A stretch of DNA of 64,000 bases from contig NZ_AP024718.1 in NCBI RefSeq assembly GCF_030294985.1, positions 62,001 through 126,000 on the forward strand, in the 5' to 3' direction. Both the position numbers and the translations under genes were made by a program. Origin of the DNA: Methylomarinovum tepidoasis (GTDB lineage: Bacteria; Pseudomonadota; Gammaproteobacteria; Methylococcales; Methylothermaceae). Each line of letters starts with the position of its first letter. Positions within the stretch are counted from its first letter, which is position 1. Positions 1 through 64,000 of this stretch are shown here, in pieces. Under the pieces are notes generated by a model. That model was given only the letters and a program-made list of their open reading frames with translations. It searched no databases and had not been told where the DNA came from.

Positions 1-523
1 GATGCCCACCAGGGCCCAGTTCGAACGCGCCGAGGCCATCGCCCAGGCGTACAAGGAAAAGCTGAAGGGGAAGATGAAAATCTACTACGTCATCCCCGAC
101 TTCTACGAGGACCGGCCCAAAGCGTGCATGAACGGCTGGGGCACCACTTTCCTCACCATCGCTCCGGACGGCGCCGCCCTGCCCTGCCATTCGGCGCGGG
201 AGCTGCCCATCGACGAGTTTCCCAACGTGCGGCAGATGAGCGTGCGCGAGATCTGGGAAGAGTCGGAAATCTTCAACCGCTTCCGCGGCTTCGACTGGAT
301 GCCCGAGCCATGCCGCTCCTGCGACGAGAAGCACAAGGACTACGGCGGTTGCCGCTGTCAGGCCTACCTGCTCACCGGCGACATAAACGCCACCGATCCG
401 GTGTGCGCCAAGTCTCCCAACCGCCGCCTGATCGAGCAGGCCATCGCCGAGGCGGACAACCCGCCGGAGGCGCCGCTGATCTTCCGCAATCCCCGGACTT
501 CAAAACAGCTGAGCGACGGTTAA
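1..523 (+). CDS. pqqE: PQQ biosynthesis radical SAM protein PqqE, C-terminal part
   Basis: PqqE is the radical SAM enzyme that cross-links Glu and Tyr in the PqqA peptide, the first committed step of PQQ synthesis in the cytoplasm. Only the C-terminal half (about 173 residues) is present; the radical SAM CxxxCxxC core lies upstream of the window. What is visible is the SPASM region that binds auxiliary Fe-S clusters: RPKACMNGWG, ALPCHSA, PEPCRSCDEKHKDYGGCRCQ and DPVCAKSP, with the Cys spacing typical of PqqE. The reading frame is open from the first bases of the window, so the gene is cut by the edge, not broken. It converges on flgZ, and the two stop codons overlap by 3 bp. PQQ suggests a methanol or other quinoprotein dehydrogenase elsewhere in the genome (inference). 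Confidence 0.95.
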   Translation, partial: MPTRAQFERAEAIAQAYKEKLKGKMKIYYVIPDFYEDRPKACMNGWGTTFLTIAPDGAALPCHSARELPIDEFPNVRQMSVREIWEESEIFNRFRGFDWMPEPCRSCDEKHKDYGGCRCQAYLLTGDINATDPVCAKSPNRRLIEQAIAEADNPPEAPLIFRNPRTSKQLSDG

Positions 524-1368
524 TCCAATTCCGGTTCCTGCCCCTGTCGGCAAAGTAGACGCTGGAAATGGGTGACCTCCCGCCGGATGAGGGCGGCGTT
601 CCTGCTCGACAAATTGACGAACTTGCCACCGATACGATAACGCCACCCCTTGACGATCGCCCGCACGTTGCGAACCTGCAGATCGAAGGTCAAATGCCGA
701 TCCTCACCCACCCGTATCACGCAATAACGGAGTAGATCCAGCTTGCGAATGAACAAATTAGCTTCGAGGATGAAACCGACACCGTTCGGTCCAATATCGT
801 CGATCCAGCCGACGGCCGTCTCCGCCTCAGTATTGTGACCGTGCCCCCGAATATGGATAGGAATCCGCAATTCATGAATCTTGATGCGGAAGAACTCCCG
901 CAACTGTGGATAGAAAACCCGATCAGGGAAAGCGATCCGATAGTGGACCTCATCGCCGTCCTCCTGCACCCCCACCAACCGGCAGTCGAAAGTGATAGTC
1001 ACGCCCTTGTATTTGCTCATCGCGCGGAATTCCCGCCGGCTTAAAATCACCTCGTGTCCTTCAGGATGGCTGACCTGGTCCAGAAGCAACATGCCCTGCC
1101 CTACCCGGAATACCGAAGAAGCGTATTCACTGTCCGGACAATCCGGAAAATATAAAGATACGATTGCACTTTCCCGCTGCAGAGATTCGAGCATCTGCCG
1201 TATCTCTTCCCCGTCATAGACGAAATGGGGATTTTCCGATTGATGCTTCGTTTTAGAGGAAACGACAGCCGACTTCCTGCGTCCCCAATTTCGAATCAAA
1301 CCCAGCAACCTTCCCCCCTCAACTCTCCCCCAGCAACCGGGCACCCGATTCAGTTCGGGACTGCCCAT
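520..1368 (-). CDS. flgZ: YcgR/FlgZ-type PilZ-domain flagellar brake protein
   Basis: This is a probable c-di-GMP-responsive protein acting on the flagellar motor, as YcgR and Pseudomonas FlgZ do. A YcgR-type N-terminal beta domain (from FVYDGEEIRQML) is followed by a PilZ domain. The RxxxR motif is present (REFFR, about residue 138), but the usual D/NxSxxG reads DIGPNG, so the Ser is Gly. The gene is last in flgA-flgM-flgN-flgZ, as in Pseudomonas, which supports the role. The ATG at 1368 would overlap flgN by 50 bp. A TTG at 1299, preceded by a purine-rich GGGGGGAAGG, starts just after the flgN stop and is a credible alternative giving about 259 residues. The first 23 residues of the long form look unlike a conserved domain. 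Confidence 0.8.
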   Translation of the reverse strand: MGSPELNRVPGCWGRVEGGRLLGLIRNWGRRKSAVVSSKTKHQSENPHFVYDGEEIRQMLESLQRESAIVSLYFPDCPDSEYASSVFRVGQGMLLLDQVSHPEGHEVILSRREFRAMSKYKGVTITFDCRLVGVQEDGDEVHYRIAFPDRVFYPQLREFFRIKIHELRIPIHIRGHGHNTEAETAVGWIDDIGPNGVGFILEANLFIRKLDLLRYCVIRVGEDRHLTFDLQVRNVRAIVKGWRYRIGGKFVNLSSRNAALIRREVTHFQRLLCRQGQEPELD

Positions 1369-1786
1369 CCGCCCCGTAGCAAACCGGCTGGTGACGCTGC
1401 CCGAACAAAATCCCCAGCGCCTGGCGGGTCTGTTCGTTGAGCAACGCGATCATGGCGCCGTTGGCCTCGTTGAGTTCCCGGCAGCGTGCCGTGGCCGTCC
1501 TTATCCGATCCCAGACACCCCAGGCATCGGGGACCCCGCGCAGCTTCAGTGCCTCGAACAACTGCTCGATCACGGTTTCCTTCGGCCCTGAAGCAGTGGG
1601 CAGCTGGCCGAGACGCTCGTCGATCCGTACCACGGTTTCCTGTTTGGCCTGGGCCAATGAGGACAGCTCGTCCAGCCGCCGGGTTCGCAACACCTCGCAC
1701 TCCTGCTCCAACAGCGACTGCATCTGCTGAATATCGGCTTCCAGCCGTCCCAACCAGGCCAAAAATCCTTGCTGTCTTTCGTCCAT
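1319..1786 (-). CDS. flgN: FlgN-like flagellar export chaperone
   Basis: FlgN is the cytoplasmic chaperone for the hook-filament junction proteins FlgK and FlgL, delivering them to the flagellar type III export gate. The 155-residue product is nearly all helical with heptad-like stretches (LEADIQQMQSLLEQECEVL; LDELSSLAQAKQETVVRIDE) and a C-terminal NEQTRQALGILFG segment, the amphipathic helix FlgN proteins use to bind clients. Length matches the family (about 140-160). It lies 23 bp downstream of flgM, as usual in Gammaproteobacteria. The family is poorly conserved in sequence, so the call rests partly on position. Confidence 0.85.
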   Translation of the reverse strand: MDERQQGFLAWLGRLEADIQQMQSLLEQECEVLRTRRLDELSSLAQAKQETVVRIDERLGQLPTASGPKETVIEQLFEALKLRGVPDAWGVWDRIRTATARCRELNEANGAMIALLNEQTRQALGILFGQRHQPVCYGADGQSRTESGARLLGES

Positions 1787-1809
1787 CTGCTTGCTTCCAG
1801 AATGATGAT

Positions 1810-2103
1810 TCAGGGCAACTGGCTGTCCAGTTCCAACAGTTTTTCCGCAATCTGCTCGGCATCGATCTGGTAACTGCCATCCTGCAACGCATTGGCTACC
1901 CGGGTGACCCGCGCCATATCGATGACATCGGCCCGGCTCAAAGCCTGCTCGGCCTCCTTGAGACGGGTGGCGGTATCGGTCAATGCCAGGGAATCGCTGT
2001 CGCTCTGACGGGCCCCCGTTTTGGTTTCGGGCTTGTGCGGCGCCCCTGGCCCGGTATTGGTGGGTTCTAGTTTCCCCGTCAGGGCGCGCAAATTGATCGT
2101 CAT
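1810..2103 (-). CDS. flgM: Anti-sigma-28 factor FlgM
   Basis: FlgM binds sigma-28 (FliA) and holds back late flagellar genes until it is exported through the finished hook-basal body. The 97-residue protein has a disordered N-terminal half rich in Thr, Pro and Ser and the conserved C-terminal sigma-binding helices (ARVTRVANALQDGSYQIDAE, then IAEKLLELDSQLP), where the (V/I)xxI(K/A)xAIxxGxYxxD pattern is recognisable. The N-terminus MTINLRALTGK fits family members. It sits between flgA and flgN. FliA itself is not in the window. Confidence 0.9.
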   Translation of the reverse strand: MTINLRALTGKLEPTNTGPGAPHKPETKTGARQSDSDSLALTDTATRLKEAEQALSRADVIDMARVTRVANALQDGSYQIDAEQIAEKLLELDSQLP

Positions 2104-2168
2104 GTTTACGTCCTCATTGAAGATGTCATCCCGAAGCTTGTAACGGCGGAGGTTGTTGAAAGTTTAGC

Positions 2169-2864
2169 TCAAAGTTGGACTTGGACTTCGCCCGGGCCTT
2201 GAACCACCCCTTCGACGACCTGCCGTGATCGGTCGTTGCGCACCCGTATGCGCTCTCCGCGGGCGCCGTCCATCAACGCATGGCCCTCCATGCTCACTTC
2301 GAGCGTTCCCAGGTTCGCCCGGATATGAACCGCCTGGCCCCGGTGCACCAACTTGTCGGCGACCAGCACCTGCGGCTGCAACACGGCACCGGCCGGCAGG
2401 GAACGACGCAGCCGCAGGCCGATCACGCGGGACGGATCGGTGAAGTATCCCTGGCGCAGCTTTCCCAGTTCCTGCCGCTGCAACATCACTGCCGCCGCGG
2501 TCAAACGCGTGCCCTTGGGAAGTCCCTGACGCAGGGTGATCACCGGCTGGTACACCCGCACGACCGCCTTGGCATAGATCGACCACTGTCTGTCTCCCGG
2601 ACAGCGCACCCGCACGGACAGGGAACCGGGCTTGACTTCCCCCCGCAAGGGCTCGATCCGCAGTGGTGCTGAGCAAGCGGGAAGATGCAACCGGGGATCG
2701 AGGGGCGGGACATGAACGTCAAAATCCTGCCACTGCTGCCGGATGATCGGCGTCAATTGGACAGCGATCGCCTGCCGCACAGCGGCAAGCGATTGCCTCT
2801 CGGCCGCCACCGAAACCGTGGTCAAAGGCAGCGACAACAGCAATCCCAGCAAGACCCTTCGCAT
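2169..2864 (-). CDS. flgA: Flagellar P-ring assembly chaperone FlgA
   Basis: FlgA is a periplasmic chaperone needed to assemble the FlgI P-ring around the flagellar rod. From the ATG at 2864 it has 231 residues: a Sec signal peptide (MRRVLLGLLLSLPLTTVSVAA), then an N-terminal domain with the Cys pair in the HLPACSAPL and RVRCPGD segments, and a C-terminal SAF-type domain (TRLTAAAVMLQRQELGKLR; VIGLRLRRSLPAGAVLQPQ). The open frame extends 40 codons upstream to 2984, but 2864 is preferred because it begins the signal peptide and has AAGGGG upstream. A sigma-54-type promoter lies about 40 bp upstream, so transcription of flgA-flgM-flgN-flgZ probably depends on RpoN. Confidence 0.92.
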   Translation of the reverse strand: MRRVLLGLLLSLPLTTVSVAAERQSLAAVRQAIAVQLTPIIRQQWQDFDVHVPPLDPRLHLPACSAPLRIEPLRGEVKPGSLSVRVRCPGDRQWSIYAKAVVRVYQPVITLRQGLPKGTRLTAAAVMLQRQELGKLRQGYFTDPSRVIGLRLRRSLPAGAVLQPQVLVADKLVHRGQAVHIRANLGTLEVSMEGHALMDGARGERIRVRNDRSRQVVEGVVQGPGEVQVQL

Positions 2865-2900
2865 CGGAAGACCCCTTAACGACGTAAACACACAAGATTT

Positions 2901-2918
2901 TAAGCAATATATGAGCCA
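2901..2918 (-). promoter_or_regulatory. Sigma-54 promoter upstream of flgA
   Basis: Read on the minus strand, TGGCTCATATATTGCTT has the invariant GG and GC elements separated by exactly 10 nt, matching the -24/-12 consensus TGGCAC-N5-TTGCW. It lies 37 bp upstream of the flgA ATG. Early and middle flagellar genes of many Gammaproteobacteria use RpoN with a FleQ-type activator, and rpoN is present at 32343. No activator site was identified. Confidence 0.65.
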
Positions 2919-3020
2919 TAAAGATCCAACTGAAGCTGGGCCGCCTGCACTCTTGCCAAGCCGGTAGGGGACTTTCACCCCCAACTCCCCCGCGCTACCA
3001 CAGCTCGGGGAAGTGAACTA

Positions 3021-3050
3021 CAAAAAGAAAGGGGCCTTGCGGCCCCTTTC
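3021..3050 (-). terminator. Rho-independent terminator of the outer-membrane protein gene
   Basis: Ten perfectly paired bases (GAAAGGGGCC / GGCCCCTTTC) enclose a 4-nt loop at 3037-3040. On the minus strand the stem is followed directly by TTTTTG (3021-3026). It lies 21 bp past the stop of the gene at 3072 and also separates that gene from the flgA operon, transcribed in the same direction. Confidence 0.85.
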
Positions 3051-3071
3051 CCGATACCGAGCAGAAGTTGC

Positions 3072-3932
3072 TCAGAATTTGAATCCCACGTAACCACCGG
3101 CGGTCAGGCCATCGGTGTCGGTATCCTCGACGCCGTTCAGGCTGCTGTCGTCGCCAGGCGTGACGTGGTAACGGAAGTCGGCGCCGATCACGACATTCTT
3201 GAAGATATCGACATCGGCACCGGCACCGAACACCAAGCCCGGATTGAGTACCGTCACCCCGTCGGACGGCGGGCTGATGACGTGAATGCCCAGGCCCACT
3301 GGAATGATCCATGGCCGAATCATGCTGCCACGCATGAACTTGATCTTGGGAGCAGCAGTCAAGGTAAACTGGGTCACCGTGGAGGTCTCTGGAGTTTTCC
3401 CCGGAGCCAGCTGAGTCACCACCACACCCTGGTCGTTATCCGTCAACAAACCAGTTCCCCGGGCAAAGCGCTTATATTCGAACATCACCTCACCGAGCAG
3501 GTCGGTCCCTTCCAGAATCGTTCCTTCGGTCATGCCGAACAGATCACGACTCAGAGTGTGCTCGAAACCGGCGCCGATGTAGAAACCATTCTGGCCTTTT
3601 GCGGCCCTGGAATTGGGTGAGGGCAGCACATCCTTGGCACGATCGGTCATCATCCGCGCATAACCGCCGCGGAAGAAGATCATGCTTTCACCAGCCGCAC
3701 CTCCTACTCCGGCCTGTTCCTTCCATTCCTCCAGCTCCATCACTTTCTCGTGATGCATCTGGGAATGGGCCTTGAGATCGGCCAGTTCCTGCTTCAACAG
3801 TTTTAGCTGTTCCTCCAGCATGCGGATGCGAGCGTCGGCACCACCGTGATGTTCATGGGCCTGGGCCACCGGCGCCAGGGCGGTTGCGGCGGCTACGGAG
3901 CCAGCCATCAGAGCTTTGGTCAGTTTTTTCAT
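3072..3932 (-). CDS. Putative outer-membrane beta-barrel protein with N-terminal coiled coil
   Basis: The 286-residue product has a Sec signal peptide ending near PVAQA, a His-rich stretch (HEHHGGADA), a short coiled coil (about residues 33-72, IRMLEEQLKLLKQELADLK and beyond), then an alternating beta-rich region with aromatic strands (NGFYIGAGFEHTL; VMFEYKRFARG; VVIGADFRYHV) ending in GGYVGFKF. A terminal Phe is the usual outer-membrane assembly signal. An ATG at 3938 is also in frame, but the Shine-Dalgarno AGGGGAGG abuts it and lies 6 nt before the ATG at 3932, so 3932 is chosen. The specific function is unknown. It has its own promoter and terminator, and a palindrome over the -35 suggests control by a repressor or activator. 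Confidence 0.75.
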   Translation of the reverse strand: MKKLTKALMAGSVAAATALAPVAQAHEHHGGADARIRMLEEQLKLLKQELADLKAHSQMHHEKVMELEEWKEQAGVGGAAGESMIFFRGGYARMMTDRAKDVLPSPNSRAAKGQNGFYIGAGFEHTLSRDLFGMTEGTILEGTDLLGEVMFEYKRFARGTGLLTDNDQGVVVTQLAPGKTPETSTVTQFTLTAAPKIKFMRGSMIRPWIIPVGLGIHVISPPSDGVTVLNPGLVFGAGADVDIFKNVVIGADFRYHVTPGDDSSLNGVEDTDTDGLTAGGYVGFKF

Positions 3933-4002
3933 TGTCATCCTCCCCTTTGATGGAGTTGTTGTGATCTACCTTTGCTAAAAAGCAACATCCACGCGGGGAT
4001 TC

Positions 4003-4031
4003 AATGTAGCAGACAACTTTCATGCTGACAA
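4003..4031 (-). promoter_or_regulatory. Sigma-70 promoter of the outer-membrane protein gene
   Basis: On the minus strand, -35 TTGTCA (4026-4031) and -10 TACATT (4003-4008) are separated by 17 nt, about 70 bp upstream of the start codon at 3932. Matches to consensus are 5/6 (TTGACA) and 4/6 (TATAAT). Confidence 0.55.
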
Positions 4032-4042
4032 ATGTTTTGTCA
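4026..4042. promoter_or_regulatory. Perfect palindrome TGACAAA-N3-TTTGTCA, probable operator
   Basis: A perfect 7-3-7 inverted repeat overlaps the -35 hexamer of the minus-strand promoter at 4003-4031. Its size and symmetry fit a homodimeric regulator site. It also faces the divergent dehydratase gene at 4146, so it could act on both. No regulator gene adjoins it. Confidence 0.5.
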
Positions 4043-4145
4043 TAATCTTTCGTACATGCATGCCTGTTTCCAGAGCGCGTGCGAACGCCCCGATCCATAC
4101 ACTGACCGACACGGACTTGTCGCTTAAATACAACGGAGATACCGC

Positions 4146-6032
4146 GTGCCCACCGTATTACGCAGAGCCTGGTTGGTCTTCATCCACGATCTGATCATGG
4201 TCGCCCTGGCCTGGCTGGGCGCTTACTGGCTCCATAACGACCTGCATCCGGTGCCTCCACAGCTGCAGGATCAGGCCCTGCATTGGCTCCCCTGGGTCGT
4301 TTGTCTCCAGGGTACGATTTTTTACCAGTTTCAGCTCTACCGCAGCCTTTGGCGTTTCGCCTCCACGCCGGACCTGCTGCAGATCGGCAAAGCCACCTCG
4401 ATGGGCGCAGGTCTTATCGGCGCGGCCAGTTATATCCAACCGCCTCCATATCCTTTGCCGGCGGCGATCCCGGTTCTTTACGCCTTGCTGCTGTTTCTGG
4501 CGGTCAGCGTTCCCCGCTTGATTTATCGCCTGAAAAAGGACAGCCACCGTGAACCGGACAGCGGCAAGCGGGCCCTGGTGGTCGGTGCCGGACGGGCCGG
4601 TTATATGTTGATCCGCGATCTGCTGCAAGACAGCGCCCCGGAGTATCGCCCCGTCGCCCTGGTGGACGACAACCCCCACAAACTGGGACGGGAGATACGG
4701 GGCATCCGGGTCGTCGGCCCCTGCAGTCAGATCCCCTATCTGGTCCGGCGCTACCACATCGAAACCGTGCTGATCGCCATTCCCTCGGCCAGCGATACCC
4801 AGATGCGCCGGATCATCACCCATTGCGAACAGGCCGGCGTCCCTTTTCTAACCCTTCCTTCGCCACGGGAACGCCTGAACCGGAATCAGCCCATTTCCAA
4901 GAAAACGCTTCGCCCCGTCAGCATCGAGGATCTGTTGGGACGCGAGCCCACCCGCCTCGACTGGCCTTCGATCCACCGCCACCTGGCGACCAAAACCGTG
5001 CTGGTGACCGGCGGCGGCGGATCGATCGGCGCCGAACTTTGCCGCCAGCTGGCGAATCTGCCCATCCACCGCCTGATCCTCTTCGAGCGCTGCGAATATA
5101 ACCTGTACCGCACCGAGCGTACCTTGCGGGAACACTTTGAATCCACCGAAATCGTTCCTGTTCTGGGCGACATCACGGACAAGGTGGCAGTCAGGGAAGT
5201 CCTGGTGAAGTATCGGCCTGAGGTGATCTTTCATACCGCCGCCTACAAACACGTCCCCCTACTGGAAAACCAGGTCAGGGAAGCGGTTCACAACAATGTG
5301 CTGGGAACCGCCCGGCTTGCCGAGCTTGCCGTCGAACACGGAGTCGATAAATTCGTGCTGGTTTCCACCGACAAAGCGGTCCATCCCACCAACGTGATGG
5401 GGGCGACCAAACGGGGGGCGGAGGTCATCTGCCAGAGTTTCAACCTATTACAGAAAACCCGTTTCGTCACCGTACGTTTCGGCAACGTGCTCGATTCCGC
5501 CGGCAGCGTGGTACCCCTGTTCCGGGAACAAATCGCCAGTGGCGGTCCGGTCACCGTCACGCATCCGGAAATCACCCGTTTCTTCATGACCATCCCCGAG
5601 GCCTGCCAGCTGATCATGCAGGCGGCCGCATTGGGTCAAGGGGGGGAGATTTTCGTCCTGGACATGGGCCAGCCCGTCAGTATCCGCTACCTGGCGGAAC
5701 AGATGATCTTGCTCAGCGGCAAACGGCCGGGCATCGATATCGCCATCGAATACATCGGCCTGCGCCCTGGCGAAAAGCTGCACGAGGAACTGTTCTATCC
5801 CGAGGAGGATCTTCAGCCCACGCCCTACGAGAAATTGAAGCAGGCCAGCGCGCCTGCCTGCGATCCGAAAATCATCGTCAAGCTGCTGGCCCAAATCCAC
5901 AGCGCCTGCCAGGAATTCGACATTCCCCAGCTCTACGTCCTGCTCCAGACCCTGGTACCCGAATACCGTCCGGAAGAACCCTCGAGAGAATCGATTCCGA
6001 CTCACCCCAATCGTAGGAGAACCCATTCATGA
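4146..6032 (+). CDS. Membrane NDP-sugar 4,6-dehydratase/epimerase (WbpM/PglF/CapD family)
   Basis: Enzymes of this family convert UDP-N-acetylhexosamines to 4-keto-6-deoxy sugars for glycans, at the inner face of the cytoplasmic membrane. The 628 residues contain about four N-terminal membrane segments (residues 5-128), a first Rossmann domain (VVGAGRAG, about 146-152) and the catalytic Rossmann domain (TGGGGSIGAEL, near 290). The SDR YxxxK is replaced by MxxxK in HPTNVMGATKR (about 415-424), as in FlaA1/WbpM/PglF dehydratases. VRFGNVLDSAGSV and IASGGPVTVTHPEITRFFMT are also typical. The start is GTG with GGAGAT 6 nt upstream. The final codons overlap the next gene (ATGA). No other sugar genes adjoin it, so the glycan is unknown. 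Confidence 0.85.
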   Translation: MPTVLRRAWLVFIHDLIMVALAWLGAYWLHNDLHPVPPQLQDQALHWLPWVVCLQGTIFYQFQLYRSLWRFASTPDLLQIGKATSMGAGLIGAASYIQPPPYPLPAAIPVLYALLLFLAVSVPRLIYRLKKDSHREPDSGKRALVVGAGRAGYMLIRDLLQDSAPEYRPVALVDDNPHKLGREIRGIRVVGPCSQIPYLVRRYHIETVLIAIPSASDTQMRRIITHCEQAGVPFLTLPSPRERLNRNQPISKKTLRPVSIEDLLGREPTRLDWPSIHRHLATKTVLVTGGGGSIGAELCRQLANLPIHRLILFERCEYNLYRTERTLREHFESTEIVPVLGDITDKVAVREVLVKYRPEVIFHTAAYKHVPLLENQVREAVHNNVLGTARLAELAVEHGVDKFVLVSTDKAVHPTNVMGATKRGAEVICQSFNLLQKTRFVTVRFGNVLDSAGSVVPLFREQIASGGPVTVTHPEITRFFMTIPEACQLIMQAAALGQGGEIFVLDMGQPVSIRYLAEQMILLSGKRPGIDIAIEYIGLRPGEKLHEELFYPEEDLQPTPYEKLKQASAPACDPKIIVKLLAQIHSACQEFDIPQLYVLLQTLVPEYRPEEPSRESIPTHPNRRRTHS

Positions 6033-6376
6033 CCGTCAAAATCCGCACCCTGGACGAAGCCATCGCCCACGCCAAACGCGGCCTCAAGCTCGTCGCCGAG
6101 GTCCGGCTGGCCAAGCGGCCGATCACCCTGAAGGTCCATCCGGATCTGGACATCCTGGAAGAACAGGAAGGCTACCTGCTGGGGGCCCGTTTCGTATTTC
6201 GCACCGGTGACGGGGCTCAGATCGTCGACCGAGTCTATGTGCTCGGCTTTCCCACCGAAGATCCGGAGGAAACCCTCATCAACCGCAATCTCGCCAACAG
6301 TTTGCTCAAGGAGGACTATCGCCGCCTGAAGGAAGCTGGAATCCGACTGCTCGACGAACCCTACTTCGAGGAATAG
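6029..6376 (+). CDS. Conserved-looking small protein of unknown function
   Basis: A 115-residue acidic/basic cytoplasmic protein with no signal peptide or membrane segment; family not recognised. It begins MTVKIRTLDEAIAHAKRG and contains an aliphatic middle (VRLAKRPITLKVHPDLDIL) and a conserved-looking end (LINRNLANSLLKEDYRRLKE). The start at 6029 overlaps the stop of the upstream dehydratase by 4 bp (ATGA) and has AGGAGA 9 nt upstream, so it is probably translated by coupling with that gene. Third positions are GC-rich like its neighbours, supporting a real gene. Any role in glycan metabolism would be inference from position alone. Confidence 0.6.
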   Translation: MTVKIRTLDEAIAHAKRGLKLVAEVRLAKRPITLKVHPDLDILEEQEGYLLGARFVFRTGDGAQIVDRVYVLGFPTEDPEETLINRNLANSLLKEDYRRLKEAGIRLLDEPYFEE

Positions 6377-6380
6377 GGTT

Positions 6381-7082
6381 TCATTCGCGCCGGGGTTGCC
6401 GCAGCCCGAACAACGCGGAACCGATCCGCACCAGGGTGGCGCCTTCCTGAACCGCCGCTTCCAGATCGGCGGACATCCCCATCGACAGGTCCTCCAATCC
6501 CAGCGTGTCCCGAAGCTGCCGCAGCCGCTGGAAAGGCCGCCGTTGCGCGTCGAAGTCGACGGCCGGTGCCGGAATCGTCATCAGCCCCCGCAGGCGCAGA
6601 TTCGGCAGCTCCCGGATGGCGGCGGCCAGCTCGGCGGCCGCTTCCGGCGCCACCCCGGCCTTGCTCGCCTCACCACTGACGTTGACCTGGATACAGACGT
6701 TGAGCGGCGCCAGCCCCTCCGGGCGCTGCTGGCTGAGGCGGCGGGCGATCTTGAGGCGGTCCACGGTGTGGACCCAGTGAAAACGGGTGGCGATGGCGCG
6801 GGTCTTGTTGGACTGGATCGGGCCGATGAAATGCCAGGTGATGTCGCAATGCCCCAGGGCCTGCTGCTTGGCCAGGGCCTCCTGGAGATAGTTCTCACCG
6901 AAATGGCGCATTCCCAGCTGCCAGGCTTCGAGCAGCACCCTTGCAGGCCAGGTCTTGCCCACCGCCACCAGGGTCACGTCATCCTGCCTGCCGGTGGCGT
7001 GAAGGGCTTCACCGATCCGCCGCCGGATGCGAGCCAGGCGCTGGGCCAGCGGAGATTCTGAACTATACTTGCCGGTATTCAT
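6381..7082 (-). CDS. yggS: YggS/PROSC-type pyridoxal-phosphate homeostasis protein
   Basis: YggS binds PLP without known catalytic activity and balances PLP and amino/keto-acid pools. The 233-residue product has the fold-type III barrel signature with the PLP lysine in LVAVGKTWP, HFGENYLQEALAK, WHFIGPIQSNK and LRLRGLMTIPA, and the C-terminal LSMGMSADLEAAVQEGATLVRIGSALFG is nearly canonical. The open frame runs to 7244 on the minus strand, across the start of pilT; the ATG at 7082 (MNTGKYSSESPLAQRLARI) gives the family length. Divergent yggS and pilTU are also adjacent in Pseudomonas. Confidence 0.93.
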   Translation of the reverse strand: MNTGKYSSESPLAQRLARIRRRIGEALHATGRQDDVTLVAVGKTWPARVLLEAWQLGMRHFGENYLQEALAKQQALGHCDITWHFIGPIQSNKTRAIATRFHWVHTVDRLKIARRLSQQRPEGLAPLNVCIQVNVSGEASKAGVAPEAAAELAAAIRELPNLRLRGLMTIPAPAVDFDAQRRPFQRLRQLRDTLGLEDLSMGMSADLEAAVQEGATLVRIGSALFGLRQPRRE

Positions 7083-7110
7083 TCGATCCGATCGCGCTGA
7101 GGAGTGATTC

Positions 7111-8145
7111 ATGGACATCGCCGAACTGCTCGCCTTTTCCGTCAAGAACAACGCCTCCGACCTCCACCTCTCCGCCGGCCTGCCACCGATGATTCGCGTT
7201 GACGGCGACATCCGCCGCATCAACGTGCCGCCGCTGGAGCACAAGGAGGTCCACGCGCTAGTTTACGACATCATGAACGACAAGCAGCGGCGCGATTACG
7301 AGGAATATCTGGAAACCGACTTTTCCTTCGAGCTGCCCGGAGTGGCCCGTTTCCGCGTCAACGCTTTCCATCAGGACCGGGGGGCGGCGGCGGTGTTCCG
7401 CACCATTCCCTCCAAGGTACTGACCCTGGAGGATCTGGGCTGCCCACCCTTCTTCCGTGACGTGACCCAGAAACCCCGCGGCCTGATTCTGGTCACCGGC
7501 CCCACCGGCTCCGGTAAGTCCACCACCCTGGCGGCGATGATCGACTACATCAATTCCAACAATTACTCCCATATTCTCACCGTCGAGGACCCGATCGAAT
7601 TCGTCCATCAGAGCAAGAAATCCCTCATCAACCAGCGCGAGGTCCACCGCGACACCCTCGGCTTCAACGAAGCCTTGAGATCGGCGCTGCGCGAGGACCC
7701 GGACGTGATCCTGGTGGGGGAAATGCGCGATCTTGAAACCATCCGCCTGGCCCTGACCGCGGCCGAGACCGGCCACCTGGTGTTCGGCACTCTGCACACC
7801 TCCTCGGCGGCCAAAACCATCGACCGTATCATCGACGTGTTCCCGGCGGCGGAAAAGGCCATGATCCGCTCGATGCTGTCGGAATCCCTGCAGGCGGTCA
7901 TCGCCCAGACCCTGCTGAAGAAGATCGGCGGCGGGCGGACGGCCGCCTGGGAGATCATGGTCGGGACCCCGGCGATCCGCAACCTGATCCGTGAGGACAA
8001 AGTGGCGCAGATGTACTCGGCGATCCAGACCGGACGCAAGGACGGCATGCAGACCCTCGACCAGCACCTGCAGGAACTGGTGGACAAAGGCGTCATCTCG
8101 CGCCAGACCGCCCGCACCAAGGCCGTCAACAAGGCGGCGTTTTAA
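7111..8145 (+). CDS. pilT: Type IV pilus retraction ATPase PilT
   Basis: PilT is the hexameric cytoplasmic ATPase that retracts type IV pili, powering twitching and DNA uptake. The 344 residues show the N-terminal PAS-like domain (ASDLHLSAGLPPMIRVDGDI), Walker A GPTGSGKST (about 130-138), Asp box ILTVEDPIEF, Walker B DPDVILVGEMRDLET and His box GHLVFGTLHTSSA. The AIRNLIREDK retraction motif is near the C-terminus. The start has GAGGAG 7 nt upstream. The gene is followed after 12 bp by pilU and is divergent from yggS across only 28 bp. Confidence 0.98.
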   Translation: MDIAELLAFSVKNNASDLHLSAGLPPMIRVDGDIRRINVPPLEHKEVHALVYDIMNDKQRRDYEEYLETDFSFELPGVARFRVNAFHQDRGAAAVFRTIPSKVLTLEDLGCPPFFRDVTQKPRGLILVTGPTGSGKSTTLAAMIDYINSNNYSHILTVEDPIEFVHQSKKSLINQREVHRDTLGFNEALRSALREDPDVILVGEMRDLETIRLALTAAETGHLVFGTLHTSSAAKTIDRIIDVFPAAEKAMIRSMLSESLQAVIAQTLLKKIGGGRTAAWEIMVGTPAIRNLIREDKVAQMYSAIQTGRKDGMQTLDQHLQELVDKGVISRQTARTKAVNKAAF

Positions 8146-8157
8146 CGGAGGCGGGCC

Positions 8158-9282
8158 ATGAACGTGGAATCCATGCTCACCCTGATGGTGCACAAGAAGG
8201 CCTCGGATCTGTTCGTGATCGCTGGCCGGCCGCCGTGCATCAAGGTCAACGGCCGCCTGGAGCCCATCAGCCCCAAATCCCTCAGCGAACCCATGGTGCG
8301 CGAGCTGGTGCTCAGCACCATGGACGCGCGCCAGCGGGACGAGTTCGAAAACGCCCGCGAGTGCAACTTCGCCATCGCCATGGAGAACCTGGCCCGCTTC
8401 CGCGTCAGCGCCTATTACCAGCGCAACAGCCCGGCGATGGTGATCCGGCGCATCCAGGATTACATCCCCGACGTGGAGGAGCTGAACCTGCCACCGATCC
8501 TCAAGGATCTGGCGATGACCAAACGCGGTCTGATCATCTTCGTCGGCGCCACCGGCACCGGCAAGTCCACCTCCCTGGCGGCGATGCTCAAATACCGCAA
8601 CCACAACAGCTCCGGGCACATCATCACCATCGAGGATCCGATCGAGTACACCCACCAGCACGCCGGCTGCATCGTCACCCAGCGCGAGGTGGGCACCGAC
8701 ACCGAATCCTACGAGGTGGCCCTGAAGAACACCCTGCGCCAGGCCCCGGACGTGATCCTCATCGGCGAGATCCGCACCCGGGAGACCATGCAGCACGCCA
8801 TCACCTTCGCCGAAACCGGGCATCTGTGCCTGTCCACCCTGCACGCCAACAACGCCAACCAGGCTCTGGACCGCATCCTGCACTTCTTCCCCGAGGACAT
8901 GCACAGCCAGCTGTTCATGGACCTGTCCCTCAACCTCAAGGCCATCGTCGCCCAGCAGCTGATCCGCTGCGCCGACGGCGAGGGCCGCTATCCGGCGGTG
9001 GAGATCCTCATCAACACCCCGCTGGCCTCGGACCTGATCCGCAAGGGCGAGGTCCACAAGCTCAAGGACTTGATGAAGCGCTCGCGCGAACAGGGGATGC
9101 AGACCTTCGACCAGTGCCTCTACGATCTCTACAAGGCCGGCAAGATCAGCTACGAGGACGCCCTGGCCGCCGCCGACTCGCGCAACGAGGTGCGGCTGAT
9201 GATCAAACTGGGGGAAACGGGCGACCTCGACCGGTACGCGCCCGGCGAAGACAAGATGCGGCTGGTGGAGGAGGACGACTGA
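8158..9282 (+). CDS. pilU: Type IV pilus retraction ATPase accessory protein PilU
   Basis: PilU is the PilT paralogue that assists retraction, usually needing PilT to work. The 374 residues carry Walker A GATGTGKST (about 131-139), TIEDPIEYTHQH, Walker B APDVILIGEIRTRETM and the LCLSTLHANNANQALDRIL box. The final part (LGETGDLDRYAPGEDKMRLVEEDD) is an acidic tail absent from PilT, as usual for PilU. It shares an operon with pilT (12 bp gap) and converges on pyrC' with 2 bp between stops. Confidence 0.97.
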   Translation: MNVESMLTLMVHKKASDLFVIAGRPPCIKVNGRLEPISPKSLSEPMVRELVLSTMDARQRDEFENARECNFAIAMENLARFRVSAYYQRNSPAMVIRRIQDYIPDVEELNLPPILKDLAMTKRGLIIFVGATGTGKSTSLAAMLKYRNHNSSGHIITIEDPIEYTHQHAGCIVTQREVGTDTESYEVALKNTLRQAPDVILIGEIRTRETMQHAITFAETGHLCLSTLHANNANQALDRILHFFPEDMHSQLFMDLSLNLKAIVAQQLIRCADGEGRYPAVEILINTPLASDLIRKGEVHKLKDLMKRSREQGMQTFDQCLYDLYKAGKISYEDALAAADSRNEVRLMIKLGETGDLDRYAPGEDKMRLVEEDD

Positions 9283-9284
9283 TC

Positions 9285-10559
9285 TCAGCCCGGGTGGACG
9301 ATGCGGCCGCCCACCAGGGTGTAACGCACTTTTCCCTTCAGGGTCTGGCCCCAGAACGGGGTGTTGCGGCCGCGGCTGTGCCAGTGGTCGGCATCGACGG
9401 GCCAGCACGCCCCGGTATCGATGACGATCACGTCGGCCGGAGCGCCCGGCTGCAACCGCCCGCCCTCCAACCCCAGCACCCCGGCCGGACCTGCGGTCAG
9501 CCGGGCCAGGGCCTGAGGCAGCGTCAGGATCCCCTCGTCCACCAGGGCCAGCAGCAGCGGCAGCAGCGTCTCCAGGCCGGCGGCTCCCGGTTCGGTGGCG
9601 GCGAAAACGTTCAGCTTGGCGTCTTCCTCGTGGGGGCGGTGATCGGAGCAGACCGCCGTCACCGTCCCTCCGGCCAGCGCCCGGCGCAGCCCGTCGCGGT
9701 CGTCCAGGGTGCGCAGCGGCGGCGCCAGATGGACGCTGGCGTCGAAGCCTTCCAGCGCTTGTTCGGTCAGATGGAGCTGGTGGGCGGCCACATCGCAGGT
9801 GACCGGCAGGCCGTCAGCGGCGGCAGCGCCGACCATCGCCGCCGCCCGGGCGGTGCTCAGGCAGGAGAAGTGCACCCGGGCGCCGCTGTCGGCCACCAGG
9901 GCCAGGATCTGCGCCACCGCCACCGTTTCCGCGCTCGCCGGAATACCCGCCAATCCCAGCCGGGTCGCCACCTCCCCTTCGTGGGCGCAGCCACCGGCCG
10001 CTAGCCAGGGATCCTGGGGCCGGACGAACACGGTCAGACCGTAGGTGGCGGCGTATTCCAGGGCCCGGCGCCAGACCAAGGGGTTGGCCAGCGGCCGGCC
10101 GGCGTTGCCGACGGCGCGGCAGCCGGCCTCACCCAATGCGTGCATCTCGCTCAGACGCTCGCCCGCCAGCCCGCAGGTCAGCGCCCCCACCGGCACCACT
10201 CTAGCCCGGGCGGCAAGTTCGGCGCGTTCGCGGATCAGCTCGATGACCGCTGGGGTGTCCGCCACCGGCTGGGTTTCCGGCAGAGCGCAGACGGTGGTGA
10301 CGCCGCCGGCTACCGCCGCGCGGGTTTCGCTGGCGATGGTGCCTTTGGATTCGAAACCCGGTTCCCGCAGGCAGACGCTGAGGTCGATGAGACCGGGAGC
10401 GATGACGCCACCGCGGGCATCCAATTCCCGCTGCGGAGTGAAATCGGGCGGCGGCGAACCTGTGGCGACGATCTTGCCCTCGGCGATCCAGACGCCACCG
10501 GGCGTCAGAGTTTCAGCGACCGGATCGCACACCAGGCCGTTGACGATGGCGAGCTTCAT
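9285..10559 (-). CDS. pyrC': Dihydroorotase-like PyrC' (pseudo-DHOase partner of ATCase)
   Basis: A 424-residue amidohydrolase of the dihydroorotase class I family. The metal-binding HxH of active enzymes (IDLHVHLREPG) reads [11 protein letters not shown] at residues 58-68, so both His are replaced (Ser61, Cys63). Later motifs such as [26 protein letters not shown] and [11 protein letters not shown] remain. Loss of HxH is the hallmark of the inactive Pseudomonas PyrC', which is needed to assemble the ATCase dodecamer. The gene overlaps pyrB by 4 bp, consistent with subunits of one complex. A catalytic dihydroorotase must then be encoded elsewhere (inference). Confidence 0.88.
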
Positions 10560-11515
10560 CCCTGAACCGCCCCCAGAGCCAGCGCCATCACCGCCATGCG
10601 GATGGCGATGCCGTGGCCTACTTGCTCAAGAATCACCGAGCGGCTGCCGTCGGCCACCTCCGAGGCGATCTCGACCCCGCGGTTGATGGGGCCGGGATGC
10701 ATCACCAGGCAATCGGGTCTGGCCTGCCGCAGCCGGGCGGCAGTCAGCCCGAAACAGCGGTAGAATTCCCGCTCGCTCGGCAGCAGCGCTCCCTGCATGC
10801 GCTCCTTCTGCAGCCTCAGCATGATGACCACATCGACATCCTCCAGCCCAGCGTCCAGATCGTGGCAGACGCGCACGCCCAAGCGCTCCACCGCCACCGG
10901 CAGCAGCGTCCGCGGCGCCACCACCCGGACTTCCCGGGCGCCGAGGGTGTTGAGGGCGTGAATCTGGGAGCGGGCGACGCGGGAATGGAGGATGTCGCCG
11001 ACGATGGCCACGGTCAGACGGGAGAAATCGCGCTTGTGGCGGCGGATGGTGAACATGTCGAGCATGGCCTGGGTGGGATGGGCGTGGCGGCCGTCGCCGG
11101 CGTTGACGACGCTGACGTGGGGGGCGACGTGGCGGGCGATGAAATGGGCCGCCCCGCTTTCGGCGTGGCGCACCACGAACATGTCCACCCCCATGGCCTC
11201 CAGATTGCGGACGGTGTCGAGCAGGCTTTCGCCCTTGGCGGTGGCCGAGACCGCCACGTTGATGTTGAGCACGTCCGCCGACAAGCGTTTGGCCGCCAGC
11301 TCGAAAGTGGTGCGGGTGCGGGTGCTGGTTTCGAAGAACAGGTTGACCACGGTCTTGCCGCGCAGCAGCGGCACCTTCTTGACCTTCTGAGCGGCCACGC
11401 TTTCGAAGGATTCGGCGGTGTCCATGATGCGCTCGAGCCAGTCCCGCCCCAGCCCTTCGATGGTGAGGAAATGGCGCAGCCGGCCGCCGGCGTCCAGTTG
11501 CAGGGTACGGCTCAT
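10556..11515 (-). CDS. pyrB: Aspartate carbamoyltransferase catalytic subunit
   Basis: PyrB condenses carbamoyl phosphate with aspartate, the committed step of pyrimidine synthesis. The 319 residues hold the carbamoyl-phosphate loop [17 protein letters not shown] (about 58-74), [31 protein letters not shown] and [13 protein letters not shown]. No pyrI regulatory subunit is present; instead the downstream gene is an inactive PyrC', as in the large class A ATCase complexes of Pseudomonas. It overlaps pyrR upstream and pyrC' downstream by 4 bp each. Confidence 0.97.
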
Positions 11516-12024
11516 GGGGCCTCGACGGTGTGAATCTCCAGTTTCAGGGGATCGGGACCGGTCAGCTTGATGCGCTGATCGGGCCCCAGGGAGACGCGGC
11601 CGCCGACGCAGTCCGGCTGGATCGGCAGCTCCCGCCCGTCGCGCTCGATCAGTACCCCCAGGATCACCTGGCGCGGCCGGCCGTAGTCGAACAGCTCGTT
11701 GAGAGCGGCACGGATGGTGCGGCCGGTGTAGAGCACGTCGTCGATCAGGATCACGTCGCGGTTTTCGGTGCTCGGCAGCTGGCTCGGGCGCACTTGGGGA
11801 TGCATGCCGATGCGGGAGAAGTCGTCACGGTAGAAGGCGATGTTCAGCCGTCCCAGAGGCGTATCGATCCCCAGGCGTTCGCGCAGCCGCTCGGCGATCC
11901 AGACCCCGCCGGTATGGATGCCCACGAGCAGCGGGTCGTGCAATCCCCGGGTTTCGATCTGGCGGCGCAGGCAGTCGGCCAGATTCTGCAGCAGGGTATC
12001 GATGTCCAAAGATTCGGCACTCAC
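11512..12024 (-). CDS. pyrR: PyrR: pyr operon regulator / uracil phosphoribosyltransferase
   Basis: PyrR has a phosphoribosyltransferase fold and can form UMP from uracil and PRPP; in Gram-positives it also attenuates pyr mRNA. The 170-residue product from the GTG at 12024 has the PRPP loop [21 protein letters not shown] (about 98-118) and [11 protein letters not shown] near the N-terminus. The open frame continues to 12213 but overlaps ruvX and lacks family features there; the GTG shares GTGA with the ruvX stop and gives the usual length. No attenuator or PyrR-binding loop was seen between ruvX and pyrR, which overlap, so RNA-based control here is doubtful. Confidence 0.93.
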
Positions 12025-12455
12025 GCAGGCGTCTCCTGATGATTGAGCCAGGTCTGCAGGATCAGACGGGCGGCGACCTGGTCGTTGTAGCGGTGCACCT
12101 TGCCGGCCCGCAGCCCCACCTCCTCGAACAGCAGCTGGCGAGACTCGAAACTGGTCAGGTACTCGTCCATCACGTGAACAGGACGATGATACCGCCCTTC
12201 CAGCTGGCGGCAAAACTTGCGCATCAGCGGCGTCACCGGATTGTCGCCGCCGTCGGCCTGATACGCCATTCCCACCACGAAACCGGCCGGCCGCCAGGTC
12301 TGTACCAGACGATCGATCGCCTGCCAGCGCACCGCCTTCTTCTCCGAACGGATCGTCTCCAGGGGGGAGGCGGTGCCGGTGAGGCGCTGACCCACGGCCA
12401 CCCCCAGTCTGCGGGTGCCGAAATCGAAGCCCAGCCAGGTTTCCGCCTCAGCCAT
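12021..12455 (-). CDS. ruvX: Holliday junction resolvase-like RuvX (YqgF)
   Basis: YqgF/RuvX is an RNase H-fold nuclease implicated in pre-16S rRNA 5' processing and proposed as a Holliday junction resolvase. The 144 residues include the first acidic motif GFDFGTRRLGVAVG (about 9-22), FVVGMAYQADGG, a central VHVMDEYLTSFESRQLL, and a C-terminal RYNDQVAARLILQTWL in which the third acidic residue is preserved. The start at 12455 overlaps yqgE by 8 bp. It is part of the gshB-to-pyrC' operon. Confidence 0.94.
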   Translation of the reverse strand: MAEAETWLGFDFGTRRLGVAVGQRLTGTASPLETIRSEKKAVRWQAIDRLVQTWRPAGFVVGMAYQADGGDNPVTPLMRKFCRQLEGRYHRPVHVMDEYLTSFESRQLLFEEVGLRAGKVHRYNDQVAARLILQTWLNHQETPA

Positions 12456-13014
12456 GTCCCACCTGTGACGACATGCGGTCGAGATCGATCCCCAGCCGGG
12501 CGGCGGCGGCCTTCCAGCGCTGCGCCGGCGGCAGGTCGAAGAGGATTTCCAGGTCGGCCCGGACGTTGAGCCAGGCGTTTTCGAGCATCTCCCGCTCCAG
12601 CTGGCCTGCACCCCAGCCGGCATAGCCGAGGGCGACGAGGAACTTTTCCGGTCCGCGGCCGGCGGCGATGGCCTCCAGAATGTCGCGGGAAGTGGTCAGC
12701 CCCACCCGATCGTCGACCGCCAGGGTACCGTGCCAGTCACCCACCGGGGTGTGGAGCACGAAACCGCGCTCCGGCTGCACCGGGCCGCCCAGATAGACCG
12801 ATTCTGCGGCGATGGCTTCGTCCTCGGGCTCGATCTGCATCGAAGCCAGGATGTCCCTGAGGCGCATATCCTCCAACGGCCGGGAGATGACAATCCCCAG
12901 CGCCCCCTCCTCGCTGTGCTGGCAGATGTAGGTGACCGTATGGGCGAAATTGGGATCCTCCAGGGTCGGCATGGCGATGAGAAACTGTCCGGTCAAAGCG
13001 GTATGCGTCTTCAT
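12448..13014 (-). CDS. yqgE: YqgE/AlgH family (UPF0301) protein
   Basis: A 188-residue cytoplasmic protein of the DUF179 family; one homologue, AlgH of Pseudomonas, was linked to alginate regulation, but the biochemical role is unknown. Diagnostic segments are LTGQFLIAMPTLEDPNFAHTV at the N-terminus, GALGIVISRPL, VYLGGPVQPERGFVLH and FLVALGYAGWGAGQLEREM. The neighbours ruvX and gshB are the normal ones for this gene in Gammaproteobacteria. Confidence 0.94.
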   Translation of the reverse strand: MKTHTALTGQFLIAMPTLEDPNFAHTVTYICQHSEEGALGIVISRPLEDMRLRDILASMQIEPEDEAIAAESVYLGGPVQPERGFVLHTPVGDWHGTLAVDDRVGLTTSRDILEAIAAGRGPEKFLVALGYAGWGAGQLEREMLENAWLNVRADLEILFDLPPAQRWKAAAARLGIDLDRMSSQVGHG

Positions 13015-13025
13015 GGTCCCATCCT

Positions 13026-13850
13026 TCAGCGGCCCATGGCCAGGCCGTCGTCGTTGAAGAAACTCCAGGTGCGGGTGATCACCAGAACGTCGGTCTGCTG
13101 CGCCAGCTCCTTGGGAAACGGCGCGAACGGCGAGGCCAGACGGACGATCCGCACCGCCGCCGCGTCCAGGACCTTGTAACCGGAGGAGCGGCGGATCTTG
13201 ATCTTCTTCACCGTTCCGTCCTTGGCCACCCAGACGCTCACCAGCAATTTCCCCGACAGCCTCCGGCGCCGGGCTTCGTCAGGATAGTTGAGGTTGCCGA
13301 TGCGTTCGACCTTCTTCTGCCAGGCGCGCTCGTAAGCGGCGGCGACGTATTTGTGGGCCCGAATGCGCTCGATGGGGGTCACCCGCTCACCGGCGAAGCG
13401 CATGCTGCGGCGGGGCTTTACGTCCAGTTCGGCGATCTGCCGGGCCAGCAACCCGGGATCGAGACGGGGGCTGGGCTGCGGCTGGGGGTTCGGGCGCTGG
13501 GGCACCGTCTGTCGTGCCGCCTGATGGGTCAGCACGCGGCGTGGCCGCGGGCGTGCCGGCGGTGGCGGCTGCGGCACGCCGCGGGGGCGGCTTCGGGGTG
13601 GCGGCTGCGGCCTGCGGGCCTGCTTGCTGGCGCCGCCGTCGCTGTTTCGGTCTGCCAGATAATCCGCCTTCTCGGGACGCCGGCCATCGGCCTCGGAGAC
13701 CAGCTCGATGTCCAGGGTGCGCCGCACCGGCGGCGGCGCCGGCAACCGGAAGCGTACCCCGAAAAGGATCGCGGCGTGCAGCACCAGCGCGACCAAGAGC
13801 GCCACCAGGAAGCGGTCGCCGGGACTGCCGAAACGGGTCTCCAGGGTCAT
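13026..13850 (-). CDS. TonB-like energy transducer protein
   Basis: The 274-residue protein has one N-terminal membrane anchor (FLVALLVALVLHAAILFGV, about 14-32), a Pro/Arg-rich periplasmic spacer (about 70-130, many PPP and RPR runs) and a C-terminal TonB domain (NLNYPDEARRRRLSGKLLVSV through SSGYKVLDAAAVRIVRLASP, about 185-250), which contacts TonB boxes of outer-membrane receptors. Pseudomonas has a tonB paralogue (tonB3) at the same place between gshB and yqgE, where it was linked to twitching. No exbB/exbD adjoin it. The start overlaps the gshB stop by 4 bp. Confidence 0.88.
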   Translation of the reverse strand: MTLETRFGSPGDRFLVALLVALVLHAAILFGVRFRLPAPPPVRRTLDIELVSEADGRRPEKADYLADRNSDGGASKQARRPQPPPRSRPRGVPQPPPPARPRPRRVLTHQAARQTVPQRPNPQPQPSPRLDPGLLARQIAELDVKPRRSMRFAGERVTPIERIRAHKYVAAAYERAWQKKVERIGNLNYPDEARRRRLSGKLLVSVWVAKDGTVKKIKIRRSSGYKVLDAAAVRIVRLASPFAPFPKELAQQTDVLVITRTWSFFNDDGLAMGR

Positions 13851-14806
13851 GGGGACAGACGGGCCTCGATTTCGTTCATCAGCTGGGCGCTGATGTTCAA
13901 TCCGAATAGTTTATCCAATTCCTGAATGCAGGTGGGGCTAGTGACGTTGATCTCGGTGAGATAGTCGCCGATCACGTCGATGCCGGCGAAGATCAAGCCA
14001 CGGCGGCGAAGTTCCGGTCCCACCTGATTGCAGATCCAGCGGTCGCGCTCGCTCAGGGGCCGGCCCTCGGCCCGGCCGCCGGCGGCCAGGTTGCCCCGCA
14101 ACTCCCCCCGGGCGGGAATCCGCGCCAGAGCGTAGGGAACCGGCTCGCCATCGATCAGCAGGATGCGCTTGTCGCCGTCCTTGATTTCGGGCAGATAGCG
14201 TTGGGCCATCACGAAGCGGCTGCCGTGGCGGGTCATGGTTTCGAGGATGACGCTGACATTGGGGTCCTCAGGATGCAGATAGAAGATCGAAGCGCCGCCC
14301 ATGCCGTCCAGAGGCTTCAGTATGATCTCCCCCTGCTCGGCCAGAAAGGCGCGGAAACGCTGCGGATCGCGGGCCACCAAGGTGGGGGCGCAGCACTGGG
14401 GGAACCAGGCGGTGAACAGCTTTTCGTTGGCGTCGCGCAGGCTCTGGGGCTTGTTGACCACCAAGACGCCCTTTTGTTCGGCACACTCGAGCAGATAGGT
14501 GGCATAGATGTATTCCTGGTCGAAGGGCGGATCCTTGCGCATCAGGATCACGTCCAGGCAGTCCAGGGACTGCACCGTTTCACCCTCGAACGCGTACCAG
14601 CGTTGCGAGTCGCGTCTGAGCACAAGACGGCGCATGCGGGCGAAGGTGCGGCCGTCGCGCAGATACAGATCGCCCAGCTCCATGTACTCGAGTTCCCACC
14701 CCCGCGCCTGGGCCTCCAGCAGCATGGCGAAACTGCTGTCCTTGTGGATGTTGATGTTCTGGATGGGATCCATCACGATCCCCAGCTTGATTCTCGCGGC
14801 GGTCAT
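13847..14806 (-). CDS. gshB: Glutathione synthetase
   Basis: GshB joins gamma-glutamylcysteine and glycine using ATP, the second step of glutathione synthesis; glutathione also serves formaldehyde detoxification in many methylotrophs. The 319 residues have the N-terminal IKLGIVMDPIQNINIHKDSS, MRKDPPFDQEYIYATYLLE, ATP-grasp motif LKPLDGMGGASIF and C-terminal FAGIDVIGDYLTEINVTSPT. An ATG at 14845 is also in frame; 14806 is preferred because MTAARIKLGIVMDPIQ matches family N-termini, although neither has a strong ribosome-binding site. It heads the operon reaching pyrC'. Confidence 0.96.
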   Translation of the reverse strand: MTAARIKLGIVMDPIQNINIHKDSSFAMLLEAQARGWELEYMELGDLYLRDGRTFARMRRLVLRRDSQRWYAFEGETVQSLDCLDVILMRKDPPFDQEYIYATYLLECAEQKGVLVVNKPQSLRDANEKLFTAWFPQCCAPTLVARDPQRFRAFLAEQGEIILKPLDGMGGASIFYLHPEDPNVSVILETMTRHGSRFVMAQRYLPEIKDGDKRILLIDGEPVPYALARIPARGELRGNLAAGGRAEGRPLSERDRWICNQVGPELRRRGLIFAGIDVIGDYLTEINVTSPTCIQELDKLFGLNISAQLMNEIEARLSP

Positions 14807-14863
14807 CGTTTCGTTCGCATTCCATGTTGATCGGGGGCGTCCCATGATAACACTTTCCGTTTT

Positions 14864-14892
14864 TTGCCCCGCACCACAACTTGCGCTAGAAT
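14864..14892 (+). promoter_or_regulatory. Sigma-70 promoter of rpmB-rpmG
   Basis: TTGCCC (14864-14869) and TAGAAT (14887-14892) are separated by 17 nt, about 40 bp upstream of the rpmB start. Both hexamers are close to consensus, as expected for a ribosomal protein operon. Confidence 0.6.
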
Positions 14893-14930
14893 TGCTCGTT
14901 TGAATCGACTGGGTATATCGGGGTTTAGAA

Positions 14931-15167
14931 ATGTCCAGAGTATGTCAAGTGACGGGCAAACGTCCCATGACCGGCAACAACGTCTCCCACGCCAACAACA
15001 AGACCAAGCGCCGCTTCCTGCCGAATCTGCACACCCACAAGTTCTGGGTGGAAAGCGAGGGCCGCTGGGTGCGCCTGCGGGTTTCCAGCCAGGGCATGCG
15101 TATCATCGACAAGAAGGGCATCGACACCGTGCTTGCGGAAATGCGTCAGCGCGGCGTCAAGATCTGA
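14931..15167 (+). CDS. rpmB: 50S ribosomal protein L28
   Basis: L28 is a structural protein of the large ribosomal subunit. The 78 residues follow the family closely: [20 protein letters not shown], then [20 protein letters not shown], and a C-terminal [21 protein letters not shown]. It lacks the CxxC zinc motifs found in some L28 proteins. It is first in the rpmB-rpmG pair, 35 bp upstream of rpmG, as in E. coli. Confidence 0.98.
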
Positions 15168-15202
15168 TTCTGATCAGGCCATAAGGAGGATTGAAACAAG
15201 CC

Positions 15203-15358
15203 ATGCGCGAAAAGATCAAACTGGTGTCCAGCGCCGGCACCGGCTACTACTACACCACCACCAAGAACAAGCGTAACACGCCGGACAAACTGGAATTCAA
15301 GAAGTACGATCCGGTGGTGCGCAAGCACGTGATCTTCCGGGAAGCCAAGATCAAATGA
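15203..15358 (+). CDS. rpmG: 50S ribosomal protein L33
   Basis: A 51-residue protein beginning [20 protein letters not shown] and ending [10 protein letters not shown], the canonical non-zinc form of L33. A strong AAGGAGGA lies 14 nt upstream of the ATG. It forms an operon with rpmB and is followed by a GC-rich terminator. Confidence 0.98.
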
Positions 15359-15363
15359 CCTCG

Positions 15364-15389
15364 AACCCCGCCGCGGCGGGGTTTCGTTT
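15364..15389 (+). terminator. Terminator after rpmG
   Basis: A perfect 20-nt palindrome at 15364-15383 (AACCCCGCCG and its complement) begins 5 bp after the rpmG stop and is followed by TCGTTT. It may also serve the convergent gene at 15400, though the run of T on that side is poor. Confidence 0.75.
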
Positions 15390-15399
15390 GCCTCTGACA

Positions 15400-17259
15400 T
15401 CATTCGGCGAACAGGTCTTCCTCCTCGGGCGGCGCCCCGCCGGCGGTCGCTGCACCTTGCCCCTCTCCCGGTTCTGCGGCGAAAAGATCCTGGTCTTCGG
15501 GCAACTGCATCTGTGGTTTCCCTTCCGACTTCGGCGCCACCGGCGCTGATTCCTCCGCCATCCGGCCGTCCCAGAGCCACTGCGCCAGCCAGCGGCGGCC
15601 ACTTTCACTCTGCAGCCCGATCCCCAGCAGCGCCAGGCTCGCCAGCGCGCCTACCAGGGCCCACAGCAGCGGCCCAACCCAGCCACGCCGAGCCGTCTCC
15701 CCTTCGCCGCGGGGAATGGGCTGGATCAACGGCAGATCCTCGGGCTCCAAGGCCGTCCAGTCCGCCGGTGGACGCCAGGTCACATCCTTCCCGCCTTCCT
15801 GCGCCAATTTCCGGCAACGGGCCTGCAGCACCTCGACCTGCCGGCGCATCGCCGCCACATCGGCCTCGGCCTGCTCCCGCACCATCTCCAATTCCGTCTG
15901 CAGCGCCTGGACCCGGTCGTCCCCCTCCATCTCGGCCGCGGCCTCGCAATAATCGCGGATCACCGCCTCCAGTTCGGCGACCCGCCGGCGCAGGGTTTCC
16001 GCCTCGGCCTCCAGCGCCGCCTTCTCCTCGGTCCCCGCTGCCTGGGACGCCAATCGGGCCGACAGGGCGCTGTTCTCGGCTTCCAAATCTTCCAGCCGCT
16101 GTCGCAGCTGCCGGTTGTGCCGCTGCAATTCCTCCAGCGCCTGGTTATCCTTCTCCGCCGTAAGCACCACCGGTGGCGGGGCTTCGACCCGCCCGGTCTC
16201 CTCCCGGACCTCGCCGTTCAGACACTTGGGAGGGACGCTGCCCAATCCGCCTTCGAGCACCGCGGCCTCGAAACCGTGCTTCAGCAGCAGAAAAGCGGCG
16301 GCGGCGGCAAGGCGGCCGTCTTCGGAAACGGTGATATAGCGCTGTCCCCGCTGCAATCCGGTCAATTGCATACGCAGGGAAAAGAAAGGAATGTTGAGAC
16401 TGCCGCGAATGTGACGCCGCCGGAATGGGTCCGGGTCGCGCACGTCCAGCCATTGCGCCCCCTGCTCGGCCTCGCGGAAGGCTGCTTCGAAATTGAGCGA
16501 ATCGAGCACGGGCTCGGCAAGCAGCTGCAGGAATCGTTCTGGAGAAAGGCGCAACACGACCCCGTCAGTCGCCATGGTCACCGTGACCGCCCGCGCCTGA
16601 CCGGACAGAATCGCATCCTCCCCGAACATGTCTCCGGGCTTCAGGGTTCCCAGTTTGAACACCTTCCCGCCGGGACGGGGCTGACGGCTGACCTCACACT
16701 GTCCGGACCGGAGGATGAAGACGCTGTCGGCCACCTCTCCCTGCAGGATCACCGGTGTGCCGGCCTCCAAGGCCTTCTCCTCCAACCGCTGCAGGATTTT
16801 TTGCAGGTTACTGGCCGGCAGCCGTTGGAAGACCGGCGACTTCAACAGCCGGGTCATCCAGTCGCCTTGGGTTTTCTCGGGGTTGCTGTCTGTCATCCTC
16901 GTCTCTTCCTGCGGCAGTGCCGGCTTGATGCGCTGGGGATCGATACGGATATAGCGAAGCGTCGTGAGCGCGCGCGCCGTCACCTTACGGGGGCTCTGAT
17001 GCGCCAGGGGGAAACGGGCGTTGGCGTCACCGGCCTGGAGCTCTTCCATCACGATGCCGCCGGCCTCGAGGGAAACCCTGCCTTCGAGCAGATAGATCCA
17101 CTCGTGGGCGATCTCCCCCCGTTCGAACAGGATTTCCCCGCTTGACGCTTCCCTTGGGACCAGCGTGTCACACAATCGTTTGCAACTTTCCTGCGGCAGC
17201 AGGTGCAGCGGAATGAGCCGGCGAATCTCGGCGTAGTGCACGGAAGGCGTATCGCTCAT
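15400..17259 (-). CDS. Dual cyclic-nucleotide-binding-like / rhodanese-like / coiled-coil membrane protein
   Basis: A 619-residue protein of unusual build. Two cNMP-binding-like domains (about residues 20-115 and 145-245; the second has ILQGEVADSVFILRSGQCEV and PGDMFGEDAILSGQARAVTV) are followed by a rhodanese-like domain (265-345; WLDVRDPDPFRRRHIRGSLN) and a long coiled coil (370-490). One membrane helix (about 530-549, LLWALVGALASLALLGIGL) and an acidic tail ending EEEDLFAE complete it. The rhodanese Cys is Ser in TVSEDGRLAAAAA, so sulfurtransfer is unlikely and the domain is probably a binding module. The start at 17259 (MSDTPSVHYAE) is chosen over 17319 because it fits the first domain. 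The function and ligand are unknown; membrane-anchored signalling is inference. Confidence 0.75.
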   Translation of the reverse strand: MSDTPSVHYAEIRRLIPLHLLPQESCKRLCDTLVPREASSGEILFERGEIAHEWIYLLEGRVSLEAGGIVMEELQAGDANARFPLAHQSPRKVTARALTTLRYIRIDPQRIKPALPQEETRMTDSNPEKTQGDWMTRLLKSPVFQRLPASNLQKILQRLEEKALEAGTPVILQGEVADSVFILRSGQCEVSRQPRPGGKVFKLGTLKPGDMFGEDAILSGQARAVTVTMATDGVVLRLSPERFLQLLAEPVLDSLNFEAAFREAEQGAQWLDVRDPDPFRRRHIRGSLNIPFFSLRMQLTGLQRGQRYITVSEDGRLAAAAAFLLLKHGFEAAVLEGGLGSVPPKCLNGEVREETGRVEAPPPVVLTAEKDNQALEELQRHNRQLRQRLEDLEAENSALSARLASQAAGTEEKAALEAEAETLRRRVAELEAVIRDYCEAAAEMEGDDRVQALQTELEMVREQAEADVAAMRRQVEVLQARCRKLAQEGGKDVTWRPPADWTALEPEDLPLIQPIPRGEGETARRGWVGPLLWALVGALASLALLGIGLQSESGRRWLAQWLWDGRMAEESAPVAPKSEGKPQMQLPEDQDLFAAEPGEGQGAATAGGAPPEEEDLFAE

Positions 17260-17380
17260 CGGTTCATACCGCACTCCGCCTGCATCCTGCGAAACCCATT
17301 GACTCCCGCTGTTTCCCAAGTAATTCTAGCCCACTCCCGCCAAACGAGCGGTTATCCGATTCACAACCAGGAGTTTCGAC

Positions 17381-17737
17381 ATGCGACCGAGAGCCATTTT
17401 CCTGCTTTGCTTTGCCGTGGCGGCGATGACCCTACCCAAATTCTTCAACGCCCTGTATGCGATCTTCGTCACCCCGGGGCTGTACTCGGCCGTCTGGCTG
17501 ATCAGCAACGCGCTGGTGCTGATTTCCTGCTACGGCCTGTGGCAGATGCGCCGCTGGGGCGTCTATCTGTTCCTGGTGGGCTGGGGGCTGAAACTGGCCG
17601 GGATCCTGTGGTTCCCGGTGACCCAGGGCCGAAGCCAGTGGCTGTTCTGGTTCCCGCTCATCGTTATGCTGGTGTATCTCGCCGTGGTGGCCCACTACTG
17701 GCAGGACATGGACGGCAAGGCGCGGGAAACTGATTGA
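17381..17737 (+). CDS. Small four-helix membrane protein, function unknown
   Basis: 118 residues with about four hydrophobic segments (FLLCFAVAAMTL; LYSAVWLISNALVLISCYGL; VYLFLVGWGLKLAGILW; WLFWFPLIVMLVYLAVVAHYW) and a short charged C-terminus, so an integral inner-membrane protein. An AGGAG sits 9 nt upstream of the ATG. It stands alone between the divergently oriented gene at 15400-17259 and the convergent formate dehydrogenase cytochrome gene. The family was not recognised. Confidence 0.6.
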   Translation: MRPRAIFLLCFAVAAMTLPKFFNALYAIFVTPGLYSAVWLISNALVLISCYGLWQMRRWGVYLFLVGWGLKLAGILWFPVTQGRSQWLFWFPLIVMLVYLAVVAHYWQDMDGKARETD

Positions 17738-17741
17738 ACGG

Positions 17742-18767
17742 CTAGTCGGCATCCGGACGGAAGAAGTGGGCAGGACGCTCTATCTCGGGGCGTTCCCCCT
17801 GCCGGGGAAGCCGGCCGGCCTGCTGCAATTCCTCCAGCCACAGATCGTGATGCTGCCGGGCCCAGGACAGATCGACCTTCCCTGAGATCATGCCTTCCAA
17901 CGCGCCCTCGGTGCCCAGGGTGCCGATGTAGATGTGCCCCAGAGAGGCGGCCATGACGATCAGAGCCGCGGCGACGTGGAGGATATGGCTCAACTGCAGG
18001 GATTCGCGCTCGAGGCCGAACAGGGGCAGATCGAGAAGCAGGCCGGTGACCGAGACCACCGCCCCCACGGTCATCAGCAGCCAGAACCAGGCTTTCTCAC
18101 CGGCGTTCATGCGCCCGGCATGGGGATGGCCGCCGCCGAACAGGCCGCCGAAGGACTTGAACCAGTCCCAGTCGATCTTCCGCCACAGGTTGTCGCGGAA
18201 CCAGGTCAGGCCCATGACGATCAGACAGGCGACGAACAGGGGGCCGATGAGATTGTGGGTAAATTTGGCGATGGCGAGATAGGCGGCGAAGGTCTCGTGA
18301 CCGATCAGGGGGATCAGCAGCCGGCGGCCGTAGAGCAGGCTCAGGCCGGTAAGGCTCAGGAGGATGAACAGGACCGCAGTAGCCCAGTGCAGCACCCGCT
18401 CCCCCAGGCTCCAGCGCAGCACCCGGATGCCGGTGCGGGGCTTTTCCAGCCGCTGGGGACCGTGAAGCAGATGAAACAGCCCCAGAATCAGCACCACACC
18501 ACCGAGCACCAGCCCTCCGGCCCAGGACAGTGGCCCGTTGCGCCAGCGGCGCCAGACCTCGCCGGAGGCCTGGATCAGCTCGCCGCTTTCCAGGCCACGC
18601 ACCGCGCTGTAGCCTTCCACCCCTTCGCGCACCTGGCGCCACAGCTCGGCGCGGGGGTTGTTCCAGTCGACGGTCGCCGCCACCAGCCCCACCGACAGCA
18701 GCAACAGGACCAGCCCGGTGACCTGCCAGAGTCTGCGGTTTCGTATCGATGACATCACGGCAGCCAT
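17742..18767 (-). CDS. fdhC: Formate dehydrogenase cytochrome b556 (gamma) subunit
   Basis: This is the membrane di-haem cytochrome b that passes electrons from the periplasmic Fe-S subunit to the quinone pool. The 341 residues have an N-terminal helix and extra periplasmic region, then the FdnI-like four-helix core. Haem-ligand His candidates are RVLHWATAVLFILLSLTGL, AKFTHNLIGPLFVACL and QLSHILHVAAALIVMAASLGH, followed by the family-typical IYIGTLGTEGALEGMISGKVD. It lies 2 bp after the small lipoprotein gene and is the last gene of the fdh operon. Confidence 0.92.
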   Translation of the reverse strand: MAAVMSSIRNRRLWQVTGLVLLLLSVGLVAATVDWNNPRAELWRQVREGVEGYSAVRGLESGELIQASGEVWRRWRNGPLSWAGGLVLGGVVLILGLFHLLHGPQRLEKPRTGIRVLRWSLGERVLHWATAVLFILLSLTGLSLLYGRRLLIPLIGHETFAAYLAIAKFTHNLIGPLFVACLIVMGLTWFRDNLWRKIDWDWFKSFGGLFGGGHPHAGRMNAGEKAWFWLLMTVGAVVSVTGLLLDLPLFGLERESLQLSHILHVAAALIVMAASLGHIYIGTLGTEGALEGMISGKVDLSWARQHHDLWLEELQQAGRLPRQGERPEIERPAHFFRPDAD

Positions 18768-18769
18768 GG

Positions 18770-19075
18770 TCAGCGGTCCGTCTGTACCATCAGCGCCCGT
18801 TTGCGCAGGGTTGCAGCATCGGGATAGTGTTCGTGGACATCCGCCTTGCCGGCATACTCGGGATTGCGGTCGAAAACCCGGTCGGCTTCACGCTCGCAGG
18901 CAGCCAAGCCGGCAACCACTCCCAGCAAAAGGGTAAAAGCACAGCGCCGCCAAGCGTCTCCGGCCGTCCGGCTGGAGGGCATACCCGGCCTGGATGGCCG
19001 GGTTTCGAGCCTACAGGGACGTACGTGCGGCGTCCCGGAAGCCAGACGGCCAGAGACGCTTCCCCACCACTTCAT
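18770..19075 (-). CDS. Small lipoprotein of the formate dehydrogenase operon, with repeat-encoded N-terminal segment
   Basis: The C-terminal 58 residues form a lipoprotein-like protein: RRCAFTLLLGVVAGLAACE carries a signal sequence and lipobox LAAC, followed by a charged segment ending RALMVQTDR. The ATG at 19075 overlaps the fdhB stop (ATGA) and has GGGAGAAG upstream, giving 101 residues. However, about residues 6-41 are encoded by a copy of the intergenic hairpin repeat (18953-19060), putting an Arg/Pro-rich stretch before the signal. An in-frame ATG at 18982, inside the repeat, would give a 70-residue protein with a more ordinary signal peptide. The repeat probably inserted near the original start. 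The function is unknown; position suggests a role in formate dehydrogenase maturation or anchoring. Confidence 0.6.
   Translation of the reverse strand: MKWWGSVSGRLASGTPHVRPCRLETRPSRPGMPSSRTAGDAWRRCAFTLLLGVVAGLAACEREADRVFDRNPEYAGKADVHEHYPDAATLRKRALMVQTDR
18953..19060. repeat. Long-hairpin repeat, copy A (inside the small fdh lipoprotein gene)
   Basis: Outer stem arms 18953-18973 and 19040-19060 pair over 21 bp with two mismatches, both becoming G-U pairs in RNA from the minus strand. The conserved core holds an inner hairpin CCCGGCC-TGGAT-GGCCGGG (18984-19002), then CGAGCCTACAGGG and GCGGCGTCC. The core is shared with copies B, C and D; the outer stem sequence is not. Confidence 0.85.
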
Positions 19076-19686
19076 GGTTTCTTCTCCCCATAAGCCGGCC
19101 CCCACCCCCACGGCACCTTGGGCTGGGCCGGTTTTTCGTCGCGGTCGGCGCGGCGCACCACCCGCTCGCGGAAGATGTCGGCGATGACGTCGCCGTCGCC
19201 TGCCAGCAGGGCCTTGGTGGAACACATCTCGGCGCACAGCGGCAGCTTGCCCTCGGCCAGACGGTTGCGGCCGTACTTCTCGAATTCGGCCTCGGAAAAG
19301 TCTTCCTCGGGGCCGCCGGCGCAGAAGGTGCATTTGTCCATCTTGCCCCGGACCCCGAAGGTGCCGTTCTGGGGGAACTGGGGGGCGCCGAAGGGGCAGG
19401 CGTAGAAACAGTAGCCGCAACCGATGCACAGATCCTTGTCGTGCAGCACCACCCCGTCCTCGGTGACGTAGAAGCAGTCCACCGGGCAGACGGCAGCGCA
19501 AGGTGGGTCGGAACAGTGCATGCAGGCCACCGAGATGGATTTCTCCCCCGGCTGGCCGTCGTCAAGGGTCACCACCCGGCGGCGGTTGACCCCCCAGGGC
19601 ACTTCGTGCTCGTTCTTGCAGGCGGTGACGCAGGCGTTGCATTCGATGCAGCGCTCGTCGTCACAGAGAAACTTCATCCGCGCCAT
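19072..19686 (-). CDS. fdhB: Formate dehydrogenase iron-sulfur (beta) subunit
   Basis: This subunit transfers electrons from the catalytic subunit to the cytochrome b through four [4Fe-4S] clusters. The 204 residues contain CIECNACVTACK, CMHCSDPPCAAVCP, CIGCGYCFYACP and a C-terminal CTFC...CAEMC set. Unlike E. coli FdnH it lacks a C-terminal membrane helix. The start at 19686 (MARMKFLCDDERC) has GGGGGAG upstream; the longer frame to 19788 only reads through repeat B. Its stop overlaps the lipoprotein start. Confidence 0.95.
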   Translation of the reverse strand: MARMKFLCDDERCIECNACVTACKNEHEVPWGVNRRRVVTLDDGQPGEKSISVACMHCSDPPCAAVCPVDCFYVTEDGVVLHDKDLCIGCGYCFYACPFGAPQFPQNGTFGVRGKMDKCTFCAGGPEEDFSEAEFEKYGRNRLAEGKLPLCAEMCSTKALLAGDGDVIADIFRERVVRRADRDEKPAQPKVPWGWGPAYGEKKP

Positions 19687-19701
19687 GGGACTCCCCCTTG
19701 C

Positions 19702-19803
19702 TGTGCCGGGAAAGGGGTTCCAGGGACGCCGCAAGTACATCCCTGTAGGCTCGAAACCCGGCCATCCAGGCCGGGTACGCCCTTCCACCCCTTTCCCGGC
19801 ACA
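19702..19803. repeat. Long-hairpin repeat, copy B (fdhA-fdhB gap)
   Basis: Outer arms 19702-19718 and 19787-19803 are a perfect 17-bp inverted repeat (TGTGCCGGGAAAGGGGT). The core is in the opposite orientation to copy A: GACGCCGCAAGTACATCCCT, GTAGGCTCG, then the CCCGGCC-ATCCA-GGCCGGG hairpin. It begins just upstream of the fdhB Shine-Dalgarno sequence. Confidence 0.9.
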
Positions 19804-19828
19804 CCAACGCCAGCCCGGTGCCGAGACA

Positions 19829-19929
19829 GGGAAGGGGAGCCGTTTTTCGGGGTGTACGCGGCCCGGACGGCCGCGTACAAGCCTCCAGGTAAGGATTCAC
19901 GGCGTCCCCGAAAAACGGGTCCCCTTCCC
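19829..19929. repeat. Long-hairpin repeat, copy C (fdhA-fdhB gap)
   Basis: Outer arms 19829-19852 and 19906-19929 pair at 23 of 24 positions. The inner hairpin TGTACGCGGCC-CGGAC-GGCCGCGTACA (19853-19879) is perfect and differs from the other copies by paired changes (GCGGCC/GGCCGC instead of CCCGGCC/GGCCGGG). AAGCCTCCAGG and ATTCACGGCGTCC follow. It starts 25 bp from copy B, so the two fill most of the 274-bp gap between fdhA and fdhB. Confidence 0.9.
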
Positions 19930-19960
19930 CACCTTGTCAGAAACTGCTGGCCCATGGGCA

Positions 19961-22810
19961 TCAACCTCCCCGCTTGAGCCGGCACAGGGACACCTTGGTC
20001 TCCTGCATCATGGTGACCGCATCGTAGCCATAGGTGAACACCGTGTTACAGGCCTCCCCGCGCACATAAGGGGCAGTGCCCTCGGGATAGCGGGGCTTGA
20101 GGTCCATCCCCTCCCACCAGCCGCCGAAGTGGAATGGCATGAACACCGTCCCCCGCGGCACCCGGCGGGTGACGAAAGCCGTCACCAGGATGCGCCCCCC
20201 CTCCGGCCCCTCGACCCACACCTTGCCCCCGTGGCGCAGGCCGGCATCGTTGGCGTCGGCCGGATGCACCTCCACGAACATCTCGGGCTGGAGCTCCGCC
20301 AGCCAGGGATTGGAGCGGGTCTCCTCGCCCCCGCCCTCGTATTCCACCAGCCGCCCGGAGGTCATCACCAGCGGAAACTCGCGGGAAAAATCGATCTCCT
20401 GGATCGAGCGGTACCGGGTCGGCAGGCGGTAGAAACGCTTGCGGTCAGGATAGGTGGGATAGTCCCGGACCAGATCGCGGCGGCGGGTGTAGATCGGCTC
20501 GCGGTGAACCGGGACGGGATCGGGGAAGGTCCAGACGATGCAGCGGGCCTTGGCGTTGCCGTAAGGGGCGCAGCCGTGGGCGATCGCCACCCGCTGGATG
20601 CCGCCGGAAAGATCGGTCTTCCAGTTCCGCCCTTCCGCCTCCCGCTTTTCCTCCGGCGTCAGGTCGTCCCACCAGCCCAGTTTCTTCAACAATTTGTCGG
20701 AGAATTCGGGATAGCCGTCCCGGATCTCCGAACCTTTGGTGTAACTGTCCTCGGCCAGCAGGCTGACGCCGTTGCGCTCCACCCCGAACCGGGCCCGGAA
20801 CGGCAGCCCGCCTTCGGCCACCGGCTTGCTCAGGTCGTAGAGAATCGGCGTGCCCGGATGCTTGAGTTCCGCTTTGCCCCAGCAGGGCCAGGGCAGGCCG
20901 TAGTATTCGCCGTCGCAGGGGCCGCCCTCGGCCTTCAGGGTGGTGGTGTCGAAGGTGTGCCAGTGCTGCTGCTGGTTTTTCAGGCGCTCAGGGCTGATGC
21001 CGGTGTAACCGATGCTCCAGGCGCCGCGGTTGATCTCCCGCAGGACGTCCTCGATCACCGGTTCGTCACCCTCGACGCGGATGTTCCTGGTCAGCTCGGC
21101 GGCGAAACCCAGCTTTTTCGCCAGCCGGTACATCGTCACGTGATCGGGCTGGGACTCGAACAACGGCTCGATCACCCGATCGCGCCACTGCACCGAGCGG
21201 TTGGAGGCGGTCACCGAGCCGCGGGTTTCGAATTGGGTGCAGGCCGGCAGCAGATAGGTGTCGTTCTGGCGCGCGTGCATCACCGCCGACACCGTGGGAT
21301 AGGGGTCGATGACCACCAAAAGGTCCAGCTTCTCGAAGGCCCGCTTCATCTCCGGCCCACGGGTCTGGCTGTTGGGGGCGTGGCCCCAGAAGATCATGGC
21401 GCGGAGGTTGTCCCGCTGGGACAGGTTGGCCTTGTCCTCCAGCACCCCGTCGATCCAGCGCGACACCGGGATGCCGGGCATGAACATCGTCCGGCTCCTG
21501 CCGCCCTTGCCGTCCGGGTATTCGGCCGGGTCGAAGCGGGACGAAAGCCAATCGTAGTCCACGTTCCACACCCGCGCCCAGTGGCGCCAGGCCCCTTCCG
21601 ACAGGCCGTAGTAACCGGGCAGGGTGTGGGCGTTGGGCCCCACGTCGGTGGCTCCCTGGACGTTGTCGTGGCCGCGGAAGATGTTGGTGCCGCCGCCGGC
21701 CACCCCCATGTTGCCCAGGGCCAGCTGAAGGATGCACAGGAGGCGGGTCTGGTTGGTGCCGTGGTGGTGCTGGGTGATGCCCATGCACCAGACCACGGTG
21801 CCGGGGCGGTTTTCGGCCAGCGTCTTGGCCACCTGACGCACCTGCGCCTCCGGTACCCCGCAGACCCGCTCCACCTCCTTGGGCGACCACTTTTTCGCCT
21901 CCTTACGGATCGCCTCCATGCCATAGACCCGGCGGCGGATGAAATCGGTATCCTCCCAGCCGTTCTCGAAGATGTGCCACAACAGACCGTAGACGAAGGC
22001 AACATCGCCGCCGGGGCGGATGCGCACGTACTGGTCGGCATGGGCGGCGGTACGGGTGAAGCGGGGATCGACCACGATCAGACGGGCGCCTTTTTCCCTG
22101 GCGCGGAACACGTGCTGCATCGACACCGGATGGGCCTCGGCCGGGTTGCCGCCGATGACGAGGATGGCGCGGCTGTTGTGGATGTCGTTGTAGGAATTGG
22201 TCATCGCCCCGTAGCCCCAGGTGTTGGCCACGCCGGCGACGGTGGTGGAATGGCAGATGCGGGCCTGATGGTCGACGTTGTTGGTGCCCCACAGGGCGAC
22301 GAACTTGCGCAGCAGATAGGCCTGCTCGTTGTTGTGCTTGGAGGAGCCGAGCCAGTAGACCGAATCGGGCCCGGATTCCTCGCGGATATGCAAGAGCCTG
22401 TCGCCGATCTCGTCGATGGCCTGCGCCCAGGTGATTCTCCGCCACTGACCGTTCACCTTCTTCAGCGGATACTTGAGGCGCTTGTCCCCCCGGCCATGAT
22501 CGCGCACCGAGGCCCCCTTGGCGCAATGGGCGCCGAGGTTGAAGGGATGGTCGAAGGCCGGCTCCTGCCCCACCCAGACGCCATTTTGGACCTCGGCGAT
22601 CACCCCACAGCCCACCGAGCAATGGGTGCAGACGCTGCGCACCTGTTTGACTTCGGGCTGGGATGCGACCGACTCTTCGGCCCCGGCCTTGCGCATGAGC
22701 TTGAACGGCAGGGCGGCGGCCAGGGATGCGCCGCCGACGGTCACGGAAGTGCGCTGTAGGAAGGTGCGGCGGTCGATGCGTCCGGGGGTGCGGCGTTTCA
22801 GCGTCATCAT
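19961..22810 (-). CDS. fdhA: Formate dehydrogenase catalytic (alpha) subunit, cysteine form, Tat-exported
   Basis: This is the periplasmic molybdopterin enzyme oxidising formate to CO2. From the ATG at 22810 it has 949 residues: Tat signal RRTFLQ (14-19), [4Fe-4S] ligands Cys61, 64, 68 and 96 (CTHCSVGC; HCAKGAS), and the metal ligand Cys186 in QARICHSTTVAG where E. coli FdnG has selenocysteine. MGD-binding segments include NPAEAHPVSM, VVWCMGITQHHHGTNQ and the C-terminal TSGRLVEYEGGGEETRSNP. The start overlaps the stop of the small Tat protein upstream (GGATGATG). The longer frame to 23182 merely reads across that gene. The moaC, D and E genes at 29.9-31.1 kb serve its cofactor. Confidence 0.96.
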   Translation of the reverse strand: MMTLKRRTPGRIDRRTFLQRTSVTVGGASLAAALPFKLMRKAGAEESVASQPEVKQVRSVCTHCSVGCGVIAEVQNGVWVGQEPAFDHPFNLGAHCAKGASVRDHGRGDKRLKYPLKKVNGQWRRITWAQAIDEIGDRLLHIREESGPDSVYWLGSSKHNNEQAYLLRKFVALWGTNNVDHQARICHSTTVAGVANTWGYGAMTNSYNDIHNSRAILVIGGNPAEAHPVSMQHVFRAREKGARLIVVDPRFTRTAAHADQYVRIRPGGDVAFVYGLLWHIFENGWEDTDFIRRRVYGMEAIRKEAKKWSPKEVERVCGVPEAQVRQVAKTLAENRPGTVVWCMGITQHHHGTNQTRLLCILQLALGNMGVAGGGTNIFRGHDNVQGATDVGPNAHTLPGYYGLSEGAWRHWARVWNVDYDWLSSRFDPAEYPDGKGGRSRTMFMPGIPVSRWIDGVLEDKANLSQRDNLRAMIFWGHAPNSQTRGPEMKRAFEKLDLLVVIDPYPTVSAVMHARQNDTYLLPACTQFETRGSVTASNRSVQWRDRVIEPLFESQPDHVTMYRLAKKLGFAAELTRNIRVEGDEPVIEDVLREINRGAWSIGYTGISPERLKNQQQHWHTFDTTTLKAEGGPCDGEYYGLPWPCWGKAELKHPGTPILYDLSKPVAEGGLPFRARFGVERNGVSLLAEDSYTKGSEIRDGYPEFSDKLLKKLGWWDDLTPEEKREAEGRNWKTDLSGGIQRVAIAHGCAPYGNAKARCIVWTFPDPVPVHREPIYTRRRDLVRDYPTYPDRKRFYRLPTRYRSIQEIDFSREFPLVMTSGRLVEYEGGGEETRSNPWLAELQPEMFVEVHPADANDAGLRHGGKVWVEGPEGGRILVTAFVTRRVPRGTVFMPFHFGGWWEGMDLKPRYPEGTAPYVRGEACNTVFTYGYDAVTMMQETKVSLCRLKRGG

Positions 22811-22980
22811 CCCCTCGCGGTCCGATAGTAACGGCGGATGTGGTCGGTCTCGCGGTAGCCGGACGGCTTCTCCACGCCCGGTCCGCCGGGGATTTCCTCC
22901 CGGCGCCTTCCCAAAGCCGCGGTGGTGACGGCAACCCCTCCAGCCCCGAGCAGGCTCTGTAGAAAGCGGCGACGTTTCAT
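22807..22980 (-). CDS. Small Tat-signal protein at the head of the fdh operon
   Basis: A 57-residue product, MKRRRFLQSLLGAGGVAVTT followed by AALGRRREEIPGGPGVEKPS and an end rich in Tyr and Arg (HIRRYYRTARG). RRRFLQ matches the Tat consensus. Short Tat-signal proteins of this sort commonly precede catalytic subunits of this formate dehydrogenase class, and they have no cofactor motif. The stop overlaps the fdhA start by 4 bp, so the two are translationally coupled. It could ride with FdhA through the Tat pore or act as an assembly factor (inference). GAGGAG lies about 11 nt upstream of the start. Confidence 0.75.
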   Translation of the reverse strand: MKRRRFLQSLLGAGGVAVTTAALGRRREEIPGGPGVEKPSGYRETDHIRRYYRTARG

Positions 22981-23009
22981 AGGCGCGCTCCTCCTCGGTT
23001 TTTGCCGTC

Positions 23010-23038
23010 ATTAAACCGCCACGGCCACACGGCGTCAA
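23010..23038 (-). promoter_or_regulatory. Sigma-70 promoter of the formate dehydrogenase operon
   Basis: On the minus strand, TTGACG (23033-23038) and TTTAAT (23010-23015) are separated by 17 nt, each 5/6 to consensus, ending 29 bp before the ATG of the first operon gene. No operator-like palindrome was seen beside it. Confidence 0.65.
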
Positions 23039-23105
23039 CGGCGTTTGCAGTCCTCTCCACGATGTAGCAAACTTTGCCGATTTCCATTTTCCGCAAGGAG
23101 ATACC

Positions 23106-23966
23106 ATGCTCGACCCCAACCGCTGGTTCACCGAGATCGACGAGGACAACCACAGCGCTTTTTCCCTCCAGATCAAACGCAAACTGCACGAGGAGCAGAC
23201 CCCGTTCCAAAAGATCGAGATCTACGAAACCGTCGGCTTCGGCAACCTGATGGTGATCGACGGCTTCGTCATGCTGTCGAGCCGCGACAACTTTCTCTAT
23301 CACGAGATGATGACCCACCCGGTGCTCTACAGCCATCCCGACCCCAAACGGGTGTGGATCATCGGCGGCGGCGACTGCGGCAGTCTGCAGGAAGTCCTCA
23401 AACACCCGGAGGTGGAAAACGCCATCCAGATCGAGATCGACGAGCGCGTCACCCGCCTTTCCGAGCGGTACTTTCCGGAGCTGTGCCAGGCCAACGACGA
23501 CCCCCGCGCTCAGTTGAAATTCGAGGACGGCATCCAATGGGTCAGGGAGGCGCCGGCAGGCAGCGTCGATGTCATCATCGTCGACAGCACCGACCCGCTG
23601 GGACCGGGCGAAGGGCTGTTCACGGAAGGCTTCTACCGCGACTGCCTCAGGTGCCTGGGCGACGACGGTCTGTTGATCCAGCAAAGCGAATCGCCCCTGT
23701 TCCATCCCCACATCCTCCATCCCATGCGCAAGGCGATGAAGGCGGCCGGTTTCCGGGAGGTGAAGACCCTGTTCTTCCCTCAACCGGTATACCCGTCGGG
23801 CTGGTGGAGCGGGACGGTGGCCGCCAAGACGGCCATCGGCCAGCCACGGGAGGCGGACATCCTGGATAAGCCCTTCCCCACCCGCTATTACAATCTGGAC
23901 ATTCACCGCGCCGCCTTCGCCGCGCCCAACTGCTTTCTGGAAGCGGTGGCAAGGGAAGAAAACTGA
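23106..23966 (+). CDS. speE: Spermidine synthase
   Basis: SpeE transfers an aminopropyl group from decarboxylated SAM to putrescine. The 286 residues have the N-terminal FTEIDEDNHSAFSLQIK, the GGGDCGSLQEVLKHP nucleotide motif (usual GGGDGG is GGGDCG), EIDERVTRLSERYFPE and VIIVDSTDPLGPGEGLFT, the aminopropyltransferase signature. AAGGAGAT lies 4 nt upstream of the ATG. The partner decarboxylase speD is in the window at 42127 rather than adjacent. Confidence 0.96.
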   Translation: MLDPNRWFTEIDEDNHSAFSLQIKRKLHEEQTPFQKIEIYETVGFGNLMVIDGFVMLSSRDNFLYHEMMTHPVLYSHPDPKRVWIIGGGDCGSLQEVLKHPEVENAIQIEIDERVTRLSERYFPELCQANDDPRAQLKFEDGIQWVREAPAGSVDVIIVDSTDPLGPGEGLFTEGFYRDCLRCLGDDGLLIQQSESPLFHPHILHPMRKAMKAAGFREVKTLFFPQPVYPSGWWSGTVAAKTAIGQPREADILDKPFPTRYYNLDIHRAAFAAPNCFLEAVAREEN

Positions 23967-23993
23967 GAAAAACGGGCGGCCTGCGCCGCCCGT
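23966..23993. terminator. Terminator between speE and cytochrome c
   Basis: ACGGGCGGC-CTGC-GCCGCCCGT (23972-23993) is a perfect 9-bp stem. On the minus strand it is followed by TTTTTC, so it ends the cytochrome c gene; on the plus strand it starts 5 bp after the speE stop but has no T run, so it may only partly stop speE transcripts. Confidence 0.7.
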
Positions 23994-24004
23994 TCAGTCG
24001 GGTT

Positions 24005-24328
24005 TCAGGGACAGGGTTTCAGACTGCTGTAAAAGGCCGCCAGATCGGCGATGTCCCCCTCGCTCAGGCCGGCGGCCATGCCGTTCATCAGCGGGGCCTG
24101 GCGGGTCTTGTCGCGGTAAGCCTTCAGGGCCTTCTCCAGATAGGGGGCCTTCTGGCCGGCAAGGTTCGGATAGGAAGTGCCCGGCGCACTGATCCCATTG
24201 ACGCCATGACAGCCGATGCAACCTTTGCTCTGGGAAATCTTCCGCCCCGCGTCCGCATCGGCGCAAAGGACAGCATTTCCCCACAGGCTGCCGACCATCA
24301 ATGCTACAATGGAAAAGGCTTTTCTCAT
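24005..24328 (-). CDS. Periplasmic class I monohaem cytochrome c
   Basis: The 107 residues carry a signal peptide (MRKAFSIVALMVGSLWGNAV, cleavage near LCA-DAD) and one haem site CIGCH (Cys37, Cys40, His41), followed by GVNGISAPGTSYPNLAGQK and a likely Met ligand in APLMNGMAAGLSEGD. It resembles the c-type domains of cytochrome c4/c553, acting as a periplasmic electron carrier. GAGGAGGAA lies upstream of the ATG. It diverges from the MarR-like gene across 12 bp, so the two may be co-controlled. Confidence 0.9.
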   Translation of the reverse strand: MRKAFSIVALMVGSLWGNAVLCADADAGRKISQSKGCIGCHGVNGISAPGTSYPNLAGQKAPYLEKALKAYRDKTRQAPLMNGMAAGLSEGDIADLAAFYSSLKPCP

Positions 24329-24340
24329 CGTTCCTCCTCA

Positions 24341-24934
24341 ATGGACACCCTGCATATGAAGACTGCTGAAGTTTACAAATATCTGGAGCGCATCGACAAT
24401 CTGCTTCGCGCCGAGGTCCGCCAGGGCGATACCAAACTCCAGCCGGTACAGCTGGAAATTCTCCACTATCTCAGCATCTGCAACCGTCACAGCAACATCC
24501 CGGCGGCCGTCACCGAATACCTGGGGCTGACCAAGGGGACGGTCTCCCAGACCCTGACGGTCCTGGAATCCAAGGGACTGATCGAGAAAGTTCCGGACAC
24601 CCGGGACCGCCGTGTCGTCCACCTGTTCCTGACCGAACAGGGCAAGGCCGTGGTTGCCACTTCCCTGCCGCCGACAACCCTGAAACAAGGGCTGGGCTTC
24701 ATGGCGCCGGAGGCACGCGAACAGCTGGCCCGGGGGCTGGCCGCTTTGCTGGAGGGGATGCAGGCCGCCCGCCAATACAAAGCGTTCGGCGTCTGTGGCG
24801 CCTGTGCGTATCTGCGTGAAACCGAAACCGGCCACTGCTGCGATCTCACCGGCCTGCCGTTGGAAACTGAACAGCTGCGGCAGATCTGCCGCGAATTCCA
24901 GCCCGCCGCAGGCGAGGGCGAACAGGCGGCCTGA
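24341..24934 (+). CDS. MarR-family regulator with a Cys-rich C-terminal tail
   Basis: A 197-residue winged-helix protein: LQPVQLEILHYLSICN, TEYLGLTKGTVSQTLTVLESKG (recognition helix) and KVPDTRDRRVVHLFLTEQG (wing) are MarR-type. It differs from usual MarR proteins (about 140-150 residues) in a C-terminal extension with five Cys: CGAC (152, 155), CC (166, 167) and Cys183, which could bind a metal or Fe-S cluster or sense redox state. The start may be 24341 (MDTLHMKT) or 24356 (MKTAEVYK); neither has a clear ribosome-binding site. It diverges from a cytochrome c gene only 12 bp away, a likely target (inference). Confidence 0.82.
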   Translation: MDTLHMKTAEVYKYLERIDNLLRAEVRQGDTKLQPVQLEILHYLSICNRHSNIPAAVTEYLGLTKGTVSQTLTVLESKGLIEKVPDTRDRRVVHLFLTEQGKAVVATSLPPTTLKQGLGFMAPEAREQLARGLAALLEGMQAARQYKAFGVCGACAYLRETETGHCCDLTGLPLETEQLRQICREFQPAAGEGEQAA

Positions 24935-24956
24935 CGCGCCCGGCCGCCGGTGCCGG

Positions 24957-24983
24957 AAAAGGCCGGCTTGTCGCCGGCCTTTT
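24957..24983. terminator. Bidirectional terminator between marR-like gene and amtB
   Basis: AAAAGGCCGGC-TTGTC-GCCGGCCTTTT, an 11-bp perfect stem with A4/T4 ends, lies between two convergent genes (stops at 24934 and 24992) and can serve both strands. Confidence 0.85.
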
Positions 24984-24991
24984 CGCATCCC

Positions 24992-26269
24992 TCAAAGGTG
25001 ATAGGCAGTCTCCTCGTGTTCGGTGATGTCGAGCCCCTCGGTTTCCGCCTCCGGCGTCACCCGCAAACCCAAAAGCCCGTCGAGCAGCTTCAGCAGGGCG
25101 AAGGTCCACAACCCGCACCAGGCCCCGACGCTGACCAGCGCCAGCACCTGCACCCCCAGCTGCTGACCGATCGTATGATCTTCGGCCAAACCGAAGCCAC
25201 CCAAGCTTTCCGCCGCCAGCACGCCGGTCGCCAGCGAGCCGAAAATGCCACCGACGCCGTGAACCGGGAAGACATCGAGGGAATCGTCGATGTGCAACAC
25301 CCGCTTGATCCACTGGGTGGCGGTGAAGCAGACGCCCCCGGCGAGGATACCCAGCACCAGGGCGCCCGCCGGTCCGACGAAGCCGGAGGCGGGCGTGATG
25401 GTGCCGAGCCCGGCCACCATGCCGGTGACCATTCCCAGCACGCTGGGTTTGCCGAAGCGCCACCATTCGATGAACATCCAGGAAAGCACCCCGGCGGCGG
25501 CGGCGATGTGGGTGACGAACAGGGCCATGCCCGCCGCTCCGCTTGCGGCCAGGGCGCTACCGCCGTTGAAGCCGTACCAGCCGACCCACAACATGCCCGC
25601 GCCCGTGACGGTCAAAGTCATATTGTGTGGCGGCATCGGCGTCTGGGGGAAACCGCGACGCGGCCCCAGCACCAAAGCCGACACGATGGCCGCCACCCCG
25701 CAGGTCAGATGCACCACGATCCCGCCGGCGAAATCCATCACCCCCAGATCCGCCAGCCAGCCGCCCCCCCAGACCCAATGGCACACCGGCACATAGACCA
25801 GCAACAACCACAGGGCGCTGAACCATAGCACCGCCGCAAAGCGCATGCGCTCGGCGAAACCACCGACCACCAGGGCCGGCGTGATGATGGCGAAAGTCAT
25901 CTGGAAGGCGACGAAGACGATTTCCGGCAGCGAGCCGCTCAGGCTGTCGGTCCCCACCTGACGCAGAAACACCTTGTCCAGGCCACCGATGAACGCATTG
26001 GCCGCACCGCCCTCCCCGAAGGCGAGGCTGTAGCCGCCGATCAGCCACAACACCGACGCCAAAGCGGCGATGGCGACGCACTGCCCCAGAATCGACAGCA
26101 CGTTCTTGGAACGCACCAGGCCACCGTAGAACAGCGCCAGCCCGGGCAGGGTCATGAACAGCACCAGCGCCGTGGTGGTCAGAATCCAGGCCGTGTCGGC
26201 AGCGCTGAAATCGTCCGCCCCTGCCGCCGGCGGCAATGCCAAAAGCAAAACAGGCAATCGTTTCACCAT
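24992..26269 (-). CDS. amtB: Ammonium transporter AmtB
   Basis: AmtB is the trimeric inner-membrane ammonium channel. The 425 residues show a cleavable signal (MVKRLPVLLLALPPAAG), then about 11 helices with family landmarks: ALVLFMTLPGLALFYGGLVR, MTFAIITPALVVGGFAERM, DFAGGIVVHLTCGVAAIVSA, NMTLTVTGAGMLWVGWYGFN and HIDDSLDVFPVHGVGGIFGS. The last holds one of the conserved pore His residues. It lies 12 bp downstream of glnK, the usual pair in which GlnK blocks the channel at high nitrogen. Confidence 0.97.
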   Translation of the reverse strand: MVKRLPVLLLALPPAAGADDFSAADTAWILTTTALVLFMTLPGLALFYGGLVRSKNVLSILGQCVAIAALASVLWLIGGYSLAFGEGGAANAFIGGLDKVFLRQVGTDSLSGSLPEIVFVAFQMTFAIITPALVVGGFAERMRFAAVLWFSALWLLLVYVPVCHWVWGGGWLADLGVMDFAGGIVVHLTCGVAAIVSALVLGPRRGFPQTPMPPHNMTLTVTGAGMLWVGWYGFNGGSALAASGAAGMALFVTHIAAAAGVLSWMFIEWWRFGKPSVLGMVTGMVAGLGTITPASGFVGPAGALVLGILAGGVCFTATQWIKRVLHIDDSLDVFPVHGVGGIFGSLATGVLAAESLGGFGLAEDHTIGQQLGVQVLALVSVGAWCGLWTFALLKLLDGLLGLRVTPEAETEGLDITEHEETAYHL

Positions 26270-26281
26270 GTCTTCCCTCCG

Positions 26282-26740
<459 letters not shown>

Positions 26741-26742
26741 TC

Positions 26743-26997
26743 ATGCTCGACCCCAAACGTCTCGACGAACTCGCCCAGCGCCTGAGCCAGACGCTGCCCC
26801 CCGGCCTCCAACATCTGCGCGAGGACATGGAGAAGAACTTCCGCGCCATCCTGCAAAGCGCCTTTTCCCAGATGAATCTGGTCAGCCGGGAGGAATTCGA
26901 GGTTCAGGCCGAACTGCTCAAACGCACCCGCGAAAAACTGGAACGCCTGGAGCGCCAGCTGGCGCAGCTGGAACAGCAACTGGACCAGCACGAATGA
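26743..26997 (+). CDS. ubiK: Ubiquinone biosynthesis accessory factor UbiK (YqiC/BMFP family)
   Basis: UbiK is a small trimeric coiled-coil protein assisting the aerobic ubiquinone complex with UbiJ. The 84 residues contain LDELAQRLSQTLPPGLQHLR, DMEKNFRAILQSAFSQMNLV and a C-terminal coiled coil ending LEQQLDQHE, in the order of the family. The start at 26743 has TTTTGGAGAA upstream. It is followed after 1 bp by comM, as commonly seen in Gammaproteobacteria. Confidence 0.9.
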   Translation: MLDPKRLDELAQRLSQTLPPGLQHLREDMEKNFRAILQSAFSQMNLVSREEFEVQAELLKRTREKLERLERQLAQLEQQLDQHE

Positions 26998-26998
26998 C

Positions 26999-28531
26999 AT
27001 GAGCCTCGCCCGGGTCTACAGCCGGGGACAGAGCGGCATCGACGCCCCGGAAGTGTGCGTCGAGGTGCATCTGGCCAACGGCCTGCCGGGGCTGTCCCTG
27101 GTCGGCCTGCCGGAAACCGCGGTCAAGGAAAGCAAGGACCGGGTCCGCGCCGCCCTGGTCAACTGCGGCTTCGAATTCCCCGCCCGCCGCATCACCGTCA
27201 ACCTGGCCCCGGCCGATCTGCCCAAGGAGGGCGGCCGCTTCGATCTGGCCATCGCTCTGGGAATTCTGGCCGCTTCCGGCCAGCTCCCCGGCGACCGCCT
27301 GGCGGATTACGAATTCCTGGGAGAACTGTCCCTCGGCGGCGAGCTGCGCCCGGTCCGCGGCGCCCTGTCGGCGGCGCTGCGGTGCCGCGGGGCCGGCCGG
27401 GATCTGATCCTGCCAACGCCGAATGCCGCCGAGGCCGCCCTGGTGAACGACTTGGCCGCGTTCGGCGCCGACCATCTGCTGGGCGTCTGCACCCATCTCC
27501 AGGGACGCGACTCCCTGACACCCGCCACAGCGCCTCCGGCAATCGCGGCGGCCTGGCCCGTCGATCTGGCCGAGGTCCGCGGTCACTATCAGGCCAAGCG
27601 TGCGCTCCAGGTGGCCGCCGCCGGGGGACACAACCTGCTGATGGTGGGACCGCCCGGTTCCGGCAAGTCGATGCTGGCTCAGCGCCTGCCGACGCTGCTG
27701 CCGCTGCTGGACGAGGAGCAGGCCCTGGAGAGCGCCGCCATCGCCTCCGTGAGCGGCCAGCCCTTCGATCCCGCCCGCTGGCGGCTGCCGCCGTTCCGCC
27801 ATCCCCACCACAGCGCCTCGGCGGCAGCGATGGTGGGCGGCGGCGGGGGTTCGTCCCTGCGTCCCGGGGAGATCTCCCTGGCCCATCACGGCGTCCTGTT
27901 CCTGGACGAGCTGCCGGAGTTCAGCCGCAAGGTGCTGGAGACCCTGCGTGAGCCGCTGGAAAGCGGGCGCATCACCCTCTCGCGTGCCGCCCGCAAGGTG
28001 GAATTTCCCGCCCGCTTCCAGCTGATCGCGGCGATGAACCCCTGCCCCTGCGGCTTTCACGGCGATCCCGGCAACCGCTGCCGCTGCAGCCCGGCACAGA
28101 TCCAGCGTTACCGGGACCGCCTCTCCGGCCCGTTGCTCGACCGCATCAACTTGCACCTGGAAGTGAACAGCCAGTCCGGCGACCTGCTGCTCTCCACCAG
28201 GCAAGAGCGGAGCAGCACCGAGCTGCGCGAGGAAGTGGTCCGGGCGCGGGAAACCGCCCTGGCGCGCGGCGGCTGCCTCAACGCCCATCTGCCGGTGGCG
28301 GACATCGAACGCTTCTGCCTCCCGGACCCCCAGGGCCAGGCCCTGCTGCAGCAGGCCATCGAACGCCTGGGCCTGTCCCACCGGGCCCTGCACCGTGTCC
28401 TCAAGGTCGCCCGCACCATCGCCGACCTCGACGGCAGCGAGACGGTGCAGGTCAGACACGTGAGCGAGGCCATCGGCTACCGCCGCCTCGACCGCCGCCC
28501 CCTGCCTCAGGCCGCCAGTGCGATCCGGTAA
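26999..28531 (+). CDS. comM: ComM/YifB Mg-chelatase-like ATPase
   Basis: ComM is a hexameric AAA+ helicase that promotes branch migration during natural transformation. The 510 residues start with a Lon-like domain (MSLARVYSRGQSGIDAPEV; SLVGLPETAVKESKDRV) followed by the AAA+ core: Walker A GPPGSGKSML (about 217-226), Walker B HHGVLFLDELPEF, AMNPCPCGFHGDPGNRCRCS with its zinc-like Cys cluster, and RISGPLLDRI-type sensor (LSGPLLDRINLHLEV). Together with pilTU in the window it hints at competence (inference). Its 3' end overlaps the convergent DUF2797 gene by 25 bp. Confidence 0.96.
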   Translation: MSLARVYSRGQSGIDAPEVCVEVHLANGLPGLSLVGLPETAVKESKDRVRAALVNCGFEFPARRITVNLAPADLPKEGGRFDLAIALGILAASGQLPGDRLADYEFLGELSLGGELRPVRGALSAALRCRGAGRDLILPTPNAAEAALVNDLAAFGADHLLGVCTHLQGRDSLTPATAPPAIAAAWPVDLAEVRGHYQAKRALQVAAAGGHNLLMVGPPGSGKSMLAQRLPTLLPLLDEEQALESAAIASVSGQPFDPARWRLPPFRHPHHSASAAAMVGGGGGSSLRPGEISLAHHGVLFLDELPEFSRKVLETLREPLESGRITLSRAARKVEFPARFQLIAAMNPCPCGFHGDPGNRCRCSPAQIQRYRDRLSGPLLDRINLHLEVNSQSGDLLLSTRQERSSTELREEVVRARETALARGGCLNAHLPVADIERFCLPDPQGQALLQQAIERLGLSHRALHRVLKVARTIADLDGSETVQVRHVSEAIGYRRLDRRPLPQAASAIR

Positions 28532-29319
28532 CCGGCGAACTTGCGGATGTTGATGACGCCGGTGTCGAAGATCAGATACTGGCCCTTGATGCCGGTGAGG
28601 GTGCCTGTGACCTGCGCCTGCCTGTCGAAGTTGAAGGATCTGACCTTGTCCGGATAGCGCAGGACCGGGTAGCGGATGCGGGTTTCGGCCGCCGCCAGCC
28701 GCGCCAACCCCGCCCCGATCGCAGCCAAATCTTCGGCCACCCGTTGCAGCAGGCGGTCGCGCTCGGCCGCCAGATCGATGGCCGGCGCCTCGCCCCGGAG
28801 CATCTTCTGCCACTGGGTCCGGTCGCTGACGTGCCGCTTCAACGTCACCTCCGCCCGCCCGGCCAGCAACCGCTCGCCCACCTGCAGGATCGGCAGCGCC
28901 TGGGTCGCGCCCTGGTCGATCCAGCGGGTGGGAACCTGGACGGCGCGGGTGATGCCCACCTTCAGCCCGGAGGAATTGGCCAGATAGACCACATGGGGGC
29001 GCAGGCAGTTGTCCCTGGCCCAGTCCGGCTCGCGGCAGGTCCCCTGATGATAGTGGCATAACTCCGGTTTGACGATGCAGGTGTCGCAGCGCGCCAGTTT
29101 GCGCACGCAGGGGAAGCAATAGCCCTGGTTGAAGCTTTTGCGGGTCTTGCGACCGCAGTGGATACAGTGGATATCCCCGGTCCATTCCAGCTTCAAAGAC
29201 CGGCCGATGAGTGGCGCCAGGGGAATGTCGCACCCCTCCCCCAGAGGCAGACGGTATTCGGCCGTGCCGTCTTCCAGCAGGCGGGTCTTCATTTTGCGCA
29301 GGTCGCCGCACTCGTTCAT
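28507..29319 (-). CDS. DUF2797 family protein
   Basis: A 270-residue cytoplasmic protein with Cys pairs suggesting zinc sites: IHCIHCGRKTRKSFNQGYCF, PCVRKLARCDTC and CHYHQGTCREPDWA. These are followed by HVVYLANSSGLKVGITR, reminiscent of a GIY-YIG-like fold (VYLANS...KVGIT), with the family-typical RWIDQGATQALPI. The start at 29319 (MNECGDLRKMKTRLLEDG) is preferred to 29292 or 29367 because members begin with a LRKM segment. The function is unknown. It is divergent from ppa and overlaps comM at its 3' end. Confidence 0.85.
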   Translation of the reverse strand: MNECGDLRKMKTRLLEDGTAEYRLPLGEGCDIPLAPLIGRSLKLEWTGDIHCIHCGRKTRKSFNQGYCFPCVRKLARCDTCIVKPELCHYHQGTCREPDWARDNCLRPHVVYLANSSGLKVGITRAVQVPTRWIDQGATQALPILQVGERLLAGRAEVTLKRHVSDRTQWQKMLRGEAPAIDLAAERDRLLQRVAEDLAAIGAGLARLAAAETRIRYPVLRYPDKVRSFNFDRQAQVTGTLTGIKGQYLIFDTGVINIRKFAGYRIALAA

Positions 29320-29360
29320 AATGGATGATTTTTCATGGACTTTAAGCGAAGGAGAACCCA

Positions 29361-29909
29361 GTGGCATTGATGAACGTCTCCTCCGGGGCCAACGTACCCC
29401 ACGATATCAACGTCATCATCGAAATTCCAGCCTACAGCGACCCGGTCAAGTACGAGATCGACAAGGAAACCGGCGCCCTGTTCGTGGACCGCTTCATGGG
29501 TACGGCGATGCAGTATCCCTGCAATTACGGCTATGTGCCTCACACCCTTTCGGAGGACGGCGACCCGGTGGACGTGCTGGTAATCTCCCCCTGGCGGCTG
29601 ATCTCCGGTTCGGTGGTGCGCTGCCGTCCCATCGGGGTGTTGCAGATGACGGACGAATCCGGCGTCGACGCCAAAGTGCTGGCGGTGCCGGTGGACAAAC
29701 TCACCCCGCTGTACGCCAAGGTGGATTCCTTCCGCGACATCCCCGAATCCCAACTGGCCCAGATCGCCCACTTCTTCGAGCACTACAAGGACCTGGAGCC
29801 GGGCAAGTGGGTCAAGGTGGAAGGCTGGCTCGGGGTCGAGGAAGCCAAGCAGGAAATCCTCGCCAGCATCGAACGCTACAACCAGGCCAAGGAAAAGCCC
29901 AACTTCTAA
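29361..29909 (+). CDS. ppa: Soluble inorganic pyrophosphatase (family I)
   Basis: Ppa hydrolyses PPi to phosphate, pulling biosynthetic reactions forward. The 182 residues include [42 protein letters not shown] (active-site region with the DxDPxD-type aspartates) and [13 protein letters not shown]. The start is GTG, with GGAG 6 nt upstream; an in-frame ATG lies three codons later. A membrane H+-pyrophosphatase is also encoded in the window (46120), so PPi energy may be either released or conserved. Confidence 0.97.
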
Positions 29910-29914
29910 GCCAG

Positions 29915-29936
29915 CGCCGGGCCCCTCAGCCCGGCG
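29915..29936. terminator. Hairpin between ppa and moaE, possible terminator
   Basis: CGCCGGGC-CCCTCA-GCCCGGCG is an 8-bp stem 6 bp past the ppa stop and overlapping the moaE stop codon. It is followed by TATTCTTC on the plus strand; no clear T run on the minus strand. Confidence 0.5.
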
Positions 29937-30357
29937 TATTCTTCTCCACCCAGCGCGCCCCGCGCGGGGTCACCTCCTTCTTCCAGAAGGGAGCCCGCTG
30001 CTTCAGCGCCTCCATCAGCCAGCGGCAGGCTTCGAAAGCCTCGCGGCGGTGTTCCGACCACACGCCCACCAGAACGATGGGTTCCCCCGGCCGGATGTGC
30101 CCCACCCGGTGGACCACGAGCACCGCCGCCAACGGCCAGCGCTGCCGGGCTTCCGCCGTCAGCCGCTCCAGCTCCCGTTCCGTCATGCCGGGATAATGCT
30201 CCAGAAACAGAGCTTCGACCTCATCCCCCTGGTTGAAGTCCCGCATGGTGCCGACGAAACAGGCCGTCGCCCCGAAACTGCCGGGCGGCAGGCGCCGCTG
30301 CTCGGCCTGCAGGAGCGCCCAGGGATCGAACTCACCCTCGACCAGTTGCACCGCCAT
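29926..30357 (-). CDS. moaE: Molybdopterin synthase large subunit MoaE
   Basis: MoaE with MoaD inserts two sulfurs into precursor Z to make molybdopterin. The 143 residues contain [21 protein letters not shown] (active site), [20 protein letters not shown] and the catalytic Lys region [11 protein letters not shown]. It lies 3 bp after moaD and serves enzymes such as the formate dehydrogenase at 20-23 kb. Confidence 0.96.
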
Positions 30358-30360
30358 GGC

Positions 30361-30591
30361 TCAACCTCCCGTCACCGGTGGAAAGAAGGCCACCTCGTCG
30401 CCGTCGCGCACCGGCGCATCGGGGCCGGCATGGTTCATGTTGACCGCCGCCAACACCTCGGGAGGCAGATCGTCGCCGGTCAGCCGGCGCCAGACATCGG
30501 CGACACAGCCGATCCCCTCCGGCGCTATTTCCGTCTGTTCGATGCCCAACCGCTCCTTCAGACTGGCGAACACGCGCACCCGAATGGCCAT
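30361..30591 (-). CDS. moaD: Molybdopterin synthase sulfur carrier MoaD
   Basis: MoaD is the ubiquitin-like small subunit whose C-terminal Gly-Gly is thiocarboxylated to carry sulfur. The 76 residues start [20 protein letters not shown] and end FFPPVTGG, with the [20 protein letters not shown] stretch typical of the beta-grasp fold. It is upstream of moaE in one operon and divergent from moaC. Confidence 0.95.
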
Positions 30592-30652
30592 GACTTCCCC
30601 TTTTTCCGATAATTACGCTAAGCTTTGCACCTATTTAAGCACAGGAACGACG

Positions 30653-31144
30653 ATGGCAGAACTGACCCACTTCGATGCCAGCGGCCGGGCCCACATGGTG
30701 GACGTAGGCGACAAACCGGCGACAAAGCGCCGGGCGGTGGCCGAAGGCTCAATCGCCATGCAGCCGGCCACCCTGGAACTGATCCGCCGCGGCGGGCACG
30801 AAAAGGGGGACGTCCTCGGCATCGCCCGCATCGCCGCCATCATGGCGAGCAAGAAGACCGCCGACCTGATCCCCCTGTGCCATCCGTTGCCGCTCACCCG
30901 GGCCGAAGTGACCTTCGAAGCCACGGAGAACCGCATCCGCTGCCAGGCGACGGTGGAAACCACCGCCCCCACCGGGGTGGAGATGGAAGCCCTGACCGCG
31001 GTGCAGATCGGCCTGCTCACCATCTACGATATGTGCAAGGCGGTCGACCGCGGCATGACGATCACCGACGTCCGGCTGCTGGAAAAATCCGGCGGCCGCA
31101 GCGGCCATTGGCGCCGCGAATGCGCGAACCCGGAATCTCCTTAG
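30653..31144 (+). CDS. moaC: Cyclic pyranopterin monophosphate synthase MoaC
   Basis: MoaC converts 3',8-cH2GTP to cyclic pyranopterin monophosphate, the second step of the molybdenum cofactor pathway; its partner MoaA is not in the window. The 163 residues show [39 protein letters not shown], a near-canonical [20 protein letters not shown] and [10 protein letters not shown] at the end. It diverges from moaD across 61 bp, too small for a Moco riboswitch. The frame is open far upstream, but the ATG at 30653 with AGGAACG upstream gives the family length. Confidence 0.97.
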
Positions 31145-31191
31145 CGGTCCAATGACTATCTCTACCAAGTAGAAAAAACAAGGAATCACCC

Positions 31192-32133
31192 ATGATAAAA
31201 CTCCCCTTGAGCCTTCTCAGCCTGCTGTTGACGGTCGTTTTCGTCATGGCCCCGTTCCAGGACGCCGAGGCCAAGCGCTTCGGCGGCGGGCGCTCCTTCG
31301 GCGGCCGGCCGCTGTACAGCATGCCGTACAAACGCTCGGCGATCCCCAAGAAGCCCCTGTACAACCGCCAACAGACCGCACAACGGCAGGCGACCGCCCA
31401 GCGCAATCAGGCCGCCCGCCAGTCCTGGCGCAATCGCGGCGGCCTTCTGGGCATGCTGGCCCCGTTCCTGATCGGAGGGCTGCTGGGTGCGCTGTTCTTC
31501 GGCGGCGCCTTCGAGCACATCAACCTGGCCGACATCCTGGTTCTCGGCGGTCTGGCGTTTCTGGCTTTCAAACTGCTGGCGCGCCGCCCCCGGCCGGCGG
31601 CGGAAAGCCCTTACGGCGGAAGCGGTTACGATCCCAGCCCGGAGGCCTCCCCAACCGGCGGCTTTCGGGCCACGGAATCGACCCCCCGGCGGCCGTTCGA
31701 CACCGACCTGCTGTTCGGCCGCAAGGGCGCCCGCACCGTGGAGGCCCCGCCGCCGGAACTTCCGGCCGACTTCGACGCGGACGCCTTCCTGGAAGATGCC
31801 AAATCCCTGTTTCTGCGGCTCCAGGAAGCCTGGAACCGGGGTGAGATGGCCGACATCCGCGAGCTGACCACTGACGAGGTGTTCATGGAGATCAAGGACC
31901 AGTGGCAACAGGAAGGCAGCGGCGAGCCGACCGAAGTGCTGGAACTGGACGCCCAGCTACTCGACTACCGCCGCGACGAGGACGGCGAAGAAGCCGCGGT
32001 CCTGTTCACCGCCTTGCTGAGGGAAGGACGGCAACCCCCCGAGCGGATCGAGGAAATCTGGCACTTCGTCCGCCCCCAGCGCCAGTTCAACGCCGGCTGG
32101 CGGCTGGACGGCATCCAGCAGGTGGAGGACTGA
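31192..32133 (+). CDS. Tim44-like domain protein with N-terminal signal/anchor
   Basis: The 313 residues begin with a hydrophobic signal (LSLLSLLLTVVFVMAPFQDA), then a Gly/Arg-rich segment (KRFGGGRSFGGRPLYSMPYK), two hydrophobic stretches (LGMLAPFLIGGLLGALFFGG; DILVLGGLAFLAFKLLARR) and a C-terminal Tim44/NTF2-like domain (about 185-313; AEDAKSLFLRLQEAWNRGEMADI-type start, WHFVRPQRQFNAGWRLDGIQQ end). Bacterial Tim44-like proteins of this build are widespread inner-membrane proteins of unsettled function. It stands alone upstream of tRNA-Lys. Confidence 0.8.
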   Translation: MIKLPLSLLSLLLTVVFVMAPFQDAEAKRFGGGRSFGGRPLYSMPYKRSAIPKKPLYNRQQTAQRQATAQRNQAARQSWRNRGGLLGMLAPFLIGGLLGALFFGGAFEHINLADILVLGGLAFLAFKLLARRPRPAAESPYGGSGYDPSPEASPTGGFRATESTPRRPFDTDLLFGRKGARTVEAPPPELPADFDADAFLEDAKSLFLRLQEAWNRGEMADIRELTTDEVFMEIKDQWQQEGSGEPTEVLELDAQLLDYRRDEDGEEAAVLFTALLREGRQPPERIEEIWHFVRPQRQFNAGWRLDGIQQVED

Positions 32134-32144
32134 ACGACGGCCGG

Positions 32145-32173
32145 TTGCGTTTTCCGTGATCGGCCGCTATCAT
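32145..32173 (+). promoter_or_regulatory. Sigma-70 promoter of tRNA-Lys
   Basis: TTGCGT (32145-32150) and TATCAT (32168-32173) are separated by 17 nt, with the tRNA 5' end 17 nt past the -10. A GC-rich ATGCGTCTTCCCGCC segment follows the -10, similar to the discriminator of stringently controlled stable RNA promoters. Confidence 0.6.
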
Positions 32174-32190
32174 ATGCGTCTTCCCGCCAC

Positions 32191-32263
32191 GGGCCGTTAG
32201 CTCAGTCGGTAGAGCACCGCACTTTTAATGCGATGGTCGTTGGTTCGAATCCAACACGGCCCA
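32191..32263 (+). tRNA. tRNA-Lys (anticodon UUU)
   Basis: A 73-nt cloverleaf: acceptor GGGCCGT/ACGGCCC with discriminator A, D arm GCTC/GAGC, anticodon loop CTTTTAA (anticodon TTT), T arm GTTGG/CCAAC with TTCGAAT loop. The outermost anticodon-stem pair is C-A. The 3' CCA is not encoded. The sequence closely follows other bacterial tRNA-Lys genes. Confidence 0.97.
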
Positions 32264-32342
32264 CTCCTTTCCCTCTCCCGCCCGCAATCTGCCACCGTTA
32301 TCAGCTAGAATAGTTCCAGGACCGACAAGCACTGGAACTTCG

Positions 32343-33776
32343 ATGAAGCAAAGCCTGCAACTGCGCCAGGGCCTGCAGCTGAGGATGACGCCGCAGCTGC
32401 AGCAGGCGATCCGTCTGCTGCAACTCTCCTCCGTGGAGCTCAAACAGGAGATCCAGGAAGTTCTGGAGAGCAACATCATGCTCGAGCTGGCGGAAGAGGA
32501 GCAGGCGCAGGTCCAGACGGCGCCCCAGGACCGCAGCGCCGAAACCTCGGTGACCGCGGCGAATCCGGACATCCCCGAGGAACTCCCCCTGGACACCCAC
32601 TGGGAGGACGTCTACGACAACGTTCATACCGCCTTGAGCGGCACAGACGACCCAGACCACGATTTCCTGCTCCAGCGCAGCGCCCCCGAAGGGTTGCACG
32701 AGCACCTGGAATGGCAGATGGAGCTGTCGCGCTTCAGCGAACGGGACCAGCTCATCGCCATGGCCCTCATCGACGCCATCAACGAAGAGGGCTACCTCGA
32801 AGCCTCCCTGAGGGACATCCTCCAGGCGCTGGAAAACGAGTTGCCGGCCCTGGAAGTAGACGAAGTCGAAGCGGTGTTGCACCGTATCCAGCAGTTCGAT
32901 CCTCCCGGCGTCGCCGCCCGCTCCCTGGGAGAATGCCTGGCGATCCAGCTGCGCCAGCTTCCGGAGGAAACCCCCTGGCGCCAGGAAGCCTTGATCATCG
33001 TCACCCGCCACCTGCGGGAACTGGAGAAACAGAACATCGGCGCGCTCAAGAAAACCTTGGGGCTCGATGAAACGCAGCTGGACGAGGTCATCGCCCTGAT
33101 CCGGACCCTCAATCCCCATCCCGGCCTCGTCTACTCCACCCGGGAACCGGAATACGTCATTCCCGACGTCTTCGTCTTCAGGCGTGGTGAGCGCTGGGTG
33201 GTTTCCCTCAATCCGGAAACCGCCCCCAAACTGCGCATCAACCCCTACTATTCCGGCATGATCAAACGGGCCGACAAAAGCCCGGACAACGTCAGCATGC
33301 GCTCCCATCTGCAGGAAGCGCGCTGGTTCCTGCGTAGCCTGCAGAGCCGCAGTGAAACCCTGCTGAAAGTGGCGCAGTGCATCGTCGACCGCCAGCAGGG
33401 ATTTTTCGAACACGGCGAGATCGCCATGAAGCCGATGATCCTGCGCGATGTCGCCGAGGAACTGGGACTGCACGAATCGACGGTTTCGCGGGTGACCACC
33501 AACAAATACATGCATACGCCCCGCGGCATCTACGAATTCAAGTACTTTTTCTCCAGCCACGTGGGCACCGAATTCGGCGGGGAGGCCTCGGCCACCGCGA
33601 TCAAGGCGCTGATCCAGGAACTGATCCAGCACGAGAATCCGGCCAAACCCTTGAGCGATCTGAAGATCGCCAAGCTGCTGCAGGAAAAGGGCATCCACGT
33701 CGCCCGCCGCACCGTGGCCAAATACCGTGAGGCCCTGGGGATTCCCGCCTCCAGCCGGCGCAAACGCCTGTTATGA
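32343..33776 (+). CDS. rpoN: RNA polymerase sigma-54 factor
   Basis: RpoN directs transcription from -24/-12 promoters with AAA+ activators, typically for flagella, nitrogen and pili. The 477 residues have region I (LQLRQGLQLRMTPQLQQAIRLLQLS at the start), core-binding domain, helix-turn-helix (LGLHESTVSRVTTNKYM) and the RpoN box ARRTVAKYRE at 454-463. The flgA promoter at 2901 is a likely target. The gene overlaps rapZ by 4 bp; the usual upstream lptB and downstream hpf and ptsN are missing from this locus. Confidence 0.98.
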   Translation: MKQSLQLRQGLQLRMTPQLQQAIRLLQLSSVELKQEIQEVLESNIMLELAEEEQAQVQTAPQDRSAETSVTAANPDIPEELPLDTHWEDVYDNVHTALSGTDDPDHDFLLQRSAPEGLHEHLEWQMELSRFSERDQLIAMALIDAINEEGYLEASLRDILQALENELPALEVDEVEAVLHRIQQFDPPGVAARSLGECLAIQLRQLPEETPWRQEALIIVTRHLRELEKQNIGALKKTLGLDETQLDEVIALIRTLNPHPGLVYSTREPEYVIPDVFVFRRGERWVVSLNPETAPKLRINPYYSGMIKRADKSPDNVSMRSHLQEARWFLRSLQSRSETLLKVAQCIVDRQQGFFEHGEIAMKPMILRDVAEELGLHESTVSRVTTNKYMHTPRGIYEFKYFFSSHVGTEFGGEASATAIKALIQELIQHENPAKPLSDLKIAKLLQEKGIHVARRTVAKYREALGIPASSRRKRLL

Positions 33777-34621
33777 GCCAGGTCATCATCGTCAGCGGCC
33801 TGTCCGGGGCTGGCAAGAGCGTAGCGCTGACCACATTGGAGGACTGCGGCTATTACTGCATCGACAACCTGCCGGTGCGGCTGCTGGAACCGTTCGCTCG
33901 GGATCTGTGTGAAAACCATCCCTTCGACCGCACCGCCATCAGCATCGACTGCCGCAACCTGGGCAGTGGCGACGACCTGTTCGACCAGACCCTGGAAATC
34001 CTGTCCCAGTTTCAGATCCCACACCGTATCCTGTTCCTGACCGCCGACACCCGGACCCTGATCCAGCGTTACAGCGAAACCCGGCGCCGCCATCCGCTCG
34101 GTGACCGGCCTCTGGCTGACGCCATCGAGCAGGAACGCCGCCTGCTCGAATCCATCGCCGCCCGCGCCGATCTGGTCATCGACACCAGCCGTACCAACAT
34201 CCACCAACTGCGCCAGGAAATCCGCCAACGGCTGGGAGAGTTGGACAACCGCCGTCTGTCGCTGTGCTTCACCTCGTTCGGCTTCAAACACGGCCTGCCC
34301 CTGGACGCCGATTTCGTCTTCGACGCCCGCTGCCTGCCCAATCCCCACTGGGAGCCGCAACTGCGCCCCCTGACCGGCAAGGATGACGGCGTCATCGCCT
34401 ATCTGGAGAAATATCCCGAGACACAACGGTTCCTCGACCAGATCGAGACCTTCCTCCGCGACTGGCTGCCCCGCTTCGAGGCCCAGAACCGCAGCTACCT
34501 GACCGTGGCCGTCGGCTGCACCGGCGGCCAGCACCGTTCGGTCTATCTGGTGGAACGATTGAAACGGGCGTTCTCGGACGCCCCCTATCCGGTTCTGACC
34601 CGTCACCGCGAACTGGGCTGA
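33773..34621 (+). CDS. rapZ: RNase adapter protein RapZ
   Basis: RapZ binds small RNAs and guides RNase E in control of glucosamine-6-phosphate synthase in E. coli; other bacteria keep it as a nucleotide-binding P-loop protein. The 282 residues contain Walker A GLSGAGKS (about 8-15), [18 protein letters not shown], the family [20 protein letters not shown], and the C-terminal [19 protein letters not shown]. It starts within the rpoN stop codon (ATGA), so the two are coupled. Confidence 0.96.
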
Positions 34622-34625
34622 AACC

Positions 34626-35084
34626 ATGACGCGCGATTACAGCAAACCCGATCCGGAAACCCTGCGCCGCCTGCTGACGCCGCTGCAGTACGAAGTCACT
34701 CAGAACGACGGCACCGAGCCGCCGTTCCAGAACGACTACTGGAACGAAAAGCGCGACGGCATCTACGTGGACGTGGTCAGCGGCGAACCGCTGTTCTGCT
34801 CCCTGGACAAATACGATTCCGGCAGCGGCTGGCCCAGCTTCAGCCGCCCGCTGGAACCGGACAACCTCGTCGAGCGCGAGGACACCCGCCACGGCATGCG
34901 CCGCATCGAGGTCCGCAGCCGTCACGCCGATTCCCATCTGGGACACGTGTTCACCGACGGCCCGCCACCGACCGGCCTACGCTACTGCATCAATTCGGCA
35001 GCGCTGCGCTTCATTCCCAGGGAAAACCTGGAACGGGAAGGTTACGGCGACTATCTGAAACTGTTCGAACAGGAGAGACGCTGA
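34626..35084 (+). CDS. msrB: Peptide-methionine (R)-S-oxide reductase MsrB
   Basis: MsrB repairs methionine-R-sulfoxide in proteins using thioredoxin. The 152 residues contain [32 protein letters not shown] and the catalytic Cys121 in [13 protein letters not shown]. The two CxxC zinc pairs of many MsrB proteins are missing; Cys58 ([12 protein letters not shown]) is the likely resolving Cys. It lies 4 bp after rapZ and overlaps hinT by 1 bp. Confidence 0.95.
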
Positions 35085-35431
35085 TGGCAACCATCTTCGA
35101 GAAGATCGTCAAGGGGAAACTGCCGGCGGACATCGTCTATCAGGACGATCAGGTCACCGCTTTCCGCGACATCCACCCGGCCGCCCCCACGCATATCCTC
35201 ATCGTGCCCAACAAGCCGATCCCGACGGTCAACGACGTCCAGCCCGAGGACGAGCCCCTCCTCGGCCACATGATCTACGTGGCCAAACTGCTGGCCGAGA
35301 AGGAAGGCATCGCCAAGGACGGCTACCGCCTGATCATCAACTGCAACCAGCACGGCGGCCAGGAAGTCTACCACCTGCACCTGCACCTGATCGGCGGCCG
35401 GCCGCTGGGGCCGATGGTGGTGCGTAAGTAG
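35084..35431 (+). CDS. hinT: HIT-family purine nucleoside phosphoramidase HinT
   Basis: HinT hydrolyses adenosine phosphoramidates. The 115 residues have [40 protein letters not shown] and the histidine triad [10 protein letters not shown] preceded by [10 protein letters not shown], all canonical. The start codon overlaps the msrB stop (TGATG). The gene is followed by repeat D, whose long stem could stop transcription. Confidence 0.97.
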
Positions 35432-35448
35432 TATCCCCACCACTGGAA

Positions 35449-35557
35449 GGCAGCGGGTGGAACGGGGATTTCAGGGCGTACCCGGCCTGGACGGCCGGGT
35501 CCGAGCCTCCAGGGATGGATCGACGGCGTCCCTGAAATGCCCGTCCCACCCGCTGCC
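35449..35557. repeat. Long-hairpin repeat, copy D (hinT-purH gap)
   Basis: Outer arms 35449-35476 and 35530-35557 pair at 26 of 28 positions. The core reads GCGTACCCGGCC-TGGAC-GGCCGGGTCC, then GAGCCTCCAGGGATGGATCG and ACGGCGTC, in the same orientation as copies A and C. It fills the gap between the convergent hinT and purH, ending 2 bp before the purH stop, and may act as a two-way terminator. Confidence 0.9.
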
Positions 35558-35559
35558 AC

Positions 35560-37125
35560 TCAATGGCGGAAGTGGCGCATGCCGGTGAACACCATGGCGA
35601 TGCCCGCCTCGTCCGCGGCAGCGATGACCTCCTCGTCTCGGATCGAACCGCCGGGCTGGATGATCGCCGTCACCCCGGCCTCGGCAGCCGCATCGACCCC
35701 GTCGCGGAAGGGGAAGAAGGCGTCGGAAGCCATCACCGAACCGGCAACGCTCAAGCCCGCTTCCTCGGCCTTCAGAATGCCGATCCTGGCGGACCACACC
35801 CGGCTCATCTGCCCGGCGCCGATCCCCAGCGTCTGACGCTCCCTGGCGTAGACGATGGCGTTGGACTTGACGTACTTGACCACCTTCCAGGCGAACAGCA
35901 GGTCCGCCAGCTCCGCCTCTGTCGGCTTGCGCCGGGTGACCGCCTTGAGATCCTCAAGGGTCACCATGGCGATGTCCTTGTCCTGAACCAGCAGGCCGCC
36001 GGAAATCCGCCGCAGCTCCAGTTCCGGGGCCGGCGGCTCCCACATGCCGCAGGCGAGCACCCGGACGTTGGGCTTGGACGCCAGCGCCGCCAAGGCTTCT
36101 TCGCTGACGGCCGGGGCGAGGATCACCTCTACGAACTGGCGCGAGACGATGGCGGTGGCGGTGTCGCCATCCAGCGTCTGATTGAAGGCGATGATGCCGC
36201 CGAAGGCGGAGGTGGGATCGGTGGCGTAGGCACGCTCGTAGGCGGCCAGCAGGGTGTCGGCCTCGGCGACGCCGCAGGGATTGGCGTGCTTGACGATCAC
36301 GCAGGCGGGACGCTCGGCGAAGGACTGGACGCAGGCCAGGGCCGCATCGGCGTCGGCCAGATTGTTGTAGGAAAGCGGCTTGCCCTGCAGCTGGCGGGCG
36401 TGTCCCAGGGTGCCGGACGGGGGTTCCTGCTCCCGATACAGGGCCGCACGCTGGTGGGGATTCTCGCCGTAGCGCAGATCGCGCACCTTGCGGGCGCTGA
36501 TTTCTAAGGCCTGCGCCAGACTGGCGTCGGGATCGACCACCCTGGCCAGATAGGCGGCGATGGCGGCATCGTAGGCGGCGGTGTGCTGGAAGGCCCTGAC
36601 CGCCAGCTGCAACCGCAGAGCGTCCGGCAGGGCATTGAGGTTGAGCTTGAGGGCTTCGAGCACCTGGCCGTAGTCCTCCGGATCCACCACCACGCCGACG
36701 TCGCGGTGATTCTTGGCCGCCGCCCGGATCATCGCCGGGCCGCCGATGTCGATGTTCTCCACCGCCTCTTCGAAGGTGCAGCCGGAACGACGGGTCACCT
36801 GGGTGAAGGGATAGAGGTTGACGACCACCAGGTCGATGGGTTCGATGCCGTGCTCGGCCATTACTTCATCGTCGATGCCACGGCGGCCGAGAATGCCGCC
36901 GTGGACCTTGGGATGCAGGGTCTTGACCCGGCCGGCCATGATCTCCGGAAAACCGGTGTACTCGGACACCTCGGTCACCCGGACGCCGTTAGCCTCCAGC
37001 AACTTGGCCGTTCCGCCGGTGGAAAGGATTTCGATCCCCAGCTCCTGCAATCCCTCGCAGAATTCCACCACCCCGGTCTTGTCCGATACGCTTACCAGCG
37101 CGCGCTTGACTTTGTGCATGGTCAT
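35560..37125 (-). CDS. purH: Bifunctional AICAR transformylase / IMP cyclohydrolase
   Basis: PurH carries out the last two steps of IMP synthesis. The 521 residues have the N-terminal cyclohydrolase ([53 protein letters not shown]) and the C-terminal transformylase ([58 protein letters not shown]). It overlaps fis by 4 bp in a dusB-fis-purH order, common in Gammaproteobacteria. Confidence 0.98.
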
Positions 37126-37382
37126 TCGATCTCGTATTGTTGAATTTTCTTACGCAGGGTGCTGCGGCTCATGCCCAGCACCTGGGCCGCCTTGCTCTGA
37201 TTGCCGCCGGTGTGGTTCAGCACCGCCTCGATCAAGGGCTTTTCCACCTCGGCGATCACCATGGCATGGAGCCCGACCACGGTCTCCCCGTCGAGCTGGG
37301 CGAAGTAGCGCTCCACCGCGATCCGCACCTGCTCTTTGAGGACGATTCCCTGTCTCGACAGCTGTCGATTGTCCTGGGTCAT
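37122..37382 (-). CDS. fis: Fis-family DNA-bending protein
   Basis: Fis is a nucleoid protein and regulator of stable RNA genes. The 86 residues end with the Fis helix-turn-helix: [20 protein letters not shown] then [16 protein letters not shown], which closely matches E. coli Fis. The start at 37382 ([19 protein letters not shown]) gives the usual length. It lies 28 bp after dusB, the standard dusB-fis pair. Confidence 0.95.
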
Positions 37383-37410
37383 GACATTCCTGTGCTTGCG
37401 ATTGGAAGAT

Positions 37411-38382
37411 TCAGGCGGCCCGGTGGGCCTGAAGCAGACCGGCCAGGGCATCGTGCTGAGCCGCTGCCGTCTCCAGCTGCAACAGCGGCCGCCAACAGGC
37501 CGCCGGCCATCCCAGCCGCTCCAGATACCAGCGGATGTGCTTGCGGGCGATCCGCACCCCCGCCTGGGGACCGTAGAACTCGTGCAACGCCTGGACGTGC
37601 TCCAGTATCACCGCCGCCTTTTCCGTCCAGGCGGGCTCCGACAACCGCCGCCCCGAAGCCAGATAGGCACCGACCTGGCCCAGCAGCCACGGCTGTCCCT
37701 GGGCGGCGCGACCGATCATCACCACATCGGCCCCGGAGTGATCCAGCACCCGGCGGGCCTTTTCCGGGCTGTCGATGTCGCCGTTGGCCACCACCGGGAT
37801 CGACACCGCCCGCTTGACCGCGGCGATGGTGTCGTATTCGGCCGCGCCGCTGAAGCCGCAGGCCCGGGTACGACCGTGCACCGTCAGCATCCGGATGCCG
37901 GCGTCCTCGGCGATGCGGGCGATGGTGACCGCATTGCGATGGGCCGGGTCCCAGCCGGTGCGGATCTTCAGGGTCACCGGCACCGAAACGGCCTGTACCA
38001 CCGCCGTCAGGATCGCCGCCACCCGCCCCTCGTCACGCAACAACGCGGAGCCGGCGGCCACCCGGCAGACTTTCTTGGCCGGACAGCCCATGTTGATGTC
38101 GATGATCTGCGCCCCCAGAGCCTCGGCGTTGCGGGCGCAGGCCGCCATTTCCTCCGGATCGACTCCCAGGATCTGCACCGCCCGCGGCTCCGGCTCACCG
38201 CGATGATCGGCCCGCTGGCGGGTGCGCCGGTGGTGCCGCAGCTGCGGTCGGCTGGAGATCATCTCCGACACCGCAAGTCCGACCCCGTAACGCCGACACA
38301 GGCGGCGGAAGGGCAGATCCGTCACCCCGGCCATGGGGGCCAGAATCACCGGCGAGGACAGGGCGTAAGGTCCGATGCGCAT
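37411..38382 (-). CDS. dusB: tRNA-dihydrouridine synthase B
   Basis: DusB reduces uridine in the tRNA D-loop using FMN and NADPH. The 323 residues show VILAPMAGVTDLPFRRLCRR, INMGCPAKKVCRVAAGSALL with the catalytic Cys, LTVHGRTRACGFSG and IPVVANGDIDSPEKA plus GRAAQGQPWLLGQV for FMN binding. The usual KVCN is KVCR. It heads dusB-fis-purH. Confidence 0.96.
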   Translation of the reverse strand: MRIGPYALSSPVILAPMAGVTDLPFRRLCRRYGVGLAVSEMISSRPQLRHHRRTRQRADHRGEPEPRAVQILGVDPEEMAACARNAEALGAQIIDINMGCPAKKVCRVAAGSALLRDEGRVAAILTAVVQAVSVPVTLKIRTGWDPAHRNAVTIARIAEDAGIRMLTVHGRTRACGFSGAAEYDTIAAVKRAVSIPVVANGDIDSPEKARRVLDHSGADVVMIGRAAQGQPWLLGQVGAYLASGRRLSEPAWTEKAAVILEHVQALHEFYGPQAGVRIARKHIRWYLERLGWPAACWRPLLQLETAAAQHDALAGLLQAHRAA

Positions 38383-38415
38383 GGTCTGCTGTCTTCAGGC
38401 TGGGAGCCGATCAGT

Positions 38416-39306
38416 TTAGCCGATGGCGCCGCCGATACCCAAGCGTGAATCGCCCAGCACTGCAGGGATCTGGGACAAGGTTTTGAAAATACAGGTCGGC
38501 TCCACGTCCCGGCAGCCGGGATCGTCCTCGCGCAGCCGCAGCGAACGGGCGTCGCCGGCATAGAGACCACCGGCCATCCCCACTTGGACGGAGGGGCGGA
38601 TGTCGTTGCGGATGTCGTTTCCCACGTAGAGTACCTCGCCGGCCCCCACCCCGTGGCGCACCAACGCCGTCAGGGCGGCCTCGAACGGCCGGGTCGAGGG
38701 CTTGGCCACCCCCAAGCGCCAGGAAAACAGGCACAATTCCGGGAGAAAGCCTAGTTCCTCCAACGATTTCCCCACCAGGGCGGGGAACAGCAGCGGGGTG
38801 AAGAACTGGGCATTGGAGACGATGCCCATCAGGTAACCGCGTCCGGCCAGCCAGGCCAGGGTTTCGGCCAGATCGGGCATGGGCCAGACCGGATTGACCC
38901 GCAGCTCGTATTCCAGCGCCAGGCGCCGGGCCATCTCCAGCGGCGCCTGCAGCCCCAGTTCCGCCAGCACCGCCTGCCAGATGGCGATGATGTCCACTTC
39001 CGGATAATCGATCCCGGCCGCGCGTTTGCGGGCGTGTTCGGCCTGAATCGCCGCGGTGAGCAGCGCGGAACTGCCCCGGGGCGGCAGTCCCACGGCGGCC
39101 AGGGCCTCGGCAAAGGCCTGGTCGCTATCCACCGCCAGGCCGACGCCGATTTCCCCGGCGGCGGAAACGAACAGAGTGCCGTAGATGTCGAACAGCACCG
39201 CCCGCACCTGCGCCAGCCGTGGCAGCCGGGCCTCGATGGCGGTGGGCAGGGGTTCGAGCGGGCGGGACAGGGCCCGGATGCGGGCGATCAATTCATTATC
39301 GTTCAC
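38416..39306 (-). CDS. HAD-superfamily protein of haloacid-dehalogenase-like type
   Basis: The 296 residues have HAD motifs: motif I LFDIYGTLF (nucleophile Asp, with Tyr instead of the general-acid Asp at +2), motif II GIVSNAQFF, motif III LGVAKPSTRPFEAAL and motif IV YVGNDIRNDI. DxYGT is typical of L-2-haloacid dehalogenases rather than DxDGT phosphatases, so a plain phosphatase role is uncertain. The GTG start overlaps the stop of the upstream glycosyltransferase (GTGA), so the pair is coupled and probably functionally linked, perhaps in making a glycosylated small molecule (inference). Confidence 0.72.
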   Translation of the reverse strand: MNDNELIARIRALSRPLEPLPTAIEARLPRLAQVRAVLFDIYGTLFVSAAGEIGVGLAVDSDQAFAEALAAVGLPPRGSSALLTAAIQAEHARKRAAGIDYPEVDIIAIWQAVLAELGLQAPLEMARRLALEYELRVNPVWPMPDLAETLAWLAGRGYLMGIVSNAQFFTPLLFPALVGKSLEELGFLPELCLFSWRLGVAKPSTRPFEAALTALVRHGVGAGEVLYVGNDIRNDIRPSVQVGMAGGLYAGDARSLRLREDDPGCRDVEPTCIFKTLSQIPAVLGDSRLGIGGAIG

Positions 39307-40727
39307 AGGCGTAGCAGACACAGACGTTCGGGTTGCAGAAACCGGTGCAGCAGCGCCGCCGCGTCCAAGGCGCCGGGCGGGGTGCAGGGGGCGGCCAGCA
39401 GGGCGGCGTAAAGGCTTTCCAGGCGCGCGCCGTAGTGGCGCAGGTCGTAATGCCGAAGGGCCACGGTTCGGTTGCGGGCCACCGTCTGCGGCGACGGGAC
39501 CGGCAGCCGCCGGGGCAAGGACTGGCGGGCGGCGGCGCTGCGGTGAAGGTGGCGGATGACCCGGGTCTGCAGGGGTTCGTCGAGACGGCCGAAATCCACC
39601 CGTCCCTCCCGCACCCAGGCAGCCCAGGCCCGAGCGCATTGGTCGGCCGTCGGTTCGGGGAGTCCGTAGGCCCGATACAGCGCCCTCAACCCCTCCGCCA
39701 GGCGCTGCCGCAACGGTTTTTCCCCCAGCCATTCGAGCGGAACCTCCAGACGGGGGTAGAGGTGGTCCAGATCCAGCCCGGCCTCGCGGAAATCGGCGGT
39801 GATATCCGGCAGATCGCGGCCGCTGACCGGCCGCTCCAGCAGCCAGGGTTCCAGAAACGCCATGCCGAAACCTTCCGCCACGCTGGTGGTTACCAGACAG
39901 TGGGCCGCCCGCACCATGGCCGGGAAGGACCAGCCGGTCCGGTGGGCCAGATCGAAACTCAGCGGCAGCGCCAGCTCGCGGGCCAGGGCCTCCCAGTGAC
40001 GGTAGAAATGCTGCTCGCGCGGGTTCTCCGGCGCCAGCGAGGTGGCGAAATGATCGCCCGCTTCGGCCAGCGTGGCCCACAGCAGCAATTCGCCGACGTT
40101 CTTGCGCCGGATCGCCCGGGTGGGATACAACCACAGGCGTCCTTCCGGCCAGCGCCTCTCCTCCCCGTCCTGCGGCGGCAACCAGACCGGATTGGGCAAA
40201 AGATGCAGCCGTTCGGCCGCCACCCCGGCACCGGCCAGAAAGGCGCGGTCGCGGCTGTTGAGCACGGCGTAATGCACCTGGGGGGCGGACGGGTAGCAGG
40301 CGGCGAAATCTTCGCCCAGGAAGCGGCGCAGGCGCTGGTAATTGTAGGGGCGGAAATCCTCGGGAAAATCGTGGATCTGCAGCAACAACCGCGCCCCTGC
40401 GGCGGCCAGCCGGGCCACGACCGGCGGCAGGGCCAGATTCTTGCCCAGGTGATGATTGTGGAAATGCCACACGTCCGGCGCCCCGCCGAGAGTGGCCGCG
40501 GCAGCATCCGTCAGCGCCGCGTGCAATCGGCTGACGGCGACCGGCTCCCTTCCCTCGTCGTAGGCCAGCTCCTTCACCACCCTGACCGGCACCGGGAAGT
40601 CTCCCGGAGCCTCGGCCGCCAGCACCACCGCCTTCCGGCCGGCGTCGCGCAGCAGCCGGCCGGCATGTTCGATCACCCGGGTGACGCCCCCGGGACGCAA
40701 ATGGTAATGAACGATCGCGATCCGCAC
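39303..40727 (-). CDS. GT4-type glycosyltransferase
   Basis: A 474-residue GT-B retaining glycosyltransferase. The N-terminal Rossmann half begins MRIAIVHYHLRPGGVTRVIE, the typical acceptor-side loop. In the C-terminal half AIRRKNVGELLLWATLAE is nucleotide-side and the donor-binding EX7E motif is in SVAEGFGMAFLEPWLLERPV. An extra about 120-residue C-terminal segment (RQSLPRRLPVPSPQTVARN onward) is unusual. The start is GTG. It is coupled to the HAD-like gene and divergent from a second GT4 gene. Donor and acceptor are unknown. Confidence 0.82.
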   Translation of the reverse strand: MRIAIVHYHLRPGGVTRVIEHAGRLLRDAGRKAVVLAAEAPGDFPVPVRVVKELAYDEGREPVAVSRLHAALTDAAAATLGGAPDVWHFHNHHLGKNLALPPVVARLAAAGARLLLQIHDFPEDFRPYNYQRLRRFLGEDFAACYPSAPQVHYAVLNSRDRAFLAGAGVAAERLHLLPNPVWLPPQDGEERRWPEGRLWLYPTRAIRRKNVGELLLWATLAEAGDHFATSLAPENPREQHFYRHWEALARELALPLSFDLAHRTGWSFPAMVRAAHCLVTTSVAEGFGMAFLEPWLLERPVSGRDLPDITADFREAGLDLDHLYPRLEVPLEWLGEKPLRQRLAEGLRALYRAYGLPEPTADQCARAWAAWVREGRVDFGRLDEPLQTRVIRHLHRSAAARQSLPRRLPVPSPQTVARNRTVALRHYDLRHYGARLESLYAALLAAPCTPPGALDAAALLHRFLQPERLCLLRL

Positions 40728-40788
40728 GGTCTTCCTGACAGTTTTTTATTCCATTATGCCTGCCACCCCCTTGGAGCCGCAAAATCCT

Positions 40789-40794
40789 TATAAT
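40789..40794 (+). promoter_or_regulatory. Possible -10 element of the glycosyltransferase at 40852
   Basis: A perfect TATAAT lies 57 bp upstream of the ATG at 40852 in the 124-bp divergent gap; no good -35 is found 16-18 nt before it, so an activator may be needed. Confidence 0.35.
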
Positions 40795-40851
40795 GGCGCT
40801 CGGTTTGAGCGCTATCCTTAAGAATGAAACACGCCAACGAACCCATCCTCC

Positions 40852-42111
40852 ATGGCAGAAAACATCGGCTTCGTCTCCACCCGCTTCGCCGGCACTGACG
40901 GCGTCTCCCTGGAATCGGCCAAATGGGCCGAAGTGTTCTGGGAGGATCGCCACATCAGCTTCTGGTACGCCGGCCAACTCGACCGCGCCCGGGAAATCAG
41001 CCTATTGGTGCCGGAGGCCTACTTCGGCCATCCGGACAACGAATGGATCAATCGGCAGCTGTGGGGCCGCACCCGCCGCACCACCGAGGTGAGCCGGCGC
41101 ATCCGCGATCTGGCCGAACACCTCAAAGGCACCCTCTATGAATTCGTGGATCGCTTCGACATCACCCGCCTAGTGGTCCAGAACGCCCTCACCATTCCCA
41201 TGCACGTTCCCCTGGGGGTGGCGATCATCGAATTCCTGATGGAAACCAAGATCCCTACCATCTGCCATCACCACGACTTTTACTGGGAACGGGAGCGGTT
41301 CCAGATCTCCCCCATCGCCGATTATCTGGAGATGGCCTTCCCGCCCCGCCTGCCGGAGATGCAGCACGTGGTCATCAACCAGGCCGCCCGCGAGGAGCTG
41401 GCCTGGCGCAAGGGGCTGTCCTCGGTGTTGATTCCCAACGTCCTCAACTTCGACCGCCCGCCGCCGGGCATCGACGACTACAACGCCGACATCCGCCAGG
41501 AACTGGGGCTGAGCGAGGAGGATATCCTGGTGCTGCAGCCGACCCGGGTGGTGCCCCGCAAGGGCATCGAGCACGCCATCACCCTGCTGCGGCGCCTGAA
41601 CGATCCGCGCTGCAAGCTGATCCTGTCCCACGGCGTCGGCGACGAAGGCATGGAATACTTCAACCGCCTGATGGACCTGGCCCGCGACGAGGGAGTGGAC
41701 GTGCGCTACTTCGGCGACCGGGTCGAGGACAAACGCCGCCTTGACGAACACGGACACAAAATCTACACCCTCGACGACCTCTATCCCCACGCCGACCTGG
41801 TGACCTATCCGAGCCTGTACGAAGGCTTCGGCAACGCTTTCCTGGAGGCGGTCTACCACCGCAAACCGATCATGGTGAACCGCTATTCCGTATTCGCCCG
41901 CGACATCGAGCCCAAGGGTTTCCGGGTGCCGGCCATGGACGGCTTCGTCGACCGCCACGTGGTGGAGGAAGTGCGCCGGGTCCTGGACGACGCCGACTAC
42001 CGCTGGCAGATGGTGGACCACAACTTCGCCCTGGCGCGGGAATACTACAGCTATCCGGTGCTGCGTTACGGCCTGCAGACCCTGATGAGCAACTTCATCC
42101 ACGCCATGTAG
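40852..42111 (+). CDS. GT4-type glycosyltransferase, second copy
   Basis: A 419-residue GT-B glycosyltransferase unlike its divergent neighbour in sequence. MAENIGFVSTRFAGTDGVSL is the N-terminal acceptor loop; VLQPTRVVPRKGIEHAITLL and TYPSLYEGFGNAFLEAVYHR (EX7E) are the donor side. The C-terminus DYRWQMVDHNFALAREYYSY resembles bacterial glycosyltransferases acting on small osmolyte-type or lipid acceptors. It has no membrane segments. With the HAD-like gene and the other GT it may build one glycoside; the product is unknown. Confidence 0.82.
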   Translation: MAENIGFVSTRFAGTDGVSLESAKWAEVFWEDRHISFWYAGQLDRAREISLLVPEAYFGHPDNEWINRQLWGRTRRTTEVSRRIRDLAEHLKGTLYEFVDRFDITRLVVQNALTIPMHVPLGVAIIEFLMETKIPTICHHHDFYWERERFQISPIADYLEMAFPPRLPEMQHVVINQAAREELAWRKGLSSVLIPNVLNFDRPPPGIDDYNADIRQELGLSEEDILVLQPTRVVPRKGIEHAITLLRRLNDPRCKLILSHGVGDEGMEYFNRLMDLARDEGVDVRYFGDRVEDKRRLDEHGHKIYTLDDLYPHADLVTYPSLYEGFGNAFLEAVYHRKPIMVNRYSVFARDIEPKGFRVPAMDGFVDRHVVEEVRRVLDDADYRWQMVDHNFALAREYYSYPVLRYGLQTLMSNFIHAM

Positions 42112-42126
42112 TCCGCAGGCTCGCTC

Positions 42127-42909
42127 TCAGTCGTAGTTGCGGCCGTAGAAGATCTCGTCCATCTCCTGCTGCACCTTCCGCCATACGGCCTCCCGCTCCT
42201 CGGGAGAAAGCACGACGTCGTCGGGCGCGAACAGGTAGTCGTCGAGATCGAACTCCTTGAGCTTCATCTTGGTGTGGAAGATGTTTTCCTGATAGACATT
42301 GACGTCGATCATCTGGTAGCGGGCCCTGGTGTCCTCGGCGAGGAAATTCTGGATCGAGGTGATTTCGTGGTCGATGAACAGCTTGCGTCCGGTGACGTCG
42401 CGGGTGAAGCCCCGCACCCGATAGTCCATGATGACGATGTCGGACTCGAAGCTGTGGATCAGGTAGTTGAGGGCCTTGAGGGGGGAGATCTTACCGCAGG
42501 TGGCCACGTCGATGTCGGCGCGGAAGGTGCTGATGCCTTCGTGGGGATGGCTTTCCGGATAGGTGTGGACGGTGATGTGGCTCTTGTCGAGATGGGCCAG
42601 AATGGTGTCCGGCAAAGGACCTGGGGTTTCGGCATTGCAGCTGCCGTGACCGACCGGATCCTCGGAGATCAGCATGGTGACGCTGGCCCCCTGGGGGTCG
42701 TAGTCCTGATGGGCGATGTTGAGGACGTGGGCGCCGATGATGTCGGCCACGTCGGTGAGAATCCTGGTCAGCCGCTCGGCGTTGTAGGCCTCGTCGATGT
42801 ATTCGATATAGCGCTGCTGGTTCCTGGGGCTGGTGTAGCAGATGTCGTAGATATTGAAGCTCAGACTCTTGGTCAGGTTGTTGAAACCGTGCAGTTTCAG
42901 TTTTTCCAT
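42127..42909 (-). CDS. speD: S-adenosylmethionine decarboxylase proenzyme (E. coli type)
   Basis: SpeD makes decarboxylated SAM, the aminopropyl donor for SpeE. The 260-residue proenzyme self-cleaves to a pyruvoyl enzyme; the site is the Lys-Ser bond in [41 protein letters not shown] and [19 protein letters not shown] are also characteristic. The start at 42909 is the family start ([19 protein letters not shown]). The stop of the OsmC-like gene is 23 bp upstream, so they may be cotranscribed. Confidence 0.96.
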
Positions 42910-42932
42910 CGGCTGGTGAACCTCGAACGACG

Positions 42933-43361
42933 TTAATCTTGGGCCCCGGGATCGACCACCTCGAAACTGTGGCTGACTTCCGCCGCTTTGCCGAGCATGA
43001 TCGATGCCGAACAATACTTTTCCGCCGACAGGGATACGGCGCGGCGCACGGCCGCCTCGCTCAATCCGCGGCCGCTGACGACGAAATGGAGGTGGATGCG
43101 GGTGAAGACCTTAGGGACGGTATCGGCGCGCTCGGCCTCGACGCGGACTTCGCAGTCGCTGACCGGCTGGCGGCCTTTTTTGAGAATGTGGACCACGTCG
43201 AAGGCCGAACAGCTGCCCACCCCCAGCAGCAACAATTCCATCGGCCGTGGCCCCAGGTTGCGGCCGCCATGTTCAGGGGGACCGTCGACCACCACCCCGT
43301 GGCCGCTGCCACTCTCCCCCAGAAACAGAACGTCTTCGATCCATTTGACCCGTGCTTTCAT
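42933..43361 (-). CDS. OsmC-family protein
   Basis: The 142-residue protein has the OsmC/YhfA build: [20 protein letters not shown], then [20 protein letters not shown] and [20 protein letters not shown], carrying the two reactive Cys of the family. YhfA-type members are predicted thiol peroxidases and in Gammaproteobacteria often adjoin speD and crp; crp is not here. The start at 43361 overlaps (ATGA) the end of a short upstream open frame at 43358-43555. Confidence 0.88.
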
Positions 43362-43555
43362 TCTTCCTCCGCTACACATTCTTCAAGCGGCGGTAAAATA
43401 TCACAAATATCCAACCGATGGGCTGCTTCATCCTCCGACACAACGACGTCGTCCTCAGCACGCATTGGTTCGCCTGGGAAGCCCTTACAAGGACACCCTG
43501 TCACAAACCCCATGTCAAGCCAGCATTGGGCCATATGGCTTTTCGAACGATCCAA
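43358..43555 (-). CDS. Doubtful small Cys-containing ORF upstream of osmC-like gene
   Basis: A 65-codon open frame whose stop overlaps the OsmC-like start by ATGA. Internal starts include MGFVTGCPCKGFPGEPMRAE; the rest is acidic (DDVVVSEDEAAHRL) with Cys near the end. Codon third positions are not GC-biased as in all neighbours, which argues against a long-standing gene or points to foreign or regulatory DNA. The 250-bp gap it occupies is visibly AT-richer than its surroundings. Confidence 0.25.
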   Translation of the reverse strand: MDRSKSHMAQCWLDMGFVTGCPCKGFPGEPMRAEDDVVVSEDEAAHRLDICDILPPLEECVAEEE

Positions 43556-43611
43556 GACAGATTAGAATTAGTAGATTTTGAGCTCATAGCAATCTCAGGA
43601 GTCGATATTTC

Positions 43612-44301
43612 ATGAAAGCAGCCACCCTGACCCTGATCCGTCACGGTCAGTCGATCTGGAATCTGCAGAACCGTTTCACCGGCTGGATCGACGTCAGCCT
43701 CAGCCCCCAGGGGCTGCAGGAAGCCCGTCAGGCCGGCGAACGTCTCGCCGACCAGCGCTTCGACGTCGCCTACGCCTCCACCCTGATCCGCTCCCAAGAA
43801 ACCCTGTACGAAATCCTGCGGCTCAACCGGCATTGTAGCGGTTACCGCCGGGTCCACGAAGGAGACAGCGCCTGGTACGAGCACTTCAAACCCGGCCCCG
43901 AGGACGAGGACACCCTGCTGATCCACTTCGCCGAGGAGCTCAACGAGCGCTTCTACGGCGACCTCCAGGGGCTCAACAAGGATCAGGCGCGCCAGGAGTT
44001 CGGCGCCGAGCAGGTGCACATCTGGCGGCGCAGCTACGATACCCCGCCGCCCAACGGCGAAAGCCTGGCGGCGACCGCCGCCCGGGTGATCCCCTTCTTC
44101 AAGGACCGCTTGGCGCCGATCCTGCGGGAAGGGCGGAATCTGCTCATCGCCGCCCACGGCAATTCCCTGCGGGCGCTGATCATGCACCTGGAAGACATGA
44201 CCCCGGAGCAGATCCTGGCCTACGAGCTGGCCACCGGCGTTCCGATTCAGTACCGTCTCGACGGCGCGCTGAACGTCCTGGAAAAGACGGTTTTCGACTG
44301 A
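43612..44301 (+). CDS. gpmA: 2,3-bisphosphoglycerate-dependent phosphoglycerate mutase
   Basis: GpmA interconverts 3- and 2-phosphoglycerate through a phosphohistidine. The 229 residues have TLIRHGQSIWNLQNRFTGWI (catalytic His), ESLAATAARVIPFF and the second catalytic His in NLLIAAHGNSLRALIMHLED. Length and C-terminus (GVPIQYRLDGALNVLEKTVF) match the dPGM family. It is followed by a 172-bp gap with a hairpin element and a strong terminator. Confidence 0.95.
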   Translation: MKAATLTLIRHGQSIWNLQNRFTGWIDVSLSPQGLQEARQAGERLADQRFDVAYASTLIRSQETLYEILRLNRHCSGYRRVHEGDSAWYEHFKPGPEDEDTLLIHFAEELNERFYGDLQGLNKDQARQEFGAEQVHIWRRSYDTPPPNGESLAATAARVIPFFKDRLAPILREGRNLLIAAHGNSLRALIMHLEDMTPEQILAYELATGVPIQYRLDGALNVLEKTVFD

Positions 44302-44326
44302 TGCGGACCTGACAGTCCGGCTTCCG

Positions 44327-44416
44327 GGGCGGGGAAGGGTCTGCCGGACCGAAATTCGTCCGTGAATTTAGGCCCGGCGCGGCCCTCCCTGGCCGCTGAC
44401 AGACCCTTCCCCGCCC
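44327..44416. repeat. Three-way-junction hairpin element (repeat E)
   Basis: Outer arms 44327-44343 and 44400-44416 are a perfect 17-bp inverted repeat (GGGCGGGGAAGGGTCTG). Inside are two hairpins: 44343-44378 (GCCGG...CCGGC with AAATTC-GTCCGT-GAATTT at its tip) and 44379-44396 (GCGGCC-CTCCCT-GGCCGC). The layout of long outer stem plus a GGCC-centred inner hairpin resembles copies A-D, but the core sequence is different, so it is a relative at most. It follows gpmA. Confidence 0.75.
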
Positions 44417-44438
44417 TTGCAAGCTCATAAGCCGCTAC

Positions 44439-44475
44439 GACGAAAAAGCCCCTTGAACCGAGGGGCTTTTTCGTC
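44439..44475. terminator. Strong bidirectional terminator between gpmA and the Ycf45-like gene
   Basis: GACGAAAAAGCCCCT-N7-AGGGGCTTTTTCGTC is a perfect 15-bp stem with T5 on both strands. It overlaps the stop codon of the minus-strand gene at 44474 and ends read-through from gpmA. Confidence 0.9.
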
Positions 44476-45985
44476 ACGACCGGGCTTCGGTCCAGTCGGG
44501 ATAGATCACCAGATGCCGCAGCGGGTCGGAGCCGACGCTTTCGGCCACCAGATGGTAGCGGTTGACGATGTGGTGCTGGATCTTGCGGACTTCCCGTGGT
44601 TGCGGCGCCAGGGCCACTTCCACCGCTTCCTCCAGAACCTTCTGCACCGCCGCCTCCGCCTCCTTCACCGCCGCGTCGATGTCGGCCTCGGCCGTTTCCT
44701 CGGCCTGGCTGAAGACGTGATTGAGCAGGCGGCGGATCTGGGCGGTGCTGCTTTTCTTCACCGTGTGCAGCGGCAGACCGGTGGCACCCAGGATGCGGCG
44801 CAGGCGGCCGTCATCGGCGCGGGAACGCAGCGCCAGGATCATGTCGGCCCGCTCTGGGCTGGAGACGGTGCGGGCGTCGAAGCGGAAGCTGCGGATGACC
44901 CGCTCCACCAGGTCGCGGCTGACCGCATAGGGGTAGATGCGGACCTCCCCTTTCAGCGCCTCGGACGACAGCGGCTTGCCGGCGGTTTCCGGCGCCGGGG
45001 CTTCCACCCGGCTTTCGCCGTCAGGGGTGCGGCGAATGCCGCCGGCGTCCTCGCCGCGGAGGATACTGTCCACCGCCGCCGCGGTGTCGGTGTGGACGAT
45101 CAGCTCGTCCCGGCCCACCAGCTCCACCACCTGTTCGAAGGTGGGCGGGGCCTTGCGTTCGGCGACGGTCTTCTGGGTGCCGCGGAAACGGGCCTCCTCG
45201 TCCCCCAGAGTCACGGTCTGCACCCCGCCCACCAGATCCGACAGGGTCGGGTTCTGGACCAAGTTCTCCAGGGTGTTGCCGTGGGCGGTGCCGATAAGCT
45301 GGACGCCGCGCTCGGCGATGGTGCGGGCGGCGAGGGCCTCGGCCTCGGTGCCGATCTCGTCGATGACGATCACTTCCGGCATGTGGTTCTCCACCGCCTC
45401 GATCATCACCGCGTGCTGCTTCTCCGGCCGCGGCACCTGCATGCGCCGGGCACCGCCGATGGCCGGATGGGGGATGTCGCCGTCGCCGCCGATCTCGTTG
45501 GAGGTGTCGATCACCACCACCCGCCTGCCGTAATCGTCGGCCAACACCCGCGCCACTTCGCGCAGCTTGGTGGTCTTGCCGATTCCGGGACGGCCCAGCA
45601 GCAGCAGGCTGCGGCCGGAGGCGATCAGGTCGCGGATCAGTTCGATGGTGCCGCTGACGGCGCGGCCGACGCGCAGGGTCAGGCCGATGACGTCTCCCTT
45701 GCGGTTGCGGATCGCCGAGATGCGGTGCAGGGTGCCCTCGATGCCGGCGCGGTTGTCGGCTCCGAACTCGCCCACCTGGGCGACCACGTGGGCGATGTCC
45801 TCGCGGCCCACCGGCCGGTCCTCCAGAACCTCCACACGGTCGGCATAGCGGGCCTGGGGCGGGCGCCCCAGATCCATGACGATCTCCAGCAGGCCGTCTT
45901 CCGGCAGGGTCGCCAGCCGCTCGCGCAGCGCCAGAGGCAGCACGTCGACGAGCAGCGCCAGTTCGTCACTGAAGGGCGTGGTCAT
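44474..45985 (-). CDS. Ycf45/SpoIIIAA-like AAA ATPase with R3H-type C-terminus
   Basis: A 503-residue ATPase: Walker A LLGRPGIGKTTKLRE, then VVVIDTSNEIGGDGDIPHPA, Walker B PEVIVIDEIGTEAEALAARTI and IGTAHGNTLENLVQNPTLSD, matching the Ycf45 family known from cyanobacteria and plastids. The C-terminal part has a predicted single-stranded nucleic-acid-binding R3H segment (VRKIQHHIVNRYHLVAESVG) and a Glu/Ala-rich helix before it. The start at 45985 (MTTPFSDELALLVDVLP) is likely; ATGs at 46033 and 46072 are in frame and run toward the divergent hppA. The role is unknown. Confidence 0.78.
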   Translation of the reverse strand: MTTPFSDELALLVDVLPLALRERLATLPEDGLLEIVMDLGRPPQARYADRVEVLEDRPVGREDIAHVVAQVGEFGADNRAGIEGTLHRISAIRNRKGDVIGLTLRVGRAVSGTIELIRDLIASGRSLLLLGRPGIGKTTKLREVARVLADDYGRRVVVIDTSNEIGGDGDIPHPAIGGARRMQVPRPEKQHAVMIEAVENHMPEVIVIDEIGTEAEALAARTIAERGVQLIGTAHGNTLENLVQNPTLSDLVGGVQTVTLGDEEARFRGTQKTVAERKAPPTFEQVVELVGRDELIVHTDTAAAVDSILRGEDAGGIRRTPDGESRVEAPAPETAGKPLSSEALKGEVRIYPYAVSRDLVERVIRSFRFDARTVSSPERADMILALRSRADDGRLRRILGATGLPLHTVKKSSTAQIRRLLNHVFSQAEETAEADIDAAVKEAEAAVQKVLEEAVEVALAPQPREVRKIQHHIVNRYHLVAESVGSDPLRHLVIYPDWTEARS

Positions 45986-46119
45986 GGAAGTCTCGCGTGG
46001 GTGGGTTGGCAGGATCGAAGTTGCGTGTTGCATTATTTCAGGGGCCAAAGGCCGTGTAAACTGTGGTCGCACATAAGACGACGGACTTGGCGCCGGGTTC
46101 CTGGCGAGGGGGTAAAGAA

Positions 46120-48129
<2,010 letters not shown>

Positions 48130-48135
<6 letters not shown>

Positions 48136-50439
48136 CGCCAGCGAAGCCTGGGAAGCGGGAGGCTCGTCCCCGCCCTCCTGCTTGGCCGGGTGCTGTTTGA
48201 GGGTCGCCATCATCGCCGCCAGCGCCCGGTCCATGAGCGGCACCTTGCCGTCGATGCGCTTGGCCTCGCCGCGGCGAAACACCGCCGCCAGCCCCGGCAG
48301 GGTGTATTCGGCCACCTTGACGCCACGGCGGTTGACGAAAATCCTGACCCCGGTCACCTTGCTGACCCAGGACAGTTTGGCCCGGACGGTCTTGCCGCGT
48401 GGGTCCTTGAGTTCTATCCAGTCCCCCACTTCCAGGCCGCGGGCCTGGGCGAGGAATTCGTCACCTTCCTCTTCTTCAATCCCCTCCTCCAGCATGACGA
48501 TCTCTTCCTCGATGTCAGCCTCGTCGAAATCGGTCAATTCGCTGACTTCGATGTCGTCCACCTCGGGCAGATTGGTGGCAATGACGTCCAGTTCCTTCGC
48601 CAGCCGGGGATCGACGGCCGCATCCCCGGCGGGATCGAGAAGAGGACGATGGGCCTGCTCCAGCTCCCGAAAGAACAGGGCGATCTGCTTCGGATCCAGG
48701 GAAACCGCCTCCAGCTCCTGGCGCAGGGCCCGCAGCAGACCCGGCAGGCGTTTCAGCATTCGCTTGCGCTCACCGTCATTCGCAGGCAGCCGCAGACTCG
48801 CCAGCAGGGTGTCGGTCAGGGCCAGCTTGGCCTCCCAGAGTTCCGGTTCCTTGTCGCGCCGCAGGCAGGCCACCAGGAGAATATCCTTCCAGGTGTGGGT
48901 GAGAAACTGGCGCAGATACGCAGGCAACTCCCGTCCCTGGAGACGGTGGCGGATCTCCCCGGCCACCTCCTTCTTGGCCAGCGCCAGATGCTCCTTGCTC
49001 TGGGTCGCCTGGCGGGTGCGCTCCTCCAGCAACTGGCTGCGCCGGCCTTCCTCTTCCATGAAGCGCTCGAAATCCGTGAGGATCTCCTGGAACAGATCGA
49101 CGTTCTGGGTGAACTCCTCCAGAATCCGGTTGACCGAGGCGGAAATCTGCCGGAACACCGAATTGGCCTCCAGGTTCTCGTCCCCCGACAGGCCGATGCC
49201 GGCGTGGGCGAGGCGGTTGAGCAACACCCGCGCCGGGTGGTTCTTCTTGGAGAAGAAGGACTTGTCCAGAATCGCCACCTTGACGATGGGGATCTGCAGG
49301 CGGCCGATCAGGGCCTTGACCGTATCCGGCAGGTTGCGGTCTTCGAGGATGAAGTCGAAGATCATCCCGATCATGTCGATGATGTCCTCGTCCACCTGGG
49401 CCAAGGCCCGCTTGTCGCCGTGGATCTCACTCAGCCGCTCGGCCAGCACCAGCTTGAGATTGACATCTCCGCCGCTGGCCAGCGCCTCGGTGAGCTTGGC
49501 CACCTGCTCCGGGTCCTGGAGCGCCGACAGCGCGCCGACCACCTCGCCGCTGTCGCTGACGGTAGCGTCCGGATGGGCGCTGGCCGACAGGGACGGCAGG
49601 CCCACCTGGGAACGCCAGGCCGCCAGCAGCGAGTGCATCGCCTGCACCGCCTGGACGTAGACGGCCTGATCTTCGGCGGACACGCCGCCGGCAACCGTTT
49701 CCCCGGCCTTGGCGGCAGCCGGGGCGGCCGCCGCTTTCCTTTTCTTCACCTTCCTGGAGATCTCCGGCAGCACCCCCTTGGCGGCGAGCAGCTCGTTCAA
49801 GCCGTCGTAGATGTCCTCCAGTTCAGGAAGGACCGTCTGCTCGTAGAACTTGAAGATGACGAGACGGACCTTGAGCTCCAGGGTCAGGGGTCTTAGCACC
49901 TCGGCGAAACGCTGCCCCAGTTGCTGGGGGCCGAAGGGGTTGTCCTCATCGCCGATTTCTTTACGGTCGGCAAGTCTGGCGAACCGCTGGTTGAGGGCGA
50001 ACAGTTCCCGATGGTAGAGGGTGTTGCCTTTGTTCGCCAGAGTGGAAACCGCCAGTTCCTCCTCCAGGTTCTCCTCCTCCACCAGGGAGAAATCGTCCTC
50101 GTCCAATTCCAGCGAGGCGGCCGGTCTGGCCTGCGCCGGCTGCGAGGCATTCCAGAATTCGTCGTAACCGCGCAGCAGGGCGTTCAGATAGCTTTTCTGA
50201 ATGTTTTCCCGTTCCCGGCGCAGATAGCGCATCGCTTCGAAGTATAATTCCTGCAGGGTGCTGCTGACCGCCTTGTCGGACAGGGCGAACAGCTCATCGT
50301 CCAGCCTGGCGAAGAAGCGCTCCAGGAGCGGCTGGTATTCCTTCTGGAAATACGACCGGCATTCGGCGATGATCGGCCCGGCCTGGGCTTTGGAGATCCG
50401 GCCGGCGGTATGGATTTCGACGACTTTTTTGGCATTCAT
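48130..50439 (-). CDS. DUF1631 family protein with C-terminal PilZ-like region
   Basis: A 769-residue mostly helical cytoplasmic protein. Recognisable DUF1631 landmarks are ELYFEAMRYLRRERENIQKS near the N-terminus, IGMIFDFILEDRNLPDTVKAL and ILDKSFFSKKNHPARVLLNRLAHAGIG in the middle. The C-terminus (LEVGDWIELKDPRGKTVRAK, then TGVRIFVNRRGVKVAEYTL) looks like a beta domain of PilZ type without a clear RxxxR. Such proteins have been associated with surface behaviour in Pseudomonas, but no function is assigned. The start at 50439 is chosen (MNAKKVVEIHTAGRISKAQ) over 50556. Confidence 0.8.
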
Positions 50440-50582
50440 GGGCTGCACTCCGGGAATCGAACGGGCGACGACCACTGACACGGGCCGTCGCAGGCTTTGC
50501 ACCAAGCTTAATCGGCGGCGCGTGAAAATGCCGTGACCGGCTTCCCAAAACCACAATTCCGACGCACAGGATCGTCACATCC

Positions 50583-51149
50583 ATGACAAAACTGTCCATC
50601 GAACACGGCTGGCTGACCCCGGTCCGGCGCCGCCCCAGCCCCAATCAGGACGCCCGCCCCGCAGGGGAGATCTCCCTGGTGGTGATCCACAACATCAGCC
50701 TGCCGCCGGGACGGTTCGGCGGCGGCCACATCGACGCCCTGTTCAGCAACCGTCTCGATCCGGCTGCCGACCCCTACTTCGCCGCCATCGCCGATTTAAA
50801 GGTTTCCGCCCATGTGCTCATCGACCGCGCGGGCGAACCGACCCAGTACGTCCCCTTCCACCGCCGCGCCTGGCACGCCGGCCGCTCCTGCTTCCGGGGA
50901 CGGGAACGCTGCAACGACTTTTCCATCGGCATCGAACTGGAGGGGTGTGACGACATTCCCTACGAGGAGGCGCAATACCGGCGCCTGGCCGAGATCGTGG
51001 GCCTGCTCCTGGAACGCTACCCCGGCCTGACCCCGGAGCGGATCACCGGCCACAGCGACATCGCCCCGGGACGCAAGACCGATCCCGGCCCCGCCTTCGA
51101 CTGGGCCCGTTTCCACCGCTGTCTGGAACGGTGCCGAAAGCTGTCCTGA
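50583..51149 (+). CDS. ampD: 1,6-anhydro-N-acetylmuramyl-L-alanine amidase AmpD
   Basis: AmpD cleaves anhydromuropeptides during cell-wall recycling in the cytoplasm, which in some bacteria also controls AmpC induction. The 188 residues have the zinc site: His in VVIHNISLPPG, His in RRAWHAGRSCFRGRERCND and Asp in GRKTDPGPAFDWARF. SIGIELEGCDDIPYEEAQY is canonical. No signal peptide, as expected for AmpD proper. Confidence 0.95.
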   Translation: MTKLSIEHGWLTPVRRRPSPNQDARPAGEISLVVIHNISLPPGRFGGGHIDALFSNRLDPAADPYFAAIADLKVSAHVLIDRAGEPTQYVPFHRRAWHAGRSCFRGRERCNDFSIGIELEGCDDIPYEEAQYRRLAEIVGLLLERYPGLTPERITGHSDIAPGRKTDPGPAFDWARFHRCLERCRKLS

Positions 51150-51892
51150 ACCATCTGCTGGAACGCCTGCTGCTGTTGCCGGGCGGGCCGATCCTGCTGA
51201 TCGCCGCCGGCCTGATCCTGTGGCGCAGCCGCGGAGTCGCCTGGGTGGCGGTCCTGGGGCTGGGGTTGCTCTATCTGGCTTCGCTGCCGGCGACCACCCG
51301 GCTGCTGTGGACTTGGATGGCCGTTCCCCCACCCGTAGATCCAAAGACCGCCCGGAACCGCGCCGAGGCCATCGTCATCCTCGGGGCGACCCGCTATTCG
51401 CGCGCCCCGGAATACGGCGGCCGCGACAACCTGGCGGGACTGGGGCTGGAACGGGTGCGTTACGGCGCCTGGCTGCAGCGCCGCACCGGCCTGCCGGTTC
51501 TAGTGAGCGGACGGGGCTGGCGCGCCCCCGGCGAACGTTCGGAAGCGGCCATCATGGCCGACATCCTGGAACACGAATTCCGCGTCCCGGTAGCCTGGAA
51601 GGAGGAACAGAGCCGCTCCACCTACGAAAACGCCCGCTACAGCAGCCGGCTGTTGCAGCAATTGGGAATCGGACGCATTCTCCTGGTCACCCACGCCTAT
51701 CACATGCCCCGCGCCCGCGAAGCCTTCGAGGCCATGGGGCTGACGGTGGTCCCGGCACCAACGGTCTATTTCCAGACCTTCAGCGAATACGCCGTTTTCG
51801 ACTGGCTGCCGGAAATGCGGGCCCTGCGCCGCAACCGCCTGCTGGTGCACGAGATCGTCGGGCGCTGGTGGTACCGGTGGCGGTATTATTGA
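51131..51892 (+). CDS. YdcF/ElyC-like DUF218 membrane protein
   Basis: The 253 residues start with two hydrophobic segments (LLLPGGPILLIAAGLILW; VAWVAVLGLGLLYLASLPAT) and then a periplasmic DUF218 domain: EAIVILGATRYSR, RVRYGAWLQRRTGLPVLVSG, STYENARYSSRLLQQLGI and LVTHAYHMPRAREAFEAMGL. E. coli ElyC/SanA members affect envelope integrity and peptidoglycan precursors. The GTG at 51131 overlaps ampD by 19 bp; the pairing with a cell-wall recycling gene fits an envelope role. Confidence 0.85.
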   Translation: MPKAVLNHLLERLLLLPGGPILLIAAGLILWRSRGVAWVAVLGLGLLYLASLPATTRLLWTWMAVPPPVDPKTARNRAEAIVILGATRYSRAPEYGGRDNLAGLGLERVRYGAWLQRRTGLPVLVSGRGWRAPGERSEAAIMADILEHEFRVPVAWKEEQSRSTYENARYSSRLLQQLGIGRILLVTHAYHMPRAREAFEAMGLTVVPAPTVYFQTFSEYAVFDWLPEMRALRRNRLLVHEIVGRWWYRWRYY

Positions 51893-51893
51893 A

Positions 51894-52559
51894 CTATTCC
51901 AGCATCTCCAGCAATTCCGGCCGGCTGGCCTGCTGCTCGCCGTCGATTTCGACCACGTAGTCGAAGTTGCCCTCCCCCACGCGCTCGGTCAGGCGTTCGA
52001 GCACGTAGCGGACGGTCTTCATGTCGTCGTTGGGGCCCTGGACGTAACAGGGCTTGCCATCGTGACCGTAGGTGTATTCCGTCTCGCACCGGGACGGGTC
52101 GGCATCGCCGAAGAGCTTCTCTGCGCGCCAGTATTCCTCCGCCGGCTCGAAGCCCAGTTCCTTGGCGTACGCGGCCGCCCCCTGCAGCAGCTTGCGGGCG
52201 CAGCACAGTTCCACCGGATTGACGCCTTCAGCGTGGGTGTTGGTGAGCATGGGCTTGAGCTTGCTCAGATAATCGGCCTTGCGCATCACGGTGAAGAAAG
52301 CCTCGCGCACCCCCAGGCAGTAGGTGTCCACCACGAAAGCGCTGACGGCGACTTCGGCATACGGGGTTTCGCGCGCCAGCAGCACGCTGCCCATGCCGAC
52401 CTTGTCAACGCTTGCGCCCACCAGACAGTCGATGATGGGATGCTCCAGGTACTTCTCCGGCCGCAGGCCCTTGGCCTGCTTCTTGACGACCGTTTTCCGC
52501 TTGCGTTTCTGCGCCTTCTTCTGCAATTTCTTCTGGCGCTTTTTGGGGTCAACCGCCAT
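51894..52559 (-). CDS. Unknown cytoplasmic protein with a highly basic N-terminus
   Basis: The first 32 residues are strongly basic (KKRQKKLQKKAQKRKRKTVV), suggesting nucleic-acid or ribosome contact; the rest (190 residues) is soluble with four Cys, including VELCCARKLL, and a segment LERLTERVGEGNFDYVVEI. The family was not recognised. It follows lspA with a 11-bp overlap, in the position where fkpB and ispH usually stand, and converges on the YdcF-like gene with 1 bp between. Confidence 0.65.
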   Translation of the reverse strand: MAVDPKKRQKKLQKKAQKRKRKTVVKKQAKGLRPEKYLEHPIIDCLVGASVDKVGMGSVLLARETPYAEVAVSAFVVDTYCLGVREAFFTVMRKADYLSKLKPMLTNTHAEGVNPVELCCARKLLQGAAAYAKELGFEPAEEYWRAEKLFGDADPSRCETEYTYGHDGKPCYVQGPNDDMKTVRYVLERLTERVGEGNFDYVVEIDGEQQASRPELLEMLE

Positions 52560-53049
52560 GTCGCTCCTCAGGTTCTCGGGTTGATTCGGAAGAAAAGAAA
52601 CTCTGCCACAACAACAGCCCCACCCCTACGGTGATCGCCGTGTCGGCAAGGTTGAAGGCCGGCCAGTGCCAGCCGCCCAGATGGAAATCGAGAAAATCGA
52701 CCACGAAGCCGTAGCGAATGCGGTCGATGAAGTTGCCCAGGGCCCCGCCGAGAATCAGGCTGACGCCGGCGGCCTCCAGCCACCGCCCCCTGGGCAGGCG
52801 CCAGAGCCACACCGTCAGGATCACGCTGGCCCCCAGGGCCAGGGCGACGAAGAACCAGCGCTGCCAGCCGCCGGCGCCGGCGAGAAAGCTGAACGCCGCC
52901 CCGGTGTTGTGGACGTGGACCAGGCGGAAGAACGGCAGCAGTTCGACGGCGTGGCGGTAAGGCAATCCCGCCACCACCCACGCCTTGGTGAGCTGGTCGA
53001 GGATCACCACGGCCGCCGCCAGCGCCAGCCAGCCGAGGCGCTCACGCAT
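52549..53049 (-). CDS. lspA: Prolipoprotein signal peptidase
   Basis: LspA removes signal peptides from diacylglyceryl-modified prolipoproteins in the inner membrane. The 166 residues have four helices and the two catalytic aspartates in [20 protein letters not shown] and [28 protein letters not shown] precedes them. It overlaps ileS by 8 bp, in the conserved ribF-ileS-lspA order. Confidence 0.96.
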
Positions 53050-55870
53050 ACCGGCGCACTTCGCCGGAACCGGCCACGTTTTCCACGCAGCGGCCGCACA
53101 ACTGCGGATGCTCCGGGTGGCTGCCCACGTCCTCGCGCCGGTGCCAGCAGCGCACGCACTTGGGATGGGGAGAGGGTTCGGCCAGGATCTTCAGCCCTTC
53201 CAGCTCCTCGGCCGGTTCGGCAGCCGCCGGCGCCTCCGCCAGGGGCCTGACCTCGGCCCTGGAGGTGATGAGGACGAAGCGCAGCTCGTCGGCCAGCCGC
53301 CCGAGGATTTCCTGCAACGCCTCGTCGGCGTAGAGGGTGACTTCCGCCTCCAGGGACGAGCCGATGCCACCGCGCTCGCGCAGCTTCTCCAACTCCTTGG
53401 ACACCGCCTCGCGCACCGCCAGCACCTGTTCCCAGAAAGTGCGGTTCATGGGCTGGTCCTCCGGCAGCGCCTGCAGCCCCTCGTACCAGGTGGTGAGGAA
53501 CACCGATTCCTCCCGCTCGCCGGGCATGAACTCCCAGATCTCGTCGGCGGTGAAGCTCAGGATCGGCGCCAGCCAGCGCACCAGCGCCTCGGCGATGTGG
53601 TACATGGCGGTCTGGGCCGAACGCCGCGCCAGGCTGTCGGCCTGGCAGGTGTACTGGCGGTCCTTGATGACGTCGAGATAGAAACCGCCCATGTCCACGG
53701 CGCAGAAATTGTGGACCTTCTGATAGACGCGGTGGAACTGGTAGTCCTCGTAAGCGGCGATCACCTCCCGCTGCAACTGCAGGGCCCGGTCCACCGCCCA
53801 GCGGTCCAGGGGCAGCATGTTCTCATAGGGCACTTTGTGCGCGGCCGGGTCGAAACCGACCATGTTGGCCAGCAGATAACGGGCGGTGTTGCGCAGGCGA
53901 CGATAAACGTCGGCGGTGCGGCCCAGGATCTCGTCGGAAACCGCCATCTCGCCGCGGTAGTCGGTGGCCGACACCCACAGGCGCAGCACGTCGGCACCGA
54001 GCCTGTCCATCACCTGCTGGGGGGCGATCACGTTGCCGCGGGACTTGGACATCTTGTAGCCCTTCTCGTCCACGGTGAAACCGTGGGTCAGCACCTGGCG
54101 GTAGGGGGCGGCATCGTTGATGGCCACCGAGGTCAGCAGCGAGGACTGGAACCAGCCCCGGTGCTGGTCGGAGCCCTCCAGGTACATGTCGGCCGGAAAG
54201 CCCAGTTCCTGGCGGCGGCGCAATACGCACTCGTGGGTGACGCCGGAGTCGAACCAGACATCGAGGATGTCGGTGACCTTGTCGTACTGCCCGGCTTCCT
54301 CGCCCAGCAGTTCTTCGGGATCGAGCTCGAACCAGGCGTCGATCCCCTTTTCCTCCATGCGCCGGGCGACTTCCTCGATGAATTCCTGGGTGCGCGGATG
54401 CAGGTCCCCGGTTTCCTTGTGGAGGAACACCGCGATCGGCACCCCCCAGTTGCGCTGGCGCGAGATGCACCAGTCGGGGCGGTTTTCCACCATCGCCTCG
54501 ATGCGGGCCTGGCCCCAGTCGGGAATCCAGCGCACCTTTTTGATTTCTTCCAGCGCCTTTCGCCGCAGCCCCTGTTTGTCCATGGCGATGAACCACTGCG
54601 GCGTGGCGCGGAAGATGATCGGGGTCTTGTGGCGCCAGCAGTGGGGATAGCTGTGCTCGATCACCTCGGCGTGCAGCAGGGCGCCGCGCTCGCGCAGCAC
54701 CTCGATGACTTTGTCGTTGGCGGTGAACACGTGCTCGCCGGCGAACAGCGGGGTGTTGGGCAGGAAACGGCCGTCGCCGCCGACGGGATTGTCCACCGGC
54801 AGGTCGTATTTGCGCCCCACCAGATAGTCGTCCTCACCGTGGCCGGGGGCGGTGTGGACCGCGCCGGTGCCGGCCTCCAGGGTGACGTGCTCGCCCAGGA
54901 TGACGGGCACCTGGCGGTCGTAGAAGGAATGCTGGAGCTTGACGCCCTCCAGATCACGGCCGCGGCAGTAGGCCACGACGCGGTAGTCGTCGATGCCGTA
55001 ACGGGCCATGACCTCCTTGAGCAGCCCCTCGGCCACCACCAGACGTTCCGGTCCCTTATCGGTGCGGCACTGGACCACGGCGTATTCCAGCTCCGGATGG
55101 ATGGCGACCGCCTGGTTGGCGGGCAGGGTCCAGGGGGTGGTGGTCCAGATCACTACCGAGATCGGCCCCTCCCCTTCGTGGTCGGGCACCCGGTGGCAGC
55201 GGGCCAGAAAGTCGGCCTCGTCCACCACCCGGAAGCGCACGTCGATGGCTGGCGAGCGCTTGTTCTCGTATTCCACCTCGGCTTCCGCCAGCGCCGAGCC
55301 ACAGTCGGTGCACCAGTAAACCGGCTTGGCGCCGCGGGTGACGTGGCCGTGGGCGAGGATCTTGCCGAAGGCGCGCAGAATGTTGGCCTCGAACGCCGGC
55401 GCCATGGTGAGGTAGGGGTGCTCCCAGTCCGCCAGCCCGCCGAGGCGGACGAAATCCTTGCGCTGCAGCTCCACCTGGGAACGGGCGTAGTCGCGGCAGG
55501 CGGCGCGGAACTCGGCGGGGCTGACCTTGACCCCGGCCTTGCCCACGGTCTTCTCCACCTGCTGCTCGATGGGCAGGCCGTGGCAGTCCCAGCCGGGCAC
55601 GTAGGGGGCGTCGAAGCCGCTCAGGGCCTTGGACTTGACGATGAAATCCTTGAGGATCTTGTTGACCGCATGACCGATGTGGATGGGACCGTTGGCGTAG
55701 GGCGGGCCGTCGTGGAGCACGAACTTGGGGGAGCCTGCGAAACGCTCGCGCACCTTTCGGTACAGCTTCATTTCCTGCCAACGGGCCAGGCGCTCGGGTT
55801 CGCGCTTGGCCAGATTGGCGCGCATGGGGAAATCGGTCTTGGGCAGGTTCAGAGTGTGTTTGTAGTCCAT
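53042..55870 (-). CDS. ileS: Isoleucyl-tRNA synthetase
   Basis: IleS charges tRNA-Ile and edits valine. The 942 residues carry HIGH ([15 protein letters not shown]), KMSKS ([14 protein letters not shown]), the editing-domain [16 protein letters not shown] and a C-terminal zinc finger KCVRCW...QLCGRC. The start at 55870 ([19 protein letters not shown]) lies 22 bp inside the ribF 3' end; the frame continues to 56236 only across ribF. No T-box leader was seen. Confidence 0.98.
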
Positions 55871-56799
55871 GTGGGTTCCTTGTCTTCGAGCCACTGGCGG
55901 GCCTGGGCCGCGTCCTGTTGAATCTGGGCACGCAACGCCTCCAACGAGGGAAAGCGGCGCTCCTCGCGCAATTTGTGCCGGAAGAACACTTCCAGCTGGC
56001 GACCGTACAGATCGCCGTGAAAATCGAACAGATGCACCTCGAGCCACACCCGGGTGCCGGCGACCGTGGGACGGACACCGACGTTGGCCACCCCCGGCCA
56101 GGGCCGTTCGGCCACGCCGGTGACGGTGACGGCGAACACCCCGCTGACCGGGCTCTTGCGGCGGAAGGGGTCGATGTTGGCGGTGGGAAACCCCAGGTCC
56201 CGGCCCCGCTGGCGCCCGGCGGCCACCCGACCGCACATGGAATAGGGCCGGCCGAGAAATTCCGCCGCGGTCTCCATGTCCCCCCGCTCCAGCGCCTCGC
56301 GCACCCGGGTGCTGCTCACGCGCACGCCTTCGAGGGTGAACGAGGGGGCCTGGACCACCTCGAAGCCCCGGGTTTCACCGACCCGGCGCAGCAGGGCGAA
56401 ATCCCCTTCCCGCCCCCGGCCGAAGCGGAAATCGTCCCCCACCACCAGATATTTCACCCCTAGCCCCTGGACCAGCACCCGGTCGATGAACGCCGCAGCC
56501 GGCAACGGCGCCAGCCGCCGGTCGAAGCGCAGCACCAGGACCCGATCCACCGGCAGCTCGGCCAGGCGGGCGACCTTCTCCCGCAGGCGGGTCAACCGCG
56601 CCGGCGCCGCGGCGCCGCGGAAATACTCCTGCGGCTGGGGTTCGAACAGCACCACCGTCACCGGCAGCCCCATCCGCGCCCCCACCGCCGCCAGACGGTG
56701 GATGACGTAGCGGTGCCCCAGGTGGACGCCGTCGAAATTGCCGATGGTCGCCACCGTCCCGGGTGCCGGCAGGTTATGGAGGCCGCGGATCAGGCGCAT
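55849..56799 (-). CDS. ribF: Bifunctional riboflavin kinase / FAD synthetase
   Basis: RibF makes FMN and FAD. The 316 residues have the N-terminal nucleotidyltransferase ([38 protein letters not shown]) and C-terminal kinase ([35 protein letters not shown]...[14 protein letters not shown]). It overlaps ileS by 22 bp. In most relatives murJ is directly upstream, but here about 5.7 kb of polysaccharide genes separate them. Confidence 0.97.
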
Positions 56800-56847
56800 C
56801 GCATCAATGATCGAACAAAGCAGGGCATTTTAGCAAATTCGCCGCCG

Positions 56848-58932
56848 TCAACGGGCCTCGACGGTCAGATCGAGCGTCCCGCCCGGCAGATCGACGAGGA
56901 CGCCGGGACGGCCGGCCGGAAACCGCAACCGGAGCGGGCGCTTCCCTTGCAGGCGGCAACCGATGACTTCGCCTTCCCGCCACGGAATCACTGCGGTCGG
57001 ATTGGCCTCCCCCCGCAACGCAGGCTTCAGCACCAGCAGGAAACGGTCACGCTTGCGGGCCGCCGGCGGCACCACCTCCACCCGCCAGCGCCCCGGCTCC
57101 GGTCTGGGCTCCCGGTGGGCCGCCACCTTGCGCCAGACCTCGCCGCTCTCATCGTAATTCCGACCATCCACCCAGAATTCGAAGCCGGGGCCACCGCTGG
57201 GATTCAGATAGGCTTCCTTGGGGAACAACACCTTCGCCTCCAGGTATCCGCCGCGGCGGTGCAGTTGCGGCTTCGGCGGAACATCGACCCGAAAACCGCC
57301 CTCACCGAGCCTCGGTCGTTCGAGGGTGTGAATCAGAAGGCGCTTGATGAAAGCGGGGTCGGTGGCGGTCACGTCGTCGTGGATCACCACCACGTCGTTG
57401 CGGCGGTCGTAGAGGAAAGTGCGCCAGTAGCGTTCGACCCGGCAGGTGCGGTCGAAGAAATTGCCTTCGCCGCAACGGTGGTTGGTATAGGCCGGCGTCA
57501 GTTCCGCCACCGCCACCACCAGACCGTCGCCGGCGTGATAACGGGCGATGCGGCCGGTGTGGTAAGTCTCGTAGTCCTCCCGCCATTCGTCCAAATCGAT
57601 GGGCGCCCGCTTCCCCCACCCGGAGCCGACCCGGCGCTGGCCGCCGTCGTTGGCGATGAGACGCGGCGGTTTCTCGTCCTTGCCTGGCATCGGTGCGGTG
57701 TCGTCCGGATCGGTCACGGTGACGACGTTGTGGGCGATGGTCTGGTAGCTGTAGTTCATGTGGTGGTCGGACCCGTATTTCGGTCCGTAGAGGCCACTGT
57801 CGATGACCAGTGGCCCGCCCTTGTAGAGGGTGAAGCTGCCCTGGTCCAGGTGAGTGTGGGACCAGTAGTTGTCGCCGGCCTTAAAGGTGACGTAGGTGGC
57901 ATCCCTGCGCCAGTCGCTGCGGGCGATGACCATGCCGATGCCGTCGAAGTGTTTCTGCAGCGGCAGGGTTTCGACCGCCTCCGGGCGGCACAGGGAATCG
58001 TCCGGCAGCGGCCCCCAGGGCCAGGCGGTGGGGCGGAGCCGGCGGGGACAACCGAAGAAGGTGTAGGCGGCAGCGTCGCGGTACTCCAGCGCCAGGGCGT
58101 AACGCTCCGGCACCCGGCGGTCGAAGTGGCCGGCATCGCCCCAGCGCATGTGGGTCCGATCGGGACGGTGGCGGTAGACGAGAAAATCCAGAAATCCCCG
58201 AATCCCAGGCTCCCGGAACAGGTCCTCCCCCGTGGCCCGGCGCCACATCGACGGTACGCTGTACGCCGCCCGACCGATGCCGATCCCCACGTATTCTCCG
58301 CCTTCGTGCCAGCCCCCGGTATGGCCCATCACCTGGCGCCAGACCGGCAGGACCCGGTGTTTCCACAGATCGTAGGCGAAAGCCATGCACTGCTCGCCTT
58401 CAGGATGATCCCCATAAAGGGCGATGGCCACCGCCATCAGGGCCTGGAACGGGGCGTTGTAGAGATAGACGTTGTAAGGCGACAGGGCGGCGCTTTCGAT
58501 GTAGTCCCTCAGATAGCGGCAGCCTTCGGCCAGTCTGTCCTGCAGCCGGCGGCGCTGGGCCGGGGAGAGGCGGGGATAAAGCCAATCGTAGGCTTGGGCG
58601 AGCGGCATCGCCTGACGGTGACCGCGCCCCCGGTAGGCCAGGCCGGACAAGCGGCGAACGAGGGCATCGATCTTCTTCGGATCGGGATGCAGATGGGCTT
58701 TCAGAATGGTGGAATAGAAACCCGCCACCCCCGCCAGCGCGTGCTGATCGATGGGCGGCAGCGCTTCCTTTAGACGCTGCCTCTCCGCCGCCGTCGGCAC
58801 CGGCAGGCGCGGATGGGAGAAACGGAATCCCGCCAGCTCGCCTTCGGCGGCCGGCAATGCCGCCAGCAGGCCGAAAACAGCGAGGAGGAAAAGGTATCGC
58901 ACCCTGAGAGCCGCTATAATCATCCCATCCAT
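56848..58932 (-). CDS. Heparinase II/III-like polysaccharide lyase, exported
   Basis: A 694-residue protein with an N-terminal signal (VRYLFLLAVFGLLAALPAAE), an alpha/alpha toroid domain (PLAQAYDWLYPRLSPAQRRR; GWHEGGEYVGIG, about 70-330) and a heparinase II/III beta-sandwich (KAGDNYWSHTHLDQGSFTLY, about 390-420; TIAHNVVTVTDPD). The family cleaves uronic-acid glycans by beta-elimination; Tyr and His of the active site are expected in the NHMNYSYQT/SHTHLDQG segments (seen as HHMNYSYQTIAHN). The substrate is unknown. The start may be ATG 58932 or 58923 or GTG 58902; a perfect TATAAT for the divergent gene at 58915-58920 favours the last. It is divergent from a glycan polymerase, so both may act on the same polymer. 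Confidence 0.8.
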   Translation of the reverse strand: MDGMIIAALRVRYLFLLAVFGLLAALPAAEGELAGFRFSHPRLPVPTAAERQRLKEALPPIDQHALAGVAGFYSTILKAHLHPDPKKIDALVRRLSGLAYRGRGHRQAMPLAQAYDWLYPRLSPAQRRRLQDRLAEGCRYLRDYIESAALSPYNVYLYNAPFQALMAVAIALYGDHPEGEQCMAFAYDLWKHRVLPVWRQVMGHTGGWHEGGEYVGIGIGRAAYSVPSMWRRATGEDLFREPGIRGFLDFLVYRHRPDRTHMRWGDAGHFDRRVPERYALALEYRDAAAYTFFGCPRRLRPTAWPWGPLPDDSLCRPEAVETLPLQKHFDGIGMVIARSDWRRDATYVTFKAGDNYWSHTHLDQGSFTLYKGGPLVIDSGLYGPKYGSDHHMNYSYQTIAHNVVTVTDPDDTAPMPGKDEKPPRLIANDGGQRRVGSGWGKRAPIDLDEWREDYETYHTGRIARYHAGDGLVVAVAELTPAYTNHRCGEGNFFDRTCRVERYWRTFLYDRRNDVVVIHDDVTATDPAFIKRLLIHTLERPRLGEGGFRVDVPPKPQLHRRGGYLEAKVLFPKEAYLNPSGGPGFEFWVDGRNYDESGEVWRKVAAHREPRPEPGRWRVEVVPPAARKRDRFLLVLKPALRGEANPTAVIPWREGEVIGCRLQGKRPLRLRFPAGRPGVLVDLPGGTLDLTVEAR
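58915..58920 (+). promoter_or_regulatory. Possible -10 element of the VanZ/O-antigen ligase-like gene
   Basis: A perfect TATAAT, 27 bp upstream of the ATG at 58947; no good -35 at 17 nt. It overlaps the 5' end of the longer form of the divergent lyase gene. Confidence 0.4.
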
Positions 58933-58946
58933 CCCCGGAAGCCGTC

Positions 58947-61900
58947 ATGCATCCCAGTGCCGAACACCGCCGCCTGCTGCGCTATCTCTGGCTCTACCTT
59001 GGCTTCGTCGTTTACGGCAGCCTGATTCCCTTCCAGCCCCGCCCCCTGAGTCTGACCCAGGCGCTGGAAAATTTCCAGCACCTCGCCTATCTGCAACTGG
59101 GACCAGGTTCGCGCGCGGACTGGATCGCCAACATCGTACTTTACATTCCGCTTGCCTTCCTCGCCTGTGGCGCCTTCCTGGGGCTTCGGCAGGTACGCCC
59201 CCGTCCGTCGCCGGCCTTGGCTCTGATCTTCGGCGGCTGCCTTGGGGTGGCGGTCGCGGTGGAATTCGTCCAGCAGTTCTTCGCCCCACGCACGGTGTCC
59301 CTCAACGATCTGATCGCCGAGGGCCTCGGCAGCCTCGGCGGCATCCTGCTGTGGTGGCGGGGACGGTCCTTCCTCGTCCGCCTCGGCGACGCCTTCACCC
59401 GCGGCGGCCGGGAATCGCTGCAGGCCGCCGCCGTCGCCTACCTGTTGGCCTATGTCGCCCTGGCCCTGTTCCCCTACGACATCGCCCTGTCCCCGGCCGA
59501 GCTGGGCGCTCACCTTGCCTCCGCCAACGTGGGCTGGCTGGTGACGCCGGGCTGCGGCGGTCCGCTCCGCTGTGGCGCCCGCCTGGGGGTGGAAACAGTG
59601 GCGGTCGCTCCCCTGGGCCTCCTGCTGGGGCTGCTGTGGCCTGCCTTCGGCCTGCGCCGCCTGGCCGTGGCGGGCCTGCTGTTGGGCGCCGGCCTGGAGC
59701 TGGTGCAGCTGTTCATCCTTTCCGCCACTGCCCAGGGCATTTCCCTGATGACCCGCGCCCTCGGCCTGGTCGCCGGCGGGATGCTGGCCAACTGGCTCCG
59801 CCGCCAGAGCGTGGACGCCCTCGCCCACATGCTGAACCGCGTGCTGCCGTTGCTGGCGTTCCCCTACCTGTTCGCTCTGCTGCTGGTCAACGCCTGGTTC
59901 ACCGCCGGCCGGCTCCCCTTCGGCGTCGGTCTGGCACGCCTCGCCGACCTGCATTTCACGCCCTTCTATTACCACTATTACAGCTCCGAGCCGATGGCCA
60001 TGGCCAGCCTGCTGGCCAACCTGGCCCTGTATGTCCCGATCGGTATCGCCGTCTGGTGCCGGCGGCGGGCGCGCCGGCTTCCCGAAGCCGGTGGCGCCGG
60101 GACCGCCGCCTGGCTCGCCGCGCTGCTGGCCCTGCCGGTGGAGACGGGCAAGCTCTGGCTCGCCGGCCATCACCCCGATCCGACCAACCTGCTGATCGCC
60201 GCCGCGGCCGCCGCCCTGGCCTACGGCGCGACCGCCTGGCTCGCCCGGACCGTCGATGGCAGAGCTCAGGCCCCTCCATCACCTCTCCCGTCCGTGGCCA
60301 CCCCGGCCCCGACACCACTGCCCTCTGGAAAGACCCTGGCGGCTACGGCCATCGCCACAGCGATACTGTTCACAGGACTGGCCGGGATCCCCCATGCCGG
60401 CATCTGGGTGGGAATCGTGGCGGGTTACGCCCTGCTCCTGTGGTTTCAGCCCCTTGCCTGGCTGTTCGTGCTGCCTTTCTGCCTGCCGCTGCTGGACCTG
60501 GCCCCCTTCGAGGGCCGGCTGCCGCTGGAGGAATTCGACCTTCTGGTGCTGGCCACCCTGGCGGTGGTTTCCCTGCGTCTCAGGCAGCCACCGCGCCCCT
60601 GGCCCGGCGCCGCCGCAAAGTGGGCCGTGGCGTTGCTGTGGCTGAGCTGGCTGGCCGCCACCGCCCGGGGACTGCGGGGGCTGGATTTTCACGAACCGTT
60701 CGGGTCCCATTCGCCTCTGAACGCCTGGCTGGAGGGCAAGGGGCTGCTGTGGCCGCTGCTGCTGCTCCCGTTGCTGCGGCGGATTCCCGAATCGGAGAGC
60801 GGATCGGCCCGCTGCCTCGTCTTTCAGGCGGTCGTCGCCGCCCTGGCGGTCGAAGTGTTGGTGGTGATCCGGGAACGCTTCCTCTTCGTCGGCCTGACCG
60901 ACTTCGACAACGTCTTCCGCGTCACCGGCACCTTCGCCAGCATGCAGACCGGAGGCGCCTATCTCGAGGCGTTTTTGGCGCTCGCCTTGCCGTTCCTGCT
61001 GGTGGGGATCCTGCGCCACCCCTCCCCCTGGGTCCGTCTGGCGGGTGCGGGGCTGGCAGGGCTGAGCGCCTATGCCATGCTGGTCACCTTCTCCCGCGGC
61101 GGCTACGCCGGCATGGCGATAGGCTTTCTGGCGGTGGCGCTCGGCGCACGGCGGCGCTGGCCAGTGGCGATCGCCCTGGCGGCGCTGCTCGCTCTGATCG
61201 CCGCCCCGATTCTGAGCGACGGCTTCGCCCGCTATCGCCTGCAACGTTCCGGCCAGGATCTGACGATCCGCTGGCATCATTGGCAGCGGGCGCTGAACCT
61301 GATGGACGCCGGCTGGCCGGCCCGCCTCGTCGGCAGCGGCTTCGGCCGCTATCCGCTCAACTATCTGCTCTACGGCGACTACGACCGTCCGCCGGGCGGC
61401 TATCTCGTCCGCCGCGAAGGACGGCAGCATTTCCTCCGGCTGCTGCCGGGCGAGTCGGTCTACCTGGACCAACGGGTCGCGCTCGCTCCCCACACCCCTT
61501 ACCGCCTGCAAGCCCGTCTGCGCGTCTCCGCCGCCGGAGACGCCCTGACCGTACCCCTATGCGAGAAGGCGCTGTTGTATTCCTTCCGCTGCCACTGGCA
61601 ACGGCTGCAGCCTGAGCGGCCGTCCCGCTGGGAACCGGTAACCCTCGTCCTTCACAGCGGCGAACTGGGGGACGGCCGACGGCCGCTCAAGCTTTCCCTG
61701 TACAACGCCGGCGACCATCCCATCGACGTGGACGACATCCATCTTCTAGCCCCCGCCGGCAACGATCTGCTCCGCAACGGCGGTTTCGAACGCGGCGACA
61801 CCTTCTGGCTGTTCGTCACCGACCGCGACCTGGCCTGGCACATCCACCAGGCCGGCATCGAGGTATACTTCGCCCAGGGCTGGCTGGGGCTGCTGGGGGC

Positions 61901-62126
61901 CGGACTACTGCTGTATGCGGCCGCCCGGCGGCTGTGGCCCGGCTGGCGCGAGGGTCGGCCCTGGGAACTGGCGTGCCTGGGGGGGCTGGCGGGCTTCGTG
62001 ACGGTCAGCCTGACGGGCAGTACGATGGATGCGGCGCGGGGGATGATGTTGTTTTACTTCACGGTACTTTGTGCCATAGTTGTCAAGACAGATCCACCAG
62101 AAGCAAGAAGGAGGTCCGACAAATGA
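58947..62126 (+). CDS. Large fusion: VanZ-like repeats plus O-antigen ligase/polymerase with carbohydrate-binding-like insert
   Basis: A 1059-residue inner-membrane protein. The first 440 residues hold three VanZ-like units (WLYLGFVVYGSLIPFQP...NIVLYIPLAF; LLAYVALALFPYDIALSPAE; LFALLLVNAWFTAGRLPFGV...LANLALYVPIG). From about 455 to the end is a Wzy/O-antigen ligase-like region (FVLPFCLPLLDLAPFEGRLP; VTGTFASMQTGGAYLEAFLA; YAMLVTFSRGGYAGMAIGFL). Its last large external loop (about 825-955) contains a beta-rich insert with NGGFERGDTFW, a motif of CBM-type modules, before the final helices (EVYFAQGWLGLLGAGLLL). The family uses undecaprenyl-linked glycans. It starts at ATG 58947 with GGAAG 6 nt upstream and overlaps the next small gene (ATGA). 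Confidence 0.8.
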   Translation: MHPSAEHRRLLRYLWLYLGFVVYGSLIPFQPRPLSLTQALENFQHLAYLQLGPGSRADWIANIVLYIPLAFLACGAFLGLRQVRPRPSPALALIFGGCLGVAVAVEFVQQFFAPRTVSLNDLIAEGLGSLGGILLWWRGRSFLVRLGDAFTRGGRESLQAAAVAYLLAYVALALFPYDIALSPAELGAHLASANVGWLVTPGCGGPLRCGARLGVETVAVAPLGLLLGLLWPAFGLRRLAVAGLLLGAGLELVQLFILSATAQGISLMTRALGLVAGGMLANWLRRQSVDALAHMLNRVLPLLAFPYLFALLLVNAWFTAGRLPFGVGLARLADLHFTPFYYHYYSSEPMAMASLLANLALYVPIGIAVWCRRRARRLPEAGGAGTAAWLAALLALPVETGKLWLAGHHPDPTNLLIAAAAAALAYGATAWLARTVDGRAQAPPSPLPSVATPAPTPLPSGKTLAATAIATAILFTGLAGIPHAGIWVGIVAGYALLLWFQPLAWLFVLPFCLPLLDLAPFEGRLPLEEFDLLVLATLAVVSLRLRQPPRPWPGAAAKWAVALLWLSWLAATARGLRGLDFHEPFGSHSPLNAWLEGKGLLWPLLLLPLLRRIPESESGSARCLVFQAVVAALAVEVLVVIRERFLFVGLTDFDNVFRVTGTFASMQTGGAYLEAFLALALPFLLVGILRHPSPWVRLAGAGLAGLSAYAMLVTFSRGGYAGMAIGFLAVALGARRRWPVAIALAALLALIAAPILSDGFARYRLQRSGQDLTIRWHHWQRALNLMDAGWPARLVGSGFGRYPLNYLLYGDYDRPPGGYLVRREGRQHFLRLLPGESVYLDQRVALAPHTPYRLQARLRVSAAGDALTVPLCEKALLYSFRCHWQRLQPERPSRWEPVTLVLHSGELGDGRRPLKLSLYNAGDHPIDVDDIHLLAPAGNDLLRNGGFERGDTFWLFVTDRDLAWHIHQAGIEVYFAQGWLGLLGAGLLLYAAARRLWPGWREGRPWELACLGGLAGFVTVSLTGSTMDAARGMMLFYFTVLCAIVVKTDPPEARRRSDK

Positions 62127-62527
62127 AACTCTCCACACACATAGCCCTTCTGTTCACCGCTTTGTCTTTGGGCGGACTGGCCTTTACCGCGTCCGCCGAT
62201 TGCGCCTCTCCGCCAGTAGGCGATGCCGCCACCGTGCTTCGCGGCAAAACGATCTGTGTGACGGATAGCAGCACCGGGGAAAAATGGCAGGAATACCACG
62301 CTCCCAGCGGTGCTTTGATCGACTACAAAAAAGGACCCTCCGATCCGGTGGATCCTTCCAAAACGGTGGGCAGCTGGAGCACATCCGGCGCACAAGTGAC
62401 ATACACATACGGCCAAGCTTCTTACAGCTATACCGTCACAGGCGATGCAACGAGCGGCTATAGCCTCTGTGGGGCAAAAAATTTCACCAACGTAACCCTA
62501 CTGTCGGGCCAGCAGCCTTGTCCATAA
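62123..62527 (+). CDS. Small secreted four-cysteine protein, function unknown
   Basis: 134 residues with a clean signal peptide (LSTHIALLFTALSLGGLAFT, cleaved near SA-D26) and a mature part of alternating polar/aromatic residues (VTYTYGQASYSYTVTGDATS) with Cys27, 45, 116 and 133, fitting two disulfides in a small beta protein. It overlaps the polymerase stop by ATGA and has AAGGAGG 8 nt upstream. Its base composition is visibly less GC-rich than its neighbours. No family recognised; a periplasmic partner of the polymerase or lyase is possible. Confidence 0.7.
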   Translation: MKLSTHIALLFTALSLGGLAFTASADCASPPVGDAATVLRGKTICVTDSSTGEKWQEYHAPSGALIDYKKGPSDPVDPSKTVGSWSTSGAQVTYTYGQASYSYTVTGDATSGYSLCGAKNFTNVTLLSGQQPCP

Positions 62528-62556
62528 TTGAATTTTGCACCGATCGGCCTCCAGCT

Positions 62557-64000
62557 TCAGCTGGAGGCCGAGGATTCTCCCTTTAGATGCCGGAATCGCA
62601 ATCCAACAATCCACAAACCGCTGCCGTAAACAAGCACCCCCAGCCCGATCAACCCCGCCAACTGCAACAAGCGAATCTCCAGCAGCCCCTCCCAGGAAAA
62701 TTCCCGGGCGGCGTAATACAAGCTGGCCGCCATCATTCCATTGACAACCACCACCCGCAGCAACAATCCCCACCACCCCGGCCCGGCCCGATAAACCCCC
62801 AACCGCCTCAGCCGCATCAACAACAGCCCTCCGTTGACACAGGCCGCCAGGGACGTCGCCAGGGCCAGGCCGGCGTGGGCCAGCCAGCCGATCAGGCCCA
62901 GGTTCAATACGATGTTGACCACCATCGCCGCCACCCCGAAGCGTACCGGGGTGCGGGTGTCCTGGCGCGCGGTGAAACCGGGCACCAGGATCTTGACCAG
63001 GATGAAACCGATCAGACCCACGGCATAGGCCGTCAGGCTCAGACTGGCCATGTGAACGTCGTGGGCGGTGAAGGAACGGTACTGGAACAGGGTCGCCAGA
63101 ATGGGCCTGGCCAGCACCGCCAGGCCCACCGCCGCCGGCAGGCCGATCAGGACCACCCAGCGCAGCGCCCAGTCGATGGCGCGGGAGAAATCCTCCCGGC
63201 GGCCGGCGGCCCAGTCCTTGGACAGATTGGGCAGGATCACCGTCGCCAGGGCGATGCCGAACACCCCGAGGGGAAATTCCACCAGGCGGTCGGAATAGTA
63301 TAGCCAGGAGATGCTGCCGTGGGGCAGGAACGAGGCCAGCAGAGTGTCGATCAGCAGGTTGATCTGGGTCACCGACACCCCGAACAGCGCCGGCAGCATC
63401 AGCTTGAGGATCTTGCGCACGCCGGGATCGTGGAAGCCCCAGCGCAGTCTGGGCAGCAGTTTCAACCGCCACAGCGCGGGAAACTGGAACAGCAGCTGCA
63501 GGCTGCCTGCGGCGAACACCCCCCAGGCCAGGGCGGTGACCGGCTGCGGCAGCTGCGGCGCCAGCCACCAGGCGGAAGCGATCAGGCACAGATTGAGCAG
63601 CACCGGGGTGAAGGCCGGCACCGCGAAGCGGTTGAAGGTGTTGAGAATCGCTCCGGCCATGGCGGTGGAGGCGATGAAGAACAGATAGGGGAAGGTGATC
63701 CGCAACATCTGCACCGCCAGCGCGTACACCTCCCCGGAACGGGCGAAACCCGGCGCGAACACCAGGATCACCCACGGCGCGCCGATCACCCCGAGCACCG
63801 TCACCGCCATCAGCACCAGGGCCAGGGAACCGGCGGTACGGTCGAGGAAACGCTTGAGCTCGACCCGGCCCCGCTGTTCCTTGTACTCGGCCATCACCGG
63901 CACGAAGGCCTGGGAGAAAGCCCCCTCGGCGAACAGGCGGCGAAGAAAGTTGGGGATCTTGAAGGCGACGAAAAAGGCGTCGGTGGCGGCGTTGGCCCCG
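62557..64000 (-). CDS. murJ: Lipid II flippase MurJ, C-terminal part
   Basis: MurJ flips lipid II for peptidoglycan synthesis. The frame is open to the window edge (about 481 codons); only the N-terminal 30-50 residues are missing. It contains DAFFVAFKIPNFLRRLFAEG, AFSQAFVPVMAEYKEQRG, SWLYYSDRLVEFPLGVFGIA and LVFPGGLASLLLAF-type helices (VARPILATLFQYRSFTAHDV), all canonical MurJ. The gene normally adjoins ribF; here the polysaccharide module intervenes. A perfect 11-bp hairpin (62545-62570) spans its 3' end without a T run. Confidence 0.95.
   Translation of the reverse strand, partial: GANAATDAFFVAFKIPNFLRRLFAEGAFSQAFVPVMAEYKEQRGRVELKRFLDRTAGSLALVLMAVTVLGVIGAPWVILVFAPGFARSGEVYALAVQMLRITFPYLFFIASTAMAGAILNTFNRFAVPAFTPVLLNLCLIASAWWLAPQLPQPVTALAWGVFAAGSLQLLFQFPALWRLKLLPRLRWGFHDPGVRKILKLMLPALFGVSVTQINLLIDTLLASFLPHGSISWLYYSDRLVEFPLGVFGIALATVILPNLSKDWAAGRREDFSRAIDWALRWVVLIGLPAAVGLAVLARPILATLFQYRSFTAHDVHMASLSLTAYAVGLIGFILVKILVPGFTARQDTRTPVRFGVAAMVVNIVLNLGLIGWLAHAGLALATSLAACVNGGLLLMRLRRLGVYRAGPGWWGLLLRVVVVNGMMAASLYYAAREFSWEGLLEIRLLQLAGLIGLGVLVYGSGLWIVGLRFRHLKGESSASS

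Follow-up and report, generated by a model that had tools for sequence, protein, structure and literature searches.

Small repetitive elements that have entered bacterial genes in frame are on record in several groups. According to the part of a review that deals with them, the Rickettsia palindromic elements (RPE) have entered many genes in frame and encode a conserved peptide, and Correia elements, which can undergo inversion, also have in-frame insertions on record (PMC10969869). In-frame insertions are likewise mentioned, in the relevant section of another paper, for QMITE2 of Coxiella, a MITE (PMC5896051). The locus considered here resembles the RPE case in that a short palindromic repeat, hereafter copy A, lies in frame in a protein gene and is apparently tolerated by the host protein.

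The stretch of DNA that was analysed (the window, 64,000 nucleotides) comes from Methylomarinovum tepidoasis IN45 (genome label G000), a cultured methanotroph from a hot vent with a genome of about 2.44 Mb; the sister species is M. caldicuralii IT-9 (G003). The published chromosomes measure 2,421,873 nt in IN45 and 2,694,844 nt in IT-9 (PMC10950024). The window carries an FDH3-type formate dehydrogenase operon in the order fdhA, repeat copies C and B, fdhB, a small lipoprotein gene and fdhC. The fdhA gene was assigned by reading its sequence and not by profile scan; fdhB (19072-19686, minus strand; NF038355, 1.5e-104) encodes the FDH3 beta subunit, and fdhC (17742-18767, minus strand; TIGR01583, 5.2e-50) the formate dehydrogenase gamma subunit. 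Between these two lies the lipoprotein gene (18770-19075, minus strand), with 101 codons plus stop. None of the Pfam and NCBIfam models matched its product at E <= 0.01. The part after the repeat (18770-18958) recurs 3' of fdhB in other FDH3 operons, and 10 of 12 lipoprotein sequences end in QTDR at the C-terminus.

Copy A (18952-19061, minus strand) consists of outer arms and a 62-nt core, is read in frame as codons 6-41, and matches the covariance model of the family, R1, at 18950-19063 with 109.5 bits. The pairing arms lie at 18952-18973 (3' arm) and 19040-19061 (5' arm), both on the minus strand; counted along the coding sequence, nucleotide +15 is the first of the stem. The arms are complementary at 20 of 22 nt (91%), and the inner hairpin has an 8-bp stem and a 5-nt loop. 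The original prediction held that the stem mismatches were G-U compatible, and both exceptions are indeed U-G on the mRNA strand in IN45; in IT-9 one is U-G and one A-C. Folding gives -75.3 kcal/mol (z -7.3) for copy A of IN45 and -60.3 (z -4.9) for that of IT-9. In a longer mRNA context the hairpin still forms (z -2.7), and the predicted fold places the start codon within a short helix of its own neighbourhood; a partial mRNA fold (z -1.55) that misses some of the 3' arm was set aside. The predicted start at 19075, coupled to the fdhB stop, is borne out in the sequence, as the ATG overlaps that stop (ATGA) and a frame of 101 residues traverses the repeat. This frame reads through the whole element as expected, although the arm-to-arm span is 110 bp and not the 108 bp first given. 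The element adds to this frame the 36 residues foreseen (codons 6-41); their enrichment in Arg and Pro is mild, because the element codons give only 6 Arg and 5 Pro. Copies A and B align over 68 nt at 91% identity (19716-19783 on the copy B side, opposite strand), and the internal ATG at 18980-18982 (minus strand), which is codon 32 in IN45, reads ACG in copy B, as had been noted, and ACG also at codon 32 of IT-9. A 52-nt core pattern allowing up to 3 mismatches has an expectation of 0 in the window and was found twice, as copies A and B; together with the folding scores and the number of model matches in the genome, this sets chance aside as the source of the repeat.

Copy A is one member of a repeat family in which the 62-nt core is conserved and the arms, although different at each site, co-vary. 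Model R1 was built from 29 IN45 copies, and its structure was partly read from those same similarity-chosen copies. At E <= 0.01, and with 150 of 2169 candidates scored, it finds at least 47 copies in IN45; IT-9 has 36. Matches occur in 22 of 101 related genomes and, in a class-wide sample of 274 genomes, in 44 at E <= 1e-4. Within the window, R1 matches copy B (19696-19809, plus strand, opposite to A) and copy C (19823-19935, minus strand), both between fdhA and fdhB, a further strong copy at 35447-35559 and a weak one at 44319-44425 (the last two recorded without strand). In a methane-oxidising endosymbiont of Gigantopelta, a match (L042:5158-5266) lies about 300 nt downstream of fdhC. Among the 29 IN45 copies, which were chosen by similarity, 281 cells keep their pairing although both partners have changed, vs 83 in shuffles, and every one of the 22 outer-stem pairs shows at least one compensated double change. 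Mean arm identity between non-orthologous copies is 0.41, vs 0.31 for shuffled arms; for non-orthologous copies whose cores are at least 95% identical it is 0.37 (n=10), vs 0.85 in 14 orthologous pairs. Such unlike arms between copies with the same core could mean that the arms are remade at each move; fast paired change of the arms under a constrained core accounts equally well for them. No match was obtained with Rfam at the gathering score for 12 loci, nor with composite cores in the plasmids and phages searched. Below the Rfam threshold, copies B and C (19703-19947) resemble Ysr224 (a Yersinia sRNA), and copy C resembles SNORD17 (E 1.9e-6); these resemblances are taken as chance hairpin matches. 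Matches to miRNA hairpins also stayed below it. Searches of the open-licence literature returned no account of the family, and core words searched as text surfaced a single paper, on Salmonella fimbriae.

The distribution of the segment among orthologues bears directly on its origin. A search with the 62 residues after the repeat matched nine of 101 genomes, the source genome included and one of them (G016) weakly (E 0.008); the congeners G005 and G006 gave no lipoprotein match in this search. Of 23 loci examined, four duplicate the contigs of G001, G004, G007 and G008, L048-L051 gave no fdhB tail, and L042-L044 have no such lipoprotein after fdhB. Among the 12 distinct lipoprotein loci the segment is present in two, those of IN45 and IT-9, where copy A has the same place, frame and length. 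The other ten lack it between the start and the signal peptide, and model R1 found no repeat copy in them; six belong to congeners (G001, G002, G004, G007, G008 and G009), and the remaining four (L040, L045, L046 and L047) are more distant. Orthologues with the segment and without the repeat, originally named as the refuting case, number none among the 12 loci. The coupled start is retained in the six other congeners with the gene, as ATG in five and GTG in G009. Read from the coupled ATG, the N-terminus is MSGRRRRLLRGWW... in G004 and MSDRRRPGRQVAGSRLLGWW... in G008. With the insert removed on paper, the IN45 gene would begin MKWRRCAFTLLL, by eye an ordinary lipoprotein signal; the copy A flanks, TGGTGG and TGGCGG, form an imperfect direct repeat, also read by eye. 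With ten of 12 loci free of the segment, this comparison favours the proposal that the element inserted beside the original start. The exact insertion target is only inferred, since the outgroup pair G004/G008 differs at the N-terminus. Compared with G004, the N-terminus of G008 (L030) is longer, and 15 nt there match the element in inverted orientation, 6 nt of them being also present in G004; this stretch may be what is left of an earlier insertion that has otherwise disappeared.

The explanation that we prefer, and regard as quite probable on the sequence comparisons, is that a non-coding palindrome was inserted in the lipoprotein gene before the split of IN45 and IT-9, and that translation runs from 19075 through about 36 extra residues in the n-region. 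Copy A would have entered about three codons into the gene. Since the frame stays open, translation would still start at the coupled ATG, and in the pre-protein the additional residues would lengthen the n-region of the signal peptide, to be removed on maturation. The extended form is presumably made and lipoprotein processing presumably still works; the element would have been inserted in IN45/IT-9 rather than lost elsewhere, and tolerated because the n-region is discarded. Several points weigh against this reading: so stable a hairpin, beginning at +15, might impede translation, the start codon is itself paired in the longer fold, and the gene was not found in G005 and G006. The idea that the repeat extended the protein agrees with its being in frame from the coupled ATG in both species and with the existence of segment-free relatives. 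The original prediction is right in its anatomical part and also, within the limits of sequence evidence, in the extension. Comparison of IN45 with IT-9 separates the two parts of the gene: in post-repeat codons pN is 0.030 and pS 0.226 (4 of 14 changes nonsynonymous; Fisher p 0.0002), and in element codons pN is 0.116 and pS 0.164 (9 of 14; p 0.53). Judged by these rates, the mature lipoprotein is under purifying selection and the repeat codons are near neutral; the protein is therefore probably used in both species. Across the 22 stem positions of copy A, 15 are unchanged, three double and three one-sided changes keep the pairing, and one one-sided change breaks it, all three double changes being transitions. 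It is apparently the hairpin, and not the amino-acid sequence, that evolution has preserved in copy A.

Sites at which only one species has a copy give some indication of how the elements come and go. For 16 of the 19 IN45-only copies the flank was located in IT-9, the other three having no match; of these 16 sites, three look clean, four retain an arm and nine are unreadable. At the clean sites IT-9 has a single word of 5-6 bp that is doubled in IN45 (CCACT, TCAGT, CCACAA); about 19 extra bases lie beyond the arm at one of them, 1065996, and the copy at 35447 of the window is among the apparently clean empty sites. This pattern fits insertion with a short duplication, and a precise deletion would look identical; the IT-9 sites that keep an arm look as after deletion. 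The capture of arms from the target was discarded as a candidate, neither arm being found in the three clean empty sites. No R1 copy accompanies any of 18 Y1-transposase loci (L184-L201, in 11 genomes), and a search of IT-9 at E <= 0.001 returned no Y1 transposase despite its 36 repeat copies. The IN45 plasmid carries an IS200-type Y1 transposase (L186, G000:C2:6491-6850) at a locus without a repeat copy.

Shared sites are more informative about the stem. A copy occupies the same site in IT-9 for 28 IN45 copies, all three of the fdh operon included. At 8 of 26 shared sites (L094, L095, L105, L107, L109, L110, L114 and L120 and their IT-9 counterparts) the core is inverted relative to its flanks between the species. 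The inverted copies were revealed by a codon-phase scan of the flanks, and in the seven pairs that could be scored core identity is 0.89-0.98 in the element frame vs 0.21-0.39 reversed. The tandem IN45 copies at 1408540 and 1408684 (L092) correspond to one hybrid IT-9 copy at 2202994 (L152), with the left arm of one and the right arm of the other; its arms now match poorly, and it looks as after recombination between cores. Stem changes were counted in 23 pairs, after dropping the two IN45 copies that share the hybrid, two pairs with a short copy and one out of register. In these pairs 362 positions are unchanged; where both sides have changed, 51 pair and 6 do not, and one-sided changes leave 24 paired and 26 unpaired. 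The 57 changes on both sides compare with 23.1 under permutation (sd 3.3, maximum 35 in 5000 permutations), and 29 of the 51 compensated ones include a transversion, so that one G-U intermediate would not suffice to produce them.

During replication, strand switching at a hairpin can rewrite one arm from its partner, so that mismatches are corrected and the core is sometimes flipped. Such a process might keep the stem by mutation and not by selection, an alternative that is compatible with the extension explanation and to which we give appreciable credence, somewhat short of even. The excess of double changes over permutation, of which 51 of 57 still pair, the transversions among them and the inverted cores all point towards it. 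Against it, 26 one-sided changes stay unpaired and the three double changes of copy A are transitions only; structural selection with compensation also yields double changes, and recombination between arms could flip cores too. Hypermutability of the arms was considered and is unneeded, because their divergence in same-orientation pairs, 0.146 (17 pairs, two hybrid rows included; 0.250 in 8 inverted pairs), does not exceed the pS of neighbouring genes between the two species (0.16-0.23). A wider proposition is advanced with more reserve and seems rather doubtful, namely that these are class-wide palindromes whose arms are rewritten by strand switching while the core flips, the 36 codons of the in-frame copy then following nucleic-acid folding and not the protein.

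A second alternative, which we hold to be unlikely, is that the hairpin functions as RNA in the fdh operon, for example by setting the ratio of lipoprotein to FdhB or protecting the mRNA, and that selection keeps its stem. The position of the hairpin from +15 onwards, the preservation of the copy A stem through double changes and, on the mRNA strand, U-G steps, and the presence of three copies in one operon, each with an IT-9 counterpart, agree with such a role. Stem conservation is, however, family-wide at other sites, so no local RNA role is needed; IT-9 copy A has its A-C mismatch on the mRNA strand, and other congeners do without copy A. Moreover, mismatches in the element orientation show an excess of G-T over A-C in IN45 (52 vs 25, p 0.003), an excess that IT-9 lacks (26 vs 29, p 0.79).

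That the repeat donated a new start had been the other outcome proposed, and translation beginning at the ATG at 18982, with an incidental upstream frame, is now highly improbable. This ATG does exist in IN45, in frame before a usable signal peptide. It is rejected as a donated start because it is absent in IT-9, whose mature protein is equally conserved; in addition, it lies immediately 3' of the 8-bp inner hairpin stem, abutting it on the downstream side, and the coupled start persists in the six congeners. The coupled ATG is the sole in-frame ATG, GTG or TTG of IT-9 before the hydrophobic region; a CTG stands at codon 11 in both species, and the remaining start candidates up to codon 60 fall in the hydrophobic region. 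For IT-9 the coupled ATG is then the expected start of translation, the CTG being a less likely one. As for a frame left open by chance in a decaying or untranslated gene, the high GC makes open frames common and of little information (each of 83 copies has at least one across it), and the idea is nevertheless hardly credible given the purifying selection on the mature part, the retained coupled start in congeners, and the fact that both copies A are open in the frame that is least often so of the six (15 of 77 full-length copies, vs 42 to 64 for the others).

The insertion in the lipoprotein gene offers a natural case of a palindromic repeat joining a protein frame, in two species that are sequenced and cultured and with insertion-free relatives for comparison. 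Copy A suggests that nucleic-acid pairing can persist while the encoded residues drift. With 28 copies shared by IN45 and IT-9, it becomes testable whether selection or templated mutation maintains the arms of palindromes.

Compared with known systems, the family differs from RPE in that the RPE peptide is conserved, whereas the copy A peptide drifts, the arms are site-specific and a single in-frame case is established. With the GTAG and CGTC REP families, as they appear in the part of the source that describes them, it shares palindromic, intragenic units, some families of which lie inside longer palindromes (PMC3733652); the main text of that paper contains no word beginning with "Methylo". 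CGTC REPs have a stem of 8-9 bp and a loop of 4-5 nt with a CGTC tag; the inner hairpin of the family has a stem of 8 bp and a loop of 5 nt. The conserved GTAG tag is not found here, TGTA standing at that place in 5 of 29 copies, and the outer arms are much longer and variable. A REP/RAYT identity was rejected, with the tag absent and no neighbouring Y1 transposase found. MITEs and Correia elements are likewise small elements that fold into long hairpins, but MITE terminal inverted repeats are common to the family, whereas the arms here vary by site (0.41 vs 0.31 shuffled). In chloroplast DNA, small inversions are linked to hairpins, the spacer between complementary arms flipping among relatives; those are isolated hairpins, unlike the present family with its conserved core. 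In-frame palindromic insertion is therefore already known in kind, and the co-varying, site-specific arms together with the frequent inversion of the core are the more notable features of this family.
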